From Desulfuromonadales bacterium (GTDB lineage: Bacteria; Desulfobacterota; Desulfuromonadia; Geobacterales; Pseudopelobacteraceae): a stretch of 62,662 nt of DNA. Positions 1 to 62,662 of the stretch are shown here, piece after piece. The position numbers and the translations under genes are program-made. The stretch spans positions 1 to 62,662 of the forward strand of contig DUZX01000020.1 in assembly GCA_013349325.1 (NCBI GenBank), read 5' to 3'. The stretch's first letter is position 1. Each line of letters opens with the position of its first letter. The notes beneath the pieces are model-generated. The model did no database searches and was not told the origin of the DNA. It worked only from the letters and a program-made list of their open reading frames with translations.

Positions 1-1
1 C

Positions 2-82
2 ATGTCCCATCCCGCAAAGCAGATCGATCAACTCCTGCCGGATAACTGGCTCGCCGCAAGGCAAATCTCATCACAATCATAA
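2..82 (+). pseudogene. tnpC: C-terminal tail of an IS66-family transposase (partial, enters from left edge)
   Basis: The plus-strand frame open at the left edge reads HPAKQIDQLLPDNWLAAR and stops at 80-82. A segment of the type I-D-x-L-L-P-x-x-W close to the stop codon is typical of IS66-family TnpC (DDE transposase) C-termini. Some 20 bases beyond the stop lies a sequence that fits an IS66 terminal repeat (103-122). Only about 26 residues are visible, so the family call rests on a short motif plus its position. The remainder of the element must lie outside the window, and whether it is intact cannot be told. Confidence 0.5.
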
Positions 83-102
83 ATCCGAAACACATTCAAG
101 AT

Positions 103-122
103 GGTCTGAGGTTGACGGTTAC
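103..122. repeat. Probable IS66-type terminal inverted repeat and insertion boundary in hsdS
   Basis: Read inward on the minus strand the boundary sequence is GTAACCGTCAACCTCAGACC. IS66-family ends typically begin GTAA followed by a C/G-rich stretch. The hsdS reading frame is a good family match up to F-A-Y and becomes unrelated exactly here. The other end and the target duplication are outside the window, so the boundary is inferred from one side only. Confidence 0.5.
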
Positions 123-305
123 GTAGGCAAACTGATTTTTGCGGACGATCTTGTATGTAGACATGTCAGTGCCAATGATATTGGCAATGGACGGAATAAA
201 CGACTTGGCTACACTGACCCCAAGCAGTAATTCAACAGAAAGGTCGGTATTCTTTTCAACAACCTCACGGATATATGGGCCGATCTTCTTATAGTTTGAT
301 CTCAT
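123..305 (-). pseudogene. hsdS: Type I restriction specificity subunit HsdS, N-terminal fragment truncated by insertion
   Basis: HsdS is the DNA-recognition subunit of type I restriction-modification complexes. The fragment begins MRSNYKKIGPYIREV and contains LLLGVSVAKSFIPSIANI and the Y-K-I-V-R-K-x-Q-F-A-Y segment found at the start of the first target-recognition domain. Start chosen: the ATG at 305, which overlaps the end of hsdM by 17 bases, as is common in hsdMS pairs; an in-frame ATG at 326 is also possible. Homology stops after F-A-Y at the insertion boundary near 122, leaving about 60 of an expected 380-450 residues. The complex therefore has no visible specificity subunit here, unless the rest resumes beyond the insertion outside the window. 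Confidence 0.75.
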
Positions 306-1875
306 AGCCCAATTCCTTGAAGACATTCAACAGGTCATTCTTCGACTTTAATTCCTCTTTCAGAAGGCTGCTGAACTTGGCCTGAAGCAGGGTCATCTTC
401 TCGTCAAAATCAATATTCTCATCGCGGTTGATGAACTCAATATACTTGCTCGGAACAAGCGAATAATCCTTGTCGCGTATCTCTTCGATTTTTGCCGAAT
501 AGCAGTATTCCGGGACATCCTGGTATTCCTTCTCTGCGCGAACCTCCTGCCAGGTGTGGAAGGTGTTGGTGATCTTTGCCCGATCTTGATCAGAAAACTG
601 GACATATTTCTTCTCAAACGGCTCGCCCCACTGCCGGAGATCCATGAACAGCACGTCGTTTTCCCGGTTCCGATAGTTGCGGATCACGTCAGCATGGGAA
701 ACGGTCCGTGCCTTCCTGTTCTTGTTCAGAATCCAAAGGGTAACGCTGATATCGGTGGTATAGAACATACTGCGCGGCAGGAGGAGAATCGCCTCAACAA
801 GGTGATTCTCAACCATCTTTTTGCGGATTTTATACTCATCACCGCCACCGGAAAGCGCACCGTTGGCAAGGATGAACCCTGCCATGCCGTTCTCCGACAA
901 CTTGGCAGCCATGTGCAGAATCCAGCCATAGTTGGCATTGCCGGTCGGCGGCACGTCGTAGCCGCTCCAGCGCGGGTCATCGGTTAGCTCGTCGCTGGCC
1001 CGCCAGTCTTTCTGGTTGAACGGCGGATTGGCCATGATGAAGTCAGCTTTAAGGTCGGGATGAATGTCCTTGGCGAATGTGTCAAATCCCTTGTCGCCCA
1101 GCTTGCCGTTAATACCCCGAATCGCCAGGTTCATCTTGGCTAGCTTGAGGGTCGTGGTGGTCCCTTCCTGGCCATAGACAGAGATATCTTTGGTGTTCCC
1201 CTTGTGACTGTCCACAAATTTCATCGACTGCACAAACATGCCGCCCGATCCGCAGCAGGGGTCATAGATGATCCCCCGGTACGGCTCGATCAACTCGGCA
1301 ATCAGGTTGACGATGCTCTTGGGTGTATAGAACTCTCCCTTGCCTTTCCCTTCCGCCAGGGCAAACTTGCTCAGGAAGTATTCGTACACCCGGCCTACCA
1401 CATCCTGCGACTTGTCGGCAATGGTGTTTATATTGCTGATGGTGTCAATCAACGCCGCTAGCTTGCTTTGTTCCAGACCAAGCCGGGAGAAATAGTTATC
1501 CGGCAGGGCGCCGGTCAGGGCCTTGTTGTTCTTCTCGATGGTATGCAGCGCGGTATCAACCTTGATCGCCAGATCATCCTGCTTGGCATTGGCCTGGATG
1601 AAGCTCCAGCGCGATTCCTCCGGCAGGTAGAAGACGTTCTTCATGGTGTAAAATTCCACCACGTCAAGGTATTTCTCTTTCCCCTCTTTGTTCAACTCCT
1701 GCCGCCGCTCGATGAACTTGTCCGACGCGAATTTCAGGAAGATCAGACTCAACACCACATGCTTGTATTCCGAAGACTCCACCGAACCCCGCAGCTTGTT
1801 GGCGGAATCCCACAGGGTTTCTTCGAAGCTCTTGGATTTCTTGTTTGCAGTTTTTTCCTTCTTTTCTCTGGCCAT
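289..1875 (-). CDS. hsdM: Type I restriction-modification DNA methyltransferase subunit HsdM
   Basis: This is an N6-adenine methyltransferase of 528 residues, the usual length for HsdM. It has the N-terminal helical domain (about 15-165), then EFYTPKSIV (181-189), SAM-binding motif I DPCCGSGGMF (205-214) and catalytic motif IV NPPF (283-286). The ATG at 1875 follows AAAGGACACCG, a good ribosome site. It works as M2S with HsdS to methylate, and as R2M2S to restrict. Here hsdS overlaps the 3' end but is truncated by an insertion, and no full hsdR is present in the window. The subunit looks intact but is probably without a partner unless a specificity subunit is encoded elsewhere. Confidence 0.95.
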   Translation of the reverse strand: MAREKKEKTANKKSKSFEETLWDSANKLRGSVESSEYKHVVLSLIFLKFASDKFIERRQELNKEGKEKYLDVVEFYTMKNVFYLPEESRWSFIQANAKQDDLAIKVDTALHTIEKNNKALTGALPDNYFSRLGLEQSKLAALIDTISNINTIADKSQDVVGRVYEYFLSKFALAEGKGKGEFYTPKSIVNLIAELIEPYRGIIYDPCCGSGGMFVQSMKFVDSHKGNTKDISVYGQEGTTTTLKLAKMNLAIRGINGKLGDKGFDTFAKDIHPDLKADFIMANPPFNQKDWRASDELTDDPRWSGYDVPPTGNANYGWILHMAAKLSENGMAGFILANGALSGGGDEYKIRKKMVENHLVEAILLLPRSMFYTTDISVTLWILNKNRKARTVSHADVIRNYRNRENDVLFMDLRQWGEPFEKKYVQFSDQDRAKITNTFHTWQEVRAEKEYQDVPEYCYSAKIEEIRDKDYSLVPSKYIEFINRDENIDFDEKMTLLQAKFSSLLKEELKSKNDLLNVFKELGYEIKL

Positions 1876-2302
1876 CGGTGTCCTTTACTCGCTTATGTAG
1901 AAACGTCAATAGTTTCGGATTCACATACGAAACGAGGTAAAATTAAATGTATCTTCATAGCAGAAAAAGCAGTTGAATGACATTGGAAACCATCTTCATT
2001 AAATATTTCGTTTGATTGCAAGGGTAGTGAGAGTATACGCATTGGAAAGAAGAGGGCAGACAGGCATTGAGGTTATTAGTCCTAGAAAAAGCATTTGAAA
2101 CACTGAGCAACAGAGCAACCGAGCAAGAACAAAGAAAATTTCAGAATAAAACGAGAAAAAGTCACTCACCATTTTGGTTATGTCAGTTGTTGATGTAACT
2201 GCCTGATTTCTCTGTTTCTCAGTTGCACTGTGGTTCATGAACTGCCGTTTTTAGGATAAATGGGGAGAGGATGGGGAGAGGAACGACAAGGCGCATTACC
2301 TC
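1876..2302. other. AT-rich spacer with octamer tandem repeats; no supported gene
   Basis: There are 427 bases between hsdM and the tRNA terminator. At about 2101-2129 an 8-base unit (gagcaaca, gagcaacc, gagcaaga) is repeated three times. A 79-codon minus-strand frame at 1999-2238 is largely a translation of such repeat-like sequence, has no clear ribosome site and matches no family I know, so I do not call it. The spacer separates the decayed restriction genes from core genes and may be a junction of acquired DNA next to tRNA-Leu. No copy of the tRNA 3' end was seen here. Confidence 0.5.
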
Positions 2303-2347
2303 AAAAACAAAGGCCCTACGGAAAATATCCGTAAGACCTTGTTTTTT
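2303..2347 (-). terminator. Rho-independent terminator downstream of tRNA-Leu
   Basis: AAGG-x-C-x-TACGG pairs with CCGTA-x-G-x-CCTT (arms 2310-2321 and 2329-2340). There is a T-rich run on the minus-strand side and a matching A/T run on the other side, so it may work in both directions. It lies directly after the tRNA 3' end. Confidence 0.8.
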
Positions 2348-2348
2348 C

Positions 2349-2435
2349 TGGTGCCCGAAGCCGGAATCGAACCGGCACAGCGTTTCCACCGAGGGATTTT
2401 AAGTCCCTTGCGTCTACCAGTTCCGCCATTCGGGC
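2349..2435 (-). tRNA. tRNA-Leu (anticodon UAA), CCA encoded
   Basis: The 87-base gene has a long variable arm, as expected for a type II tRNA. The acceptor GCCCGAA pairs with TTCGGGC, followed by A and an encoded CCA (2349-2351 on the complement). The anticodon loop CTTAAAA lies within the stem AGGGA/TCCCT and gives UAA. The T arm contains GGTTCGATTCC. It lies just downstream of ihfB on the same strand and is followed by a terminator. Confidence 0.97.
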
Positions 2436-2459
2436 ACAAAAGCGTAACAACTCATTTTT

Positions 2460-2738
2460 TTAGCAGTTAACACGCTCTTTCAGCTCTTTACCGGTCTTAA
2501 AAAACGGGGTTCGTTTGGAAGGAATGCGAACTACTTCGCCGCTCTTCGGATTTCGGGCCTCACGAGCCAGTCGTTCTCGAATGGTAAAACTCCCGAAACC
2601 ACGAATTTCAACCTTGTCACCTTCCCTGAGTGCTTCTTCTATTGAATCAAAAACCGTGTTAACAACTATCTCAGAAACTTTCATATTCAGCATGCCATGT
2701 GTCTGCATGACTTTTTCAATAAGTTCACTCTTCGTCAC
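2460..2738 (-). CDS. ihfB: HU/IHF-family DNA-bending protein, probably integration host factor beta
   Basis: The 92-residue protein carries the HU/IHF signature: helical N-terminus, G-F-G-S-F (about 47-51), the intercalating arm R-N-P-K-S-G-E (62-68) with Pro64, and the C-terminal F-K-T-G-K-E-L-K-E-R-V. It binds and sharply bends DNA at promoters and recombination sites as a dimer with the other IHF or HU subunit. It follows rpsA by about 25 bases, the classical rpsA-ihfB order, which favours IHF beta over HU. The ATG follows AGGAGGGTG, a strong ribosome site. Confidence 0.9.
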   Translation of the reverse strand: MTKSELIEKVMQTHGMLNMKVSEIVVNTVFDSIEEALREGDKVEIRGFGSFTIRERLAREARNPKSGEVVRIPSKRTPFFKTGKELKERVNC

Positions 2739-2762
2739 AACACCCTCCTGCAGATATCAAAT

Positions 2763-4493
2763 TTAATTGTTGCGGTTGGTAATGCTCTGCTTCAACAGAT
2801 CGCCAAAGGTAGATGATGACTCTCCCTGAGACCCAAGATACTGTTCAAACTCGGCCTTTTCCGTTGCAACATGCATTGATTTTATCGACAGCGAGATGCG
2901 ACGCTCTTTGGGATCACAACTTAACACAATCGTCTCAAGCTTATCACCGACTGCAGCAAACTCTTTTGCAGAGGCAACCTTCTCGCGCGACAGTTCGGAA
3001 ACATGAATCAAGCCTTCGATACCCTCTTCCAACTCAACAAACACACCAAAATCGGTCAACGATGTAACGGTGCCGGTAACCAATGCGCCGTTGCGATATT
3101 TGCCGGGTGCCAGGCTCCAGGGATCCGGCTCAAGCTGCTTGATGCCCAGAGACAATCTTTCGTTTTCAATATCAACTTTGAGTACAACCGCCTGGACCAG
3201 ATTGCCTTTTTCATACACATCGGCAGGGTGCTTGATGCGTTTTGTCCAGGACATGTCGGATACATGAACCAGGCCGTCAATTCCATCCTCGATGCCGATA
3301 AAAATGCCGAAATCGGTAATGTTTTTGATCTGTCCTTCAAGTCTGGTACCGGCAGGATATTTTTCAGCAATCGTATTCCATGGATTCTCGGAAGTCTGTT
3401 TGAGACCGAGCGAGATCTTGCGATTACCCATATCGATACCGAGAATAACTGTTTCAACCTCATCACCAATAGAGAGAACGTCTGCTGAACGGCGTACACG
3501 TTTGGTCCAGGACATCTCGGAAACATGGATCAGACCTTCGATACCCGGTTCCAGTTCAACAAAAGCACCATACTCCATCAGGCTGACAACGGAACCTTTA
3601 ACGCGGTTACCGATCGGGTATTTGTTCGGAACTTCAAGCCAGGGGTCGGCCAGAGTCTGCTTGATACCGAGAGAAATCTTTCCTTTGGTACGGTCAAATT
3701 TGAGGACCTTGGCCGTAACATGCTGACCCGGCTTGAGAACGTCTGCCGGTTTACCGACTCTGCCCCAGGAAAGATCGGAAACATGCAACAAACCATCAAC
3801 ACCACCCAGATCAACAAATGCACCGTAATCGGTAACATTCTTGATCGTACCTTCAACAATCTGGCCTTCTTCAAGTTTGTCGAGCGTAACATCACGAATG
3901 GCAGCACGTTCCTCTTCAAGGATAACGCGACGCGAGAGCACGATGTTATCACGACGCTGATTGATTTTAATGACCTTGAAGCGACTTTTGAGGCCGATAT
4001 AGCTGTCGCCGTCAGAAGAAGGACGAATATCAACTTGCGAAGAGGGTAGAAATGCCGGCACGCCGATATCAACCGTAAAGCCACCGTTTACCTTACCAGT
4101 AATCGTACCTTCGACAATGCCACCTTCCTGGCCGGCATCACCGATTTTGTCCCAGGCAGCCAGCTGATCAGCTTTCTTCTTGGAAAGCACATACCCTTTT
4201 TTACCATCTTCACGGGTCATCAGCACACGAATCTTATCGCCTATCTTGACCGCAAGTTCGCCATTGGCATCACGGAAGTCTGAAGTTGGAACGTGTCCTT
4301 CCGATTTCAGGCCGATATCAACCAGTACTGTATCTGCATCAACACGTACAACCGTTCCTTCTATAATTTTATCCCGCTCGGGTCGTCCCTTGAGACTTTC
4401 CGTATAGAGAGCTGCAAATTCACTACTCTGCTGATCACTGTCGATTTCTTCGTGTTCCTCATCGACAGAATCAAGCCTTTTAAATTCCACCAT
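2763..4493 (-). CDS. rpsA: 30S ribosomal protein S1
   Basis: The 576-residue protein has six consecutive S1/OB-fold RNA-binding repeats. Each starts with a G-x-[IVL]-x-G-x-V/I segment and runs to H-V-S-x-[LM]-S-W or similar; the first two are more divergent, as usual for the ribosome-binding repeats. S1 binds mRNA leaders and supports initiation on structured messages. The N-terminus is acidic (DEEHEEIDSDQQ), typical of deltaproteobacterial S1. The gene is between ispH and ihfB on the minus strand, with about 80 bases separating it from ispH. Confidence 0.97.
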   Translation of the reverse strand: MVEFKRLDSVDEEHEEIDSDQQSSEFAALYTESLKGRPERDKIIEGTVVRVDADTVLVDIGLKSEGHVPTSDFRDANGELAVKIGDKIRVLMTREDGKKGYVLSKKKADQLAAWDKIGDAGQEGGIVEGTITGKVNGGFTVDIGVPAFLPSSQVDIRPSSDGDSYIGLKSRFKVIKINQRRDNIVLSRRVILEEERAAIRDVTLDKLEEGQIVEGTIKNVTDYGAFVDLGGVDGLLHVSDLSWGRVGKPADVLKPGQHVTAKVLKFDRTKGKISLGIKQTLADPWLEVPNKYPIGNRVKGSVVSLMEYGAFVELEPGIEGLIHVSEMSWTKRVRRSADVLSIGDEVETVILGIDMGNRKISLGLKQTSENPWNTIAEKYPAGTRLEGQIKNITDFGIFIGIEDGIDGLVHVSDMSWTKRIKHPADVYEKGNLVQAVVLKVDIENERLSLGIKQLEPDPWSLAPGKYRNGALVTGTVTSLTDFGVFVELEEGIEGLIHVSELSREKVASAKEFAAVGDKLETIVLSCDPKERRISLSIKSMHVATEKAEFEQYLGSQGESSSTFGDLLKQSITNRNN

Positions 4494-4571
4494 AATACCC
4501 TACCCCCTGGACGTTTATATCGTTCTTCTCTTTTTTCGAGCTGTGTAATGTAGCAATATGATCGGAAAATT

Positions 4572-5414
4572 TCAATCGCTTTTATTCAATTCCTCAATTT
4601 TGTTCATAACTTCATCAATAATCCACTTGGGCGTAGAAGCTCCGGCGGTTACGCCGACACACTGAACACCATCAAACCAGGCAGCGTCAATCTCGGCAGC
4701 CGTTTCAATATGGTGCGTGCGGGGTTGTAATTCGGCGCATACCTCGGCCAGACGCCGGGTATTGGCACTATTGAAACCACCCACCACCATCATGCAGTCA
4801 ACCTGTCCGGCCAATTCCTTGGCCTCTTCCTGCCGTACGGCGGTTGCATCGCATATCGTATTAAATACGCGGATTTCTCCGCCACGCTGCAGACATTCAA
4901 CAACAACGTTCTTCAGGTTTTCAAATGACTGTGTTGTCTGGGCGACGACGCCGATCTTGTTCATCTTGGGAAGTTTTTTGACCTCTTCTCCCGAACCGAC
5001 TACAAAAACCTTTTCACCTCCGTAGGAGACGATGCCCTGCACCTCAGGATGATCGGCATCACCGACAACAACAACGCCATAGCCGGTGTTGGAGAGACTT
5101 TTCACATGTTCCTGCGCTTTTTTTACAAACGGGCAGGTTGCATCAACGATCTCCAGATTTTTCTGAACAGCCTCGTTGATCTCTTCGGAAGCGACGCCAT
5201 GCGAACGGATAATGATGGTTCCGCTCTGCATACTATCCAGGTTTTTGAGAGCTTTGACTCCCATCTCTTCCAGCTTGTGCACAACCTGCGGCGAATGAAT
5301 GATCGGTCCGAGTGTGAACGTTTTCTGGTCTTTACCGGCCGCTTCAAAGGCCATCTGTGTAGCGCGCTTAACGCCGAAACAGAAACCGGCCTGTCGTGCA
5401 AGAATTACTCTCAT
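4572..5414 (-). CDS. ispH: 4-hydroxy-3-methylbut-2-enyl diphosphate reductase
   Basis: IspH (LytB) makes IPP and DMAPP from HMBPP in the last step of the MEP isoprenoid pathway. The 280 residues contain the three cysteines that hold the [4Fe-4S] cluster: Cys12 in GFCFGVKRA, the Cys of DATCPFV and the Cys of NTICDAT. Conserved H-G-V, the E-E-x-x-x-L region and the C-terminal G-A-S-T-P are also present. The start codon overlaps the end of cmk by four bases (ATGA type), so it is translationally coupled. Confidence 0.96.
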   Translation of the reverse strand: MRVILARQAGFCFGVKRATQMAFEAAGKDQKTFTLGPIIHSPQVVHKLEEMGVKALKNLDSMQSGTIIIRSHGVASEEINEAVQKNLEIVDATCPFVKKAQEHVKSLSNTGYGVVVVGDADHPEVQGIVSYGGEKVFVVGSGEEVKKLPKMNKIGVVAQTTQSFENLKNVVVECLQRGGEIRVFNTICDATAVRQEEAKELAGQVDCMMVVGGFNSANTRRLAEVCAELQPRTHHIETAAEIDAAWFDGVQCVGVTAGASTPKWIIDEVMNKIEELNKSD

Positions 5415-6112
5415 AGCGTTGATCCTGTTGACTCTGTTCTCTGGTGAAAGATAGCCATCATCCGGGTAAGAACTTCTTCAAGTGTGAGATGTGAAGAATC
5501 AATGGCAATAGCATCTTCTGCCTGCCTGAGCGGCGCCAGATCCCGTTCGGAATCCTGCTGATCACGCGCGATCACCTCGGCAATCGTTCCTTCCAGGCTC
5601 ACCTGCTCACCTTTTAACGTCAGTTCCTGGTAGCGACGGCGACCACGCTCTTCCGCAGAAGCGATCAGGTAGAATTTCAGCTCGGCATCAGGAAACACGA
5701 CCGTGCCGATATCACGCCCCTCCAGAACAACGCCACCCTGGCTTCCCAAAAGACGCTGCAATTTTAGCAATGCATCCCGCACAGGCTTTAATGCAGACGT
5801 TCGTGACGTCAACAGGGACATCTCGGGCGTGCGAATCAGTTCTGTGACATCAGCTCCGTTGGCAACTACGCGCTGCCTGCCATTGTGCAGCTCAAGACGG
5901 ATATCGAGCTCATTGCAAAATGCAACCAGCGCCAGCTGGTCAGTCACATCAATGCCGGCCTGTGAAATCAGAAGCGCCGCCGCACGGTACATGGCACCGG
6001 TATCGATCTGCATGTAGCCGAGACCATCAGCCAGCAGACGGGCTACCGTACTCTTGCCGGCCCCCGAGGGACCATCAAGAGCAATAATTATACCGTTCTT
6101 GCGGGCGCTCAT
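5411..6112 (-). CDS. cmk: Cytidylate kinase
   Basis: It phosphorylates CMP/dCMP to the diphosphates. The Walker A loop GPSGAGKST lies at 14-22, and the CMP-binding D-T-G-A-M-Y-R-A (about 37-44), L-E-G-R-D-I-G-T-V-V-F and the lid R-R-R-Y-Q-E-L follow in the right order. The length of 233 residues is normal. The gene sits three bases after aroA and overlaps ispH, the aroA-cmk-ispH-rpsA order common in this group. Confidence 0.96.
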   Translation of the reverse strand: MSARKNGIIIALDGPSGAGKSTVARLLADGLGYMQIDTGAMYRAAALLISQAGIDVTDQLALVAFCNELDIRLELHNGRQRVVANGADVTELIRTPEMSLLTSRTSALKPVRDALLKLQRLLGSQGGVVLEGRDIGTVVFPDAELKFYLIASAEERGRRRYQELTLKGEQVSLEGTIAEVIARDQQDSERDLAPLRQAEDAIAIDSSHLTLEEVLTRMMAIFHQRTESTGSTL

Positions 6113-6115
6113 ACC

Positions 6116-7405
6116 TTAGTTTTGGGAAACTTTTTCCAGAAGCGGGAAAAAGGTAGGAAATGAGGTCGCAATACAATTGGTATCATAAATCGTGACGGCA
6201 CCGGAAGCTACCAGAGCAGCAACAGATAAAGACATGGCAATCCGGTGATCTCCGTGGCTATCGACAGTTCCACCTGAGAATCGCTCAACGCCGGTGATAT
6301 CCATGCCATCTTCGGTTTCGGTAACGGTAACACCCAGTATTCGAAGATTGGTCGCCATCGCAGTTATGCGATCGGCCTCCTTGACCCGCAATTCACGAGC
6401 ATCCCTGATGGTGGTCACACCCTCAGCTGAGGCAGCCGCCACGCATATGGCCGGGAATTCGTCGATGGCACGAGGGACGACGTCACCGGAAATGGCGATA
6501 CCTTTCAAGCGTGAAGAGCGTACCAGAATATCGGCCACCGGCTCACCCGACAGCTCACGTTCTTCCAATAGCCGAATATCGCCCCCCATGGCTTTCAGGA
6601 TATCAATAACTCCGCTGCGGGTCTGGTTAACGCCGACCGAACGAATCAGCAGTTCTGAGCCGGGGGTAATCAGGGCAGCAACCATAAAAAAAGCAGCCGA
6701 GGAGATGTCACCCGGGATGATAACCTCTTGCGCGGTAAGTTCGTACCCTCCCCGTACGGTGATCCCGTTATTGAAACGCTTCAGAGATGCGCCAAAAAGA
6801 TGAAACATACGTTCGGAATGATCCCGCGACGGGCTCGGCTCACGGACTGAGGTTTCGCCATCGGCATACAGTCCGGCCAGCATAATGGAAGATTTGATCT
6901 GGGCACTGGAGACCGGAGAATCATAGCCGATAGCGTTCAGATTACCGCCATTAATCGCCAGCGGAGCCAGAGTCCCGCCCTTGCGCCCCATGATACGGGC
7001 ACCCATGCGAGTGAGTGGCTCAACGACCCGCTTCATGGGGCGTTTTCGCAGATATTGATCGCCGGTCACAACGGAGAAAAAAGATTGGCCCGAGAGCAGT
7101 CCCGTTATCAACCTGATAGTTGTGCCGGAATTACCGCAATCAAGGACATCACTCGCTTCCTGGAGACCATGCAATCCGCGTCCGTGAATCTGAAGAGTCG
7201 AACCGTCATCGTCGATCGTGACACCCATGGCGCGAAACGCGTTCATCGTGGAAAAATTATCTTCGCCGCGCAGGAAGCCGTGCACGACGGTAATTCCATT
7301 GGCAATGGCCCCCAGCATGATAGAGCGGTGTGAAATGGACTTGTCGCCCGGTACGCTTATCTCGCCTTTAACGGCAACAACAGGCTGAATGATGGTTGAT
7401 TTCAC
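6116..7405 (-). CDS. aroA: 3-phosphoshikimate 1-carboxyvinyltransferase (EPSP synthase)
   Basis: It joins PEP to shikimate-3-phosphate, the sixth shikimate-pathway step. The 429 residues carry PGDKSISHR (19-27), D-C-G-N-S-G-T-T, RDHSERM, D-E-F-P-A-I and H-G-D-H-R-I-A-M near the C-terminus. The single stretches fit the usual two-domain fold. It lies downstream of tyrA by about 30 bases in the pheA-tyrA-aroA-cmk operon. Confidence 0.97.
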   Translation of the reverse strand: MKSTIIQPVVAVKGEISVPGDKSISHRSIMLGAIANGITVVHGFLRGEDNFSTMNAFRAMGVTIDDDGSTLQIHGRGLHGLQEASDVLDCGNSGTTIRLITGLLSGQSFFSVVTGDQYLRKRPMKRVVEPLTRMGARIMGRKGGTLAPLAINGGNLNAIGYDSPVSSAQIKSSIMLAGLYADGETSVREPSPSRDHSERMFHLFGASLKRFNNGITVRGGYELTAQEVIIPGDISSAAFFMVAALITPGSELLIRSVGVNQTRSGVIDILKAMGGDIRLLEERELSGEPVADILVRSSRLKGIAISGDVVPRAIDEFPAICVAAASAEGVTTIRDARELRVKEADRITAMATNLRILGVTVTETEDGMDITGVERFSGGTVDSHGDHRIAMSLSVAALVASGAVTIYDTNCIATSFPTFFPLLEKVSQN

Positions 7406-7437
7406 GTATTCTCCGTTAACACAGCACTAAATTTATT

Positions 7438-8295
7438 TTATACGATTCCATCGCGAAACTGTTTGGCGATGGTGAAGAATTCAGTCAAACCGGGCTGATC
7501 ACGACCGTCGATACGCCGACGTAGTTCGGCCAGACTGGCGGAAAAGCCGTCAATGCTGTTCAGTAATGCCTCCCGGTTCATCAGGGCTATATCGCGCCAC
7601 ATGACCGGATCTGATGATGCGATGCGGGTAAAATCCTTAAAACCGCCCGCCGAGAAGGAGAGTACATTTTCACCTTCAGCATCGGCACTCCCGACGGCAT
7701 GCACTAACGCATACGCAACCGCATGCGGCAGGTGCGAAATTTCAGCAAAAATCCGGTCATGATGGCCCGGCTCCATCGAGCAGACTTCAGCTCCGCAGCA
7801 ACGCCATAGACGTGCGACCGTTTCAAGTGCATCAGGATCAGTAGAGTCGGTGGGAGTTAAAATGCAGCGTTTACCCCGGTAGAGCGTGGCAAATGAAGCC
7901 GCCGCACCGGAATATTCCGTACCGGCAATCGGGTGCCCTCCGACAAAGTGGCAACCGGGAGGCATAAGCGCCTGACATTCACGGACGATAGCCGTCTTGA
8001 CACTGCCGCCGTCCGTTACGATGCAACCAGGTGCCAGAGCCGGCGCAATCTCGGCAAGAACAGCAGGAATAGAGCAAACCGGCACGGAGATAAAAACCAT
8101 GTCGGCCCCCTGCACCCCTTGGAGAGCGTCCTGGCTGATTTCATCGCAAATCCCCAGAGAGAGTGCATCTTCAAGATTGGCTCGCGATCTGCCGATGCCG
8201 ACAACCCGCTCGACAGCACCCGCCTGGCGCAGAGCCAAAGCAAAGGAACCGCCGATCAGTCCAACTCCAATAACGGCAAGACGTTTAATGATCAT
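7438..8295 (-). CDS. tyrA: Prephenate dehydrogenase
   Basis: The NAD-dependent enzyme converts prephenate to 4-hydroxyphenylpyruvate (tyrosine branch). The Rossmann loop G-V-G-L-I-G-G-S lies near the N-terminus, and G-G-H-P-I-A-G and the A-E-I-S-H-L-P-H region follow. The frame is open well upstream into pheA, but family alignment and a 10-base gap after the pheA stop support the ATG at 8295 (MIIKRLAVIG), giving 285 residues. There is no fused chorismate mutase, which is instead on PheA. Confidence 0.94.
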   Translation of the reverse strand: MIIKRLAVIGVGLIGGSFALALRQAGAVERVVGIGRSRANLEDALSLGICDEISQDALQGVQGADMVFISVPVCSIPAVLAEIAPALAPGCIVTDGGSVKTAIVRECQALMPPGCHFVGGHPIAGTEYSGAAASFATLYRGKRCILTPTDSTDPDALETVARLWRCCGAEVCSMEPGHHDRIFAEISHLPHAVAYALVHAVGSADAEGENVLSFSAGGFKDFTRIASSDPVMWRDIALMNREALLNSIDGFSASLAELRRRIDGRDQPGLTEFFTIAKQFRDGIV

Positions 8296-8305
8296 TGCAC
8301 GGCCC

Positions 8306-9364
8306 TCACATCGACCGGGGGTACGATCCGAGAATTTTAAGAAATTGACAGCACGGCTTGAGCTCTTTAAGTGCCTCCGCAACGTCGGAATCAGTGAAGT
8401 GTCCAAAAAGATCAAGGAAAAAGATATATTCCCAGACCTTGCTTTTGTAGGGGCGCGATTCAATTTTTGAAAGATTGATGCCCCGCTTGGCAAAGGGCTC
8501 CAGCATGCGGAAGAGGATTCCCGGTTCGTCCTTGACCGAGAAGAGCACCGATGTTTTATCGCTACCCGTCCGGTCGCACGCTTTACGGGAAATCACGAGA
8601 AAGCGGGTGAAATTATTTACCTGATCCTCGATCCTGCTCCGGACAACTTTAAGATCATAGAGCGAAGCGGCCAGTTCGCTGGCAATGGCAGCTGCGGTGT
8701 AATCCTCGCTGACGATCTGTGCAGCCACTGCGGTGGAGGCCACATCTACAAGTGGAATTCCGGGCAGGTTTTCATCGAGCCACTGACGGCACTGGGCAAT
8801 CGGTTGAGCGTGCGAATAAACCTTCTTGATATCTTCCGTTCGACCGGTACGGGAGAGCAGGTCATGGTGAACTTCCAGCAGAATCTCCGCCGTAATCTGC
8901 AACTTGCTTTCCACAAACATATCAAGCGTGTGAGAAATAACCCCTTCGGTCGAATTTTCAACCGGAACGACTCCGTAGAGCGCTTTGCCTTTTTCGACCT
9001 CTTCAAAAACCGCCGGGATTGACTTCATCGGGATCAATTCGGCCGAAAGGCCAAACTGCTGCATGGTTGCCAGGTGACTGAAGGTTGCCTTAGGGCCCAG
9101 AAAAGAGACCTTCATCGGCGATTCCAATGCCAGACAGGCCGAGATTATTTCCCGGTAAACATTCTTCAAGGCATCGTTGGGAAATGGACCGGAATTATTA
9201 CCGAGGAGTCTTTCGTAAATCGCCCGTTCACGACCAGGCACATGAAAATCGAGGTTATGACCCGACTTCAAGCGACCGACTTCAAGTACGACCTCAGAGC
9301 GTTCGTTCAGAAGTTTCAGGATGTCGTCATCAATACTATCAATACGAGAACGTAAATTCTGCAT
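8306..9364 (-). CDS. pheA: Bifunctional chorismate mutase/prephenate dehydratase (P-protein)
   Basis: The 352-residue fusion has an AroQ chorismate mutase at about 1-90 (L-R-x-x-I-D-x-I-D, with the R and K residues of the helical site), a prephenate dehydratase domain (F-L-G-P-x-A-T-F-S-H, then V-P-V-E-N-S-T-E-G) and a C-terminal ACT domain (D-E-P-G-I-L-F, E-S-R-P) that senses phenylalanine. Start chosen: ATG at 9364 (MQNLRSRIDSIDD), because the 27 upstream codons of the open frame match nothing. It heads the pheA-tyrA-aroA operon. Confidence 0.94.
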   Translation of the reverse strand: MQNLRSRIDSIDDDILKLLNERSEVVLEVGRLKSGHNLDFHVPGRERAIYERLLGNNSGPFPNDALKNVYREIISACLALESPMKVSFLGPKATFSHLATMQQFGLSAELIPMKSIPAVFEEVEKGKALYGVVPVENSTEGVISHTLDMFVESKLQITAEILLEVHHDLLSRTGRTEDIKKVYSHAQPIAQCRQWLDENLPGIPLVDVASTAVAAQIVSEDYTAAAIASELAASLYDLKVVRSRIEDQVNNFTRFLVISRKACDRTGSDKTSVLFSVKDEPGILFRMLEPFAKRGINLSKIESRPYKSKVWEYIFFLDLFGHFTDSDVAEALKELKPCCQFLKILGSYPRSM

Positions 9365-9547
9365 GGTGGGGGTCAAATCCTGCAAGGGGTACCGCCTGGA
9401 GGGAAAAATGAATACCGATGAATCGGGGTGGCAAACATAAATCATGGAGCGGGAAAAAGCAACCGTATATTACGACTGATTCAACAACGTAACGCCCGCC
9501 GGGTAGTATGTATGTGTGGTTTTCGTGCCATATTGAATTTTTTAACT

Positions 9548-9580
9548 GTCCATACCCTGCGGCATTCATACGCCACTTAT
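9548..9580 (+). pseudogene. Possible scrap of a tyrosine recombinase (catalytic box II motif)
   Basis: A short stretch encodes V-H-T-L-R-H-S-Y-A-T-Y, which matches the H-x-L-R-H-S-x-A-T box of phage/integron integrases and XerC/D-type recombinases. It covers two of the catalytic residues (His and Arg). Nothing recognisable precedes or follows it in frame, so at most a fragment of about 11 residues remains. A chance match is possible. Confidence 0.3.
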
Positions 9581-9637
9581 AGCGAAAGCTATCGCACCGG
9601 CCAGCCCGGTGAATGCGGCCTCGGTCGTGTCTGCATT

Positions 9638-9817
9638 ATGTTTTACGGACTTTGCAAAGGAAAGGATGACGCTCAAAGAATAATCAACCAAGTAAGAGCA
9701 GGACTTCAGGAATCTGACAGACAGTTCAAAGAAACTCAGCGCGATTGGGAGAACAAGCGACGTAATGATGAGCTCAACGATAAACGTGATAAACTCGACC
9801 AGCCGACCGGTGTGTAA
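9638..9817 (+). CDS. Small hypothetical protein, charged helical (weakly supported)
   Basis: A 59-codon frame starts MFYGLCKGKDDAQ and continues as a strongly charged, helix-prone stretch (R-I-I-N-Q-V-R-A-G-L-Q-E-S-D-R-Q-F-K-E-T-Q). No family is recognised. It is the in-frame continuation of the recombinase-like scrap upstream and could belong to the same decayed element. The opposite strand is also open (9566-9988), so coding strand is uncertain. No strong ribosome site is seen. Confidence 0.3.
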   Translation: MFYGLCKGKDDAQRIINQVRAGLQESDRQFKETQRDWENKRRNDELNDKRDKLDQPTGV

Positions 9818-9833
9818 CAGACACTCAATCAGC

Positions 9834-10388
9834 TCAGGTTTTAAAAGAGGGCGTTCCAAACTGGAGCAACCATTCCTCAAAAATCTGTACCTTGGCCTGC
9901 CCGAACGCAGCCAGATTTCCCCTGATTTTATCAATACTCTTCTGGATATGCACGTTACCTGGTTTCTTTGAATAGAAAAGGTCAGCAAAACAGATCACCT
10001 GTTCTGCTAGAGATATCGGACACATATCCCGCTCAGGGAGCGGCAGCTTTTGCCTGACGATATCTTCACTGGTTATGCCGACACCAGTATGGCGCTCACA
10101 GACGAGTGCATGGAGCGGATAGCCTTCCTGCTCGAGAATCAGGCGGCCAAGCACGCCATGCATGATATAGCGTTGCGTTCCGTACAATCCGAGCGACGGC
10201 GCATTGACCTGACATACACCGATATCATGCAGCATGGCTGCCTCTTCGATAAAAACCATCTCAGCAGGCGTCATCTGCAACCGTCCGGCAACCTGCAATG
10301 CAAGGCGCATCACGTAACGGCTATGTTCACGAACGATTTCCAGCGCTTCACCGCTCAGATATCGTGCCAGCAGCTCTTCAGTCCACAC
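9834..10388 (-). CDS. HDIG-type HD-domain protein (putative phosphohydrolase)
   Basis: The metal-dependent HD phosphohydrolase fold is shown by R-E-H-S (first His), M-L-H-D-I-G-V (HD pair), M-H-G-V-L-G and E-R-H-T-G-V-G-I-T. It lacks the GYP signature, so it is not a canonical HD-GYP c-di-GMP phosphodiesterase. It resembles the short HDIG proteins found next to metabolic genes in deltaproteobacteria and archaea. Start chosen: the GTG at 10388 (WTEELLARYLSG), six bases after AAGGTGG; the open frame extends 27 codons further upstream without homology. The substrate is unknown. Confidence 0.75.
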   Translation of the reverse strand: MWTEELLARYLSGEALEIVREHSRYVMRLALQVAGRLQMTPAEMVFIEEAAMLHDIGVCQVNAPSLGLYGTQRYIMHGVLGRLILEQEGYPLHALVCERHTGVGITSEDIVRQKLPLPERDMCPISLAEQVICFADLFYSKKPGNVHIQKSIDKIRGNLAAFGQAKVQIFEEWLLQFGTPSFKT

Positions 10389-10580
10389 GAAAACCACCTT
10401 AAAAGTCAAAATGTTGAATTTTTTTTGAATACTTGGACAACTTTTTGTCATATTTATGACAAAAAGCATAACACACTGTATTTATGCTATTATTTTTTTG
10501 GCACCTATCGTGCTATATGGAATACACAGTCATTGAGACCATGTAAATGGTATCTGTTTCTCTCGTATCGGAGGCCTGAA

Positions 10581-10748
10581 ATGTACGCAAAATTTCCTTT
10601 TTATTCAGTTGCCCAGATGTACGCACTTACTCTTGATGTTCCGGTAGCGATTATGCTTGGAGAGGACTACCTGTACTGGGTTGTGGATCCGCAAAAAGAG
10701 GGAACCTACGTAAAAAACGGCTGTTCACTGCTCTCACATGCCTGCTGA
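10581..10748 (+). CDS. Small hypothetical protein (55 residues)
   Basis: The frame starts MYAKFPFYSVAQMYALTLDV and is preceded by GGAGG six bases upstream (10570-10574), a very good ribosome site. The composition is ordinary for a folded small protein (aromatic-rich, Y-W-V-V-D-P). It has no transmembrane segment or known motif that I can see. It is divergent from the HDIG gene and convergent with the EAL-HDOD gene. Confidence 0.6.
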   Translation: MYAKFPFYSVAQMYALTLDVPVAIMLGEDYLYWVVDPQKEGTYVKNGCSLLSHAC

Positions 10749-10800
10749 ACTGCTTACAGGGAGATTCGCCAACCGAATTGACTGCTCGTTACCGAAGCGG

Positions 10801-12045
10801 TCACTCCAGCTGATTAACAATTGAACTCCTCCAGTTGAACGCCTCCAGCTGAGCTGTCAAAAGTTCGTCAAGTGACAATCCGCACTCACCCAATAGAACC
10901 GTTACCGCTTCAAAATCAGCTACTTCCAGTTTCTCAGCCAACGTTAACATTTTGCCAAAACTCCCCTCTCGCCGCAAGAGCGCTGAACTGACGTCATCGT
11001 TCAGGTTCAGATTGGAGAGAATCTCTTCCATGGGGGTCTCAAAGAGGACATCCAGCAGCGAGAGGATACCGACCATAAAAGCAGCTTCAGCCTGTTCATC
11101 GCTTGTTGCGCGACCTGCTATCTGTGAACACATCGTCTCCATCAACCGTCCGCGAACAGCCGCCATCTCAAGCAGCGGATGATTTACCGAGCGGGCGTCA
11201 TGACCGGCAAACAGCGAAAGTTGTGTCCAACGCCTCAAATGATTGACACCCAGCATGATAATTGCGTGACGAAGCGTCTTAATTTTTTCGCGCATGCCCA
11301 TAGCGACCGAGTTGACCAGGCGCAACAGACTGAAGGAGAGACTGGGATTCTCTTTAAAGATCAGCTCAAGCTTATCGATTCGGGGGTCTGAGATCAGCTG
11401 TTGGAGCAGCTTGAGCAACGCCATACCGGATATATCTATCTTTTTGCGGTTGAGCACAACCGGGCGGGCAAAGAAATAACCTTGAAACAGATCAAAGCCG
11501 AGATCAAAGCATATCTGGAACTGTTCTATAGTTTCAACTTTTTCTGCCAAAAGTTTGACAGGATAGGTGCGTAAATTCCTGACGATCTCCGGTAAGGCAT
11601 CCACACCGGTCAAAAGAATGTCAACTTTTATGATATTGACAACCTGATAGATATCGCGATGGGCCGGGTCATATTCATGATCATCAAGTGCCAGCATGAA
11701 ACCAAGTGATTTAAGCTCACGGCATCGTTCCAGCACCTGTTCATCAAGCTCTATTATTTCAAGCAGTTCCAGAACAGTCTGACCGATTGGCAACAATTCA
11801 AGCATCTCAGAAAGCAGCAGACCGAGATGAACATTTATAAAGCCGAGTTTGCCACCCAACACCTCCTGAATGCCAAACGATGCCAATGCTGTTGTAATGA
11901 CACTGGAACTGGCGTGCGAGTAGCTGTCGAATACGGCATGGTCCATATCTGCCGAACGAAACAGCAGTTCATAGCCGATGATTTCCTGTTTGCGATCAAG
12001 GATCGGCTGTCGCCCTAAAAAGAATTTTTCATTTGCTGTGATCAT
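10801..12045 (-). CDS. EAL-HDOD (YuxH-type) signalling protein with degenerate EAL site
   Basis: The 414-residue protein has an N-terminal EAL-like domain (F-L-G-R-Q-P-I-L-D, G-Y-E-L-L-F-R) and a C-terminal HDOD domain (about 200-390, S-F-S-L-L-R-L-V-N-S). The usual D-D-F-G-x-G of active EAL phosphodiesterases is replaced by D-D-H-E-Y-D, and the E-x-L-x-R motif reads E-L-L-F-R. It is therefore likely a c-di-GMP binding or protein-interaction module rather than an active enzyme. Members of this family take part in motility and virulence regulation in other proteobacteria. It is transcribed alone. Confidence 0.9.
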   Translation of the reverse strand: MITANEKFFLGRQPILDRKQEIIGYELLFRSADMDHAVFDSYSHASSSVITTALASFGIQEVLGGKLGFINVHLGLLLSEMLELLPIGQTVLELLEIIELDEQVLERCRELKSLGFMLALDDHEYDPAHRDIYQVVNIIKVDILLTGVDALPEIVRNLRTYPVKLLAEKVETIEQFQICFDLGFDLFQGYFFARPVVLNRKKIDISGMALLKLLQQLISDPRIDKLELIFKENPSLSFSLLRLVNSVAMGMREKIKTLRHAIIMLGVNHLRRWTQLSLFAGHDARSVNHPLLEMAAVRGRLMETMCSQIAGRATSDEQAEAAFMVGILSLLDVLFETPMEEILSNLNLNDDVSSALLRREGSFGKMLTLAEKLEVADFEAVTVLLGECGLSLDELLTAQLEAFNWRSSIVNQLE

Positions 12046-12263
12046 ACTCTTTGTTCCTTCAAAAAAATGACACCTGGCAACGACAGGTCATGAAGACTGA
12101 TTGTAATCGGATCATTGACTTCCAAAGTTCATGCGGATCTGTGTCATAATTCCGACGTACGGCTTTACATCTGCCCGTCTGACATGCTAGCGTTGCACAC
12201 AAATACCGGCAAGAAGCTGATAGCTGGGATAATATTCTCTTCACACCACGACAGGAACTGCTC

Positions 12264-13271
12264 ATGAAACGCAAAGCACTGGCCCTTCTTTCAGGGGGCC
12301 TTGATTCAACACTGGCTGTCAAAATTATGCTTGATATGGGCATCGAAGTGGAAGCCCTCAACTTTACCTCGCCCTTCTGCAGCTGTACCGGAAAAAGCTC
12401 CGGTTGTAAATCGGAAGCTGCGCGTGTCGCCCATGAATTCAACATCCCGATCAAGGTCATACCTAAAGGGCTCGACTATCTCGAACTGATCCGCAACCCG
12501 CCACACGGCCACGGAACAGGAATGAATCCTTGTATCGACTGCCGCATCTATCTGCTCAGAAAAGCAAAAGAGTACATGACTGAGAGCGGCGCTGATTTCG
12601 TGATCACCGGCGAAGTGCTTGGACAACGCCCGATGAGCCAGCGCCGTGATACCCTGCGTGTCATTGAGCGAGAGAGCGGTTTGGAAGGTTTACTGCTGCG
12701 TCCACTTTCGGCCCACCACTTTGAACAGACAATTCCCGAAAAAGAGGGCTGGGTGGATCGCACGAAACTGCTGTCGATTAATGGTCGTTCACGCCAGATT
12801 CAGATGCAGCTGGCTGACGAACTGGATGTCAAAAACTACCCCTGCCCGGGAGGCGGCTGCCTGCTTACCGAACCATCCTTCATACCAAAGATCAAGGATA
12901 TTTTTTACCACACGGTTACACTCAATCTGCGTGACTTCACTCTGCTTAAAATTGGCCGGCATTACCGCATTGCAGAACAGAGCAAACTGATCGTCGGGCG
13001 TAACGAACAACATAATGATCAGTTGGAAACGATCCGCCATCCGGAAGAAGCGGCTCTAACCTGGCTGGATGGCAACACTCCGCTCGGAATTGTTTCCGGT
13101 TTGCAAAGCGTTGATTCCACCCTTCTGGCGGCCAGAATACTGCTGCGCTACACCAGGGCTGAAGCCGGTGCCACTTGTCGGATACGCGTTCGACAAAATG
13201 GCTCGGAAAAGATCATATCGGTATGCAACGACCTGAACGCCGAAGACGTTGTCGGGTATCAGATCGCCTGA
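12264..13271 (+). CDS. PP-loop ATPase, tRNA thiolase-like (MnmA/ThiI-related)
   Basis: The N-terminal PP-loop SGGLDST (about 10-16) activates a substrate by adenylation. The cysteine motifs F-C-S-C, N-P-C-I-D-C-R and Y-P-C-P-G-G-G-C suggest a sulfur-transfer or Fe-S-dependent mechanism as in tRNA 2- or 4-thiouridine synthases. It is similar in layout to the shorter MnmA-like proteins of Geobacter and archaea, but lacks the full MnmA C-terminal domain order, so I give no symbol. The start has AGGA eight bases upstream. The true substrate is not established. Confidence 0.8.
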   Translation: MKRKALALLSGGLDSTLAVKIMLDMGIEVEALNFTSPFCSCTGKSSGCKSEAARVAHEFNIPIKVIPKGLDYLELIRNPPHGHGTGMNPCIDCRIYLLRKAKEYMTESGADFVITGEVLGQRPMSQRRDTLRVIERESGLEGLLLRPLSAHHFEQTIPEKEGWVDRTKLLSINGRSRQIQMQLADELDVKNYPCPGGGCLLTEPSFIPKIKDIFYHTVTLNLRDFTLLKIGRHYRIAEQSKLIVGRNEQHNDQLETIRHPEEAALTWLDGNTPLGIVSGLQSVDSTLLAARILLRYTRAEAGATCRIRVRQNGSEKIISVCNDLNAEDVVGYQIA

Positions 13272-13284
13272 TTCACGCGAGACG

Positions 13285-13893
13285 CTATCCCAGATTCAAT
13301 TCATCAAGCGACAGCCGGTAGCCTGGCAGAAATTTTTCAAGAAAGTAGCGTACCTCGGAAAGCGGGCTGGCAGCAAGCTGCTGAAAATGTTCCGTTTCTG
13401 CCCGCCTGAATTCACGATTTCCGCTCTTGCTCTCCTCGATACACTTGGTCAGTGCTGCAATTCTGTCAGCCGCTTTGACTAGCTGCACATACTCCTCTTG
13501 ATCATCAAAAAAGAACAGCGGTTCATACTCTTTGGCCAAATCGGGGGGGAGCATGGCCAGCAGCTTTCTGCGGGCACGATCCTCCAACTGGTGAAAGGAA
13601 CGTTTGAAGTTGGGATTAAAGTGTTTAACCGGCGTCGGCATGTCACCGGTAAAGATCTCGCTGGCGTCGTGAAAAACGCCATACAGAGCAGCACGGGACG
13701 GATCCAGCGTCCCTCCGTAATAGGTGTTACGAATCATGGCCAGAGCGTGCGCGATCACCGCTACATCCAGGCTATGCTCCTGAATATTCTCCGGTACCGT
13801 GTTGCGCATCAACCCCCAGCGACTGATATAGCGCATCCGTGAAAGAAACGCGAAAAAATCATACTGTTCTACAGGTGCCACTTTTTCCATCAC
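13285..13893 (-). CDS. yfbR: 5'-deoxynucleotidase YfbR-like (HD domain)
   Basis: The 202-residue HD protein carries N-I-Q-E-H-S-L-D-V-A, F-H-D-A-S-E-I and D-R-I-A-A-L, with G-D-M-P-T-P-V-K as in YfbR, which dephosphorylates dNMPs. It overlaps dgt by four bases, so two dNTP/dNMP-removing enzymes are co-transcribed. Start could be the first or second Met. Confidence 0.88.
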   Translation of the reverse strand: MMEKVAPVEQYDFFAFLSRMRYISRWGLMRNTVPENIQEHSLDVAVIAHALAMIRNTYYGGTLDPSRAALYGVFHDASEIFTGDMPTPVKHFNPNFKRSFHQLEDRARRKLLAMLPPDLAKEYEPLFFFDDQEEYVQLVKAADRIAALTKCIEESKSGNREFRRAETEHFQQLAASPLSEVRYFLEKFLPGYRLSLDELNLG

Positions 13894-15035
13894 GAGACTC
13901 TTTCATACGGCTCGAACAGCCGCTTATATTCGTCGAGTGCAAAACGATCGGTCATGCCGGCGATATAGTCACATACAACCCTCTGAAGACCGAACCGCTC
14001 AACCCGCATTTGATATTTGGGGGGCAGCAGATGAGAGTTACTCAGGTAGGTCTCGAATAATCGTGCGATAAACACTTCGGCCTTGACCCGCATCTTTTCA
14101 ACCTTGTAGTGCCGATACAGATGCGTGAACAGAAACCGTTTCAGCGAAAGATTCCGCATCGTCATTTCATCATCAAAATGTACAACCGCCCGATTTACCC
14201 GCCGCAGGTCGTCAAGCGTCGCAATGCCGTAACGTCCGATATTGTCGAGGGAAGTCGTACAGAGGTTGCCGATTAAAAGACCAATCAGGGCGCTGATCGT
14301 CTGATATACCAGACGTTTGTCATCAATGGCCGGATACTTCTGTCTGACCGCGCTGCTGACCTGATGCCATAAATCGACCTGTTCGAGCATCGCCAACGTC
14401 ACATAGCCGGATTTCAAACCGTCGTCAATATCATGGTTATTGTAAGCTATCTCGTCGGCGTAGTTGATTAACTGCCCCTCAATCGTCGGAATGACACCCG
14501 GCAGAAATTCCGCCATGGTTTGGACCGGCGCATCGTAGGGGGACGAATGCTTGATGATCCCTTCCCGTACTTCCCAGGTAAGGTTAAGTCCATTAAAGCC
14601 GGGGTAGCGCTCTTCCAACTCGTCGACAACCCGGAACGACTGCAGATTATGTTCAAATCCGCCAAACCCCTGCATCAAGCGATTCAGCACCTCTTCACCA
14701 GTATGCCCAAAGGGAGTATGTCCCAAATCATGCGACAGCGCCAAAGCCTCGGTCAACTCCTCATTCAGATGGAGTTTTCGGGCGATGGCCCGACCTATCT
14801 GAGCCACTTCCAGAGAGTGCGTTAACCGGGTCCGGTAATAATCACCCTCATGATTGACAAAGACCTGCGTTTTGTACTCCAGGCGGCGGAAAGCAGCACA
14901 ATGAATGATCCGGTCACGGTCACGTTCAAAGGCAGGCCGGTTATCGCGATACTCTTCCGGATGTTTGCGACCACGGGTGGTTGCGCTACTACAGGCATAT
15001 CCGGCCAGGTCGTTGCGTTCGGTCGATTCGGTCAT
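13890..15035 (-). CDS. dgt: Deoxyguanosinetriphosphate triphosphohydrolase-like protein
   Basis: The dNTPase cleaves dNTPs to deoxynucleosides and triphosphate. The HD motifs are clear: R-x-x-H-S-L-E-V-A (R-L-T-H-S), S-H-D-L-G-H-T-P-F-G-H-T-G-E, and D-E-I-A-Y-N-N-H-D. At 381 residues it matches the shorter (type 2) dGTPase subfamily. It is coupled to yfbR. Confidence 0.94.
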   Translation of the reverse strand: MTESTERNDLAGYACSSATTRGRKHPEEYRDNRPAFERDRDRIIHCAAFRRLEYKTQVFVNHEGDYYRTRLTHSLEVAQIGRAIARKLHLNEELTEALALSHDLGHTPFGHTGEEVLNRLMQGFGGFEHNLQSFRVVDELEERYPGFNGLNLTWEVREGIIKHSSPYDAPVQTMAEFLPGVIPTIEGQLINYADEIAYNNHDIDDGLKSGYVTLAMLEQVDLWHQVSSAVRQKYPAIDDKRLVYQTISALIGLLIGNLCTTSLDNIGRYGIATLDDLRRVNRAVVHFDDEMTMRNLSLKRFLFTHLYRHYKVEKMRVKAEVFIARLFETYLSNSHLLPPKYQMRVERFGLQRVVCDYIAGMTDRFALDEYKRLFEPYERVS

Positions 15036-15049
15036 ATCTGCTCCATCGT

Positions 15050-15538
15050 CTAGTTGGTGTAAGGCGAGGCCTTTTTCGTATGCCGTTTTGCTCCGCCCCC
15101 CTTTTTACCGGTTACCCCGGCAATTGCATACACATCCGCCAGCTGCATTTTCCAGACGCCCTCCTGATGAGTCAACTTGAACTCACGGGTGCTTGATCCA
15201 TTCCCCGACGTTGATCCTTCCAACCCTACCTTGACGTAAACAGTCGCTTCAGTCCGTTTTTCATTCAGAATTTTAAAATTCTCCATTTTCTGCCAGCAAC
15301 AGGCGGGGCGAATGGTAGTCGACCCCATTTGTTTTACAAATGCCTCACGGGAGGTTTTACCGCGATGGGCCAGACGTTCAAAAAGCTGTTCATAGCGCCC
15401 TTCCCGCCAGATATCCAGCGTATCAGACATTGATTGTTCCAGAACAGTCGCTGTTTCAGCAGCCACCACTGGTCCGCTCAACAGCACACCAATAACAGAG
15501 AGTAGAAAAACAGTACCAGCAAATCTTCGAAACGTCAT
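15050..15538 (-). CDS. Exported hypothetical protein
   Basis: Starting at the ATG at 15538 (RBS GGAGGTGGATC), the 162-residue product has an N-terminal signal peptide (M-T-F-R-R, hydrophobic core, cleavage near V-V-A-A-E). The rest is a soluble domain with C-W-Q-K-M-E-N-F-K-I and V-K-V-G-L-E-G, the sort of compact domain seen in NTF2-like secreted proteins, but I cannot assign a family. It ends in a basic tail (K-K-G-G-G-A-K-R-H-T-K-K). It lies upstream of dgt with a 14-base gap and may be in the same transcript. Confidence 0.7.
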   Translation of the reverse strand: MTFRRFAGTVFLLSVIGVLLSGPVVAAETATVLEQSMSDTLDIWREGRYEQLFERLAHRGKTSREAFVKQMGSTTIRPACCWQKMENFKILNEKRTEATVYVKVGLEGSTSGNGSSTREFKLTHQEGVWKMQLADVYAIAGVTGKKGGGAKRHTKKASPYTN

Positions 15539-15687
15539 GATCCACCTCCGGATTTTTCCGGACATCCTAGTGTAATTACAGCCATCACGCAATGTAAAAG
15601 AGGTCTAATTACTCATCTCAATTCCTGTTTAATTCTAGCTCAGAATGCGCTACTATGCTTCAACTTGTCCGACGAGGTACCTTTCTC

Positions 15688-16917
15688 ATGCAAACCGTAG
15701 AAGCAAAGCTACGCACGATTATCGATCTTGGCAATCAGTTATCCCAGTTCAAAGACATTGATCTTGTTCTGGAGAAGATTCTCAGCGAAGCGCGCACGTT
15801 CACCAACTGCGATGCCGGTTCAATCTACGTCCGAGAAGGGGACCTGCTCTCCTTCCGCTACGCCCAGAACGACACTATGCAACAACTTTTGCCCCCCGGT
15901 AAAAAGCTCCCCTACGCCAGCTTTACGATACCGATCAACAATAATTCGATCGCAGGTTCGGTGGCGGCCAACGGATCAATCCTGAACATCCCCGATGCCT
16001 ATGAAATCAGTGGCAGCTTCCCCTTTTTTTTCAACCGGTCATATGACCTGCAAACCGGCTATCGCACACGTTCCCTTCTGACAATTCCATTAAAAAACTT
16101 CCGCAAGGATACCATCGGCGTACTGCAACTGATCAACGCCATGGACATCCAAAAGGCCGTGATCCCATTTGAGAAAGAAGATGAGGAAATTATCGGTTAC
16201 TTTGCCAACACCGCAGCCATCGCTGTGGAACGCGCCAAAATGACCCGTGAGATCATCATGCGGATGAACAAGATGGCCGAACTGCGCGACCCTAAGGAAA
16301 CCGGGGCACATGTAAACCGCGTGGCCGCCTATTCAGTTGTCCTCTATGAAGCCTGGGCCCGTACGCAAGATCTCCCGCAATTTGATATCGACAAGAATCG
16401 GGATGTTCTGCGCATGTCGGCAATGCTGCACGACGTTGGCAAGATTGCGATTTCTGACATGATTTTGAAAAAACCGGGGCGCTTTACCGACGAAGAATAT
16501 CAGGCCATGAAACTGCATACGCTTCTGGGAGCCAACCTGTTTGCCGATATCTATTCGGAATTCGATGAGTCAGCCGCCATTGTGGCTCTGAACCATCATG
16601 AACGCTGGGATGGCAATGGTTATCCAGGGCATGTCGATCCGGTAACCCAGGAAGTTCTGGTCGGCTATCAGAAGGAGGACGGCTCTGCTCACGGCAAACG
16701 CGGAGAAGAAATTCCTTTCTTCGGCAGGATAGTTGCGCTGGCCGATGTCTATGACGCCCTCTCCTGTCGCCGTTACTATAAGGATGCCTGGGATGAAAAA
16801 GATGTCGTAAAGATGATTCAGGAGGGATCCGGCACACAGTTTGACCCGAATTTGGTGACTGTTTTTCTGGAGTGCCTGGATACCTTCCGGGAGATACGGG
16901 ATTTATATCAGGATTGA
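15688..16917 (+). CDS. GAF and HD-GYP domain cyclic-di-GMP phosphodiesterase
   Basis: A GAF sensory domain (about 20-170) is followed by a complete HD-GYP domain (about 200-400): H-V-N-R-V-A-A-Y-S, M-L-H-D-V-G-K-I-A-I-S-D, H-T-L-L-G, H-H-E-R-W-D-G-N-G-Y-P-G. All residues required for c-di-GMP hydrolysis to pGpG/GMP are present. Start chosen: ATG at 15688, with GAGGT about nine bases upstream; the ATG at 15655 lacks a ribosome site. No membrane segment, so it acts in the cytoplasm on a small-molecule GAF signal. Confidence 0.93.
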   Translation: MQTVEAKLRTIIDLGNQLSQFKDIDLVLEKILSEARTFTNCDAGSIYVREGDLLSFRYAQNDTMQQLLPPGKKLPYASFTIPINNNSIAGSVAANGSILNIPDAYEISGSFPFFFNRSYDLQTGYRTRSLLTIPLKNFRKDTIGVLQLINAMDIQKAVIPFEKEDEEIIGYFANTAAIAVERAKMTREIIMRMNKMAELRDPKETGAHVNRVAAYSVVLYEAWARTQDLPQFDIDKNRDVLRMSAMLHDVGKIAISDMILKKPGRFTDEEYQAMKLHTLLGANLFADIYSEFDESAAIVALNHHERWDGNGYPGHVDPVTQEVLVGYQKEDGSAHGKRGEEIPFFGRIVALADVYDALSCRRYYKDAWDEKDVVKMIQEGSGTQFDPNLVTVFLECLDTFREIRDLYQD

Positions 16918-16924
16918 ATCTGGT

Positions 16925-16969
16925 GACCCCTTCCAGGCCTCCACGGATGTGGGAGGCTTGGAAGGGGTC
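16925..16969 (+). terminator. Strong hairpin after the HD-GYP gene
   Basis: GACCCCTTCCA-x-GCCTCC pairs with GGGAGGC-x-TGGAAGGGGTC, nearly 18 base pairs, around an 8-base loop. The T-run is weak, so it may be a 3' protective hairpin rather than a classic terminator. It separates the convergent HD-GYP and DAHP synthase genes. Confidence 0.6.
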
Positions 16970-17001
16970 TGAATTATAACGTATTTAGTAGTAGGCAGAT
17001 T

Positions 17002-18021
17002 TTAAAGCGTCCTTCCGTCCACCTCGGCAAACAGCCTCAGTTTTGCCATCATCTCCTCGAATTTTTCCGGCCTGAGTGACTGGGCGCCATCAGATGAAGC
17101 ATGTTCCGGATCAGGATGTACCTCGATAATCAGTCCGTCGGCACCGGCTGCTACTGATGCGTAACACATCGGGGCAACGTAATGATGGTTACCGGTTCCA
17201 TGCGAGGGGTCGATTACAACCGGCAGATGAGTTTTTCCTTTCAGCACCGGAATTGCAGAAAGATCCAGGGTATTGCGGGTGGCGGTCTCAAAAGTCCTGA
17301 TCCCCCGTTCGCACAGGATCACGTCTTGATTCCCCTCACTCATGATGTATTCGGCACTCATCAAGAATTCCTGGATCGTCATCGACATACCGCGCTTGAG
17401 GAGTACCGGACGTTGCAACTGGCCAACTTTTTTGAGCAGCGCAAAATTCTGTGAATTACGGGCGCCGATCTGCAGGATATCGGCATATTCAGCAACCAGT
17501 TCGGCTGTTTCCGGTTCGATAACTTCTGTCACAATCGGCAATCCGGTCAGATCGCGCGCCTTGGCCAGCAGCTTGAGCCCCTCTTCTTCCAGTCCCTGAA
17601 ACGAATAGGGTGAGGTACGCGGCTTAAAAGCGCCCCCCCGCAGAACATGCGCTCCCGCTTTCTTAACAGCAAGGGCTGATTCTATAATCTGCGCTTCGCT
17701 CTCCACTGAGCAGGGACCGGCCATAACAACAACCTGCGTGCCGCCGATTACGACGTTGTCGCTGATTCTGATCAGACTGGCTTCTTTTTTGATCTCTTTC
17801 GATGCCAGTTTATACGGCTGCAGGATAGGAAGTACCTGTTCGACTCCATGCAGCGTTTCCAGTCTCTGTAGCGCCGTTTTACCATGATCACCACCAATCG
17901 CACCGATCACGTCACGTGTCTCCCCATGGATGATATGCGGCTTGTACCCCAATTCCCGGATACTCTTCAGCACTACGTCCCTGTCTTTTTTTGCCGCACC
18001 AGCCTTCATTACGATAATCAT
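17002..18021 (-). CDS. aroF: 3-deoxy-7-phosphoheptulonate (DAHP) synthase
   Basis: The first committed step of the shikimate pathway condenses PEP and erythrose-4-phosphate. The 339-residue protein is the type I-beta form: an N-terminal ferredoxin-like regulatory domain (I-I-V-M-K-A-G-A) followed by a TIM barrel with [28 protein letters not shown] and D-P-S-H-G-T-G. Start chosen: ATG at 18021 after GGAAAGGAGCAGGAA; the open frame extends 27 codons upstream through the attenuator. Expression is probably controlled by the leader described at 18101-18246. Confidence 0.95.
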
Positions 18022-18048
18022 TTTCCTGCTCCTTTCCCGCAAACAGTT

Positions 18049-18072
18049 GGGCCGGAAGTTTCCCCCCGGCCC
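18049..18072 (-). promoter_or_regulatory. Hairpin between attenuator and aroF ribosome site
   Basis: GGGCCGG pairs with CCGGCCC around a 10-base loop, about 30 bases before the aroF start. It lies downstream of the attenuator terminator. Possibly it isolates the ribosome binding site from upstream structure. Confidence 0.4.
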
Positions 18073-18100
18073 AGGCTGCATGATGACAAGATCAGACAGC

Positions 18101-18133
18101 AAAAAACCGGGGAGACTTGCGTCTGCCCCGGTT
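18101..18133 (-). terminator. Transcription attenuator (intrinsic terminator) of the aroF leader
   Basis: In the RNA sense, AACCGGGG-C-AGAC pairs with GTCT-CCCCGGTT around GCAA, followed by T residues (stem arms at 18105-18116 and 18121-18133). This is a near-perfect intrinsic terminator positioned between the leader peptide stop (18160) and the aroF start, so it can stop transcription before the structural gene. Its 5' arm is complementary to a segment inside the end of the leader peptide. Confidence 0.85.
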
Positions 18134-18159
18134 GCGGTTTCGTGTAATAGCTCCTTCGC

Positions 18160-18246
18160 TTACACCTCTACCCGGGCAGACGGCCTGAAATAAAAGCCGT
18201 ACCAAAAGTAAAAGCTGAAAGCGGTGTAGAAGCGGTTTGAGTTCAT
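18160..18246 (-). CDS. Aromatic leader peptide of the aroF attenuator
   Basis: The 28-codon frame contains FYTAFSFYFWYGFYF, with 11 Phe/Tyr/Trp codons in 15, then R-P-S-A-R-V-E-V and a stop. Such a run is typical of leader peptides whose translation senses aminoacyl-tRNA charging for Phe, Tyr or Trp. The start at 18246 has no obvious ribosome site; an in-frame ATG at 18264 would add six residues. The last codons encode the anti-terminator arm, as in enterobacterial phe and trp attenuators. This gene is too short for normal gene callers. Confidence 0.8.
   Translation of the reverse strand: MNSNRFYTAFSFYFWYGFYFRPSARVEV
18171..18182 (-). promoter_or_regulatory. Anti-terminator arm in the aroF leader
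   Basis: In the RNA sense CGTCTGCCCGGG can pair with CCGGGGCAGACG, the 5' arm of the terminator at about 18120-18131 (nine consecutive pairs, then a one-base offset). When a ribosome stalls on the aromatic codons this pairing would form and prevent termination. When it reaches the stop codon the arm would be covered and the terminator would form. Confidence 0.7.
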
Positions 18247-18317
18247 GGAATGATAATTAATCATAGAGTAGGTGCGTTTGTCAAGCGTCAATCATTCAGA
18301 AATTTACCACCGTCACC

Positions 18318-18346
18318 TTGACTCTGGTCTAGCGCTGTGCTAGCGT
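18318..18346 (+). promoter_or_regulatory. Putative sigma-70-type promoter of trpE
   Basis: TTGACT (18318-18323), a 17-base spacer and TAGCGT (18341-18346), ending 29 bases before the trpE ATG. The -35 is good and the -10 is weak. It diverges from the aroF leader. Confidence 0.4.
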
Positions 18347-18375
18347 CACTACCACTTACCCAATCTGGAGCGAGC

Positions 18376-19851
18376 ATGTTTTTCCCCCCTTTTGAAACTT
18401 TCTGTACCCTGGCAGATAGCGGCAACCTGATACCGGTTTACTGTGAGATCATGGCCGACATGGATACGCCGGTATCCGCCTTCAAAAAGATCGATGACGG
18501 GCAGTTTTCCTTTCTCCTGGAGAGTATCGAGGGTGGCGAAAAGTGGGGCCGTTTCAGTTTTATCGGTTCAACTCCTGCTACGATTATCCGCTCGCAGGGA
18601 AATACCGTCGAAGTCATCACCAACGGCGTAACAACACGCCACGAATCACCGGACCCGCTCAACTCCGTCCGTGACCTTCTTGCACAGTATTCTCCGGTAG
18701 AGGTCGAAGGACTGCCACGTTTTTTTGGCGGTGCTGTCGGATATCTCGGCTATGACATGGTTCGGCATTTTGAGACGTTACCGGCCGAAAATCCGGTTGT
18801 GCTGGGGTGCTACGATTCCTACTTCCTGATAACCGATACGATCGTAATCTTCGACACCATGCGTCAAAAAATAAAGGTTGTCTCAAACGCTCATATCACC
18901 GAAAGCGTTTCTGCGGAAGAGGCCTACCGCTCTGCTACGCAGAAAATCACTACCCTTATTCAGCGCCTGCGAGACCCGCTTGCTACGCCAAAAAGTGCAT
19001 CGTGTGTCAAACCGGTTGATTTCCGTTCTAATATTTCCCGTGCAGCGTTTGAACAATCGGTTGAAAAGGCAAAAGAATATGTACGCTCCGGCGACATAAT
19101 TCAGGTTGTTCTCTCCCAACGTTTCAGTGGTGAATTGACCGCCGACCCGCTGGATATCTACCGTGTCCTGCGAACACTCAACCCTTCCCCTTATATGTTT
19201 TTTTTGCGGCTCGATGACACCGTCATCGCCGGGGCATCTCCTGAAGTTATGGTTCGAAAAGAGGGCAGCCAGGTCGAACTGCGGCCGATTGCCGGCACCC
19301 GACCACGTGGGGCCACACCCGATGCTGACGCAATGCTGGCTGAAGAGCTGCTTGCTGATCCAAAAGAGCGGGCGGAACATGTCATGCTGGTTGATCTGGG
19401 GAGAAATGATCTGGGGCGGGTCTGCGTTACCGGCAGTGTCACGGTTTCCGAGTTAATGTTGATTGAACGCTACTCGCATGTCATGCATATCGTATCAAAC
19501 GTACAGGGAGAGTTATCAGAAACGTGCGACGCCTTTGATCTGGTACGGGCCACGTTCCCGGCCGGCACCCTTTCGGGGGCCCCCAAGGTTCGGGCCATGC
19601 AGATTATTGAAGAGCTCGAACCGCTTCGCCGTGAAATTTATGGTGGTGCGGTCGGCTATTTTTCTTTTTCCGGCAATATGGATCTCTGCATCACTATCCG
19701 TACCCTGATAATTAAAGACGGTAAAGTTCACCTGCAAGCCGGTGCCGGAATCGTTGCAGACTCGGACCCTTCTGCCGAATGGCAGGAAACCGTTAACAAA
19801 GGGATGGCGGTTATGCGAGCCGTTGAAATCGCCGAGAAAGGTTTACTCTGA
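18376..19851 (+). CDS. trpE: Anthranilate synthase component I
   Basis: It makes anthranilate from chorismate with ammonia from TrpG. Start chosen: ATG at 18376 after GGAG (491 residues). The N-terminal tryptophan feedback site L-L-E-S-x10-S is present (residues about 47-61). The chorismate-binding domain has [24 protein letters not shown], and [14 protein letters not shown]. One base separates it from trpG, so coupling is probable. No trpD/C/F/B/A follow in this window. Confidence 0.95.
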
Positions 19852-19852
19852 C

Positions 19853-20425
19853 ATGTTACTCATGATCGATAACTACGACTCGTTTACGTACAACATTGTT
19901 CAATATTTTGGCCAACTGGGCGAAGATGTTCAGGTGCATCGTAACGACAAGCTTACTCTGGCAGAGATTGAAGCACTCCGTCCTGAACGTATCGTCATTT
20001 CGCCTGGCCCCTGTTCTCCGGAAGAAGCCGGCATTTCAGTAGCGGCCATTAAACATTTTGCCGGGTCTATTCCAATTCTGGGTGTCTGCCTGGGTCACCA
20101 ATCGATCGGTGCCGCTTTTGGCGGAAAAGTAGTCAGGAGCGCGACTCTGATGCACGGCAAGACGTCTCCCATCCACCATAACGGCACGGATCTTTTTACC
20201 AACCTGCCGAACCCGTTTCAAGCTACCCGCTATCACTCGCTGATCGTTGACCGCCCTACCCTGCCCGACTGTCTCACCGTTACTGCATGGGTGGAAAACG
20301 AGGAAATAATGGGTATGAAACATCGTGAATTGCCGATCTGGGGAGTACAATTCCATCCGGAATCAATATTGACCGAAGGGGGCATGAACCTGTTGCAGAA
20401 CTTCCTGGAAATTAGCCGCCAGTGA
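19853..20425 (+). CDS. trpG: Anthranilate synthase component II (glutamine amidotransferase)
   Basis: A class I glutamine amidotransferase of 190 residues with the nucleophile Cys79 in G-V-C-L-G-H-Q, and His/Glu in W-G-V-Q-F-H-P-E-S. It feeds ammonia to TrpE and may also serve aminodeoxychorismate synthase (PabA role). The open frame extends upstream into trpE; start at 19853 ([11 protein letters not shown]) by alignment. Confidence 0.94.
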
Positions 20426-20476
20426 CACAATCAAAACCTGCATCAATATGTACGGCTTCCCGATAGTTTTTTTACG

Positions 20477-20506
20477 TTGACATTTATCTGCAAGAATTGT
20501 TACAGT
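20477..20506 (+). promoter_or_regulatory. Putative promoter of the PxxKW gene
   Basis: TTGACA (20477-20482), an 18-base spacer and TACAGT (20501-20506), ending 38 bases before the ATG. The perfect -35 and good -10 suggest a fairly strong sigma-70 promoter. Confidence 0.55.
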
Positions 20507-20544
20507 TACTATTCATTCAAGAACAAATTCAGGAGGAAAGAAGC

Positions 20545-20844
20545 ATGAAGTGTCAGACCGTACTTTCAGGTACCGAGTGTACCTTTTGGGGAAAACAGGG
20601 TTGTATATTTCCAGGTGGATCTTGCCAGCCGATCGTTGAAAACTGTGAGGGATGTGAACGAATCGTTACTGGCACCATCGGCCAGGTATGTAGCGCCTAT
20701 CCTGCTCCTGTAAAGAAATGGGATGGCGGCATCTGCAATTTTGCCTCGCACGTTAAAATTGAAATTAAGGTTGATGATGCCAAAGTCAATCCACTCAAAG
20801 CTTCCAAAAAAGCATCCGGCGGTTCTGCGAAGAAGAAGAAATAG
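20545..20844 (+). CDS. PxxKW family cysteine-rich protein
   Basis: The 99-residue protein starts MKCQTVLSGTEC after a strong AGGAGG site. It has seven or more conserved cysteines (C-Q-T, T-E-C-T, Q-G-C-I, G-S-C-Q-P, E-N-C-E-G-C-E-R, V-C-S, I-C-N), the P-V-K-K-W motif that names the family, and a lysine-rich C-terminus. The family is found in anaerobic deltaproteobacteria. The cysteines suggest metal or Fe-S binding; the function is unknown. It has its own promoter and terminator. Confidence 0.85.
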   Translation: MKCQTVLSGTECTFWGKQGCIFPGGSCQPIVENCEGCERIVTGTIGQVCSAYPAPVKKWDGGICNFASHVKIEIKVDDAKVNPLKASKKASGGSAKKKK

Positions 20845-20864
20845 ACCTGTCATTCACACTGTTC

Positions 20865-20900
20865 AAAAAAAGGGGAGAATTCAGATTCTCCCCTTTTTTT
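20865..20900 (+). terminator. Rho-independent terminator after the PxxKW gene
   Basis: AAAAAAAGGGGAGAAT and ATTCTCCCCTTTTTTT pair perfectly around TCAG, with T and A runs on both sides. The downstream Nudix gene starts only 15 bases later. Confidence 0.92.
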
Positions 20901-20914
20901 GTGGAGCAATAAAC

Positions 20915-21388
20915 ATGGCGTACGATGCATTAACCTGCCCGCGTTGCGGAACTGACGTTAAAAAATATCGAAATCCCTTCCCGACTGTCGATATCATCAT
21001 TGAAATCAACGACGGCATCGTTCTTATTGAGCGAAAAAACGAGCCATTCGGATGGGCGTTGCCGGGTGGGTTTGTGGATTACGGAGAGTCGCTTGAAAAT
21101 GCTGCCGTCCGGGAAGCGACCGAAGAAACGTCGCTGTTCATTCAGAATCTGCGCCTGCTCGGCTGTTATTCCGACCCTGATCGTGACAAACGTATGCACA
21201 CGATCTCTGTTGTATACGTCGCTAGAGGGGTTGGCACCCCGCAGGCTGCTGATGACGCAGCTGCTCTCGCTGTCTTCCCCCTGAATGCACTGCCGGAAGA
21301 GCTCTGCTTTGATCATGCCCGTATACTGGCAGACTATGTCGAATGGAAATCCAGAACGTACGACGTGGGCACGACTATTCTGTCGTAA
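20915..21388 (+). CDS. Nudix hydrolase
   Basis: The 157-residue protein opens with a Cys-x-x-Cys zinc-ribbon piece (L-T-C-P-R-C-G-T), followed by the Nudix box G-F-V-D-Y-G-E-S-L-E-N-A-A-V-R-E-A-T-E-E-T with all metal-binding glutamates; the usual final Gly is Ser. It hydrolyses a nucleoside diphosphate linked to some other moiety, substrate unknown. Start chosen at 20915 (TGGAGC upstream). The frame is open earlier but within the terminator. Its 3' end overlaps convergent mqnA by 14 bases. Confidence 0.88.
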   Translation: MAYDALTCPRCGTDVKKYRNPFPTVDIIIEINDGIVLIERKNEPFGWALPGGFVDYGESLENAAVREATEETSLFIQNLRLLGCYSDPDRDKRMHTISVVYVARGVGTPQAADDAAALAVFPLNALPEELCFDHARILADYVEWKSRTYDVGTTILS

Positions 21389-22196
21389 AGCGGAGTTCAG
21401 GAACGTCAGGCAGTAAACCGATCTGATGGCATTTTTCATAAAAAAGGGTCAGGCCGACAATATTCCGCTCATCCAGTTGATAGGATATATTGTCCCGCCA
21501 GTAGAGCAGTAACCGCTCTCGCCCCATCCAGTCCGCCTCGTTCACCTTTTCAGCAATCTCGGTAGAATATGACGAAACCAACTCTTTAGCCTGAATCAAC
21601 TGCCTCGACACAATTTTTAACTCTTTCGTTTCAGCCACCTCCTGACGGCATAACCAGAGCGCAAAGACAAAGGGCAGTCCGGTCCAATCATGCCACAGCG
21701 CTCCAAGATCATAGACATAACCATCTGATTCACGCAATGAGGCCCGGAGTGCGGCGTCGCCAATCAGCAAAATCGCCGGTGAGTCGACGTCCAGAGCGTC
21801 ACCTGTCGTCCGGCGAGTGACAAGGTAGCGGCATTTGCAGCCGTAGCGCTGCTGCATAAGTATCTTCAGAAGATTGACTGAGGTCGCCGATTCGGAACTC
21901 AGCAGAATGGTAGTACCCTGCAACTCTTCGATTGGACAGCGCGAGAAAAGCAGAACACTGGCAACAGGGCCGTTACAGGAGATGGAGAGCTGCGGGAGAA
22001 TACGATACTCCGAAGCATGCCGCGCAAACTCTATCGACGAGCAGGGGCAGACATCTATCTGGCCTAATGCCAGACGATTATTGAGGTCAGACGGCACTCC
22101 CGGAACAAATTCGTACCCTGAGCAGGGGAAGCGTTCTCTCAGGACATAAAAGAGCGGAGTACAGTTGGCGTATTCAATCTGCCCGATTCGCAGCAT
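21375..22196 (-). CDS. mqnA: Chorismate dehydratase of the futalosine menaquinone pathway
   Basis: The 273-residue periplasmic-binding-protein-like enzyme converts chorismate to 3-enolpyruvylbenzoate, the first step of the futalosine route to menaquinone. It starts MLRIGQIEYANCTPLFY and includes D-V-x-P-x-S-S-I-E-F and S-x-x-S-x-T-S-V-N-L-L, in line with MqnA. Its ATG overlaps the stop of the TolC-like gene by one base (TGATG). None of the other mqn genes are nearby. Confidence 0.9.
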   Translation of the reverse strand: MLRIGQIEYANCTPLFYVLRERFPCSGYEFVPGVPSDLNNRLALGQIDVCPCSSIEFARHASEYRILPQLSISCNGPVASVLLFSRCPIEELQGTTILLSSESATSVNLLKILMQQRYGCKCRYLVTRRTTGDALDVDSPAILLIGDAALRASLRESDGYVYDLGALWHDWTGLPFVFALWLCRQEVAETKELKIVSRQLIQAKELVSSYSTEIAEKVNEADWMGRERLLLYWRDNISYQLDERNIVGLTLFYEKCHQIGLLPDVPELRFTTE

Positions 22197-23662
22197 CAGC
22201 GCGTCGCAGAGTACAACGTATCGGCATCACGCTCAACAACACGAATACCTTCACGGGCTAAGAGTTCCCCCGTAACCTGCCAATAACCGGTCAGAGCATT
22301 TGCGTACGCAACAACCGCTTTGATCTGATTGCTCTTGGCGGTAGCAAGATCATTTTCAACATCAAGGACATCCTTGGTGGTGGCCAGCCCAACCTCGTTC
22401 TTGCGTATAAAGGCGCGTAAACGTTCGTCTGCAAAAGCACGCCCGCGATCAGCAACCTCAATTTGTTTAAAACCGGTATCCAGAGCACGAATTGCTGCTC
22501 TGACCTGATTGGCAATAGTCTCTTCCAGACTCCGAATCTGCAGGGCGGTCTGCTCCGTTTTAAGGCGACTCTTGCGATAATCGTTATCGGCGGCGTTGTT
22601 ACCGAGAGGATAACTGAAATTAAGACCAATGCTCCAGACCGGATAGTCAAACGTGAACGTTTTATCCAGGTTGCGCTGATAGGTACTGTCCTGTCCGGTC
22701 AGTGAAGCGGAAGCTGTCAACGCCAGATCGGGCCTGATTTTATTGCGGAAAACCCTGGTCTGCAACTCTACCAGTTCAAGATTACGGCGTTGTTCACGAA
22801 TATCCGGTCGATCAAGCGCCGACTGAATAGCTTCCTCATTATTGGTAGCATAGCGGTCTCGGGGAGGAAGGTCGACCGTACGCAGGTCACCACCCTTTAT
22901 ATCAAGCTGAAGCAGTAATCTGACAACATCCACCTGATCAAGAACGGCCCGTTCGGCGTCGATCAGCTCTTTCTCGCGTGTCACGACGCCGAATTCAGCA
23001 TTCAAAATTTCCATGGCAGGCAGCACACCGGCTTTAACCCGAGACTGAGTTTCAGTCAGAATCTTGCGTGCCAGCGCGAGTGAAACTTTTTTTACCTCTT
23101 GATCTTCCCGCAGACTGTGAAGCTTGTAATATTCAGATCGCACCTGAGCAACCGTCGCCAATAACCGGGCATTAAACCGTTCCAGGGACGCAAATTTTGA
23201 GAGACGAGAGACGTTTATGGCGATCTCGGTCGCTTCACGCCCCGCATTTTTCAGAAGTGGCTGTGTGAAACTGGCACCCAGACCGGTCTGCCAGTAATTC
23301 GCAGCACTACTGCCGGTGTAGCCGTTATTAAAATAGACTGCAGTTGTAGCTCCGGTCCACAACAGCTGACTGATCGATGAATTCAGTATAAACGACTGAG
23401 AATCAAGGACTGTTGTGGAGCCGGCCATAGAGGTATTCGAATCCGCAAAACTGGTTTGCAGTGAAAGAAGCGGATCATAAATCGACCGATTCCGATTGAT
23501 TTCAGCTTCATATTGAGCAGGATTGTACAGTTCTGCACGCACATCCAGATTTTTCTCAACGGCCATTTTGATGGCATCTGAGAGCGTCAGCGTAACCGGT
23601 TCACCGGCGGAACATGCAACAGACGGGAGGAGCAGGAACAACAAAAATAACGGCAGGCGCAC
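22196..23662 (-). CDS. TolC-family outer membrane efflux/secretion channel
   Basis: The 488-residue protein has a signal peptide (M-R-L-P-L-F-L-L-F-L-L-L, cleavage around A-C-S-A-G) and the duplicated helical outer-membrane factor repeat (for example V-R-S-E-Y-Y-K-L-H, A-V-L-D-Q-V-D-V-V-R-L, and A-T-T-K-D-V-L-D-V-E-N-D-L-A). It would form the trimeric outer-membrane duct for a type I secretion or RND efflux pump. No pump genes adjoin; it is coupled to mqnA instead. Confidence 0.9.
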   Translation of the reverse strand: MRLPLFLLFLLLPSVACSAGEPVTLTLSDAIKMAVEKNLDVRAELYNPAQYEAEINRNRSIYDPLLSLQTSFADSNTSMAGSTTVLDSQSFILNSSISQLLWTGATTAVYFNNGYTGSSAANYWQTGLGASFTQPLLKNAGREATEIAINVSRLSKFASLERFNARLLATVAQVRSEYYKLHSLREDQEVKKVSLALARKILTETQSRVKAGVLPAMEILNAEFGVVTREKELIDAERAVLDQVDVVRLLLQLDIKGGDLRTVDLPPRDRYATNNEEAIQSALDRPDIREQRRNLELVELQTRVFRNKIRPDLALTASASLTGQDSTYQRNLDKTFTFDYPVWSIGLNFSYPLGNNAADNDYRKSRLKTEQTALQIRSLEETIANQVRAAIRALDTGFKQIEVADRGRAFADERLRAFIRKNEVGLATTKDVLDVENDLATAKSNQIKAVVAYANALTGYWQVTGELLAREGIRVVERDADTLYSATR

Positions 23663-23680
23663 GGCGGATTCCTTTCACAT

Positions 23681-23716
23681 AAAAACAGGGCGAGATCATT
23701 GGTATATCTCGCCCTG
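23681..23716 (-). terminator. Rho-independent terminator after gcvH
   Basis: CAGGGCGAGAT pairs with ATCTCGCCCTG around a short loop, followed on the minus strand by TTTTT. It separates the accBC-gcvH operon from the TolC-like gene. Confidence 0.9.
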
Positions 23717-23737
23717 GCTACAGAGGAAAATCAGAAA

Positions 23738-24124
23738 TCAGTCTCTGTTTTCAATATAATCGGCGTAATCTTCGGCCGACATCAAACCTTTCAACTCATC
23801 CGGATCATCAAGCGTTATTTCAATCAACCAGGCACCATCGTAGGGGTCATCATTCAACAGTTCCGGTGTGTCAATCGCCTCGTGATTGACACTTTGTACC
23901 GTTCCACTAAAAGGCGCATACAGGGAGGCTACCGTTTTGTGCCCTTCAACAGAACCGACAGCATCATCCTGTTCCACCTCGTCACCCTCGTCCGGCAGCT
24001 CCACGCCGCTGATGATGCCTAACTCTTCCTGGGCAAAATCCGTGATGCCGATAACACCGGTACCATGCTCAATCCTGACCCAGATATGTTCTTTGGAATA
24101 TTTCAGTTCGTCGGGAAATTCCAT
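23738..24124 (-). CDS. gcvH: Glycine cleavage system H protein
   Basis: The 128-residue lipoyl-domain protein carries aminomethyl from glycine. Lipoyl Lys63 lies in V-E-G-H-K-T-V-A-S-L-Y-A-P, with I-G-I-T-D-F-A-Q-E-E-L-G before it. It starts five bases after accC with GGAG upstream. The P, T and L protein genes are not in the window, so its job here may also be as lipoate carrier. Confidence 0.92.
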   Translation of the reverse strand: MEFPDELKYSKEHIWVRIEHGTGVIGITDFAQEELGIISGVELPDEGDEVEQDDAVGSVEGHKTVASLYAPFSGTVQSVNHEAIDTPELLNDDPYDGAWLIEITLDDPDELKGLMSAEDYADYIENRD

Positions 24125-24129
24125 GATGG

Positions 24130-25470
24130 TTACTCCAGTACAATCCGTTCAAGAAACGAGGTGTCTATGTTTCCCTCAATAAAATCCTTATGGGCCATGA
24201 TCCGTTTATGGAAGAAGATGGTGGTTTTAATCCCTTCAATACGAAACTCGTCCAGCGCCCGTGCCATGCGTTTGATGGCATCTTCACGGGTATCGGCATG
24301 CACAATCAGCTTACCCAGCAAAGAGTCGTAATTCGGTACAACAGAATACTGGTCATAGACAAAAGAATCGACCCGCACGCCTGGGCCGCCCGGTGGATGA
24401 TAGGCGGTAATCTTGCCGGGACAGGGGGTAAATTTAAAGGGATCCTCGGCATTGATACGGCACTCGATGGAATGCCCCCTGATCTGAATCTCTTCCTGAC
24501 GGTAGCGCAACGGAAGTCCGGCTGCAGAACGGATCTGTTCGCGAACGATATCGACACCGGTCACCATCTCGGTCACCGGATGTTCAACCTGCACACGCGT
24601 ATTCATCTCCATAAAAAAGAAGTTGTTATGTTTATCAACTAGAAATTCAACCGTACCGACACTGTTGTAACCGACTGCAGCGGCAGCCTTGACGGCTGCA
24701 TCACCCATCGCTTTACGTATTTCGGGTGTCACAACGGTCGAAGGGGCCTCTTCGATCAGCTTCTGATGACGCCGCTGGATCGAACAGTCGCGCTCTCCAA
24801 GATGGATCACATTACCATGCTTATCAGCCAGAATCTGGATTTCAACGTGTCGCGGCTGTTCACAGTACTTTTCGATATAAACTTCCGGATTGCCAAAACC
24901 GGCCTGTGCCTCGGCACGCGCCGTAGCAAAGGCATTCGGCAGGGCCGCAGTCGAATGGACAATCTTCATGCCGCGTCCACCGCCGCCGGCAGTAGCCTTG
25001 ATGATGACCGGAAAGCCGATCTCCTTGGCAATGCTGACCGCTTCCTCAGCGGTATGAACACCTTCCTTGGTACCGGGAAGAATGGGTACACCCTGCTTGA
25101 TAACCGCTTGGCGGGCACTGATCTTGTCACCCATAATTCTCATGCTCTCGGCAGTCGGCCCGATAAAGGTTATGCCGCACTTCTCGCACACTTCTGCGAA
25201 ATTGGCATTTTCAGACAGAAAACCGTAGCCGGGGTGAATCGCTTCCGCATCGGTCAATTCAGCGGCGCTGATGATGGCATTAATGTTGAGATAGCTGAGA
25301 GCGCTGGACGCCGGACCGATACAGACACTTTCATCAGCCAGCTTGACATGCAGCGAATGCACATCAGCCTGTGAATAGACTGCGACCGTCTTAATGCCCA
25401 TCTCTTTGCAGGCCCGGATGATCCGGATTGCTATTTCGCCTCGATTGGCGATAAGTATTTTATGAAACAT
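24130..25470 (-). CDS. accC: Biotin carboxylase subunit of acetyl-CoA carboxylase
   Basis: The ATP-grasp enzyme carboxylates the biotin of AccB. The 446 residues have the N-terminal [13 protein letters not shown], the G-G-G-G-R-G-M-K loop, [12 protein letters not shown] and E-C-R-I-N-A-E-D-P. The start is 27 bases after accB. Confidence 0.97.
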
Positions 25471-25497
25471 GAAGGCAAACCCCTCTGAATCTTAGAA

Positions 25498-25956
25498 TTA
25501 GAGTTTTTGAATCACAAAAAGAGGATCGCCATATTCAACCGCCTGAGCGTTTTCCTTGCAGAACTTCAAAATTTTACATTTATATTCTGCTTCGATTTCA
25601 TTCATCAACTTCATGGCCTCAACGATGCAGAGCACCTGTCCTTTTTCGACAATCTGGCCTACTTCAACGTATGGTGCGGCGTCGGGAGCCGGAGCGCAGT
25701 AAAAGGTCCCGACGATCGGCGAGTCAATCGTTTCGCCAGCTTCGGCCACGGCAACAGGTGCGACGCTGGCCGCTGCAGCTGCTGGCATGTACTGAGGTAC
25801 TACAAAGTTGTTCGCTGACGGAGCAGTCATCGGTACATACTCCGTTTTCTGCCCGCGCTTGATAATAATTTTTTCGTCGGCATTATCCATTTCGAATTCG
25901 GTAATATCCGTTTCAGTGACAAGCTTTATCAGCAGCCTAAGATCTTTGATATCCAT
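25498..25956 (-). CDS. accB: Biotin carboxyl carrier protein of acetyl-CoA carboxylase
   Basis: The 152-residue protein has an N-terminal domain, an Ala/Pro-rich linker (about 57-75) and a biotinyl domain with E-A-M-K-L-M (Lys116 biotinylated). It works with AccC and a carboxyltransferase to make malonyl-CoA. AAAGGAG precedes the ATG. Confidence 0.96.
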   Translation of the reverse strand: MDIKDLRLLIKLVTETDITEFEMDNADEKIIIKRGQKTEYVPMTAPSANNFVVPQYMPAAAAASVAPVAVAEAGETIDSPIVGTFYCAPAPDAAPYVEVGQIVEKGQVLCIVEAMKLMNEIEAEYKCKILKFCKENAQAVEYGDPLFVIQKL

Positions 25957-26031
25957 TTCAATTGTCTCCTTTTGGCACTCGTCCGATAGTGGTACTTCTC
26001 ATACCTTATGTTATGTAAAAAATCCGATCCG

Positions 26032-27102
26032 TCAGAACACAAGCAGTTGTTTAACTGCAGAGGTAAGCAGTCGGACGCCGTCAGCGGTGACTACAACGGT
26101 ATCCTCAATCCTGACCCCACCGAATCCGGGTATATAGATACCCGGTTCAACCGTTACAACCATTCCTTCAGCCAGCAGAACGGAACTGCGTGGTGATAGT
26201 GTCGGTGCTTCATGTATCTGTAGTCCGACGCCATGTCCCAGGCCATGACCAAAATAGTCACCGAAGCCCTGATCGCGGATATAATCACGAGCTATGGCAT
26301 CAAGCTCACGACAACTGATACCCGGCCGAACTGCCTCAATAGCCATGTCATGAGCGGCGCGGACTACTGCGTGTATCTCGCGGGCACGGCTCCCCGGCTC
26401 ACCACAGGCAACGGTAACCGTTTCATCAGAATGGTAACCATCCTTGAGTGCCCCGAAATCAATCGTGATAAGCTCCCCGGACTGTATTACCTTGCTGCCG
26501 GCTTTGCCATGAGGCATGGCGCCTCTGACACCGGATGCGACAATAATATCGAATGCCAGACCATCCGCCCCCCGGCGACGCATCTCGAACTCAAGATCAA
26601 TGGCAAAATCCACTTCACGAAGACCGGGTCGTATATTCGGTAATACGGTGTGCAGAGCCTGAGAAGCAAGTGTGGCAACTGTAGCAAGCCGCTCCAGCTC
26701 CGCCTGATCTTTGCATCTTCGAATTTCATCAAGGACCGCCCCGAGCTCAACCAACTCAATTCCAGGGAGTTTATCCGACATCATCCGAAACGCGGCAACG
26801 GTCGTGTGAGCCGCCTCAATGCCGATCTTGACGAGCGCATTCTCGACAGCCAGGGCAGCAACCGTATCCATTCTTACAGCGGCACATTCGCGTACCTCTG
26901 CACCAACCACCTCACCAGCCGCCTGCTCGGTGTAACGCGAATCGCAGAGCAACCAGGCTGCATCCATCGTTACAAGCAGTGCACCTTCAGATCCACTGAA
27001 ACCGCACAGATAGCGGATATTCGGCAGATTGGTGAACAGAATTGCGTTCAACTTCAATTCTTCAAAGAACCGCGCCAGTCGTGAGCGCCTGTTTTTTAAC
27101 AT
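26032..27102 (-). CDS. Xaa-Pro peptidase (M24 family)
   Basis: This 356-residue M24 metallopeptidase removes N-terminal residues linked to proline. It has a creatinase-like N-terminal domain and a pita-bread catalytic domain with metal ligands in I-D-F-G-A, D-E-T-V-T-V, G-H-G-L-G-H-G-V-G-L, T-V-E-P-G-I-Y and V-R-I-E-D-T. The usual Geobacter neighbours (aroQ and efp) are missing between it and accB; about 75 bases separate them. Confidence 0.9.
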   Translation of the reverse strand: MLKNRRSRLARFFEELKLNAILFTNLPNIRYLCGFSGSEGALLVTMDAAWLLCDSRYTEQAAGEVVGAEVRECAAVRMDTVAALAVENALVKIGIEAAHTTVAAFRMMSDKLPGIELVELGAVLDEIRRCKDQAELERLATVATLASQALHTVLPNIRPGLREVDFAIDLEFEMRRRGADGLAFDIIVASGVRGAMPHGKAGSKVIQSGELITIDFGALKDGYHSDETVTVACGEPGSRAREIHAVVRAAHDMAIEAVRPGISCRELDAIARDYIRDQGFGDYFGHGLGHGVGLQIHEAPTLSPRSSVLLAEGMVVTVEPGIYIPGFGGVRIEDTVVVTADGVRLLTSAVKQLLVF

Positions 27103-27218
27103 AGATGAAACCCCGACTACAAACTGTTTTTACAGAACACCAAAAAAGCGATTTCCACCATGTTGATCGATGTGCAACCAGAGGAGTGGCAACTCAGAAA
27201 GAGGGGTATGAATCGCGT

Positions 27219-27581
27219 TTACGACAGCTCCCTCGCCAGATCATACGAATTCAGCGCAAGCAGATAGCGCCCTTTACCATAATCCCCATCGCGACGCATG
27301 ATTAAAACCAGAAACAGATCATCATTTAAAATCCTGATCAGCACCCTGGTGTTGCTCGTCGATATGGAGACCTCTTCAAGATTTCCGACCTTGATAACTT
27401 CAATAGCGCGCTTGATTTCCTTGAGTACCGAAGCGTATTCAACTGACAGAAGCTGTAGATCAAACTCCGACTGTTCAACGGTAACTTCATCAATCGGAAT
27501 ACCGTCGTACGCCATAATGATAGCCGCCAGTGCACCATCAACCGAGTTTATAATCGTGCTCAGTGTTTCTCTCAGCGACAT
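27219..27581 (-). CDS. Roadblock/LC7-domain protein
   Basis: A 120-residue single roadblock fold: V-D-G-A-L-A-A-I-I-M-A-Y-D-G-I-P, then V-L-I-R-I-L-N-D-D-L-F-L-V-L-I. Such proteins (MglB, Gliding proteins) regulate small Ras-like GTPases. No GTPase (MglA-type) is in the window. It overlaps the TPR gene 3' end by 10 bases with AGGAGG before its ATG, so the two are coupled. Confidence 0.85.
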   Translation of the reverse strand: MSLRETLSTIINSVDGALAAIIMAYDGIPIDEVTVEQSEFDLQLLSVEYASVLKEIKRAIEVIKVGNLEEVSISTSNTRVLIRILNDDLFLVLIMRRDGDYGKGRYLLALNSYDLARELS

Positions 27582-28552
27582 GCTTTGATCCTCCTGATGT
27601 TATCAAGACACCTTTCCAGTTCGACCACTGCGACATCTGAGCTCCCCTGCTGAGGAACCTCAGCAGTTTCATTGACAGTTGAAGCGATCGCTATTGCGTA
27701 ATCCGGAACAGGGAGCTCCGTGACAGCAACCTCAAGCTCTTCATCACTATCGTCATCCGCTTCATCATCAACGGATTCAGCAGCATTTTCAGCAGATGCA
27801 GCAGCGACCAGCGCCTGCAATTCCAACGCTGCAATCCGGGCTCGAACTTGGCTATTGCCCGGATCATCGTTCAGAATGGAACGATAAATATCAAGTGCCT
27901 TCTGGATATACCCTTGGGTAACATAGAGCTCAGCTACAGTTGCAGTCGAAAGGGGGTCGTAGTCCGGTTCAGACGGCAGGAGTGCTTCTACCTCCGGCTC
28001 ATGATGATTCGGAACGGTATCAGAATGATCCGTAACGGCATCAACCTCATATTCCTCATCTTCGATAATTTCCAAGTCTTCTATTATCTCTTCATCATCA
28101 TCCCACTCGAGATCAACTGACTCTGATGTACCGGCCAGACCTTCAAGAGCTGCCAGTTCCAGCCTGCATTCTACGTCATCAGGCTCAAACTCCGACAAAA
28201 TCCGGTACGCCGTGACAGCAGCAGCCTGATTTCCGTTCTCGATATACAGGCGGGCCAGTAACTTCTGAGCCGGGGCATCTTCCGGAAGTGCTGCGGTCAC
28301 GCGTTGCAACGCCTGCAGACATTCGTCATTGATCCCTTTGGCGCGACAGGCTAACGCCAGAGATCGCTGTCCCGCAAGATACTCGGGGTGGATCATGACC
28401 CCCTGGCGGGCCGTCTGCAGGGCATCATCAATCAGTCCAACTGCGAGATAAATTTCAGAAAGTTTCGCAAAACAGAACGAGTCGGGACTCTTGGACAGTT
28501 GCTCCTCAAAGTTTTTGATATCAGTCCAGAACGTCACGGAATCCTGCTGCAT
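27572..28552 (-). CDS. Tetratricopeptide-repeat protein
   Basis: The protein (326 residues from the ATG at 28552, seven bases after GGAGG) has TPR motifs at about 30-150 (D-A-L-Q-T-A-R-Q-G-V, A-E-L-Y-V-T-Q-G-Y-I-Q-K-A-L-D-I-Y) around a highly acidic stretch (D-D-E-E-I-I-E-D-L-E-I-I-E-D-E-E-Y). It is a cytoplasmic scaffold. Its position between aroB and the roadblock gene suggests it partners the latter. Confidence 0.8.
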   Translation of the reverse strand: MQQDSVTFWTDIKNFEEQLSKSPDSFCFAKLSEIYLAVGLIDDALQTARQGVMIHPEYLAGQRSLALACRAKGINDECLQALQRVTAALPEDAPAQKLLARLYIENGNQAAAVTAYRILSEFEPDDVECRLELAALEGLAGTSESVDLEWDDDEEIIEDLEIIEDEEYEVDAVTDHSDTVPNHHEPEVEALLPSEPDYDPLSTATVAELYVTQGYIQKALDIYRSILNDDPGNSQVRARIAALELQALVAAASAENAAESVDDEADDDSDEELEVAVTELPVPDYAIAIASTVNETAEVPQQGSSDVAVVELERCLDNIRRIKACR

Positions 28553-28554
28553 GG

Positions 28555-29634
28555 TCACGCCTCCAAACCGCTCAACACGAGCAGTTCCCGGGGAGTATGG
28601 TGCGACATGGCATAGCTGCCGATGCCCTGATTACAAATAAACGTGATGCGACCGCCTCTGGATTTTTTATCCGTAGCAATCGCCTCGAGCAGTTGATGAC
28701 GGTCAAACGCCGGCACAGCAACACTCAGACCACACCGCTCAAGCAGTGCCGTGATCCTGTTACTCTCCTCGCGGCTGCAGAATGAGAGTGCTTCCGATAT
28801 TCGCGTCGCCAGCAGAATGCCGATAGCAACCGCCTCGCCATGCACGAGTCCCTGATAACCGGACAGCGCTTCAAAAGCATGTCCCAGGGTATGTCCATAA
28901 TTGAGGATCGCCCGCAGACCGGACTCCTTCTCGTCCTGTTCGACAATTCGCGCCTTGAGTCCGCAGGCACGACGTATCGTTTCAATCAGCGATTCAGATT
29001 CCAGTGCCAGAATTTCTTCAAGGTGTGTTTCAACGTATTCGAAAAAAGATACGTCAACCGCGACGCCATATTTAATTACCTCAGCCAGTCCGGCACGAAA
29101 CTGACGCCGGTCGAGGGTGTTCAACGTCGCAACATCAATCAGCACCAGCTTCGGCTGGTAAAAGGCGCCGATAAGGTTTTTACCCTGCGGGTGATCAATG
29201 CCGGTCTTGCCACCGACACTGCTGTCAACCTGTGCCAAAAGCGTCGTCGGCACCTGTACAAAGGGAATCCCGCGCAGCCAGGTAGCAGCTGCATACCCGG
29301 CCACATCTCCGACCACGCCACCACCCAGAGCAACAATATACGAACTGCGATCAACGCCCCCGGCCAGCAGGTCGTCGTATAAACGATTCAATGTTGTAGA
29401 ATTTTTGAATTCTTCACCGTCCGGAATTTCGATGACGACTACGTTGAAACCGGCTTCCTGCAGAGACGATCGCACTGCATCAGCGTAGAGAGCAGCCACG
29501 GTTGGATTGGTAACAACGGCTGCGGTACCCGAAAGACCGGCGTCTGCACAGCGCCCGCCAAGCGAGGCGAGTGAGCCGGTTTCGATTACAATATCATAGC
29601 TGTTTTTGCCCAGTTCAACGGTCAGTATACTCAC
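28555..29634 (-). CDS. aroB: 3-dehydroquinate synthase
   Basis: The NAD-dependent, metal-dependent enzyme makes dehydroquinate from DAHP. It has D-G-E-x-x-K, G-G-G-V-V-G-D-x-x-G-Y-A-A, Q-V-P-T-T-L-L-A-Q-V-D-S-S-V-G-G-K-T and N-Y-G-H-T-L-G-H-A. Start chosen: the GTG at 29634 (V-S-I-L-T-V-E-L-G) after GAGG; another GTG at 29658 would add eight residues. Confidence 0.95.
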   Translation of the reverse strand: MSILTVELGKNSYDIVIETGSLASLGGRCADAGLSGTAAVVTNPTVAALYADAVRSSLQEAGFNVVVIEIPDGEEFKNSTTLNRLYDDLLAGGVDRSSYIVALGGGVVGDVAGYAAATWLRGIPFVQVPTTLLAQVDSSVGGKTGIDHPQGKNLIGAFYQPKLVLIDVATLNTLDRRQFRAGLAEVIKYGVAVDVSFFEYVETHLEEILALESESLIETIRRACGLKARIVEQDEKESGLRAILNYGHTLGHAFEALSGYQGLVHGEAVAIGILLATRISEALSFCSREESNRITALLERCGLSVAVPAFDRHQLLEAIATDKKSRGGRITFICNQGIGSYAMSHHTPRELLVLSGLEA

Positions 29635-29738
29635 GCGGACAACCTCATTAAGCGGCACGGATTCAAAGCTGCGACATCTTCCACGGATTTCCGGCCCGTG
29701 TCAATTCTAATATCCGTGACAGAATAAAATAGTGGCTA

Positions 29739-30902
29739 TCAAGCGGTACGGATCTGCTCGCGATAGCCGGCCAGATTACGCGAAATTTCCTGAACTGAAT
29801 CACCACCGAACTTTTCAAGAAATGCGTTGGCGATCTCAATTGCGACCACCGCTTCTGCTACTACCTGTGCAGCCGGAACGGCACAGGTATCAGAGCGCTC
29901 TACGGTCGCTTCAAACGGCTCATGCGTGCGCATATCAACAGAACGGAGCGGCGAGTAGAGTGTTGGAATCGGCTTCATGGCAGCACGCAGCACAATCGGT
30001 TCACCGTTCGACATGCCCCCTTCGATTCCTCCGGCATTATTTGTATCACGGTGATAGCCACCGTCACGGTAGAAGATTTGATCATGAACCCGCGAACCGG
30101 GACGACGGGCAGCCTCAAAACCGATGCCGATCTCCACCCCCTTGATTGCCTGAACACTCATCAACGCCATCGCAAGCCGCGCATCCAGCTTGCGGTCCCA
30201 CTGCACATAACTCCCCAGGCCGGGCGGCACTCCGATGACCTGTACCTCGACAACCCCACCCAGCGTATCCCCCCCGGACTGGGCGGCATCAATTACACGT
30301 TTCATATCGAGCTCGGCCTCAGCATCACAGCAGGAGGTCTCCGAAGCGGCCGCCTGATTCCAGAGATCCTCATACGAGGCAGCCGGAGTGACCGCCGAAA
30401 CGCTGCCCAACTCAACCACGAAACCACCCACACGAATACCGAAATGAGCCAGGAAAGCCTTGGCCACTCCGCCGACAGCCACACGGACAGCCGTTTCACG
30501 CGCGCTGGATCGTTCCAGAACGTTGCGGACATCGCTATGTCCATACTTCATGGCACCGCTCAAGTCGGCATGTCCGGGACGCGGACGGGTTATGGCTTCT
30601 GATTCGTCGCGGTGTTCAGCCAACGGAGACATCTTCTCCGACCAGTTCTCCCAATCGCGGTTCGCAACCACCAGCGTTACCGGAGCGCCGATTGTTTCAC
30701 CCCAGCGGACACCGGAGAGCAGCTTGACGGTATCTTTCTCGATCTTCATCCGGTCACCACGGCCGTAGCCCAGCTGACGACGTTCCAGATCCACATTAAT
30801 CATCTCTGTTGTTAAAAAAACACCGGCCGGCAGTCCTTCAATGATTGCGGTCAACTGCGGACCGTGAGATTCACCGGCAGTCAGATATCGAAATACGCAC
30901 AT
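29739..30902 (-). CDS. aroC: Chorismate synthase
   Basis: The FMN-dependent enzyme makes chorismate in the last shikimate step. It starts at the ATG at 30902 ([14 protein letters not shown]) with GGAGG seven bases upstream. Characteristic [18 protein letters not shown] and [11 protein letters not shown]. Length about 387 residues, normal. The expected aroK (shikimate kinase) between aroC and aroB is absent. Confidence 0.96.
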
Positions 30903-31040
30903 AAAAAAACCTCCACATAATGAAAACAAAGTGGAGGCAAATTAGCATTTAAGATTCACGTACGGCAAGATAAAAGAGGCATCATCGCCGACCTGCAGGA
31001 AAGCACCCCTCACCCTGCGACTCCGCTCAGGGCAATGCCC

Positions 31041-33761
31041 TCACTCTTCACTCCTCACTGCCTCGCCCCGCTTCATCCGCATGATCACATCCCGCAGTTC
31101 GCCCGGCTTGTAGGGTTTGTGCACAAAGCCGGCATGATCGTCATCGTCGATGGCACCCTCAAGCGATTCGACACCGTAACCGCTGCAGATAATAATCGGC
31201 ACAGAGGGGTTGATTGCGCGCAGATTTTTATAGGCCTCAACGCCACCCATCACCGGCATGATCAGATCAAGCAGAACCGCATCAATCTCGTTTCCATGCT
31301 CACGGTAAATCTCAAGCGCTTCAAGCCCGTTTGATGCGGTCAGCGCAGAAAAGCCGAGCGCATCCAGCAGCAGTTCGGCCATATCGCGAAGTATCTGTTC
31401 GTCATCCACGAGAAGGATGGTTCCACCACCTTTTTCCGGTAGCGCGGATATGAGAGAAACCGGTGCGGCATCTTCAGATTTTTCCGGCACGGGGAAACAG
31501 ACCTTAAAGGTCGTACCGACACCGGGAGCGCTTACCAGCTGCAGGGTTCCGTCATGTGCCTTCACGATTCCGCGTATGGCTGACATCCCCAGACCCCGTC
31601 CGGTAAATTTGGTCGTATAGAACGGTTCAAAGATCCGTTTCATGGTCTCATCATCCATACCGCAACCGGTATCGCTCACCTCAAGACAAACGTATCCACC
31701 GGACCGGATAGCTGTTCCGAACGTGTCCAGCTCCAGCTGGTCCGACTCGACTAACATCCGCGAAAGGGCAACCGTAATAGTGCCTGGATTGTCACCGATC
31801 GCCTCGGCAGCGTTAATAATCAGGTTCATGATGATCTGTTGTAGCTGCCCGCTGTCTCCTTGAATCTCCTTGACAACACGCTTCATGCCGGTCTCGATGA
31901 CCACATTTTTATTGATAGCGGCCCGCAGCATCTTGACGACTTCGTCCACCAGCAGCCAGAGATTGATTCGCGTCTGGATCAGCGGACTTTTTCCGGCATA
32001 GGTCAGCATCTGCCGACAGAGATCAGAAGCGCGATTGGCGGCATCTTCAATCTTCTGAAAGGACGTCTTGTATTCCAGCTCCGATGACACGTTCTGCCTG
32101 CCCATGTAACAGTGACCAAGAATTACCGTCAGGATGTTATTGAAGTCGTGTGCAATACCTCCGGCCAGTACACCAAGGCTTTCCAGTTTCTGGGAATGAT
32201 GAAACTGTTCTTCAAGAAGTCGGCGTTCCTGTTCGGAATTTTTGATGGCTGTTATATCGGTTATTGTCAGGAGAATCGAAGCGGGGGCACCATCCTCACC
32301 CAACATGATCCGGCCGCTGACATAGCCCCAGAAGGTGCTGTCATCCTTGCGGAGATAGAGGCGGTCTGTTGTAACTTCAATTTCACGTTGTGCAGAAAGG
32401 TCAAGCAATCGGGATGTCCCGATCTCTCGCTGATCGGGATGAACAAGTTCCGAATACGTGATAGTCGAGAATTCGTCCGCAGAATAACCGAATAATTCCG
32501 TCATACGGAAATTACTGAATGAAATGGTACCGTCTGACCGTGTGATCAGGATCCCTGAGTTGGATATTTCCAGTATGGTTTTCAGCTTTTGTTCACTGCC
32601 ACGAAGTGCATGTTCAGCTGTAATTGAAATGATTTGTGCCTGTCGCAGTGCGGTTTCCCGCTGAGCCAGAGTCTCCAGAAGGCGATTGAAACCGTCAATC
32701 AGTTCACCGATTTCATCCGGGCGTGGAATGGGTAACGGCTGTGGGAGTTGATCTGTATCGGCCAGAGTAGCCAAAGTTTTTGAGGCATCAAGCATCGGCG
32801 AAAGATGACGCTTTAACATCCTCAAGGTCATCCACCAGGTCAGTCCACCAGCCAAAAGGGTCAGGAGGATCGTGGCCATAAACATGCGTCGCTGCATGGC
32901 ACCAACCGGAGCAAACACTTCTTCCGTCGGAAGCACCGCGACAACAAACCAGCCAGAGGCCGGAATATGCTTCGCAGCAGACAACTCATTGATACCACGC
33001 GAGTTAACTGCGACACCATACCCATCAAAGCCAATCACGTAGCGGTCATGCATCCGGTTTATCCCGTGAGCAGGAATCGGCTGCATAACGCGGCTCTTAT
33101 CCGTAGCGGTGACGATCAGGTTATGTTGCGGTGCGATTAAGAGATAACCGCCCTTTTCGCCGTAACGGTACTGCGTAATCTTATCAAGAAAATTGGGTTT
33201 GCTTAAATCGGTGACTCCCGCCACGACACCGATCACGTCCCCGCGACTATCGCGTACAGGGGTCGCCATGACGAAAGTCGGGGCTTGAAGTGCCGAACCG
33301 GCGAGCGGACGACTGATTGAAGTTTTCCCCTCTTTCAGAACCGTAGCGATAAAATCACGATAGAGGTGCGTACGGGAGGCTCTCTTCGGGGCAGGAAAAA
33401 CTTCAGCGATAACGGCCCCATCCTGTCGCGTGACAAAAGTACCACCGCTAAAGTGGCTCTGAAACACCTGCTGCCGTTCAAAAAAATACTGAACGTTCGC
33501 AGAACGGTCTGACAGCGCCGGACTGACGTCCGTAGCAATTTTTTCCAGCATTCGCAAGCGGTCATCCAGTTCCTGATTCACCTGTGCCGCCACAAGTGAT
33601 ACCGTTGAGTACTGCTGTTCACCCAGCAAGCGCTGCATATCCGCGCGCAACATCCGGCTGGCATACAGCGAGAGCGCCCAGATGCCGACCACAAAAATGG
33701 CAAGTGTAAAAAACGTAACGCGTGTTTTGAGCGATCGAAGCTGAAAATCAGGTATATTCAT
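31041..33761 (-). CDS. Hybrid sensor histidine kinase (dCACHE-HAMP-PAS-HisKA-HATPase-REC)
   Basis: The 906-residue protein has membrane segments at about 13-35 and 290-312 enclosing a periplasmic dCACHE-like domain, a HAMP linker (about 312-365), a PAS domain (about 385-505), a dimerisation domain with phosphorylated His538 in G-G-I-A-H-D-F-N-N, the ATPase domain (N-box N-L-I-I-N-A-A-E-A, G-x-G-M, G-R-G-L-G) and a C-terminal receiver with Asp832 in L-L-D-L-I-M-P. It senses an extracellular ligand. No other regulator is adjacent. The last codons overlap heptamer repeats. Confidence 0.95.
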   Translation of the reverse strand: MNIPDFQLRSLKTRVTFFTLAIFVVGIWALSLYASRMLRADMQRLLGEQQYSTVSLVAAQVNQELDDRLRMLEKIATDVSPALSDRSANVQYFFERQQVFQSHFSGGTFVTRQDGAVIAEVFPAPKRASRTHLYRDFIATVLKEGKTSISRPLAGSALQAPTFVMATPVRDSRGDVIGVVAGVTDLSKPNFLDKITQYRYGEKGGYLLIAPQHNLIVTATDKSRVMQPIPAHGINRMHDRYVIGFDGYGVAVNSRGINELSAAKHIPASGWFVVAVLPTEEVFAPVGAMQRRMFMATILLTLLAGGLTWWMTLRMLKRHLSPMLDASKTLATLADTDQLPQPLPIPRPDEIGELIDGFNRLLETLAQRETALRQAQIISITAEHALRGSEQKLKTILEISNSGILITRSDGTISFSNFRMTELFGYSADEFSTITYSELVHPDQREIGTSRLLDLSAQREIEVTTDRLYLRKDDSTFWGYVSGRIMLGEDGAPASILLTITDITAIKNSEQERRLLEEQFHHSQKLESLGVLAGGIAHDFNNILTVILGHCYMGRQNVSSELEYKTSFQKIEDAANRASDLCRQMLTYAGKSPLIQTRINLWLLVDEVVKMLRAAINKNVVIETGMKRVVKEIQGDSGQLQQIIMNLIINAAEAIGDNPGTITVALSRMLVESDQLELDTFGTAIRSGGYVCLEVSDTGCGMDDETMKRIFEPFYTTKFTGRGLGMSAIRGIVKAHDGTLQLVSAPGVGTTFKVCFPVPEKSEDAAPVSLISALPEKGGGTILLVDDEQILRDMAELLLDALGFSALTASNGLEALEIYREHGNEIDAVLLDLIMPVMGGVEAYKNLRAINPSVPIIICSGYGVESLEGAIDDDDHAGFVHKPYKPGELRDVIMRMKRGEAVRSEE

Positions 33762-33872
33762 GGCAGATTGTGGGAAACAGTTCGGTATGAACTCTTTTCT
33801 GGCTAACCGCTATGCGATGCGGGACTGTACCGGCCATTCGTACGATTTCCTCATTTTCCCCGATGAGAGAGA

Positions 33873-34325
33873 TCAAAAGTGTATATCCAGACCTATGCCA
33901 AGCGATTGTGGCGGGTTTTTACTGTCACTATGAATCTGTTCCGGCGTTATATACAGATACTTGTAGTCAAGATTTAACGTGGAGCGGGGGCCAAGCAGAT
34001 AGCGAAAGCCAAATTGGCCGGCCATACCGGCCTTAACTTTCAGATTATCTCCCGGCTTGACTTCAGGCTGATAGCTATACGCCAGCCCGGTCCCCATATA
34101 TGGTATGAAATCCTTTGCAATTCTGAAGCCATAGCGGGCGGTCACGATTCCCGGCTCCGGAGCTTTCGTGTCAAGGGGAGCCAGGGAGAGCGAGCCAAAG
34201 CCCAGTGAGAAATTATGTACAACCTCTTCGGCAGACGAAAAACGTGGTACGACGGCAAACAGGCAGACCAGCAGACTGACCGCAGCTATCAAAAACCGGC
34301 AACGCTTATGAGCGTTCGGGGCCAT
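33873..34325 (-). CDS. Outer-membrane beta-barrel protein, PagL-like or similar
   Basis: It has a signal peptide (R-F-L-I-A-A-V-S-L-L-V-C-L-F-A-V) cleaved near F-S-S-A-E and then alternating strands such as V-T-A-R-Y-G-F, G-T-G-L-A-Y-S-Y and T-L-N-L-D-Y-K-Y-L-Y-I, ending in I-H-F with a C-terminal Phe, the outer-membrane insertion signal. Start chosen at the ATG at 34325, which overlaps the RIO-kinase 3' end by 20 bases. It may be acyltransferase/deacylase-like or a small porin; no catalytic pattern is certain. Confidence 0.65.
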   Translation of the reverse strand: MAPNAHKRCRFLIAAVSLLVCLFAVVPRFSSAEEVVHNFSLGFGSLSLAPLDTKAPEPGIVTARYGFRIAKDFIPYMGTGLAYSYQPEVKPGDNLKVKAGMAGQFGFRYLLGPRSTLNLDYKYLYITPEQIHSDSKNPPQSLGIGLDIHF

Positions 34326-35160
34326 TCGCCCGTAAAAGCATACGTTCATGCAGTATTCGCGCATAGTCGATGTCCCTCATGACACCACGCACATCAGCCG
34401 GATTGCCACTCTGTTCGAAATGTCCCGTCAATACCGAACTCGTCGAGAGCGCACCTCTTGAATACAGCTTCCAGATTTCTCGACCATAGTCGCTGGAAAG
34501 CAACTCTGGTGCGAAACGACCAAAGTAAGCGGTAATATTATCGACATCTCTCTCCAGCATACTGCGAGCGTTATTGTTTCCGGCAGCATTAACCGCCTGC
34601 GGCAGATCGATGATTACCGGCCCATCCGCAGATACCAGAACGTTAAATTCTGACAGGTCGCCATGAATAATTCCGGCACAGAGCATCAAAACAATCTGGC
34701 CGATCAGAATGGCGTGATATTCAAGCGCCTGATTCTCGGTCAGCCGGATATCATTGAGCCGCGGGGCAACCGCACCCTCAGCATCCAGAACAAGCTCCAT
34801 CACGAGAACACCTGCAACATACTCGTACACATGCGGTACACGCACCCCGATTTCAGACAGCTGCCGCAGTGCATCCACCTCGGTTGACTGCCAGGCCATT
34901 TCGAGTTCTTTACGACCAAAACGGGTATTCTTCTGCATGGCACGGGCCTGACGACTGCCACGCCCCTTGCGTCCCTCCTGATACTGAGCCTGCTGACTAA
35001 AGTTACGTTTCACCGCCTCTTTGTAAACTTTTGCACAGCGCACTTCTCCACGAGAGTAGACAACATATACATCTGCTTCCTTGCCGCTCATCAGTTGAGA
35101 GTATACTTCGTCGATAAGTCCGTTCTGAAGCAGAGTTTCAAGACATTTAGGCGTTTTCAT
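34306..35160 (-). CDS. RIO-family protein kinase
   Basis: RIO kinases are atypical Ser/Thr kinases usually known from archaeal and eukaryal ribosome maturation. The 284-residue protein (start ATG 35160) has G-K-E-A-D-V-Y-V-V (nucleotide loop), a lysine in C-A-K-V-Y-K, H-G-D-L-S-E-F-N-V-L-V (catalytic) and I-I-D-L-P-Q-A-V (metal loop), all active-site residues present. A long basic insertion Q-E-G-R-K-G-R-G-S-R-Q-A-R-A follows K. It is followed by the barrel gene. The substrate in bacteria is unknown. Confidence 0.9.
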   Translation of the reverse strand: MKTPKCLETLLQNGLIDEVYSQLMSGKEADVYVVYSRGEVRCAKVYKEAVKRNFSQQAQYQEGRKGRGSRQARAMQKNTRFGRKELEMAWQSTEVDALRQLSEIGVRVPHVYEYVAGVLVMELVLDAEGAVAPRLNDIRLTENQALEYHAILIGQIVLMLCAGIIHGDLSEFNVLVSADGPVIIDLPQAVNAAGNNNARSMLERDVDNITAYFGRFAPELLSSDYGREIWKLYSRGALSTSSVLTGHFEQSGNPADVRGVMRDIDYARILHERMLLRANGPERS

Positions 35161-35283
35161 GCCTGCTCGCAATACGACTGAATGACAAACATATTTTTCA
35201 TTGATGCTTCCTTTACTATTTTATTGAACCATACCATTATGATGTTCATACGGCAAGTCGGATAGGAGAATGCAAACGATTAT

Positions 35284-35313
35284 TTGATGTCATGGCACCA
35301 TATATGCTTTAAT
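35284..35313 (+). promoter_or_regulatory. Putative promoter of the secreted basic protein gene
   Basis: TTGATG (35284-35289), an 18-base spacer, TTTAAT (35308-35313), some 40 bases before the start codon. Confidence 0.35.
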
Positions 35314-35353
35314 GAAAACAGAGGACTAACTCAATCTCACAAGGAGCAATCGT

Positions 35354-35941
35354 ATGAACAAGGTTCTTATTTCTGCAATTCTGATTGCACTGGCAGCCCC
35401 GGTTCTGGCAAGCGCCGAGACAAATGTCAACATTAACGTAGGTGTTCCGGCTCTTATCGTCCCCCCCGTTCCCCGCATTTTTTTTGAAACACCTCCGCTC
35501 TTTTTGTCGCCACCCAAGCTCGGTTTCTATGTAGGTGTTGACATGCCCTATGACATGGTCTTCATTTCGGGTACGTATTACCTCTTTCAGGGCAACACCT
35601 GGTATCAGGCCAGACACCACAACGGCCCCTGGAATGCAGTGCGAAATGACCGTTTACCGCGCGAAGTCAGAAACCATCGCATAGAAAGAATCCGTGAATT
35701 TCGTGAGCGCGAATACCGTTCTTACGAGCATGATCGAGACCGCTACCGTGGTCGCCACTACCGTCCCGTTAAAGAAAAAAAAGTGTATCGCTCGGAAGAA
35801 CATCGTCACGAGAAACCGCGTGAAAGAGAAGAACGACACAATGACCGGAGACAGGATAAAGAGGAACGTCAGCAAGACCGTGGAGAACGACGCGATGGCG
35901 GCGGTGAGCATGACAGAGGACGCGGACATGGCGATAAATAA
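35354..35941 (+). CDS. Secreted protein with aromatic domain and highly charged C-terminal tail
   Basis: The 195-residue protein starts MNKVLISAILIALAAP (signal peptide, cleavage at A-S-A-E-T). A central part contains Y-Y-L-F-Q-G-N-T-W-Y-Q-A-R and G-P-W, typical of small YHXW-like surface proteins. The last 80 residues are almost entirely Arg/Glu/His/Lys/Asp (for example R-E-R-E-E-R-H-N-D-R-R). AAGGAG precedes the ATG. I find no function; a surface- or nucleic-acid-binding role would be guesswork. Confidence 0.75.
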   Translation: MNKVLISAILIALAAPVLASAETNVNINVGVPALIVPPVPRIFFETPPLFLSPPKLGFYVGVDMPYDMVFISGTYYLFQGNTWYQARHHNGPWNAVRNDRLPREVRNHRIERIREFREREYRSYEHDRDRYRGRHYRPVKEKKVYRSEEHRHEKPREREERHNDRRQDKEERQQDRGERRDGGGEHDRGRGHGDK

Positions 35942-35968
35942 ATACGAATGAAGCCAACCGCTTTATAA

Positions 35969-36003
35969 AGTACGGCCCGGTGCAGCTTGCACCGGGCCGT
36001 ACT
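35969..36003. terminator. Long hairpin between convergent genes
   Basis: AGTACGGCCCGGTGCA pairs perfectly with TGCACCGGGCCGTACT around three bases, between the secreted protein gene (plus) and korC (minus). Short T-rich stretches follow on both strands, so it likely ends both transcripts. Confidence 0.8.
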
Positions 36004-36034
36004 TATTGTCTACGTATTGATGTAATCAGAATGA

Positions 36035-36580
36035 TCAGGCGCTAGCGGCAAGTGCCTTATCATAACCGATACTGAAGGCTTTCCTGTTCAGTTCAAGAAA
36101 TGCTTCCGGAACACTTGAAAGTACAGCCTTTTCTGCATTTTCGCGACTAACCTGTCCGGTCAATGCCACCATAGCCCCCAGGGCTACGATGTTGGCAACA
36201 ATCTCACGGCCAACATCGTTTTTAGCGGTATTGATAATCGGAAAAGAAACAATTTTGAAGTTCCCTTCGGGAAGAGTTTTGACGAGATCGGAATCAACCA
36301 GCAGAATTCCCCCCTTCTTGAGGTCATGCGTGTACTTGTTGCACGCTTCCTGAGTCATGGCCAACAATGCGTCGACCGTTGTAGCCTTCGGATAGTCAAT
36401 CGGACCATCTGAAATGATAACTTCCGATTTGGATGCGCCGCCACGGGCTTCAGGTCCGTAGCTCTGTGACTGAACAGCTTGTTTGCCTTCATAGATCGAA
36501 GCTGCCTTGGCCATGATTATTCCGGCGGTGATCAGACCCTGTCCGCCCGCACCGGAAAACCTGAGTTCATATCTTGACAT
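36035..36580 (-). CDS. korC: 2-oxoacid:ferredoxin oxidoreductase, gamma subunit
   Basis: The 181-residue subunit starts MSRYELRFSGAGGQGLITAG and is the gamma component of a 2-oxoglutarate (or similar) oxidoreductase. The G-x-G-G-Q-G loop and G-P-E-A-R-G-G are the usual motifs. It is the last of the korDABC genes and 29 bases after korB. Confidence 0.92.
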   Translation of the reverse strand: MSRYELRFSGAGGQGLITAGIIMAKAASIYEGKQAVQSQSYGPEARGGASKSEVIISDGPIDYPKATTVDALLAMTQEACNKYTHDLKKGGILLVDSDLVKTLPEGNFKIVSFPIINTAKNDVGREIVANIVALGAMVALTGQVSRENAEKAVLSSVPEAFLELNRKAFSIGYDKALAASA

Positions 36581-36609
36581 GAATATATCGCTCCTTTTTC
36601 CTGTAATTG

Positions 36610-37428
36610 TTACTTGGCAGCCTGGGCACGCTCAATAACTTTAGCGTACTCGCTGGTATAATCAGGTTTCACTTCTTTGTAGAGAATGCCGGTCAACACT
36701 TTGCCTTCCAGCTGCTCTGCTGACATTTTCTCGGCAGCTTTAACCGGAACAGCGACTTCTTTGAGACGATTCATCATCTCGATAACCGATTTGTACTTAT
36801 TACGACGGCCATAGGTAGTCGGGCAGTCATCAAGAATTTCAACAACCGAGAAACCTTTGTGCTGAATTGCTTCAACAATCAGCTTATCGATCTGGTTGGC
36901 ATGGTATGCAGTACCACGGGCAACGAAGGTGGCACCGGCACCAATCGCCAGTTTCGCGATATCAAAACCGGGATCCGGGTTGCCGTAGGGGGTTGTTGAT
37001 GCCTTGTGGCCGGTCGGCGTACAGGGCGAGAACTGTCCGCCGGTCATACCATAGATATAGTTATTGATGATGATATAGGTCATATTGATGTTACGACGGC
37101 AGGCGTGAATGAAGTGGTTACCACCGATGGCTGTTCCGTCGCCATCGCCACCGACCAGAATGACATCCATTTCCGGCTTGGCCATTTTAACGCCGGTCGC
37201 AAAAGCAGCAGCACGGCCGTGGGCTGTGTGCAGCGTGCAGCAGTCAATGTAGCCCGGCAGTCGAGATGCGCAACCGATACCTGATACAAGCGCCGTATTT
37301 TCTTTTTTGAGCTGCAGCGTTTCAAATGCCCTGATCAGGCCTTTCATAACGATACCGTGACCACAGCCGGGACACCAGATGTGGGGGAGTTTGCCGGGAC
37401 GAATCCATTTATCATAATCGAATGCCAT
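36610..37428 (-). CDS. korB: 2-oxoacid:ferredoxin oxidoreductase, beta (TPP-binding) subunit
   Basis: Start chosen at 37428 (MAFDYDKWIRPGKLPH), 272 residues; the open frame extends upstream into korA without homology. W-C-P-G-C-G-H-G-I-V and G-D-G-D-G-T-A-I-G-G-N bind TPP and the metal. With KorA it carries out CoA-dependent oxidation of 2-oxoglutarate to succinyl-CoA with reduction of ferredoxin. One base separates it from korA. Confidence 0.94.
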   Translation of the reverse strand: MAFDYDKWIRPGKLPHIWCPGCGHGIVMKGLIRAFETLQLKKENTALVSGIGCASRLPGYIDCCTLHTAHGRAAAFATGVKMAKPEMDVILVGGDGDGTAIGGNHFIHACRRNINMTYIIINNYIYGMTGGQFSPCTPTGHKASTTPYGNPDPGFDIAKLAIGAGATFVARGTAYHANQIDKLIVEAIQHKGFSVVEILDDCPTTYGRRNKYKSVIEMMNRLKEVAVPVKAAEKMSAEQLEGKVLTGILYKEVKPDYTSEYAKVIERAQAAK

Positions 37429-37429
37429 G

Positions 37430-38563
37430 TTACTTAACCTCCTTGATCTTCGCGAGAATCTGGTCAGGATTGATCGGTTCACCGTCAACACGGAAGATAC
37501 CGAGGACCGGAGCTTTACCCTGTGCATTACGCTCAACTTCAAGTGAACACATGCCCAGGTTCATCTCGGGAACGATAAAACCTTTTACTTTACCGGCCAA
37601 TGCTTTGATCTGCTTGTCAGGGAATGGCCAGAAGGTTTTGATACGGAACAGACCGGCTTTAATACCCTGTTCACGGGCAATATTGACGGCAAAACGAGCT
37701 GAACGGGATGTAGAGCCATAAGCAACGACAACTACATCGGCGTCATCCAGCAGATACTCTTCAAAATGAACAATATCATCAACGTTGGCATCGACCTTAC
37801 GAACCTGACGTTCTTCCTCAGCCTGAACGAGTTCGGCCTTGGTGGTCGGAAAACCGTCCTGAGCCTTATTGAGGCCGGTTACATGAAACTTGTAGCCGGA
37901 ACCGAAAGCGGCCAGGGGAGGTACATCACCGCAGCTGGTATCATACGGTTTGTACGCATCTGGTGTTACCGTTGGAGAAATGCGTTCGAGAACTTCGATT
38001 TCGCCTTTTTCCGGGAAAACAACCCGCTCACGCATATGGGCAACAATTTCATCCGGCATAACGAATACCGGTGTACGGTATTTTTCTGACAGATTAAATG
38101 CACGAATAACTTCTTCGTACGTTTCCTGAACGGAAGCCGGTGTCAGGCAGATGGCAGGATGATCGCCATGTGTTCCCCATTTTGCAGACATGACGTCAGA
38201 CTGACTGGGGCCGGTCGGCATACCGGTGGATGGTCCACCGCGCATGACGTTGTAGACAACACAGGGGATCTCAGCTATGCAGCCGTAGCCGATAAGCTCC
38301 TGTTTGAGAGAAAGTCCGGGACCGGAAGTTGATGTCAGTGCTTTGGCGCCTGCCAGTGAAGCGCCGAGTACAACGGCCATGGCACCGATCTCATCTTCCA
38401 TCTGGATGAATTTCCCACCGATTTTTGGCAGTTCGATTGACATGACCTCGGCAACTTCGGTCGAGGGTGTGATCGGGTAGCCACCGAAAAAATTGCAGCC
38501 CGCATACAGCGCGCCTTGAGCTGCAGCTTCGTTACCCTGTAAAAACGCTACTTTTTTGGACAC
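37430..38563 (-). CDS. korA: 2-oxoacid:ferredoxin oxidoreductase, alpha subunit
   Basis: A 377-residue alpha subunit with G-N-E-A-A-A-Q-G-A, G-Y-P-I-T-P-S-T-E and S-G-P-G-L-S-L. It lies 21 bases after korD. The whole set is the Geobacter 2-oxoglutarate oxidoreductase that replaces the dehydrogenase complex; other 2-oxoacids (branched-chain, pyruvate) cannot be excluded by sequence alone. Confidence 0.93.
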   Translation of the reverse strand: MSKKVAFLQGNEAAAQGALYAGCNFFGGYPITPSTEVAEVMSIELPKIGGKFIQMEDEIGAMAVVLGASLAGAKALTSTSGPGLSLKQELIGYGCIAEIPCVVYNVMRGGPSTGMPTGPSQSDVMSAKWGTHGDHPAICLTPASVQETYEEVIRAFNLSEKYRTPVFVMPDEIVAHMRERVVFPEKGEIEVLERISPTVTPDAYKPYDTSCGDVPPLAAFGSGYKFHVTGLNKAQDGFPTTKAELVQAEEERQVRKVDANVDDIVHFEEYLLDDADVVVVAYGSTSRSARFAVNIAREQGIKAGLFRIKTFWPFPDKQIKALAGKVKGFIVPEMNLGMCSLEVERNAQGKAPVLGIFRVDGEPINPDQILAKIKEVK

Positions 38564-38584
38564 AGTTTATTTCCTCCCGTAGAA

Positions 38585-38782
38585 TTATTCGGTTATGACT
38601 TTGATAGCGAAGTCGGGACAGCGTAATTCACACTGCATACACTTGATGCACGCCTCAAGATTTTTCACAGAGGCATAAAATCCCTTCATTTCAAGTACAT
38701 CTTTCGGGCAGAATTCCACACAGACATGGCACCCTTTGCAGTATTTTTCGATAATCTCAATTTTTGGCAATGTTTTTTCCAT
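38585..38782 (-). CDS. korD: Ferredoxin-type 2[4Fe-4S] delta subunit of 2-oxoacid oxidoreductase
   Basis: The 65-residue ferredoxin has two C-x2-C-x2-C-x3-C-P type clusters (K-G-C-H-V-C-V-E-F-C-P and I-K-C-M-Q-C-E-L-R-C-P), accepting electrons from the KorAB site. It leads the korDABC group. Confidence 0.94.
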   Translation of the reverse strand: MEKTLPKIEIIEKYCKGCHVCVEFCPKDVLEMKGFYASVKNLEACIKCMQCELRCPDFAIKVITE

Positions 38783-38840
38783 CGTGGAATGACTCCTTTA
38801 TTCCGTAATAAAAGGTGGTAAATACAAACTCCAGAAAGCA

Positions 38841-38875
38841 GCAAAAGAAGAGCGGGAATTCTTCTCTTCTTTTGC
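38841..38875 (-). terminator. Hairpin between mdh and korD
   Basis: GCAAAAGAAGAG pairs with CTCTTCTTTTGC, a 12-base-pair perfect stem with an 11-base loop, with only a weak T-run. It may partly terminate transcription or stabilise the mdh end, allowing mdh and kor levels to differ. Confidence 0.5.
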
Positions 38876-38899
38876 AACTTCCAGAGGAGTGATTATAAA

Positions 38900-39928
<1,029 letters not shown>

Positions 39929-39985
39929 TCATATTTTCAGGAAAATCGCAACGTTCGTTTTCAGTTCATCTGCTTATTTCAGGAA

Positions 39986-42268
<2,283 letters not shown>

Positions 42269-42281
42269 TTCTAAAAAAATC

Positions 42282-42298
42282 TTGTATACAGTATACAA
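42282..42298. promoter_or_regulatory. Palindromic operator overlapping the icd promoter -10
   Basis: TTGTATACAGTATACAA is a perfect 8-base inverted repeat about one central base. The TTGTATAC half-site resembles sites of GntR (FadR-like) family regulators. It covers the -10 element, so binding would probably repress. The regulator is not in the window. Confidence 0.65.
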
Positions 42299-42316
42299 AA
42301 CACACCAGAGTGTCAA
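42288..42316 (-). promoter_or_regulatory. Probable icd promoter
   Basis: On the minus strand, TTGACA (42311-42316), a 17-base spacer and TACTGT (42288-42293). The consensus -35 and good spacing support a housekeeping promoter for icd, and perhaps mdh-korDABC. Confidence 0.65.
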
Positions 42317-42374
42317 GAAAAAAGCTGGTACGGCAAACCGCGCTATGTATATGACGACTAAATAAAGGGGCCGG

Positions 42375-43079
42375 TTACCTCACCTGATGGCGCCGGATTT
42401 CTTCAGGATTCTCGACGTCGTTCCGACTGAAGTGACGCGGTATCGTCAGGACTTGTCCCGGCCACAACCTTTTTGGATCTCGGATTTGATCCCGGTTGGC
42501 ACGATAAATTATGGGCCACAGTTCAGCGTTATTATAAATTTCTGCCCGGCCAGATATCTGCGGCAAAGTTTCACCACGTCGCACGGTGTATTTTGTTGTG
42601 GTAGGTTGATTTGGTTCTTTGCGGCTCCGCTGCATTTCAGACTCAACTTTTGCGCGTGCATCGGTCTCCGCCTGGATCTTTTCCTGTTCACGCAAAAGAA
42701 GCTCGGCCTGAGCAGCTTCACGCATCAACTGCTCTTCTTCTGCCTTGACGGCTATTTCAGCAACCCGCTGGCGCTCTTCATCTTCCTTACGTTTACGTAC
42801 TCGTTGCAGTTCAGATTGAAGTAATTCCGCTTTTTGAAAGGCCATCTGATAATAACTGTCCGCCAGTTTGTGGTCTTTGGTAACAAGAAATATCGCTTCA
42901 CCATGCTCAAAGGTTTCCAAAAGACTGCGGTACTCTTGCGGAAACAGCCGGGGAGCGTCCTGACGACCGACATCTTCAACCAGCGGTGCCACTCTGGAAC
43001 GCCAGGTCGGCAACGGCGCAGCACAACCAGACACAAGCAAAAAGATCAACAGTATGAATGTTGCTGCACGTAAAATCAC
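42375..43079 (-). CDS. LysM-domain lipoprotein with coiled-coil region
   Basis: The 234-residue protein has a lipoprotein signal (L-L-V-S-G-C), a glutamine/glutamate-rich helical stretch (about 85-150, coiled-coil pattern) and a C-terminal LysM domain (Y-T-V-R-R-G-E-T-L-P-Q-I-S-G, L-W-P-I-I-Y-R-A-N-R-D-Q-I-R-D-P, P-G-Q-V-L-T-I-P). LysM binds peptidoglycan. It lies nine bases after aspS and shares its transcript. Confidence 0.88.
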   Translation of the reverse strand: MILRAATFILLIFLLVSGCAAPLPTWRSRVAPLVEDVGRQDAPRLFPQEYRSLLETFEHGEAIFLVTKDHKLADSYYQMAFQKAELLQSELQRVRKRKEDEERQRVAEIAVKAEEEQLMREAAQAELLLREQEKIQAETDARAKVESEMQRSRKEPNQPTTTKYTVRRGETLPQISGRAEIYNNAELWPIIYRANRDQIRDPKRLWPGQVLTIPRHFSRNDVENPEEIRRHQVR

Positions 43080-43088
43080 CGTTTACTA

Positions 43089-44873
43089 TCAGACCGCTTT
43101 TTCAGCCAGACGTATTCCCAGCTCACGCAGCTGCTTGGTGTCCACGTGTGAAGGCGCTTCTGACATCAGACAGGTACCCCTCTGCGTTTTCGGGAATGCA
43201 ATCACGTCGCGGATCGAGTCACTGCCGGTCAGCAGCATGATCAGACGATCCATGCCAAAGGCAATACCGCCATGCGGTGGCGTCCCGAATTCAAGCGCGT
43301 CGAGCAGGAACCCAAATTTGCTGCGGGCGCTTTCTACTGACATTCCGAGCATCTTGAACATCAGCGACTGGACCTGTTCCTGATGGATTCTGATCGAACC
43401 ACCACCGATTTCGTTGCCATTCAGGACAAGATCGTATGCCTTGGCACGACAACGCCCCGGATCAGTCTCGACAAACGACACATCTTCATCCATCGGCGCA
43501 GTAAAGGGGTGATGTACTGCTGACCAGCGTTTTTCTTCTTCATCCCATTCCAGCAGCGGGAACTCTGTCACCCAGACGAAACGATAGACATCCTTGCTGG
43601 TCAGCTTGAGCAGATTGGCCAGATGATTGCGCAGTTTACCGAGCGAATCATTTACGACCTTGGGCTTGTCAGCCACAAAGAACAGCAGATCCCCCTCTTC
43701 CGCTCCAAAGGCACTGTTCATCGAGGCGATTACTTCGGGTGTAAAGAACTTGGCAATCGGTGAATGCCATTCGCCATTCTCGATCTTGACGTAGGCTAAG
43801 CCCTTGGCACCGTAGATTTTGACGAACTCGGTCAGATCGTCGATATCCTTACGGGAGAACCTTGCACACCCCTTGGCGTTGATGCCTTTGATAATGCCAC
43901 CATTGGAGGAAACATCGACAAAGACTTTGAAACCGGAACCTTTGACAATATCAGTCAGATCACACAGTTCCATGCCAAAGCGCAGATCCGGATTATCGAC
44001 CCCAAAACGGCGGATGGACTCGGCATAGGTAATGCGTTCCACCGGTAACGATACCGTAACGCCCTTGGCCTCAGTAAAGATGCGTGCAATCAACCCTTCC
44101 ATAACGGTGATGATATCTTCCTGGTCGATGAAGGACATTTCGCAGTCGATCTGGGTAAATTCGGGCTGACGGTCAGCGCGCAAATCCTCATCACGGAAAC
44201 AGCGTACGACCTGGAAATATTTATCAAACCCGGAAATCATCAGGATCTGCTTAAAGATCTGCGGGGACTGCGGCAAGGCATAAAACTGCCCCTGGTTGAT
44301 TCGGGACGGCACCAGGAAGTCACGAGCCCCCTCCGGCGTGGACTTGGTAAGGAACGGGGTTTCCAGCTCGATAAAACCGTTATCGGTCAGATAGGAGCGT
44401 GTCAACTGGGAAACCTTCGAACGCAGGATCAGATTAGACTGCAACTGCGAACGACGCAGGTCGAGGTAGCGGTATTTGAGACGGATATTCTCGTTGATAT
44501 CGCTATGTTCATCCAGCATGAACGGCAGCGGCTTGGAACGATTCAGCAGTTTGCACTCCAAAACCTGAATCTCGACTTCGCCGGTCTTCATACCGGAGTT
44601 GACGGTTCCGTCCGGACGCGGAATAACCGTGCCTCTGATCGCCAGTACAAACTCACTGCGGACAGCTTCAGCAACCGCATGTGCCGGAGCGTTTACTTCC
44701 GGATCGAATACAATCTGAGCGATTCCTTCGCGGTCGCGCAAATCGATAAAAATCAAGCCGCCATGATCCCGGCGACGCAGAGCCCACCCCATCAGAATAA
44801 CTTCGTTACCGATATCCGCAGCCCGCAGGTCACCGCAGTAATGTGTCCGCTTCCAACTTCCAAGTGTGTCCAT
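43089..44873 (-). CDS. aspS: Aspartate-tRNA ligase (Asp/Asn type)
   Basis: The class II synthetase of 594 residues has an N-terminal OB anticodon domain, [17 protein letters not shown] (motif 2 region), [10 protein letters not shown], the GAD insertion domain and [10 protein letters not shown] (motif 3). It charges tRNA-Asp, probably also tRNA-Asn. Confidence 0.97.
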
Positions 44874-44889
44874 TTTAAAAACCTCCAGT

Positions 44890-44963
44890 AAGGGTCAAGG
44901 GTCAAGGGGCAAGGGGCAAGGAGTAAAGAGTAAAGAAATAAAAGGCCATTCTTGACCCTTGAC
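44890..44963. repeat. Degenerating heptamer tandem repeat with inverted copy
   Basis: From 44890 a seven-base unit repeats about seven times with drift (agggtca, agggtca, aggggca, aggggca, aggagta, aagagta, aagaaat). A reverse-complement copy (cttgacccttgact, 44950-44963) allows a 13-base-pair stem. Lying between lepB and aspS, such heptamers resemble short tandem repetitive elements known in other bacteria. A similar run (gtgagga, gtgaaga, gtgaggg on the minus strand) covers the histidine-kinase end near 31040-31065. Confidence 0.65.
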
Positions 44964-44987
44964 TCATTGACGCTGCCGCTGGATTCC

Positions 44988-45653
44988 CTAGTTAATAAGT
45001 CTTCCGATATTCTCGAAGCGCGGGCGCAGCTTTTCGCGATTCCACGACCAGTATTTGATAAAAGCCAGCCCTTTGATCTGATCTCGTTTGACAAACTTCC
45101 AGAAGCGGCTGTCATAGGAGCGGTCACGATTATCACCCATCACAAAATAAGAATTAGCCGGCACCGTGACCGGGCCGAAGGTGTCGCGCGGATTCATCTC
45201 TTTGGGTATTATTTCCGGTTCCTTATGTATTTCATGCGGGTTTTTATAGAGGACACCGTTGACGAAGACCTGTTTTGCTTTTCCCTCAACAACATCACCG
45301 GGGGTTCCGACTACCCGTTTGATGAAATCCTTGCTGGGATCTTCCGGATATTCGAAAACGATCACATCGCCCCGCCGCGGGTCGCGGATTTTCAGCATAC
45401 GTGCATCACTGAAGGGGAGTTTGGTGCCATAGATAAATTTGCTGACCAGCAGATGATCGCCGATCAGCAAGGTATCTTCCATAGAGCCGGAAGGAATCTT
45501 AAAAGCCTGCACCAGATAGGTGCGGATAACCAGTGCCAAAAGGATCGCAATGGCAATGGATTCGGCATATTCGCGGTAAATGCTTTTTTTATAGACCTTC
45601 TCTGGCGCTGCGGGTGCGGCAACTGCTTGCGGTGCTTCCTGCTGCTCTTCCAT
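44988..45653 (-). CDS. lepB: Signal peptidase I
   Basis: The 221-residue membrane protease has one membrane segment (about 32-50) with the catalytic Ser in I-P-S-G-S-M-E-D-T-L and the Lys in R-R-G-D-V-I-V-F-E-Y-P (K-R-V-V-G). G-D-N-R-D-R-S-Y-D-S-R matches box E. It cleaves signal peptides in the membrane and is 26 bases after lepA. Confidence 0.94.
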   Translation of the reverse strand: MEEQQEAPQAVAAPAAPEKVYKKSIYREYAESIAIAILLALVIRTYLVQAFKIPSGSMEDTLLIGDHLLVSKFIYGTKLPFSDARMLKIRDPRRGDVIVFEYPEDPSKDFIKRVVGTPGDVVEGKAKQVFVNGVLYKNPHEIHKEPEIIPKEMNPRDTFGPVTVPANSYFVMGDNRDRSYDSRFWKFVKRDQIKGLAFIKYWSWNREKLRPRFENIGRLIN

Positions 45654-45679
45654 GCGGATTCCTTTACAACTCGCTGTAG

Positions 45680-47476
<1,797 letters not shown>

Positions 47477-47622
47477 GAAATCCTTCGTCTGCGTAGAAAT
47501 CGGACTGTGAACAATAAATAAAGATGGCTGGAAAGTAAAGGGGAAAAGGCGAAAAGCAGAAATCAGGGGGCGGCCCGCCCCGGCAATCAATAACACCGGC
47601 AACACCTGATCCGGCGGCACAA

Positions 47623-49284
47623 TTACGGCAGGTAGACCTGTTCGTTCTTCGGCACAAACCACTTGATCTGATTGTGGCCTATACCGGCCGGAGCCGGTTC
47701 GATCCCACGAATGCGGGAACTGACGACCGGCAGGGAATCCGGTACGTAGAGAAATGTGTAGGGCTGCTCTTCAGCCAGGATTTCCTGAATGCGGAAATAG
47801 GCCTGTTTGCGCTTTTCGATATCAAAGGTGCCTCGCCCTTCCACCAGCAGACGATCAACCTCTTTGTTCTTGTAGCCGATAAAGTTCAGTTCACCCGGTC
47901 CGGTCTTGCTGGAATGCCAGATGTCATACATATCCGGATCCTGCGAAATGCTCCAGGCCAACAGCACAACTTCAAAATTGCCCTTGTTGATAAATTCTTT
48001 CAGAAAAGCGGCCCATTCCACCACCCGTATCTTGACTTCGATCCCGATCAGACGTAGCCGTTGCTGCACGATCTGCGCAGTCATCAGCCGCTGCTGGTTC
48101 CCCTGGTTCGTCAGAATGGTAAAACTGAACGGCTTGCCGTTTTTAACCAGCAAACCATCACTGTTCCTATCACGCCAACCGGCCTGCGCCAGCAGTTCGG
48201 CGGCATGTTTCGGATCATAACCGATATCTTTCAGGCCAGCGTGGTAAGCCCAACGCCCCGGCACGATCGGACCGAGCGACTTCTGCCCCATTCCGAACAA
48301 TACCCCCTGAATCAGCTCATCCTTGTTGATGGCAGCCGTGATCGCCTGACGAATGCGCTGATCGCCGAACAGCGGATGACGCAGATTGTAGCCCATGTAC
48401 AGGTACCCGGATGAGGGGTAGCGGTATTTATTGAAACGTGATGTGAACTGTGCATTGGAGGTCTGACGGGCATACTGTACCGGCGTCAGGTTCATCAGAT
48501 CGATACCACCGGCCTTGAGTTCCATATACATGGTTGAGCTGTCCGGAATGATGCGATAGATGTAGCGGTCGATGTAGGGACGTCCCTCGAAATAATCATT
48601 ATTAGCTTCCAGCACGATTTTCTGTCCGGCGATCCATTCCTTGAAACGGTACGGACCGGTACCGACCGGCTTGCGCGCCAGCGGGCTGGTGGTGATATCA
48701 TGCCCCTCCAGCAGATGCGCCGGCAGAATGTTCATGCCCCACGAGGCCAGCGCCGGAGCAAACGGGACGCCATAGACGACCCGAACCGTATAGTCGTCAG
48801 GAGCCGTGATCTGTTTGACCTGCTTGAAGTCTTCGGCATAGGCGGTCGGAGTTTTCGGGTCAATGGTTACTCGATAGGTATACAGAACATCGCGGGAGGT
48901 AAAGGGTGCGCCATCGTGCCATCTGACTGTGCGGCGCAGATGAAAGGTAATCGTCAGTCCATCGGGAGAGATTTCGTACCTCTCTGCCAGATCGCCGGTG
49001 ATATTCAGATTTTTATCGTATTTGATCAGGCCATTATAGACCTGTCCGGCAACGGCGTGTGAGGAGGAATCGGAAGCCAGAATCGGAATCAGGGTAGACG
49101 CTTCACCAATCGTACCTTCGACAAGTGCATCACCACGTTCAGGTGTGGCCGTCGCCGTACGGGCGACCGGCTGACGTGGCGCTTCGGGAGCGGGGGTACT
49201 GCACCCCATCATGTGAACGTTACAGAAAAACAAAAAAAGAAGCGTAGAGCTGCGGAACCGCCAGCTATCCGGAAACAGGCTCAT
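47623..49284 (-). CDS. Peptide ABC transporter substrate-binding lipoprotein (family 5)
   Basis: The 553-residue protein has a lipoprotein signal (M-M-G-C-S) and the family-5 solute-binding fold typical of DppA/OppA ([39 protein letters not shown]). It binds peptides or similar solutes outside the membrane. No permease or ATPase genes adjoin; its start overlaps the stop of the TPR gene by four bases. Confidence 0.88.
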
Positions 49285-50987
49285 TTTTCACCCTGTTCAC
49301 CTTTGAGTTTGAGGATCTTTTCTGCCAGTTCCTTCCGTTCGGGAGCCAGCTCCTGAGCGCGTCGGTACTGCTTGAGAGCCTTCCTGACAGAGCGGCGGGC
49401 AGCATAGACATCCCCCAGGTGTTCGACGATAGTCGAGTCATCATTAACCAGACTGATGGCCTCTTCCAGGGCGCTGGAAGCAAGTTCATAGCGTTTGAGT
49501 TTGAAATAGACCCAGCCGAGACTGTCGAGAATAAAGGCATCGTTCGGCCGGAGTTCAACCGCCTGCTGTAGAAGTTTCAGCGCCTCTTCAAGGTTAATAC
49601 CCATTTCAGCATACGTATAGCCGAGGAAATTGAGCGCTTGGGCATCCTGCGGATCAATGGCGATAACCTGTTTCATCCGTTCAATTGATTCTGCACGTTT
49701 GCCGAGCTTGTCAAAGAAAACGCCAATCCGGAAGTGATAACGGGGCTCCCTGGGAAAGCGCTGCTCGTTTTCAAGTAGCAGAGCCAATCCAAGATCCACT
49801 TTTTCAAGTGATTCGTAGAGTGCGGCCAAATTCAGATACAGCTCAACCTGCGTGGGGTTTGCAGCAAGAACTTCCTTCAGAATAGCTACGGCATCATCCG
49901 GCTTGCCCTGCTCCTTGAGAATCAGGGCGATATGACCGATGGCTTCCAAATAGGGAATGGACCCGGACGGAATTTTTCTGAATTCACGGAGCGCATTTTC
50001 AAGGTCGCCCTTTTCTTCATACGCAATGCCCTGATACAGACGGATATGGTGTGCAGAGGGGTCTTTGGCAAGCATCTCGCCAAAAATTGCCAGTGCTTCT
50101 TCATACTGTTCAAGCTCCAGATGAACCAGTCCTATCTTCCGGGCGGTTTCCTGGCCGCCAAATCCTGAATCACGCGACATATGCAGGAATTCGAGCGCTT
50201 CCTGAAAACGGCGCTGTTGGATCAGAAGCTGGGTCATGCGTTGTAATACGGCGCCCCGCTGCTCATCTTGGCCAAGCAGGCGGCGATACGTTTCGATCGC
50301 CTTCGAATAATCCCCCAGCGCTTCGTGGGTAGCAGCCATATCAATAATCGCCTGGTCGAACTCGGGACGGAGCTCAAGCGCCTTACTGAAGTAACCGAGG
50401 GCATCACGGTACAGTTTCATCTGGCTGTAGGTTCGCCCCAAATAATAATAGCCGAGCACAGAATCCGGACTCAACTTTACGAGCGTCTTGAGCGTGGTGG
50501 CCGCCTCTTCGTATTCAAACAGGCGTGTCAGCGAAACAGAGAGATGCAGGTAGGCGTCTTCTTTCGAAGGATCAAGTTTGATCGCCGTACGCAGGTAATT
50601 CGCTGCTTCCAGATCTTTACCGGTTGACCCCATCAGGATGCCCCCCAGAGCATACGGAGGGCGATAGGCAGGATCAAGCGTGATGGCTTTATTGATGTAG
50701 TCGAGCGCTTCGGGCACCTGACCGGTTTTGAGTGCAATTTCAGCCACATCGCCATGCAGCACAGCCGATCCGGGATCAATTTCAATAGCATCACGCAACA
50801 GGTTCAATGCGGTTTGATAATCGCCCTCATGCAATGCCAGACGGGACCGCGATACCAGATATAATGACCGGGAGAGTTTGTCGCGTACAGGGGGGGCTGA
50901 AGTCAGGTCTTGTTCCGTATGAGGCGTGCCGACAGCACAGGAGCAGAGCAGCAGGAGACAGATCAGTTTTATCAACAGCAGATACAT
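49281..50987 (-). CDS. TPR-repeat lipoprotein
   Basis: From the ATG at 50987 the product is about 568 residues: a lipoprotein signal (L-L-L-L-C-S-C) and around 13 tetratricopeptide repeats over the whole length, for example A-L-D-Y-I-N-K-A-I-T-L-D-P-A-Y, A-L-G-Y-F-S-K-A-L-E-L-R-P. It is a membrane-anchored scaffold, perhaps for polysaccharide or protein secretion. The alternative upstream ATG at 51035 lacks a signal at its start. Confidence 0.85.
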   Translation of the reverse strand: MYLLLIKLICLLLLCSCAVGTPHTEQDLTSAPPVRDKLSRSLYLVSRSRLALHEGDYQTALNLLRDAIEIDPGSAVLHGDVAEIALKTGQVPEALDYINKAITLDPAYRPPYALGGILMGSTGKDLEAANYLRTAIKLDPSKEDAYLHLSVSLTRLFEYEEAATTLKTLVKLSPDSVLGYYYLGRTYSQMKLYRDALGYFSKALELRPEFDQAIIDMAATHEALGDYSKAIETYRRLLGQDEQRGAVLQRMTQLLIQQRRFQEALEFLHMSRDSGFGGQETARKIGLVHLELEQYEEALAIFGEMLAKDPSAHHIRLYQGIAYEEKGDLENALREFRKIPSGSIPYLEAIGHIALILKEQGKPDDAVAILKEVLAANPTQVELYLNLAALYESLEKVDLGLALLLENEQRFPREPRYHFRIGVFFDKLGKRAESIERMKQVIAIDPQDAQALNFLGYTYAEMGINLEEALKLLQQAVELRPNDAFILDSLGWVYFKLKRYELASSALEEAISLVNDDSTIVEHLGDVYAARRSVRKALKQYRRAQELAPERKELAEKILKLKGEQGEK

Positions 50988-51139
50988 GGCAGGATCAGTC
51001 CGTTTCTTCGTATTTTTCTCGAAAAAACGTAGCATGAATAGCAGGCATGGTCAAACGATATTAGAAAAGAAGTAAGAAGAGATTTTAGAAGATAACCGCA
51101 CCTTGTGATCAGGTGACTTTGGTGATACTCTGAACTGCC

Positions 51140-52719
51140 ATGACGACAGAAACTATAACAGCAAGGACACTGGAATCACTGATGAAACCGGAAGCTTACC
51201 CGCTGGTTACCCGGACGGTAGAGTTCCTGCAGACATATATCTCATGGTTATTTTTAACCGACACACACGTCTTTAAACTTAAAAAGCCGGTTCAATTCGG
51301 TTTTCTTGATTTTTCAACAGTCGAAAAACGCCGCTTTTACTGCCACGAAGAGCTGCGTTTGAATCGTCGCCTCAGCCCTGATATTTACGAAGGGGTCATT
51401 GAACTTCACCAAACTGTTACAGGTGCCGCCTTTCATGGCACTGGCACCGTCATGACCATGCCGTTATGATGAAACGCCTGCCGGCCGAGCGGATGCTCGA
51501 CCGACTGGTTGAGCAGGGTGAAGTCACCGTTTCCGATATGAACAGTATTGCTGAAATCATCAGCCGCTTTCATGCCGCTGCGGAAAAATCAGCGCATATT
51601 TCAGAATTCGGATCGATTGAGCAGATCGTCTTTAACGGGGAGGAAAACTTTCAGCAGCTGCTCCCCTTTGAAACGGTAACGTTACCGCAGCATGAACGTG
51701 ACGTGCTGCGCGCCTTTACCGAAAACTTCATCAGCACCCGTTGTGACCTGTTTCTGCGGCGTATCGAGCAGGGTTTTATTCGCGAATGTGATGGCGACCT
51801 GCATCTGGAAAATATCTGCCTCGTCGGCGGCAGCGTCTATATCTTTGACTGCATCGAATTTAATGAACGCTTCCGCTATAGCGATACGGCAGCTGACATC
51901 GCTTTCCTGCTGATGGATCTTGATCTGCATGGCCGGCCGGATCTGGGTGACGCATTTTTACGCAGCTATCTGCATGCATCCGGTGACGCGGAAATTGTCA
52001 ATCTGCTCCCTTTTTACAAGCTCTATCGCGCCGTTGTGCGTGGCAAGGTCGAGAGTCTGCGGCTGAAAGACGCCGGTATAGCCCCGCAAGCGCAGCAGAG
52101 CGCCCGGCAGAAAGCCCGCCGCTATTTTCGACTGGCGCGCGGTTATTGTGAGCGCAGTACTCTTCCGACAACTCTCTTTATCACGTGCGGCACAAGCGGC
52201 TGCGGCAAAAGCGCACTTGCAGCGCAGCTGGGTTTTGAGTTGGGCCTGCGCTGCTTCAATTCGGATACCGTTCGCAAACAGAGGGCAGGACTATCCCCCG
52301 AAACGCCCGTTCCGGTGCCGTATCGTCAGGGGCTGTATGACACGGACGTGAGCCACGCCACCTATCAGGAGCTGCTCAAACTGGCGGAATCTGAACTCAT
52401 GGCTGGTCGCTCCGTGATAATCGACGCCGGTTTCCGCAGCAAAGCTGACCGGGCTGCATTCGGCCAACGTGCTGCCGCCCATTCAGCAGGATTGGTGATC
52501 CTGCTGGTGACCTGTGACCCGGCGGAGCAGCTCCGCAGATTAACCGTCCGTGCAGCAGACGGACATTCAATCTCGGATGGCAGGATTGAACTACTGGAAC
52601 AGCAGCAGCGAGAATATGAATATCCCGATGCCGCCGAAGGTCGCGTCATCACCATCATGTCGGACACCACGCCCGACCAACTCTGCAACCGGGTCTATCA
52701 GGAGCTGCAGCAATGTTGA
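51140..52719 (+). pseudogene. Phosphotransferase/ATPase gene (APH-like plus P-loop) with a frameshift
   Basis: Two frames, 51140-51469 and 51466-52719, together encode one protein: the first carries an aminoglycoside-phosphotransferase-like N-lobe ([15 protein letters not shown]), the second its C-lobe (D-G-D-L-H-L-E-N-I, F-D-C-I-E-F-N-E-R-F-R) and a P-loop kinase (G-T-S-G-C-G-K-S, with S-V-I-I-D-A-G-F). At about 51450-51454 one base seems missing (gtcatgacc in place of a V-I-D coding run), shifting between D-H-A-V-M-M-K-R-L and the early stop. ATGA overlap could allow coupled re-initiation. Substrate unknown. Confidence 0.8.
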
Positions 52720-52967
52720 AACGTATCTACGCCAGTATCATGCATAGACTTCAGCTGCGGGAATCGTGGGTCATTTTCTTCATTCTGGGGATCATCATGA
52801 TGAACTTCCCCTTCCTGCACATCTTCAACAAACCGGTCATGCTGTTCGGGTTTCCGCTGATGTTTCTGTATCTTACGCTCGGCTGGCTGGTATCAATCGG
52901 CGTTATTTATCTGTTCATACTCGCCAATCGCGCGCCGCAAAACCACGACAAGAAAAAGACGCCATGA
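52713..52967 (+). CDS. Small membrane protein of the symporter-phosphatase locus
   Basis: The 84-residue protein has two hydrophobic segments (about 18-38 and 48-72: W-V-I-F-F-I-L-G-I-I-M-M, F-L-Y-L-T-L-G-W-L-V-S) and a basic tail (N-H-D-K-K-K). It sits where small companion subunits of SSS symporters usually lie, overlapping the next gene by four bases. It may be a symporter partner, in line with DUF3311-type proteins. Confidence 0.7.
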   Translation: MLKRIYASIMHRLQLRESWVIFFILGIIMMNFPFLHIFNKPVMLFGFPLMFLYLTLGWLVSIGVIYLFILANRAPQNHDKKKTP

Positions 52968-55900
52968 GTTCCCGCCTCGCCTTTACAGCCGGCATTTCAG
53001 CACTCTACACGATCCTGATCTTCCTGATCGCCTGGTACGCCTATCGTCGCCGGGAGTCCGGGCGCAGCATTATCAGTAATCCGGTCATCTATGCACTTTC
53101 GCTGGCGGTCTACTGCACATCATGGACGTTTTACGGCAGCGTCGGCAAAGCCGCCACCACAGGTATCGATTTCCTGCTGATCTATCTGGGGCCGTCACTT
53201 ACGGCATTCTCCTGGCTCTTCCTACTGCGGCGCATCATCAAGATCAGTAAAGAAAACAACATTACCTCCATCGCCGATTTCATCAGTCTGCGCTACGGTA
53301 AATCACCCTGGCTGGGAGCCCTGGTCACCCTGATCGCCATCCTCGGCATCATGCCGTATATTGCGCTGCAGATCAAAGCGGTCTCGCACAGCTTTTATCT
53401 GGTCAGCGGACTACAGGCTGACACGTTTGCATTCACCCGACTCGGTTCGGATGCCAAGCTGCCGATCGGTCTGATTCTGGCCCTGATTCTGTCGCTCTTC
53501 AGCATTATATTTGGCGCCCGTAAACTGAGTTCATCCGAGCGTCATGAAGGCTTGATCGCCGCCGTAGCCTTTGAATCGCTGATCAAGCTGGTAGCCCTTT
53601 TGACGGTCGGGTTGTTTGTCACCTACGGGCTCTATGACGGCTTTACAGATATTTTCGGACGTTTAAAGGAATTCGAACCAACCGCCTTTGAACGATTATT
53701 CACCTTCAGCAGTGCTGCCAGCAGCCCCGATTCAATCCACACCTTTACACTGCTGTTTCTCTCCATGAGTGCCATCATGCTGCTGCCGCGCCAGTTTCAT
53801 GTCATGGTCATCGAAAATTCCGATGAACGTCACATTTCAACCGCAATCTGGCTCTTTCCAGTCTATCTGTTCCTGATCAACCTTTTTGTCATGCCGATTG
53901 CACTGGCGGGTATTCTGACCACCGGCAGTACTAGTGGCGCCGATTATTTCGTCCTGACCATCCCGCTCTTGACCGGTCATGACACTATTACACTGCTGGC
54001 TTTTCTGGGAGGACTCTCGGCGGCGGCCGGCATGGTAATGGTCGAATCGGTAGCAATATCCACCATGCTGCTGAACCATATTTTCATGCCTGTCATTGTA
54101 CACTGCAGACCGCGCAGCTGGTTCCCGATCCTGCTGATCAACCTGAAACGTTTCGGCATCCTGATGGTCGTCATGCTTGGATATTTCTACCACCAGATCG
54201 TCGGCGACTCCTACATGCTGGTCAATATGGGCTTGATTTCGTTTTCGGCAGCGGCTCAGTTTCTGCCCGCCATGCTGGGGGGACTCTACTGGAGGCGCGG
54301 CAACCGTGCCGGAGCTATCAGCGGCATCCTGTTCGGTTTTCTGACCTGGCTGTATACCCTGCTGCTGCCGTCGTTCAGCAAATCCGGCTGGCTACCGGAT
54401 CATTTACTGACCGATGGACCATTCGACATTGCGCTGCTCAAACCGACCGCCCTGTTTGGGCTCACCGGCATGGACATGTGGAGTCACTCACTTTTCTGGA
54501 GCATGCTGTTCAATCTGAGCGCCTACATTATCTGCTCAATCCTGCTGCGGCAGGATGAAAAAGAACATGAGCAGGTTCACAAATTTATCGGGATTTTCGA
54601 GCAGGACCGTTCCTACCGCCACGTCGAGAGAAAACGGCTTTCAAAACCGGTCACAATCACACAGTTTGTAACGCTGATGGGAAAATTCATCGGCGTCGCA
54701 GAAGCAGAACAGGCCATAGCCCATTATTCTGCCGGTCGTGAGCCCGCTGCGGAAGGCACCGTATCTGAATTCGAACTGCCCAACCTGAAACGCTATACAG
54801 AGAAAACTCTGGCAGGTTCGCTCGGTGCCGCCGCCGCCGGCGCCATAGTGGACAGCTTTCTGTCTGACATGGGCTCTCGCATGGAATCGGTCTATGACAT
54901 CTACAGCACCGTACGTTCAAACCTCGATCAGAGTCGTGAATCGCTGTTTGTCCGCCTGAAAGCGTCCGAAATTATCAATCGCACGCTCGATCTACAAATT
55001 ATTATGGACGATCTGCTGCTGCTTCTGCTGAAGGAATTCAAACTCGATATGGCGCTGATTCAGTTCAGAGAAGCTGACGGGTCGTTCTCTGTTCGCAGTT
55101 ATCAGGGGAGCAGCCGTCGTCCGATCAGCCCGCAGCATTGGTATATGGAAAGCCAGCCCTATTTCGACATGGTCTACCTTGACATGTTGCCACACTTTTC
55201 GAACGATATCAGGCTGATACAGGAAACAATACCGTTCGATCGCACCCTGGCAGAAGGCATCGTTTCCTGCGCACATATTCCGATCTTCAGGGCCGGTGAA
55301 TCAGCTATCGGCATACTTTCGGTGTATTCGCGTTCCATCGCCGGTCTATTTACCGAGGAATTCATCGGCCTGCTCTCCAGTCTGACCGGCCAGCTTGCAC
55401 AGGCAATTACGATTGTACAGGAGATCGAGGCCAAACAGCGTGAGCGCGATCAGAAAGAACAGGCGCTGCTGAAAAATGCCCGCGTCCTGCGCGACATGGA
55501 GATCGCCCAGCAGATTCAGATGTCACTCCTGCCTGAAAAAGCACCGGAACTGTTTGGAATCGAGCTGGCCGGACGCTGCGTTTCTGCGGCCCATGTGGGG
55601 GGGGATTACTACGATTTTTTTCAGCGCAACGAGCATCTGATCGATCTTTTGATCGCCGATGTTTCCGGTCACAGTGTCGGCGCAGCCCTGATCATGGCCG
55701 AGATGCGCACACTGCTGCGGGCGCAGGTCAACAGAGCCGGCAGTGCCAGTGCAATTCTGAATATTTTGAACAGCCAGCTTTATGAGGATCTGACCCGGGC
55801 CGAACTCTTTATCACCATGTTTTATGCGAAATATGACGCTGCAACCGGCAGGCTCAGCTATTCCAACGCAGGCCATAACCACCCCTTTTTACACCGCACC

Positions 55901-56212
55901 GGCCTGGAGAGCTGCATCGAGCTGGACACAGAGGGTTTGATTCTAGGCGTCAAAACATCGGTCGTTTTTGAAGAACGTACCATTGAACTTGTCAGCGGCG
56001 ATGTGTTACTGTTGTATACAGACGGGTTGACGGAAGCCTTTGACAATCAGGGAGAAATGTTCGGTGATCAGCGCGTCTGCACGCATATGAGAGCAAACGC
56101 CCATTTGCCGGCCGCCGAGATCGTAGACTCTTTCTATCAGGCTGTTGCCGATTTTAGCGGCGTCCCGACGCTTCAGGATGATATCTCACTGGTCGTATTG
56201 AAAATACTGTAA
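52964..56212 (+). CDS. SSS-symporter/GAF/SpoIIE-type PP2C phosphatase
   Basis: Start ATG 52964 (MSSRLAFTAGISALY), 1082 residues. The first half is a sodium:solute symporter-like membrane domain with about 13 segments (for example C-T-S-W-T-F-Y-G-S-V-G-K, G-I-M-P-Y-I-A-L-Q-I-K-A). A short linker, a GAF domain (about 700-850) and a PP2C phosphatase domain follow (G-G-D-Y-Y-D-F-F, D-V-S-G-H-S-V-G-A-A-L-I-M-A-E-M-R-T, D-G-L-T-E-A-F). It should dephosphorylate a STAS antagonist when its membrane or GAF domain is stimulated. Confidence 0.88.
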   Translation: MSSRLAFTAGISALYTILIFLIAWYAYRRRESGRSIISNPVIYALSLAVYCTSWTFYGSVGKAATTGIDFLLIYLGPSLTAFSWLFLLRRIIKISKENNITSIADFISLRYGKSPWLGALVTLIAILGIMPYIALQIKAVSHSFYLVSGLQADTFAFTRLGSDAKLPIGLILALILSLFSIIFGARKLSSSERHEGLIAAVAFESLIKLVALLTVGLFVTYGLYDGFTDIFGRLKEFEPTAFERLFTFSSAASSPDSIHTFTLLFLSMSAIMLLPRQFHVMVIENSDERHISTAIWLFPVYLFLINLFVMPIALAGILTTGSTSGADYFVLTIPLLTGHDTITLLAFLGGLSAAAGMVMVESVAISTMLLNHIFMPVIVHCRPRSWFPILLINLKRFGILMVVMLGYFYHQIVGDSYMLVNMGLISFSAAAQFLPAMLGGLYWRRGNRAGAISGILFGFLTWLYTLLLPSFSKSGWLPDHLLTDGPFDIALLKPTALFGLTGMDMWSHSLFWSMLFNLSAYIICSILLRQDEKEHEQVHKFIGIFEQDRSYRHVERKRLSKPVTITQFVTLMGKFIGVAEAEQAIAHYSAGREPAAEGTVSEFELPNLKRYTEKTLAGSLGAAAAGAIVDSFLSDMGSRMESVYDIYSTVRSNLDQSRESLFVRLKASEIINRTLDLQIIMDDLLLLLLKEFKLDMALIQFREADGSFSVRSYQGSSRRPISPQHWYMESQPYFDMVYLDMLPHFSNDIRLIQETIPFDRTLAEGIVSCAHIPIFRAGESAIGILSVYSRSIAGLFTEEFIGLLSSLTGQLAQAITIVQEIEAKQRERDQKEQALLKNARVLRDMEIAQQIQMSLLPEKAPELFGIELAGRCVSAAHVGGDYYDFFQRNEHLIDLLIADVSGHSVGAALIMAEMRTLLRAQVNRAGSASAILNILNSQLYEDLTRAELFITMFYAKYDAATGRLSYSNAGHNHPFLHRTGLESCIELDTEGLILGVKTSVVFEERTIELVSGDVLLLYTDGLTEAFDNQGEMFGDQRVCTHMRANAHLPAAEIVDSFYQAVADFSGVPTLQDDISLVVLKIL

Positions 56213-56226
56213 CCCAAGGAGACAAC

Positions 56227-56562
56227 ATGAACGTGAGTACTGAAACGAACAGAGGAGTTGTGATCGTCTTTGTCAAGGAAGAGCGTCTTGACGCGCACAA
56301 CTCTGAAGAGCTTAAAGCGGAGTTGAACCGGATTTTTGAGGGGGGAAGTCGCGATGTAATTGTCGATCTCAAACAGGTACGTTTTATCGACAGTTCCGGA
56401 TTGGGTGTGCTGGTTTCGGGCTTTAAAAACGCCTCAACACGGCAGGGAGCATTAAAACTTTCGGCACTGCAAACGCAGGTGAAATCAATGTTTGAGTTGA
56501 CCAGGCTACACCGGGTCTTTGATATTTTCTCATCGGCCGATGATGCCCTGGACAGTTTTTAG
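56227..56562 (+). CDS. STAS-domain anti-sigma-factor antagonist (SpoIIAA/RsbV-like)
   Basis: The 111-residue single STAS domain has the phosphorylatable Ser in R-F-I-D-S-S-G-L-G (Ser57 expected). It binds the kinase protein encoded next when unphosphorylated, releasing the target. The PP2C domain upstream would reverse phosphorylation. Start AAGGAG to ATG good. Confidence 0.92.
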   Translation: MNVSTETNRGVVIVFVKEERLDAHNSEELKAELNRIFEGGSRDVIVDLKQVRFIDSSGLGVLVSGFKNASTRQGALKLSALQTQVKSMFELTRLHRVFDIFSSADDALDSF

Positions 56563-56590
56563 CGGCTGACTGCCGTGAGATGGAGAAGAT

Positions 56591-57019
56591 ATGAAACATG
56601 ACATCTCGCTTGACATAACCATTCCGAATCAAACCCGCTACCTGAGTATGATCGGCAGGATCGGAGAAAGCATGGCCAAAGAGATCGACTGTACTGAAGA
56701 TGATCGCGAGTCTCTGGCCTATCAGCTGACCATTGTACTGACCGAAGCTCTGGTAAACGCCATCAAACACGCCAACCACGCCGATCCGAATAAAGAGGTT
56801 CATATCCGCATTAACATGAATGACAAAGAGCTGGCGATTCGGGTGTATGACAGCGGCTGCGGATTTGACCTGAACAGCATCAGCTCCCCCTGTTTCGATG
56901 CCTGCGCCTTGGAGGATACCGGACGTGGTATTTTCATCATCAGATCACTGATGGATTCAGTCGAGTATAAACGCGCAAACGGTGGCAATGTTCTGGAAAT
57001 GAAAAAACAGCTCCCCTAA
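56591..57019 (+). CDS. Serine-protein kinase/anti-sigma factor-type ATPase (RsbW-like)
   Basis: The 142-residue HATPase domain has N-A-I-K-H-A-N (N-box), G-C-G-F-D (G1) and G-R-G-I-F-I-I-R-S-L-M-D (G2). Such proteins phosphorylate the STAS antagonist and bind a target such as a sigma factor. The 3' end overlaps the convergent hydrogenase protease gene by four bases. Confidence 0.9.
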   Translation: MKHDISLDITIPNQTRYLSMIGRIGESMAKEIDCTEDDRESLAYQLTIVLTEALVNAIKHANHADPNKEVHIRINMNDKELAIRVYDSGCGFDLNSISSPCFDACALEDTGRGIFIIRSLMDSVEYKRANGGNVLEMKKQLP

Positions 57020-57513
57020 GCTGCAACCAGCCTGATCCCCCACCCCTCCAGTTCTGACAGAACCGCCGCAACCAGCCGGTCGAGTTCACATTCCACCTCT
57101 TTCGTCAGACCGATTTCCATCTCGATGCTGCCGGGCTGAATCCCGATTAAAACCATTTCACGAGGCGTATGCCCCATCAGTTCCGACACCGCCAGCAGAT
57201 CTTTAAGCCCCATCTGATGCGGCGAAACCTTGGTCTCCAGGGCAATCGGCAGCTCCTCGCCGCTCAATCGGATGCAGCTACCCGGCTTCTGTCCGGTTTC
57301 GACAGCGTCAATCAAGATCAGGTGCGAGATATTCTCGAGTTTGGGGAGCAGATCAAGCCCCAGTGTGCCGCCATCCATAACTTCGACGTTATCCGGAAAT
57401 CGATACTCCCGCTGCAGACGCTGGGCAACCAGCACCCCGACCCCGTCATCAGACATGACCAGATTACCGATACCAAGCACCAGAACGGCGGAAACTTCAG
57501 GTGATACATTCAT
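57016..57513 (-). CDS. Hydrogenase maturation protease
   Basis: The 165-residue HyaD/HybD-type endopeptidase cuts the C-terminus of the NiFe hydrogenase large subunit after nickel insertion. L-G-I-G-N-L-V-M-S-D-D-G-V-G-V (metal-binding Asp), D-A-V-E-T-G and S-P-H-Q-M-G-L (His) fit the family. AAAGGACA precedes its ATG. No hydrogenase structural genes are in view. Confidence 0.88.
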   Translation of the reverse strand: MNVSPEVSAVLVLGIGNLVMSDDGVGVLVAQRLQREYRFPDNVEVMDGGTLGLDLLPKLENISHLILIDAVETGQKPGSCIRLSGEELPIALETKVSPHQMGLKDLLAVSELMGHTPREMVLIGIQPGSIEMEIGLTKEVECELDRLVAAVLSELEGWGIRLVAA

Positions 57514-57626
57514 GAGATGTCCTTTTGCGTACGAAATGTATATGTCGCCTTGGTTTCAACTACGATAAGAGGAATTTCATTGATAAAAAAAACAATATCA
57601 GCCCGTTTCTGATTCGGAAGCATAAC
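57510..57626 (-). pseudogene. hsdR: Scrap of a type I restriction endonuclease HsdR
   Basis: About 37 residues between vapC and the hydrogenase protease gene read N-Q-K-R-A-D-I-V-F-F-I-N-E-I-P-L-I-V-V-E-T-K-A-T, a strong match to the N-terminal nuclease core of HsdR, including the E-x-K of the PD-(D/E)XK fold. The upstream and downstream regions are missing. The frame ends in the start of the protease gene. Confidence 0.75.
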
Positions 57627-57639
57627 AGACTGCGGAGAT

Positions 57640-58047
57640 TCAGCGGATAAACTGGACCTGAGCGAGGAAGCCGGGCACTGCAAGCAACGGTTCGAACTCG
57701 TGGTGGTCGGAGGTGAGCAAAACGGCATCTTCGCGCTCCGCAAGCGCAACGGCGAAACAGTCAGCAAGAGATATGCGTCCCCGTGCTTTCAAGATTCCCG
57801 CACTCTTCCAGAAATCAATGTCCATATCATTCCGAACGACCAGGCCAGCTTCAACAAGATTGGCCAACAATTGCTCGGCAGGGTCTTTACCATGACACCG
57901 CAGGCAATCGTAATAAACTTCGCAGAGATTTACTGCATGGACAAAGCAGACATTGTTTTCGGCTTCGAGAGCCTGCCTGACGATGAGAGCTCCCTCTTCG
58001 TTTTTGATGAGAGAAATAATGGCACAGGCATCAAGTACATATCTCAT
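57640..58047 (-). CDS. PIN-domain toxin (VapC-like)
   Basis: The 135-residue PIN RNase carries the acidic residues Asp6 (V-L-D-A-C), Glu43 (N-L-C-E-V-Y), Asp96 (S-L-A-D-C-F-A) and Asp114 (T-S-D-H-H-E-F), which hold metal ions and cleave RNA. It overlaps its antitoxin gene by four bases. Confidence 0.9.
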   Translation of the reverse strand: MRYVLDACAIISLIKNEEGALIVRQALEAENNVCFVHAVNLCEVYYDCLRCHGKDPAEQLLANLVEAGLVVRNDMDIDFWKSAGILKARGRISLADCFAVALAEREDAVLLTSDHHEFEPLLAVPGFLAQVQFIR

Positions 58048-58349
58048 GAGTGAAACTTCCGCTCTTCAAACACAATTTCTTCCTGCTTTATGCGTGAGAA
58101 ATCGGCACTTGAGGTCATCATCGGATATGCTCCCGTAAGAGCATCCAGTGCCTTTTTTCGCTGTTCCAGGGGAAATTCCTGTTCAGAGACTACTTGTACT
58201 TGAAATGGTAAACCCTTACGGTTGCGGACTGCGGAAAGAAATATTTTGATTGCCTCAGTGGTGGTCATGCCAAGTTGCCGAAATATGGTTTCTGTTTCGG
58301 ATTTCAACTGCCCGTCAATCCTCATGCTGATGGTTGCACTTTTTGCCAT
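58044..58349 (-). CDS. RelB/DinJ-type antitoxin
   Basis: The 101-residue protein starts MAKSATISMRIDGQLKSE and has the ribbon-helix-helix N-terminus and T-T-E-A-I-K-I-F-L-S-A-V stretch of the RelB/DinJ family; the C-terminus (P-F-Q-V-Q-V... E-E-R-K) binds the toxin. It precedes and overlaps the PIN toxin. GGAGG precedes the ATG. Most DinJ partners are RelE-like YafQ, not PIN toxins. Confidence 0.85.
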   Translation of the reverse strand: MAKSATISMRIDGQLKSETETIFRQLGMTTTEAIKIFLSAVRNRKGLPFQVQVVSEQEFPLEQRKKALDALTGAYPMMTSSADFSRIKQEEIVFEERKFHS

Positions 58350-58379
58350 ACGACGCCTCCGTATTCATTTCTTTACACA

Positions 58380-58408
58380 AATGTACTGCACATGAATTAC
58401 AAACGCAA
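58380..58408 (-). promoter_or_regulatory. Putative toxin-antitoxin promoter
   Basis: On the minus strand, TTGCGT (58403-58408), a 17-base spacer and TACATT (58380-58385), about 30 bases before the antitoxin start. Both elements are near-consensus. Operator not defined. Confidence 0.35.
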
Positions 58409-58584
58409 TTTATGATAATCCGGTTGTACGAATGGTTCCGGTCATAAGCGTCATTCCTGAGAAGGAATCTCTCTTTCTCGCTATGGCGTATGGTTATCAC
58501 CAATATTTCAGAAACGTCTCAATAATTATCAAATAACCATCCCTGTACTTTGGCTACTCTCACCCCCCCCCACCCATCAACACC

Positions 58585-61500
58585 CTACCCCTCCACCAAC
58601 ACCTGCTCCTCCTCATCAAGCCCGTAAAGCCGGTATACATGGGCGTCTATGGATCGTTCCAGCTCCGTAGTATCCGCCTTTGGATCAGCTTTCTTTGCAG
58701 CCAGAATCTGGTTTACCAGTTCTATAATGGGGGCTTGTTGTTGCGGGGTTGCTGTGGGAATGGGGAGTTGTTGAATATCACCAATCATGATTTGTGGAAA
58801 GGTATCGCTTGCTGAAATCTGAAATTTCTTTCTGAAGTACCAACCGATAAAACGGGAATTCAAGACCCCAAGCAGAAAACGGTAGGAATATCCTGATTCT
58901 TCAGTGATCTTTACTACATATAGCAGTGTATTACAGTAGGATGTTTCCGGAATATAGGTCGCTATCAAGGTTTCCGCCACGATCTTTCGTATCAGAATCT
59001 TTTCGCCTATGAATTTTTCCGGCTTGCGTGGTTCTGCAAGCCAGGGACCGTAATGAAGCCAGTTATTCCGGTTCCAGGTCAATTCATAGCGCCCAATATG
59101 CTTACCATCATAGAACGGAAGAAATTTCTCGTCCACTTGCACCGTCGAAGTGAATGGTTTGCTGTCACGTATTATAGCTGTTTGCGGCGGTTTTCCCTTG
59201 CCTACCTGATACGCTTTTATACCATAAAAAAGCTCTGCAATAGCGCTGACGACTTTGTACGTACCGGCAATTCGTTCAAGCAGAGTGACTTCTGCCAAAT
59301 TGCTTTGGGCGTTGAATGTTCCTGATTTACTCCAAAGCGCCGTTGAAATAACGCGCACATCATCCGGAGTTTCAAGCGAGATCTGCCTGACCTGTTTATC
59401 GAAGGATTTAATGGTAACAAGCGATTCGTGGTATGTTTTTGTATGTTCCATTTTTTGCAAAAAGAGCAGGGTGGTGTCAACCGAGGCATCCTCAAACACC
59501 TGTGACGGCAGAAGAACCAGTTCCCGGAGTTTTGACTGACGCAACAGATGTTCCCGCAGTGCAGCTGTAAAGGAAAGATTCAGGTACGTATCAGGGATTA
59601 TGAAACTGAATTCCCCCCTGCACTGCAAAATTTCCAAAGCGCGTTCCACAAACAGAACATAGCTTTCTCCCCGTAATGCAAAAGTTACATAATGGTCCTT
59701 CAATTCTTTTGGCAATGAAACACCATACGGCGGATTCCCGATCACGACATCAAAACCGACAAAACTCCCCTCTTCATCCAGCACTTCCGGAAATTCAAAA
59801 CGCCATTCAAAAGCATTTGAATAGACCGTCTGCTGACGTGCCGCAATTTTCTCTTCCAACTCCGCCGCCCGGCTGTGCAGCTTTTCCCGCTTCTGGTGCC
59901 CAACCTCGTCAAAAGCAAACACCGCCTGGGTCAGCTCGTTTTTCACATTCAGCAGCTCCTTCATATAAAAATCGCTGGGAAGTGAAAAAGCACGCCACTC
60001 TTCCTTGATCGCCTCGATCTCGCGCCGCAGTATGCCCTTGTTGCTGGGTCCCTTTTCTCCCAGTTTGTAGAGCCAGACCTTCTCTTTATAACGTCTGGTC
60101 AACTCTTTCAAACGTTTGCGTTCCACCGGCGCATAATGGGAAAGGCCGCTTTTATCATCATTCAGGGAAAAACGGCTGACAAGCGAGTTGCCGCATTTGA
60201 TGTTGATGTCGATATTGGGGAGGGTTTCTAACTGCAACCCCTCCCCGGCCCTCCCCTTATCAGGGAAGGGAGCAAAACCTGCAAGACTTCCTATCCCCCC
60301 CTGATTAGGGGGGTTAGGGGGGTTGGGTGTTGACTTTTCCCGGTAATACGCATTCTTCAGCAGTTCAATCCACAAGCGCAAACGGCAGATAGCCACCGAT
60401 TTAGGATTGATATCAACGCCGAAAAGACAATTTTCAATGACGGTCGCTTTTTCGCGAAAGAGCGTTTCCTGCAATCGTTGCGATTCCTGGTTTTTGCGGT
60501 TGTAGCTGAATGATTCTCCTTCCATGACCACAATCAACTCGTCATTTTCAACTACGATCTCGACACCTTTCAGCCGCTTGCCATCCTGATGTTCCAGAAT
60601 CTTCAACTCGGCTTTCAGGGAGATAATTTCATTGAGCGCAGAAACCAGAAAGTGACCGCTACCGACCGCCGGATCACAGATCTTCAGACTGTTGATAATT
60701 TCGTTTGCCCGTCGCCGGGCTGTAGAATCAGAATAATCAAGCTTTTCGCACAGATCGTCCCAGCCGACAATCACAGGCCATTCTTCCCGGAATTTCTGCA
60801 GCACCATTCGCCGTATCGCCTCGCGGCTCATGTACATGGTGATGTAGCCGGGGGTATAAAACGAGCCATCCCGATACCCGTTGATCTTTTCAAAGATCAG
60901 CCCCAGCACCGAGGCATTGATGATGGTTTTGGGAGCCTCCTTGACCAGCGTCGTGCCTTCACTGGCAAAATCATAGGCATCGAGAAACTCAAACAGGTAG
61001 AAGAGCGTGTTGCTTTCGCCGCTTCGCTTTTTGGCCGCGTCATTTTTCAGCACCGTGGCGGCGTAGAGCGGCATCGTCAGGCGCTGTTTGAGGCTCGAAA
61101 TCTGTACGGCGTTTTTTTCAAGCGGGGTTATCTCAAACAGAGAGCTGTTGAGATACGGTACCGCGCCGAATTTGGCGGTACTATCTGCCGTACGCTCATG
61201 TTCCTGACGTGCCAGCACCTCAAAAAACAGCTCCTGCAGTTCATCAAAATCCTTGATTTTTTCACGATGTAAAAAAGAATAGTTCAAGTCGGCAGAGTTC
61301 CAGGCCAGCAGGCGACCTTCCAGCAGCTTAAGAAACAGTATCCGGTTGAGCCAGGTAATACAGAGTTCAAGGGCTACGCTGAAATACTGCTCCTCCTCAT
61401 CAGAACCGTAGTCAGAGAGGTTTTTTATCCTCTCCAGCGATTGCTGCACCTTGAGAAGATTGATGGTGTTTTCCAGTAAAGCCCCTTCATTGCGCCGTTG

Positions 61501-62304
61501 CAGTGCGACCCGACTGATCAGCTTCTTCCCTTTTTCCTTGATCTCTTCCAGACCGACAATATGAAGCAGTTCGCCATAAAATTCGCGATTGAGGCTGTTG
61601 CTGTCATTACTGTAGGGGAGTTTCAGCAGGTGCCGCGGCGAGAGTAGTTTGTACAGCGCTATCAGGGCTTTGTTATCCGGTTCAATGTTAAAATCGCGCA
61701 GATCAAACCAGCAGCATGGCAGCGGTTCCTGCACATTTTCCAGCCACGGTCTGGCAACACTTTCATAAAAATGGCGGTTGTCATGCCCCTGCGACTTGAA
61801 CGATTTATAAGCTTTTACCAGTGCCACGTTGCGGCGCACGTTGCGCTCAAACCAGACGCCGTCAAAGATGAACCACTCTCCAGAGTTCGTGATGATCAGA
61901 TGCGTGATACCGTAGTTTTCTTTCTCGAAAACTTCCCGCAGGTAGTAGAGGATGATTTCATGCAGCGCCTTGGCATTCGGCCTTTCACGACTGATCATCT
62001 CGGCGCTGTTTGTGGATGATTTTGTTTCGATAATAACTGAAACCGGCGTTGTCGCGTGCAGGCCGGCATAAATGGCAAGATCGATATCGCCGGAGGTATT
62101 GATCAGATTTGATGAGCGATACCAGACATCTTTCAAAAAATCACTGATGTGGTTTTTCTGATGCTCTTCACGATTGGCGCTCCGGTTATGGTCAAGCAGG
62201 ACAGTCAGCCCGGAGCAGAACAGCTCCAGCTCGCTGCGTAAGGGCGGCTGCAGCAGATACGATTTATTGATACTATCGCCAGGCGATATAATTTTCAATT
62301 TCAT
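58585..62304 (-). CDS. Type IIG restriction-modification enzyme (fused nuclease/methyltransferase)
   Basis: The 1239-residue protein has a PD-(D/E)XK-like nuclease (D74, E93-x-K95 in I-I-E-T-K-S), SAM-binding D-P-A-V-G-S-G-H-F (544-552), catalytic N-P-P-Y (857-860) and a C-terminal target-recognition region (TaqI-type). This is the Eco57I-like design in which one chain both cuts and modifies. It includes an in-frame insertion of about 36 residues at 658-693 (see 60226-60333). It lies beside the toxin-antitoxin pair, in the same direction. Confidence 0.9.
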   Translation of the reverse strand: MKLKIISPGDSINKSYLLQPPLRSELELFCSGLTVLLDHNRSANREEHQKNHISDFLKDVWYRSSNLINTSGDIDLAIYAGLHATTPVSVIIETKSSTNSAEMISRERPNAKALHEIILYYLREVFEKENYGITHLIITNSGEWFIFDGVWFERNVRRNVALVKAYKSFKSQGHDNRHFYESVARPWLENVQEPLPCCWFDLRDFNIEPDNKALIALYKLLSPRHLLKLPYSNDSNSLNREFYGELLHIVGLEEIKEKGKKLISRVALQRRNEGALLENTINLLKVQQSLERIKNLSDYGSDEEEQYFSVALELCITWLNRILFLKLLEGRLLAWNSADLNYSFLHREKIKDFDELQELFFEVLARQEHERTADSTAKFGAVPYLNSSLFEITPLEKNAVQISSLKQRLTMPLYAATVLKNDAAKKRSGESNTLFYLFEFLDAYDFASEGTTLVKEAPKTIINASVLGLIFEKINGYRDGSFYTPGYITMYMSREAIRRMVLQKFREEWPVIVGWDDLCEKLDYSDSTARRRANEIINSLKICDPAVGSGHFLVSALNEIISLKAELKILEHQDGKRLKGVEIVVENDELIVVMEGESFSYNRKNQESQRLQETLFREKATVIENCLFGVDINPKSVAICRLRLWIELLKNAYYREKSTPNPPNPPNQGGIGSLAGFAPFPDKGRAGEGLQLETLPNIDINIKCGNSLVSRFSLNDDKSGLSHYAPVERKRLKELTRRYKEKVWLYKLGEKGPSNKGILRREIEAIKEEWRAFSLPSDFYMKELLNVKNELTQAVFAFDEVGHQKREKLHSRAAELEEKIAARQQTVYSNAFEWRFEFPEVLDEEGSFVGFDVVIGNPPYGVSLPKELKDHYVTFALRGESYVLFVERALEILQCRGEFSFIIPDTYLNLSFTAALREHLLRQSKLRELVLLPSQVFEDASVDTTLLFLQKMEHTKTYHESLVTIKSFDKQVRQISLETPDDVRVISTALWSKSGTFNAQSNLAEVTLLERIAGTYKVVSAIAELFYGIKAYQVGKGKPPQTAIIRDSKPFTSTVQVDEKFLPFYDGKHIGRYELTWNRNNWLHYGPWLAEPRKPEKFIGEKILIRKIVAETLIATYIPETSYCNTLLYVVKITEESGYSYRFLLGVLNSRFIGWYFRKKFQISASDTFPQIMIGDIQQLPIPTATPQQQAPIIELVNQILAAKKADPKADTTELERSIDAHVYRLYGLDEEEQVLVEG
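60226..60333 (-). repeat. Repeat-derived insertion within the type IIG gene
   Basis: A stretch encoding T-P-N-P-P-N-P-P-N-Q-G-G-I-G-S-L... G-R-A-G-E-G-L-Q falls between N-A-Y-Y-R-E-K-S and L-E-T-L-P-N-I-D-I-N-I, which are continuous in related enzymes. In the DNA it consists of G/C-rich inverted repeats (ccccctgattaggggg; ccctccccttatcagggaaggg), a structure found as a dispersed small repetitive element in many bacterial genomes. It keeps the frame open. Confidence 0.7.
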
Positions 62305-62340
62305 AGAGATCTACGTTCCCTTTTCTGATACGGAATGAGC

Positions 62341-62662
62341 CTATATACCCAGCGCCACAACCGCCTTCCATACCCCGACCGCCCCCAAAAGCGCCACTAC
62401 CGCTCCCATGACACGCTGAAAAATTCCGCGACCGAGGGCTGAAAGCGTCGCCGCCACCTGCCCGTAAGCCAGCAGGACCGGCAGTGTACCGGCACCGAAG
62501 GCCAGCATCATGCTGCCCCCCTGAACGGTAGAAGCGCTGGTGGCCGCCGCGATCAACACACCGTACACCAATCCGCACGGAATCAACCCCATCAGCAATC
62601 CGGCCGGAATGGCAGCCAACACAGAACGACTGGCGGTCACGCGGGAAAGCAGCCTGCGGATA
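62341..62662 (-). CDS. TauE/SafE-like (sulfite exporter/UreH-domain) membrane protein, C-terminal part
   Basis: The frame runs off the right edge. The visible 107 residues include G-L-I-P-C-G-L-V-Y-G-V-L and several hydrophobic segments (A-A-T-S-A-S... L-P-V-L-L-A-Y-G-Q-V-A), in keeping with the TauE/SafE or COG2836 cytochrome-oxidase-maturation-linked exporter family. The start is outside the window. Confidence 0.75.
   Translation of the reverse strand, partial: IRRLLSRVTASRSVLAAIPAGLLMGLIPCGLVYGVLIAAATSASTVQGGSMMLAFGAGTLPVLLAYGQVAATLSALGRGIFQRVMGAVVALLGAVGVWKAVVALGI

Follow-up and report, generated by a model that had tools for sequence, protein, structure and literature searches.

The aroF gene of the Desulfuromonadales bacterium analysed here, which encodes DAHP synthase, is preceded by a short open reading frame (ORF) rich in codons for aromatic amino acids and by a terminator-like hairpin. 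This arrangement raises the question of whether the entry step of the aromatic pathway is controlled by the translation of its own leader. We consider it very probable that the region is a ribosome-mediated transcription attenuator that reads Phe, Tyr and Trp and controls aroF. The ORF, its aromatic core, the terminator, a covarying antiterminator (the 2:3 pairing) and the wide conservation are established by sequence and comparison, while the working of the switch is proposed from them.

The aroF locus and its leader

The features of the leader and aroF within the window (the whole stretch of 62,662 nucleotides that was analysed) are:

18284-18021, then aroF 18021-17002, minus strand throughout: leader and aroF unit
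18279-18284, minus strand: -35 box TTGACA, beginning 38 nt upstream of the leader ATG, with a weak -10 box
18160-18246, minus strand: leader ORF, 28 codons and stop (ATG 18244-18246, TAA 18160-18162), found in 56/56 readable genomes
18187-18231, minus strand: aromatic run, 11/15 codons, with the conserved core FYFWYGFYF at 18187-18213
18181-18199, minus strand: 1:2 (protector) hairpin CGGCUU...AGGCCG within the ORF, from the predicted fold; 3/200 swaps as good
18171-18182, minus strand: region 2, the putative antiterminator 5' strand (CGUCUGCCCGGG), codons P-S-A-R, covarying with region 3
18142-18165, minus strand: small hairpin GUGUAA...UUACAC, from the predicted fold, in the antiterminator loop and overlapping the leader stop codon
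18101-18133, minus strand: intrinsic terminator, with region 3 at 18120-18132, region 4 at 18106-18116 and the U tract at 18101-18106
18132-18137, minus strand: 5' strand of helix P0, CCGCAA, at the terminator base, from swaps and a sliding search
18076-18099, minus strand: middle hairpin CUGUCUGA...CAUGCAG, from the predicted window fold; similar letters in relatives (uncounted)
18049-18072, minus strand: second GC-rich hairpin (5:6), GGGCCGGGGGGAAACUUCCGGCCC, covarying
18037-18043, minus strand: 3' strand of helix P0, UUUGCGG, immediately upstream of the aroF Shine-Dalgarno sequence, from swaps and a sliding search
18029-18035, minus strand: aroF Shine-Dalgarno sequence AAAGGAG, from the sequence
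17002-18021, minus strand: aroF, DAHP synthase of the TIGR01361 / NF006421 type, 339 aa

The AroF protein matches the profiles TIGR01361 with 400.9 bits (cut-off 267.75) and NF006421 with 512.4 (cut-off 335). Its gene appears to be alone in its transcription unit, because the next long ORF downstream (15655-16917) runs in the opposite orientation. Upstream, trpE (18376-19851, plus strand) is divergent from aroF. In related loci, trpE was seen in the stored upstream DNA of at least 5 of the 40 loci L004-L043 and of at least 18 of 30 further loci, own included (1.5 kb each); since it is present upstream in only part of the loci, the leader travels with aroF and not with trpE. No aromatic-rich ORF was seen in the short stretch before trpE. 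An inverted repeat, CTAGC-N5-GCTAG (18329-18343, plus strand), lies in the divergent trpE promoter region and looks operator-like by eye.

The leader ORF encodes the 28-residue peptide MNSNRFYTAFSFYFWYGFYFRPSARVEV, in which 11 of the 15 residues of FYTAFSFYFWYGFYF are F, Y or W. Elsewhere in the 62.7 kb window, read in six frames, no place exceeds 8 aromatic residues per 15 codons, and the same ceiling held for 40 Markov sequences as long as the window; the aromatic content of the leader is far beyond chance for the window. The 28-codon peptide with 11 aromatic codons in 15 had already been described in the initial annotation, and it is borne out on the minus strand at 18246-18160. The span given there for the attenuator, 18049-18264, is too narrow: the -35 box lies at 18284-18279 and a conserved helix reaches 18037.

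Between the leader ORF and aroF lies the terminator, CCGGGGcAGAC-GCAA-GTCTCCCCGG-TTTTTT, which with its flanks folds at -21.9 kcal/mol (z -5.2), a value equalled by 0/200 shuffles. It had been called perfect; it is an intrinsic terminator, but with a one-base bulge, because of which a generic terminator scan shows it merely as a 5-pair stem. That scan was at background level (2 sites vs 2.4 expected), and so was a generic promoter scan. The end of the peptide coding region, CGTCTGCCCGGG (18182-18171), can form 9 bp, a G.G mismatch and 2 bp with the 5' arm of the terminator, so that the complementarity noted earlier between these two stretches is confirmed by pairing and, as described below, by covariation. 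When the leader sequence is truncated within region 4, the predicted fold contains the antiterminator (-32.1 kcal/mol, z -3.4); when the entire region 4 is included, it contains the terminator. In searches with the covariance models of Rfam, whose families include amino-acid leaders and the T-box, the leader stretch had no match at the gathering score, and with E allowed up to 5 it gave two unrelated matches of chance level; over the window, a tRNA at 2352-2435 alone passes.

Conservation and covariation among relatives

An AroF search of 58 genomes, own included, gave an ortholog in all except G002 (76% complete), and in G019 the start of the gene was missing. Each of the 56 genomes in which the DNA upstream of aroF was readable carries the leader, and 55 of these leaders fit a common pattern of a Trp codon, preceded by aromatics and followed by X-Gly/Asp-Phe/Tyr; the remaining leader (L139) has Leu for Trp and is otherwise aromatic. 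The 40 loci of a further genome set (L004-L043) all fit the Trp-X-Gly/Asp-Phe/Tyr pattern; the two sets overlap, with 17 locus pairs identical in the leader region. Both results of the search proposed in the initial annotation, conserved peptides and covarying stems in related genomes, were obtained, and the absence from near relatives that it had named as contrary evidence was not observed: all 55 readable relatives carry the leader, and the antiterminator covaries.

In the sister order, the leader was found in 31/31 genomes sampled, two of them (L169, L189) by eye. The detector scored 29 of 30 loci above shuffled sequence at p 0.05 or less; L169 was unparsed by it, and the leader of L189 is weaker and lies beyond the scanned stretch. 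Across the phylum, 39 of 59 sampled genomes had an AroF match at E 1e-90. These gave 28 new loci, 3 without a start found, and among the 25 scored, 10 were positive and 15 were not. Two of the positives (L194, L216) look spurious and were rejected, leaving 8 clear phylum leaders, and L190 was missed at p 0.06. Among loci L034-L083, 19 of 49 were positive (L083 was too short); L197 duplicates L061 and L201 duplicates L077, each pair having the same leader. Rokubacteria-labelled loci had a clear leader in 6/8 cases (L062, L064, L067, L069, L072, L080) and none in 2/8 (L051, L075), and a Methylomirabilota-labelled locus (L044) carries one as well, all these loci being drawn from a best-hit list and not a random sample. 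By eye, the hairpin that follows the leader in the six Rokubacteria loci lacks a U run, which the next hairpin has. This suggests a longer chain of alternative pairings, such as his-type attenuators use.

An exact motif scan of 297 phylum genomes matched 6, all of the own family or order, with 4 matches for a reversed control; the scan misses Phe variants, because its pattern permits just Tyr or Cys at position +1. Three contigs labelled Thermodesulfovibrionales or Nitrospiraceae (L031, L034, L037) carry a Geobacter-like aroF, 71-79% identical, together with the leader, and are either misbinned MAG contigs or cases of transfer. The paralogous DAHP synthase gene (52-57% identical) was also considered: among 13 chosen upstream regions, 12 had at most 6 aromatic codons per 15, and the other (L153) had 8/15, the stretch stopping 8 nt short of the gene and leaving no space for a terminator. 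A second DAHP synthase gene (G000:C15:58272-59255, 55% identical) has no aromatic leader.

For the analysis of covariation, 79 distinct loci were available, of which 9 more divergent ones were left out and 70 Geobacterales-type sequences were aligned with MAFFT. With the full alignment as input and no structure prescribed, RNAalifold predicted the antiterminator 2:3 together with the second hairpin. In the 2:3 helix, the pair 48-118 is UA in 46 sequences, UG in 15, CG in 5 and GU in 4, and the pair 49-117 is GC in 45, GU in 13, AU in 6, CG in 4 and unpaired in 2. Weaker pairs are 44-122, which fails in 24/70, 55-112, which fails in 23 with 6 gaps, and 56-111, which fails in 7. The antiterminator alone was paired in 92.3% of cells vs 28-48% when slid, four of five covariation measures were reached by 0/500 shuffles and the fifth (pairs changed on both sides, 4) by 109/500, and for 2:3 and the second hairpin jointly all five were reached by 0/500; the shuffles ignore relatedness, and with 34 of the 70 sequences coming from a single group the cell counts are inflated. 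A group-balanced swap test was also carried out, in which each of 24 sequence groups was given the partner strand of another group in 200 trials. For 2:3, the second hairpin and P0, the own partner was better every time (200/200); the figures were 197/200 for 1:2 and 180/200 for 4:5, compared with 51/200 and 9/200 for the controls 2:5 and 3:6. By these comparisons, the predicted antiterminator, which is exclusive with the terminator and overlaps the end of the ORF, covaries.

A hairpin followed by at least four U in eight positions occurs in 66/70 aligned loci, with a median of -21 kcal/mol. It is absent in L022, L023, L125 and L130 (4/70) and weak in L021; L021, L022, L125 and L130 form one group. 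All five loci keep the leader and the antiterminator, and L021 and L022 are Geomonas. The 1:2 hairpin is mostly paired across the 70 sequences, with T-A replacing C-G in 3 and the pair 30-42 broken in 9, and its support over the control codons is suggestive only. The small hairpin at 18142-18165 has similar letters in relatives (uncounted). For a candidate alternative pairing 4:5, by which the second hairpin would be controlled via region 4, 20/200 swaps were as good in the Geobacterales set. In a wider set, 52 of 57 loci, the own strand beat the swapped one for 4:5; the pairing is not claimed, because the control 3:6 also beat its swaps there and several script hairpins were misplaced.

Whether RNA or peptide is conserved after the aromatic run was examined in 39 loci across clades, hand-picked and mostly from detector positives. 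The element GTC[TCG][GAC]CC occurs in or at the end of the ORF in 30 of them (27 GTCTGCC, 3 GTCCGCC) and is absent in the other 9 selected loci. As GUC(U/C)GCC, it is read in phase 0 in 13 loci (V-C-P or V-R-P), in phase 1 in 2 and in phase 2 in 15 (mostly P-S-A). In 35/39 loci, the sequence downstream of the aromatic run pairs more strongly with the next 75 bases than with shuffled versions at 0.05; in the remaining 4 of this selection the 2:3 pairing is no better than shuffled. Because the element is read in all three frames, what is conserved after the aromatics is RNA and not peptide, and one RNA pairing element in three frames across clades is a clean natural demonstration of selection on RNA.

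Proposed mechanism and alternative readings

The Geobacterales leader ORF seems to be leaderless. In 69/70 Geobacterales-type leaders, TTGAC is found 35-38 nt upstream of the leader ATG, and in L136 it lies at 42 nt, counted from the second of two in-frame ATGs. From this distance and the usual promoter spacing, transcription would start at most a few bases away from the ATG. Of these leader ORFs, 2/70 reach a Shine-Dalgarno energy of -4 or better (12/70 when shuffled), compared with 22 of the 27 sister-order leaders scored and, for aroF itself, 70/70 aligned Geobacterales-type loci. A leaderless leader ORF would make the timing of ribosome loading vs polymerase directly testable.

Among the 70 leaders, the central position is Trp in 69 and position +2 is Gly in 70. 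Before it, Phe occupies -1 in 68/70 and -3 in 65/70, and Tyr or Phe occupies -2 in 53/70. Position +1 is Tyr in 30, Phe in 27 and non-aromatic in 13; Phe or Tyr stands at +3 in 70/70, +4 is Tyr in 59, Phe in 8 and Trp in 1, and +5 is Phe in 68/70. Earlier aromatics are less conserved (61/70 at -9, 53/70 at -8). Aromatic codons number 8-12 per leader (mean 10.6), with averages of 6.6 for Phe, 2.9 for Tyr and 1.06 for Trp. L139 is without Trp and 4/27 sister-order leaders are without Tyr, so some members would not read the full set of three. A ribosome covers about 12 bases ahead of its A site, and stalls at about -2 to +3 would break 1:2 and free region 2; these positions include Phe, Tyr and Trp. 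Judged from its codons, the leader would read all three aromatics.

We infer the following course of events, from the start of transcription and leaderless translation to ribosome stalling, termination and the response to each of the three amino acids. Transcription would begin just upstream of the leader ATG, and a ribosome would load on the leaderless 5' end. With ample charged Phe-, Tyr- and Trp-tRNA, it would traverse the aromatic codons, halt at the stop codon and mask region 2, upon which regions 3 and 4 would pair and RNA polymerase would stop at the U tract. If any one of the three were short, the ribosome would stall in FYFWYGFYF and break 1:2, region 2 would stay free, the 2:3 antiterminator would form in place of the terminator and aroF would be transcribed. 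Such a three-product leader would be a simple OR-gate for the shared first step, and a regulatory answer for the aromatic pathway entry step in Geobacter-like and other Desulfobacterota.

A plain terminator belonging to some other transcript, next to a chance ORF, would fit the background level of the generic terminator scan, but the conservation and covariation over 24 sequence groups and more than one phylum leave this reading with a negligible probability. A nascent-chain arrest, in which the conserved FxFWxGFxFRPSAR would stall the ribosome on sensing a free aromatic amino acid, in the manner of TnaC, where the ribosome arrests with Trp, is very improbable. The core is indeed highly conserved as protein (W 69/70, G 70/70). 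The invariant Gly codon GGN (70/70) is explicable by 1:2 pairing, however, and downstream of the aromatics it is the RNA that is conserved, with the element lying in three frames and no fixed-frame peptide; arrest would also induce on excess, which in our view is ill-suited to a biosynthetic gene.

In another reading, the leader contains Tyr and Trp codons, yet Phe is the main amino acid to which the switch responds. The mean codon numbers per leader point in this direction, and aroR of Corynebacterium glutamicum carries Tyr and is reported, in the passages of the papers cited below, to answer to Phe only. Against it stands the maintenance of the mix, with Trp central in 69/70 and +1 divided between Tyr (30) and Phe (27), and we regard a Phe-dominated response as possible but rather doubtful.

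Beyond the attenuator itself, the long-range helix P0 covaries within the 70 Geobacterales-type sequences and encloses the terminator and the second conserved hairpin. It was judged by swaps and a sliding search and not by alignment columns, because MAFFT misaligns P0 by 1-2 columns between groups. In relatives, its 5' strand varies as CCACAA, CCGAAA, CCGGAA and GCCAAAAG, with the 3' partners UUUGUGG, UUUCGG, UUUCCGG and CUUUUGGC. The best partner of the 3' strand lay within 3 bases of the expected place in 47/70 sequences and elsewhere in 23; among 28 sequences listed, L026, L033, L034 and L120 have a weak P0, no more stable than -4.4 kcal/mol. Tentatively, P0 might refold the antiterminated RNA in read-through transcripts once polymerase has passed and thereby determine how well aroF is translated or how long its mRNA lasts; attenuation of transcription would then be coupled to translation. 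If true, this would add a second layer to one leaderless, three-amino-acid sensor. The leaderless leader ORF and helix P0 are two features that the initial annotation had missed.

Comparison with known attenuators

The attenuators of trp, pheA and pheST in E. coli work through alternative pairings 1:2, 2:3 and 3:4, the control codons preceding region 2, and their leaders each read one amino acid and have a Shine-Dalgarno sequence on the leader ORF. The leader described here would share this logic; it differs in having codons for three amino acids and, in Geobacterales, in apparently lacking a Shine-Dalgarno sequence. At a DAHP synthase gene, an attenuator was reportedly described by Neshat in 2014 for aroR-aroF of C. 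glutamicum. According to the accessible parts of two papers, aroR is a Phe-Tyr-Phe leader before aroF that acts by ribosome-mediated attenuation and answers to Phe and not to Tyr (PMC11802643, PMC4046766). As far as these parts go, it is alike by function in placing an aromatic-codon leader before a DAHP synthase gene and works alike, whereas the present leaders have 8-12 aromatic codons including Trp and occur in other phyla. The initial annotation named attenuation as known for phe and trp operons; on the same partial texts, attenuation by an aromatic leader is known at a DAHP synthase gene as well.

In the openly accessible papers searched, no aromatic attenuator in Geobacter or Desulfobacterota was found. 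A table of candidates in Shewanella, in the available part of its paper, has the entry "Attenuator sensing tyr-tRNA" for aroF and refers to an E. coli paper of 1980 (PMC2659441). The main text of a structured-RNA scan that includes a Geobacter genome does not contain the word aroF (PMC11109978), and neither aroF nor Geobacter occurs in the text searched of PMC2965389.

Individual properties of the present leader have parallels in other systems, as far as the partly available sources describe them. The trpL (rnTrpL) transcript of Sinorhizobium meliloti starts at the leader ATG (PMC7298713), a leaderless leader ORF alike to the one proposed here, which differs in being a Trp leader controlling trpE(G). 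The Corynebacterium ilvB uORF motif is a mixed Ile, Leu and Val leader with an antiterminator and a terminator (PMC11109978); it is alike in having several end products per leader and differs in serving the branched-chain pathway and in its organism. Compared with these systems, what appears to be new, although priority is not certain, is the mixture of Phe, Tyr and Trp codons, its occurrence across Desulfobacterota and Rokubacteria, the apparent leaderlessness and P0.
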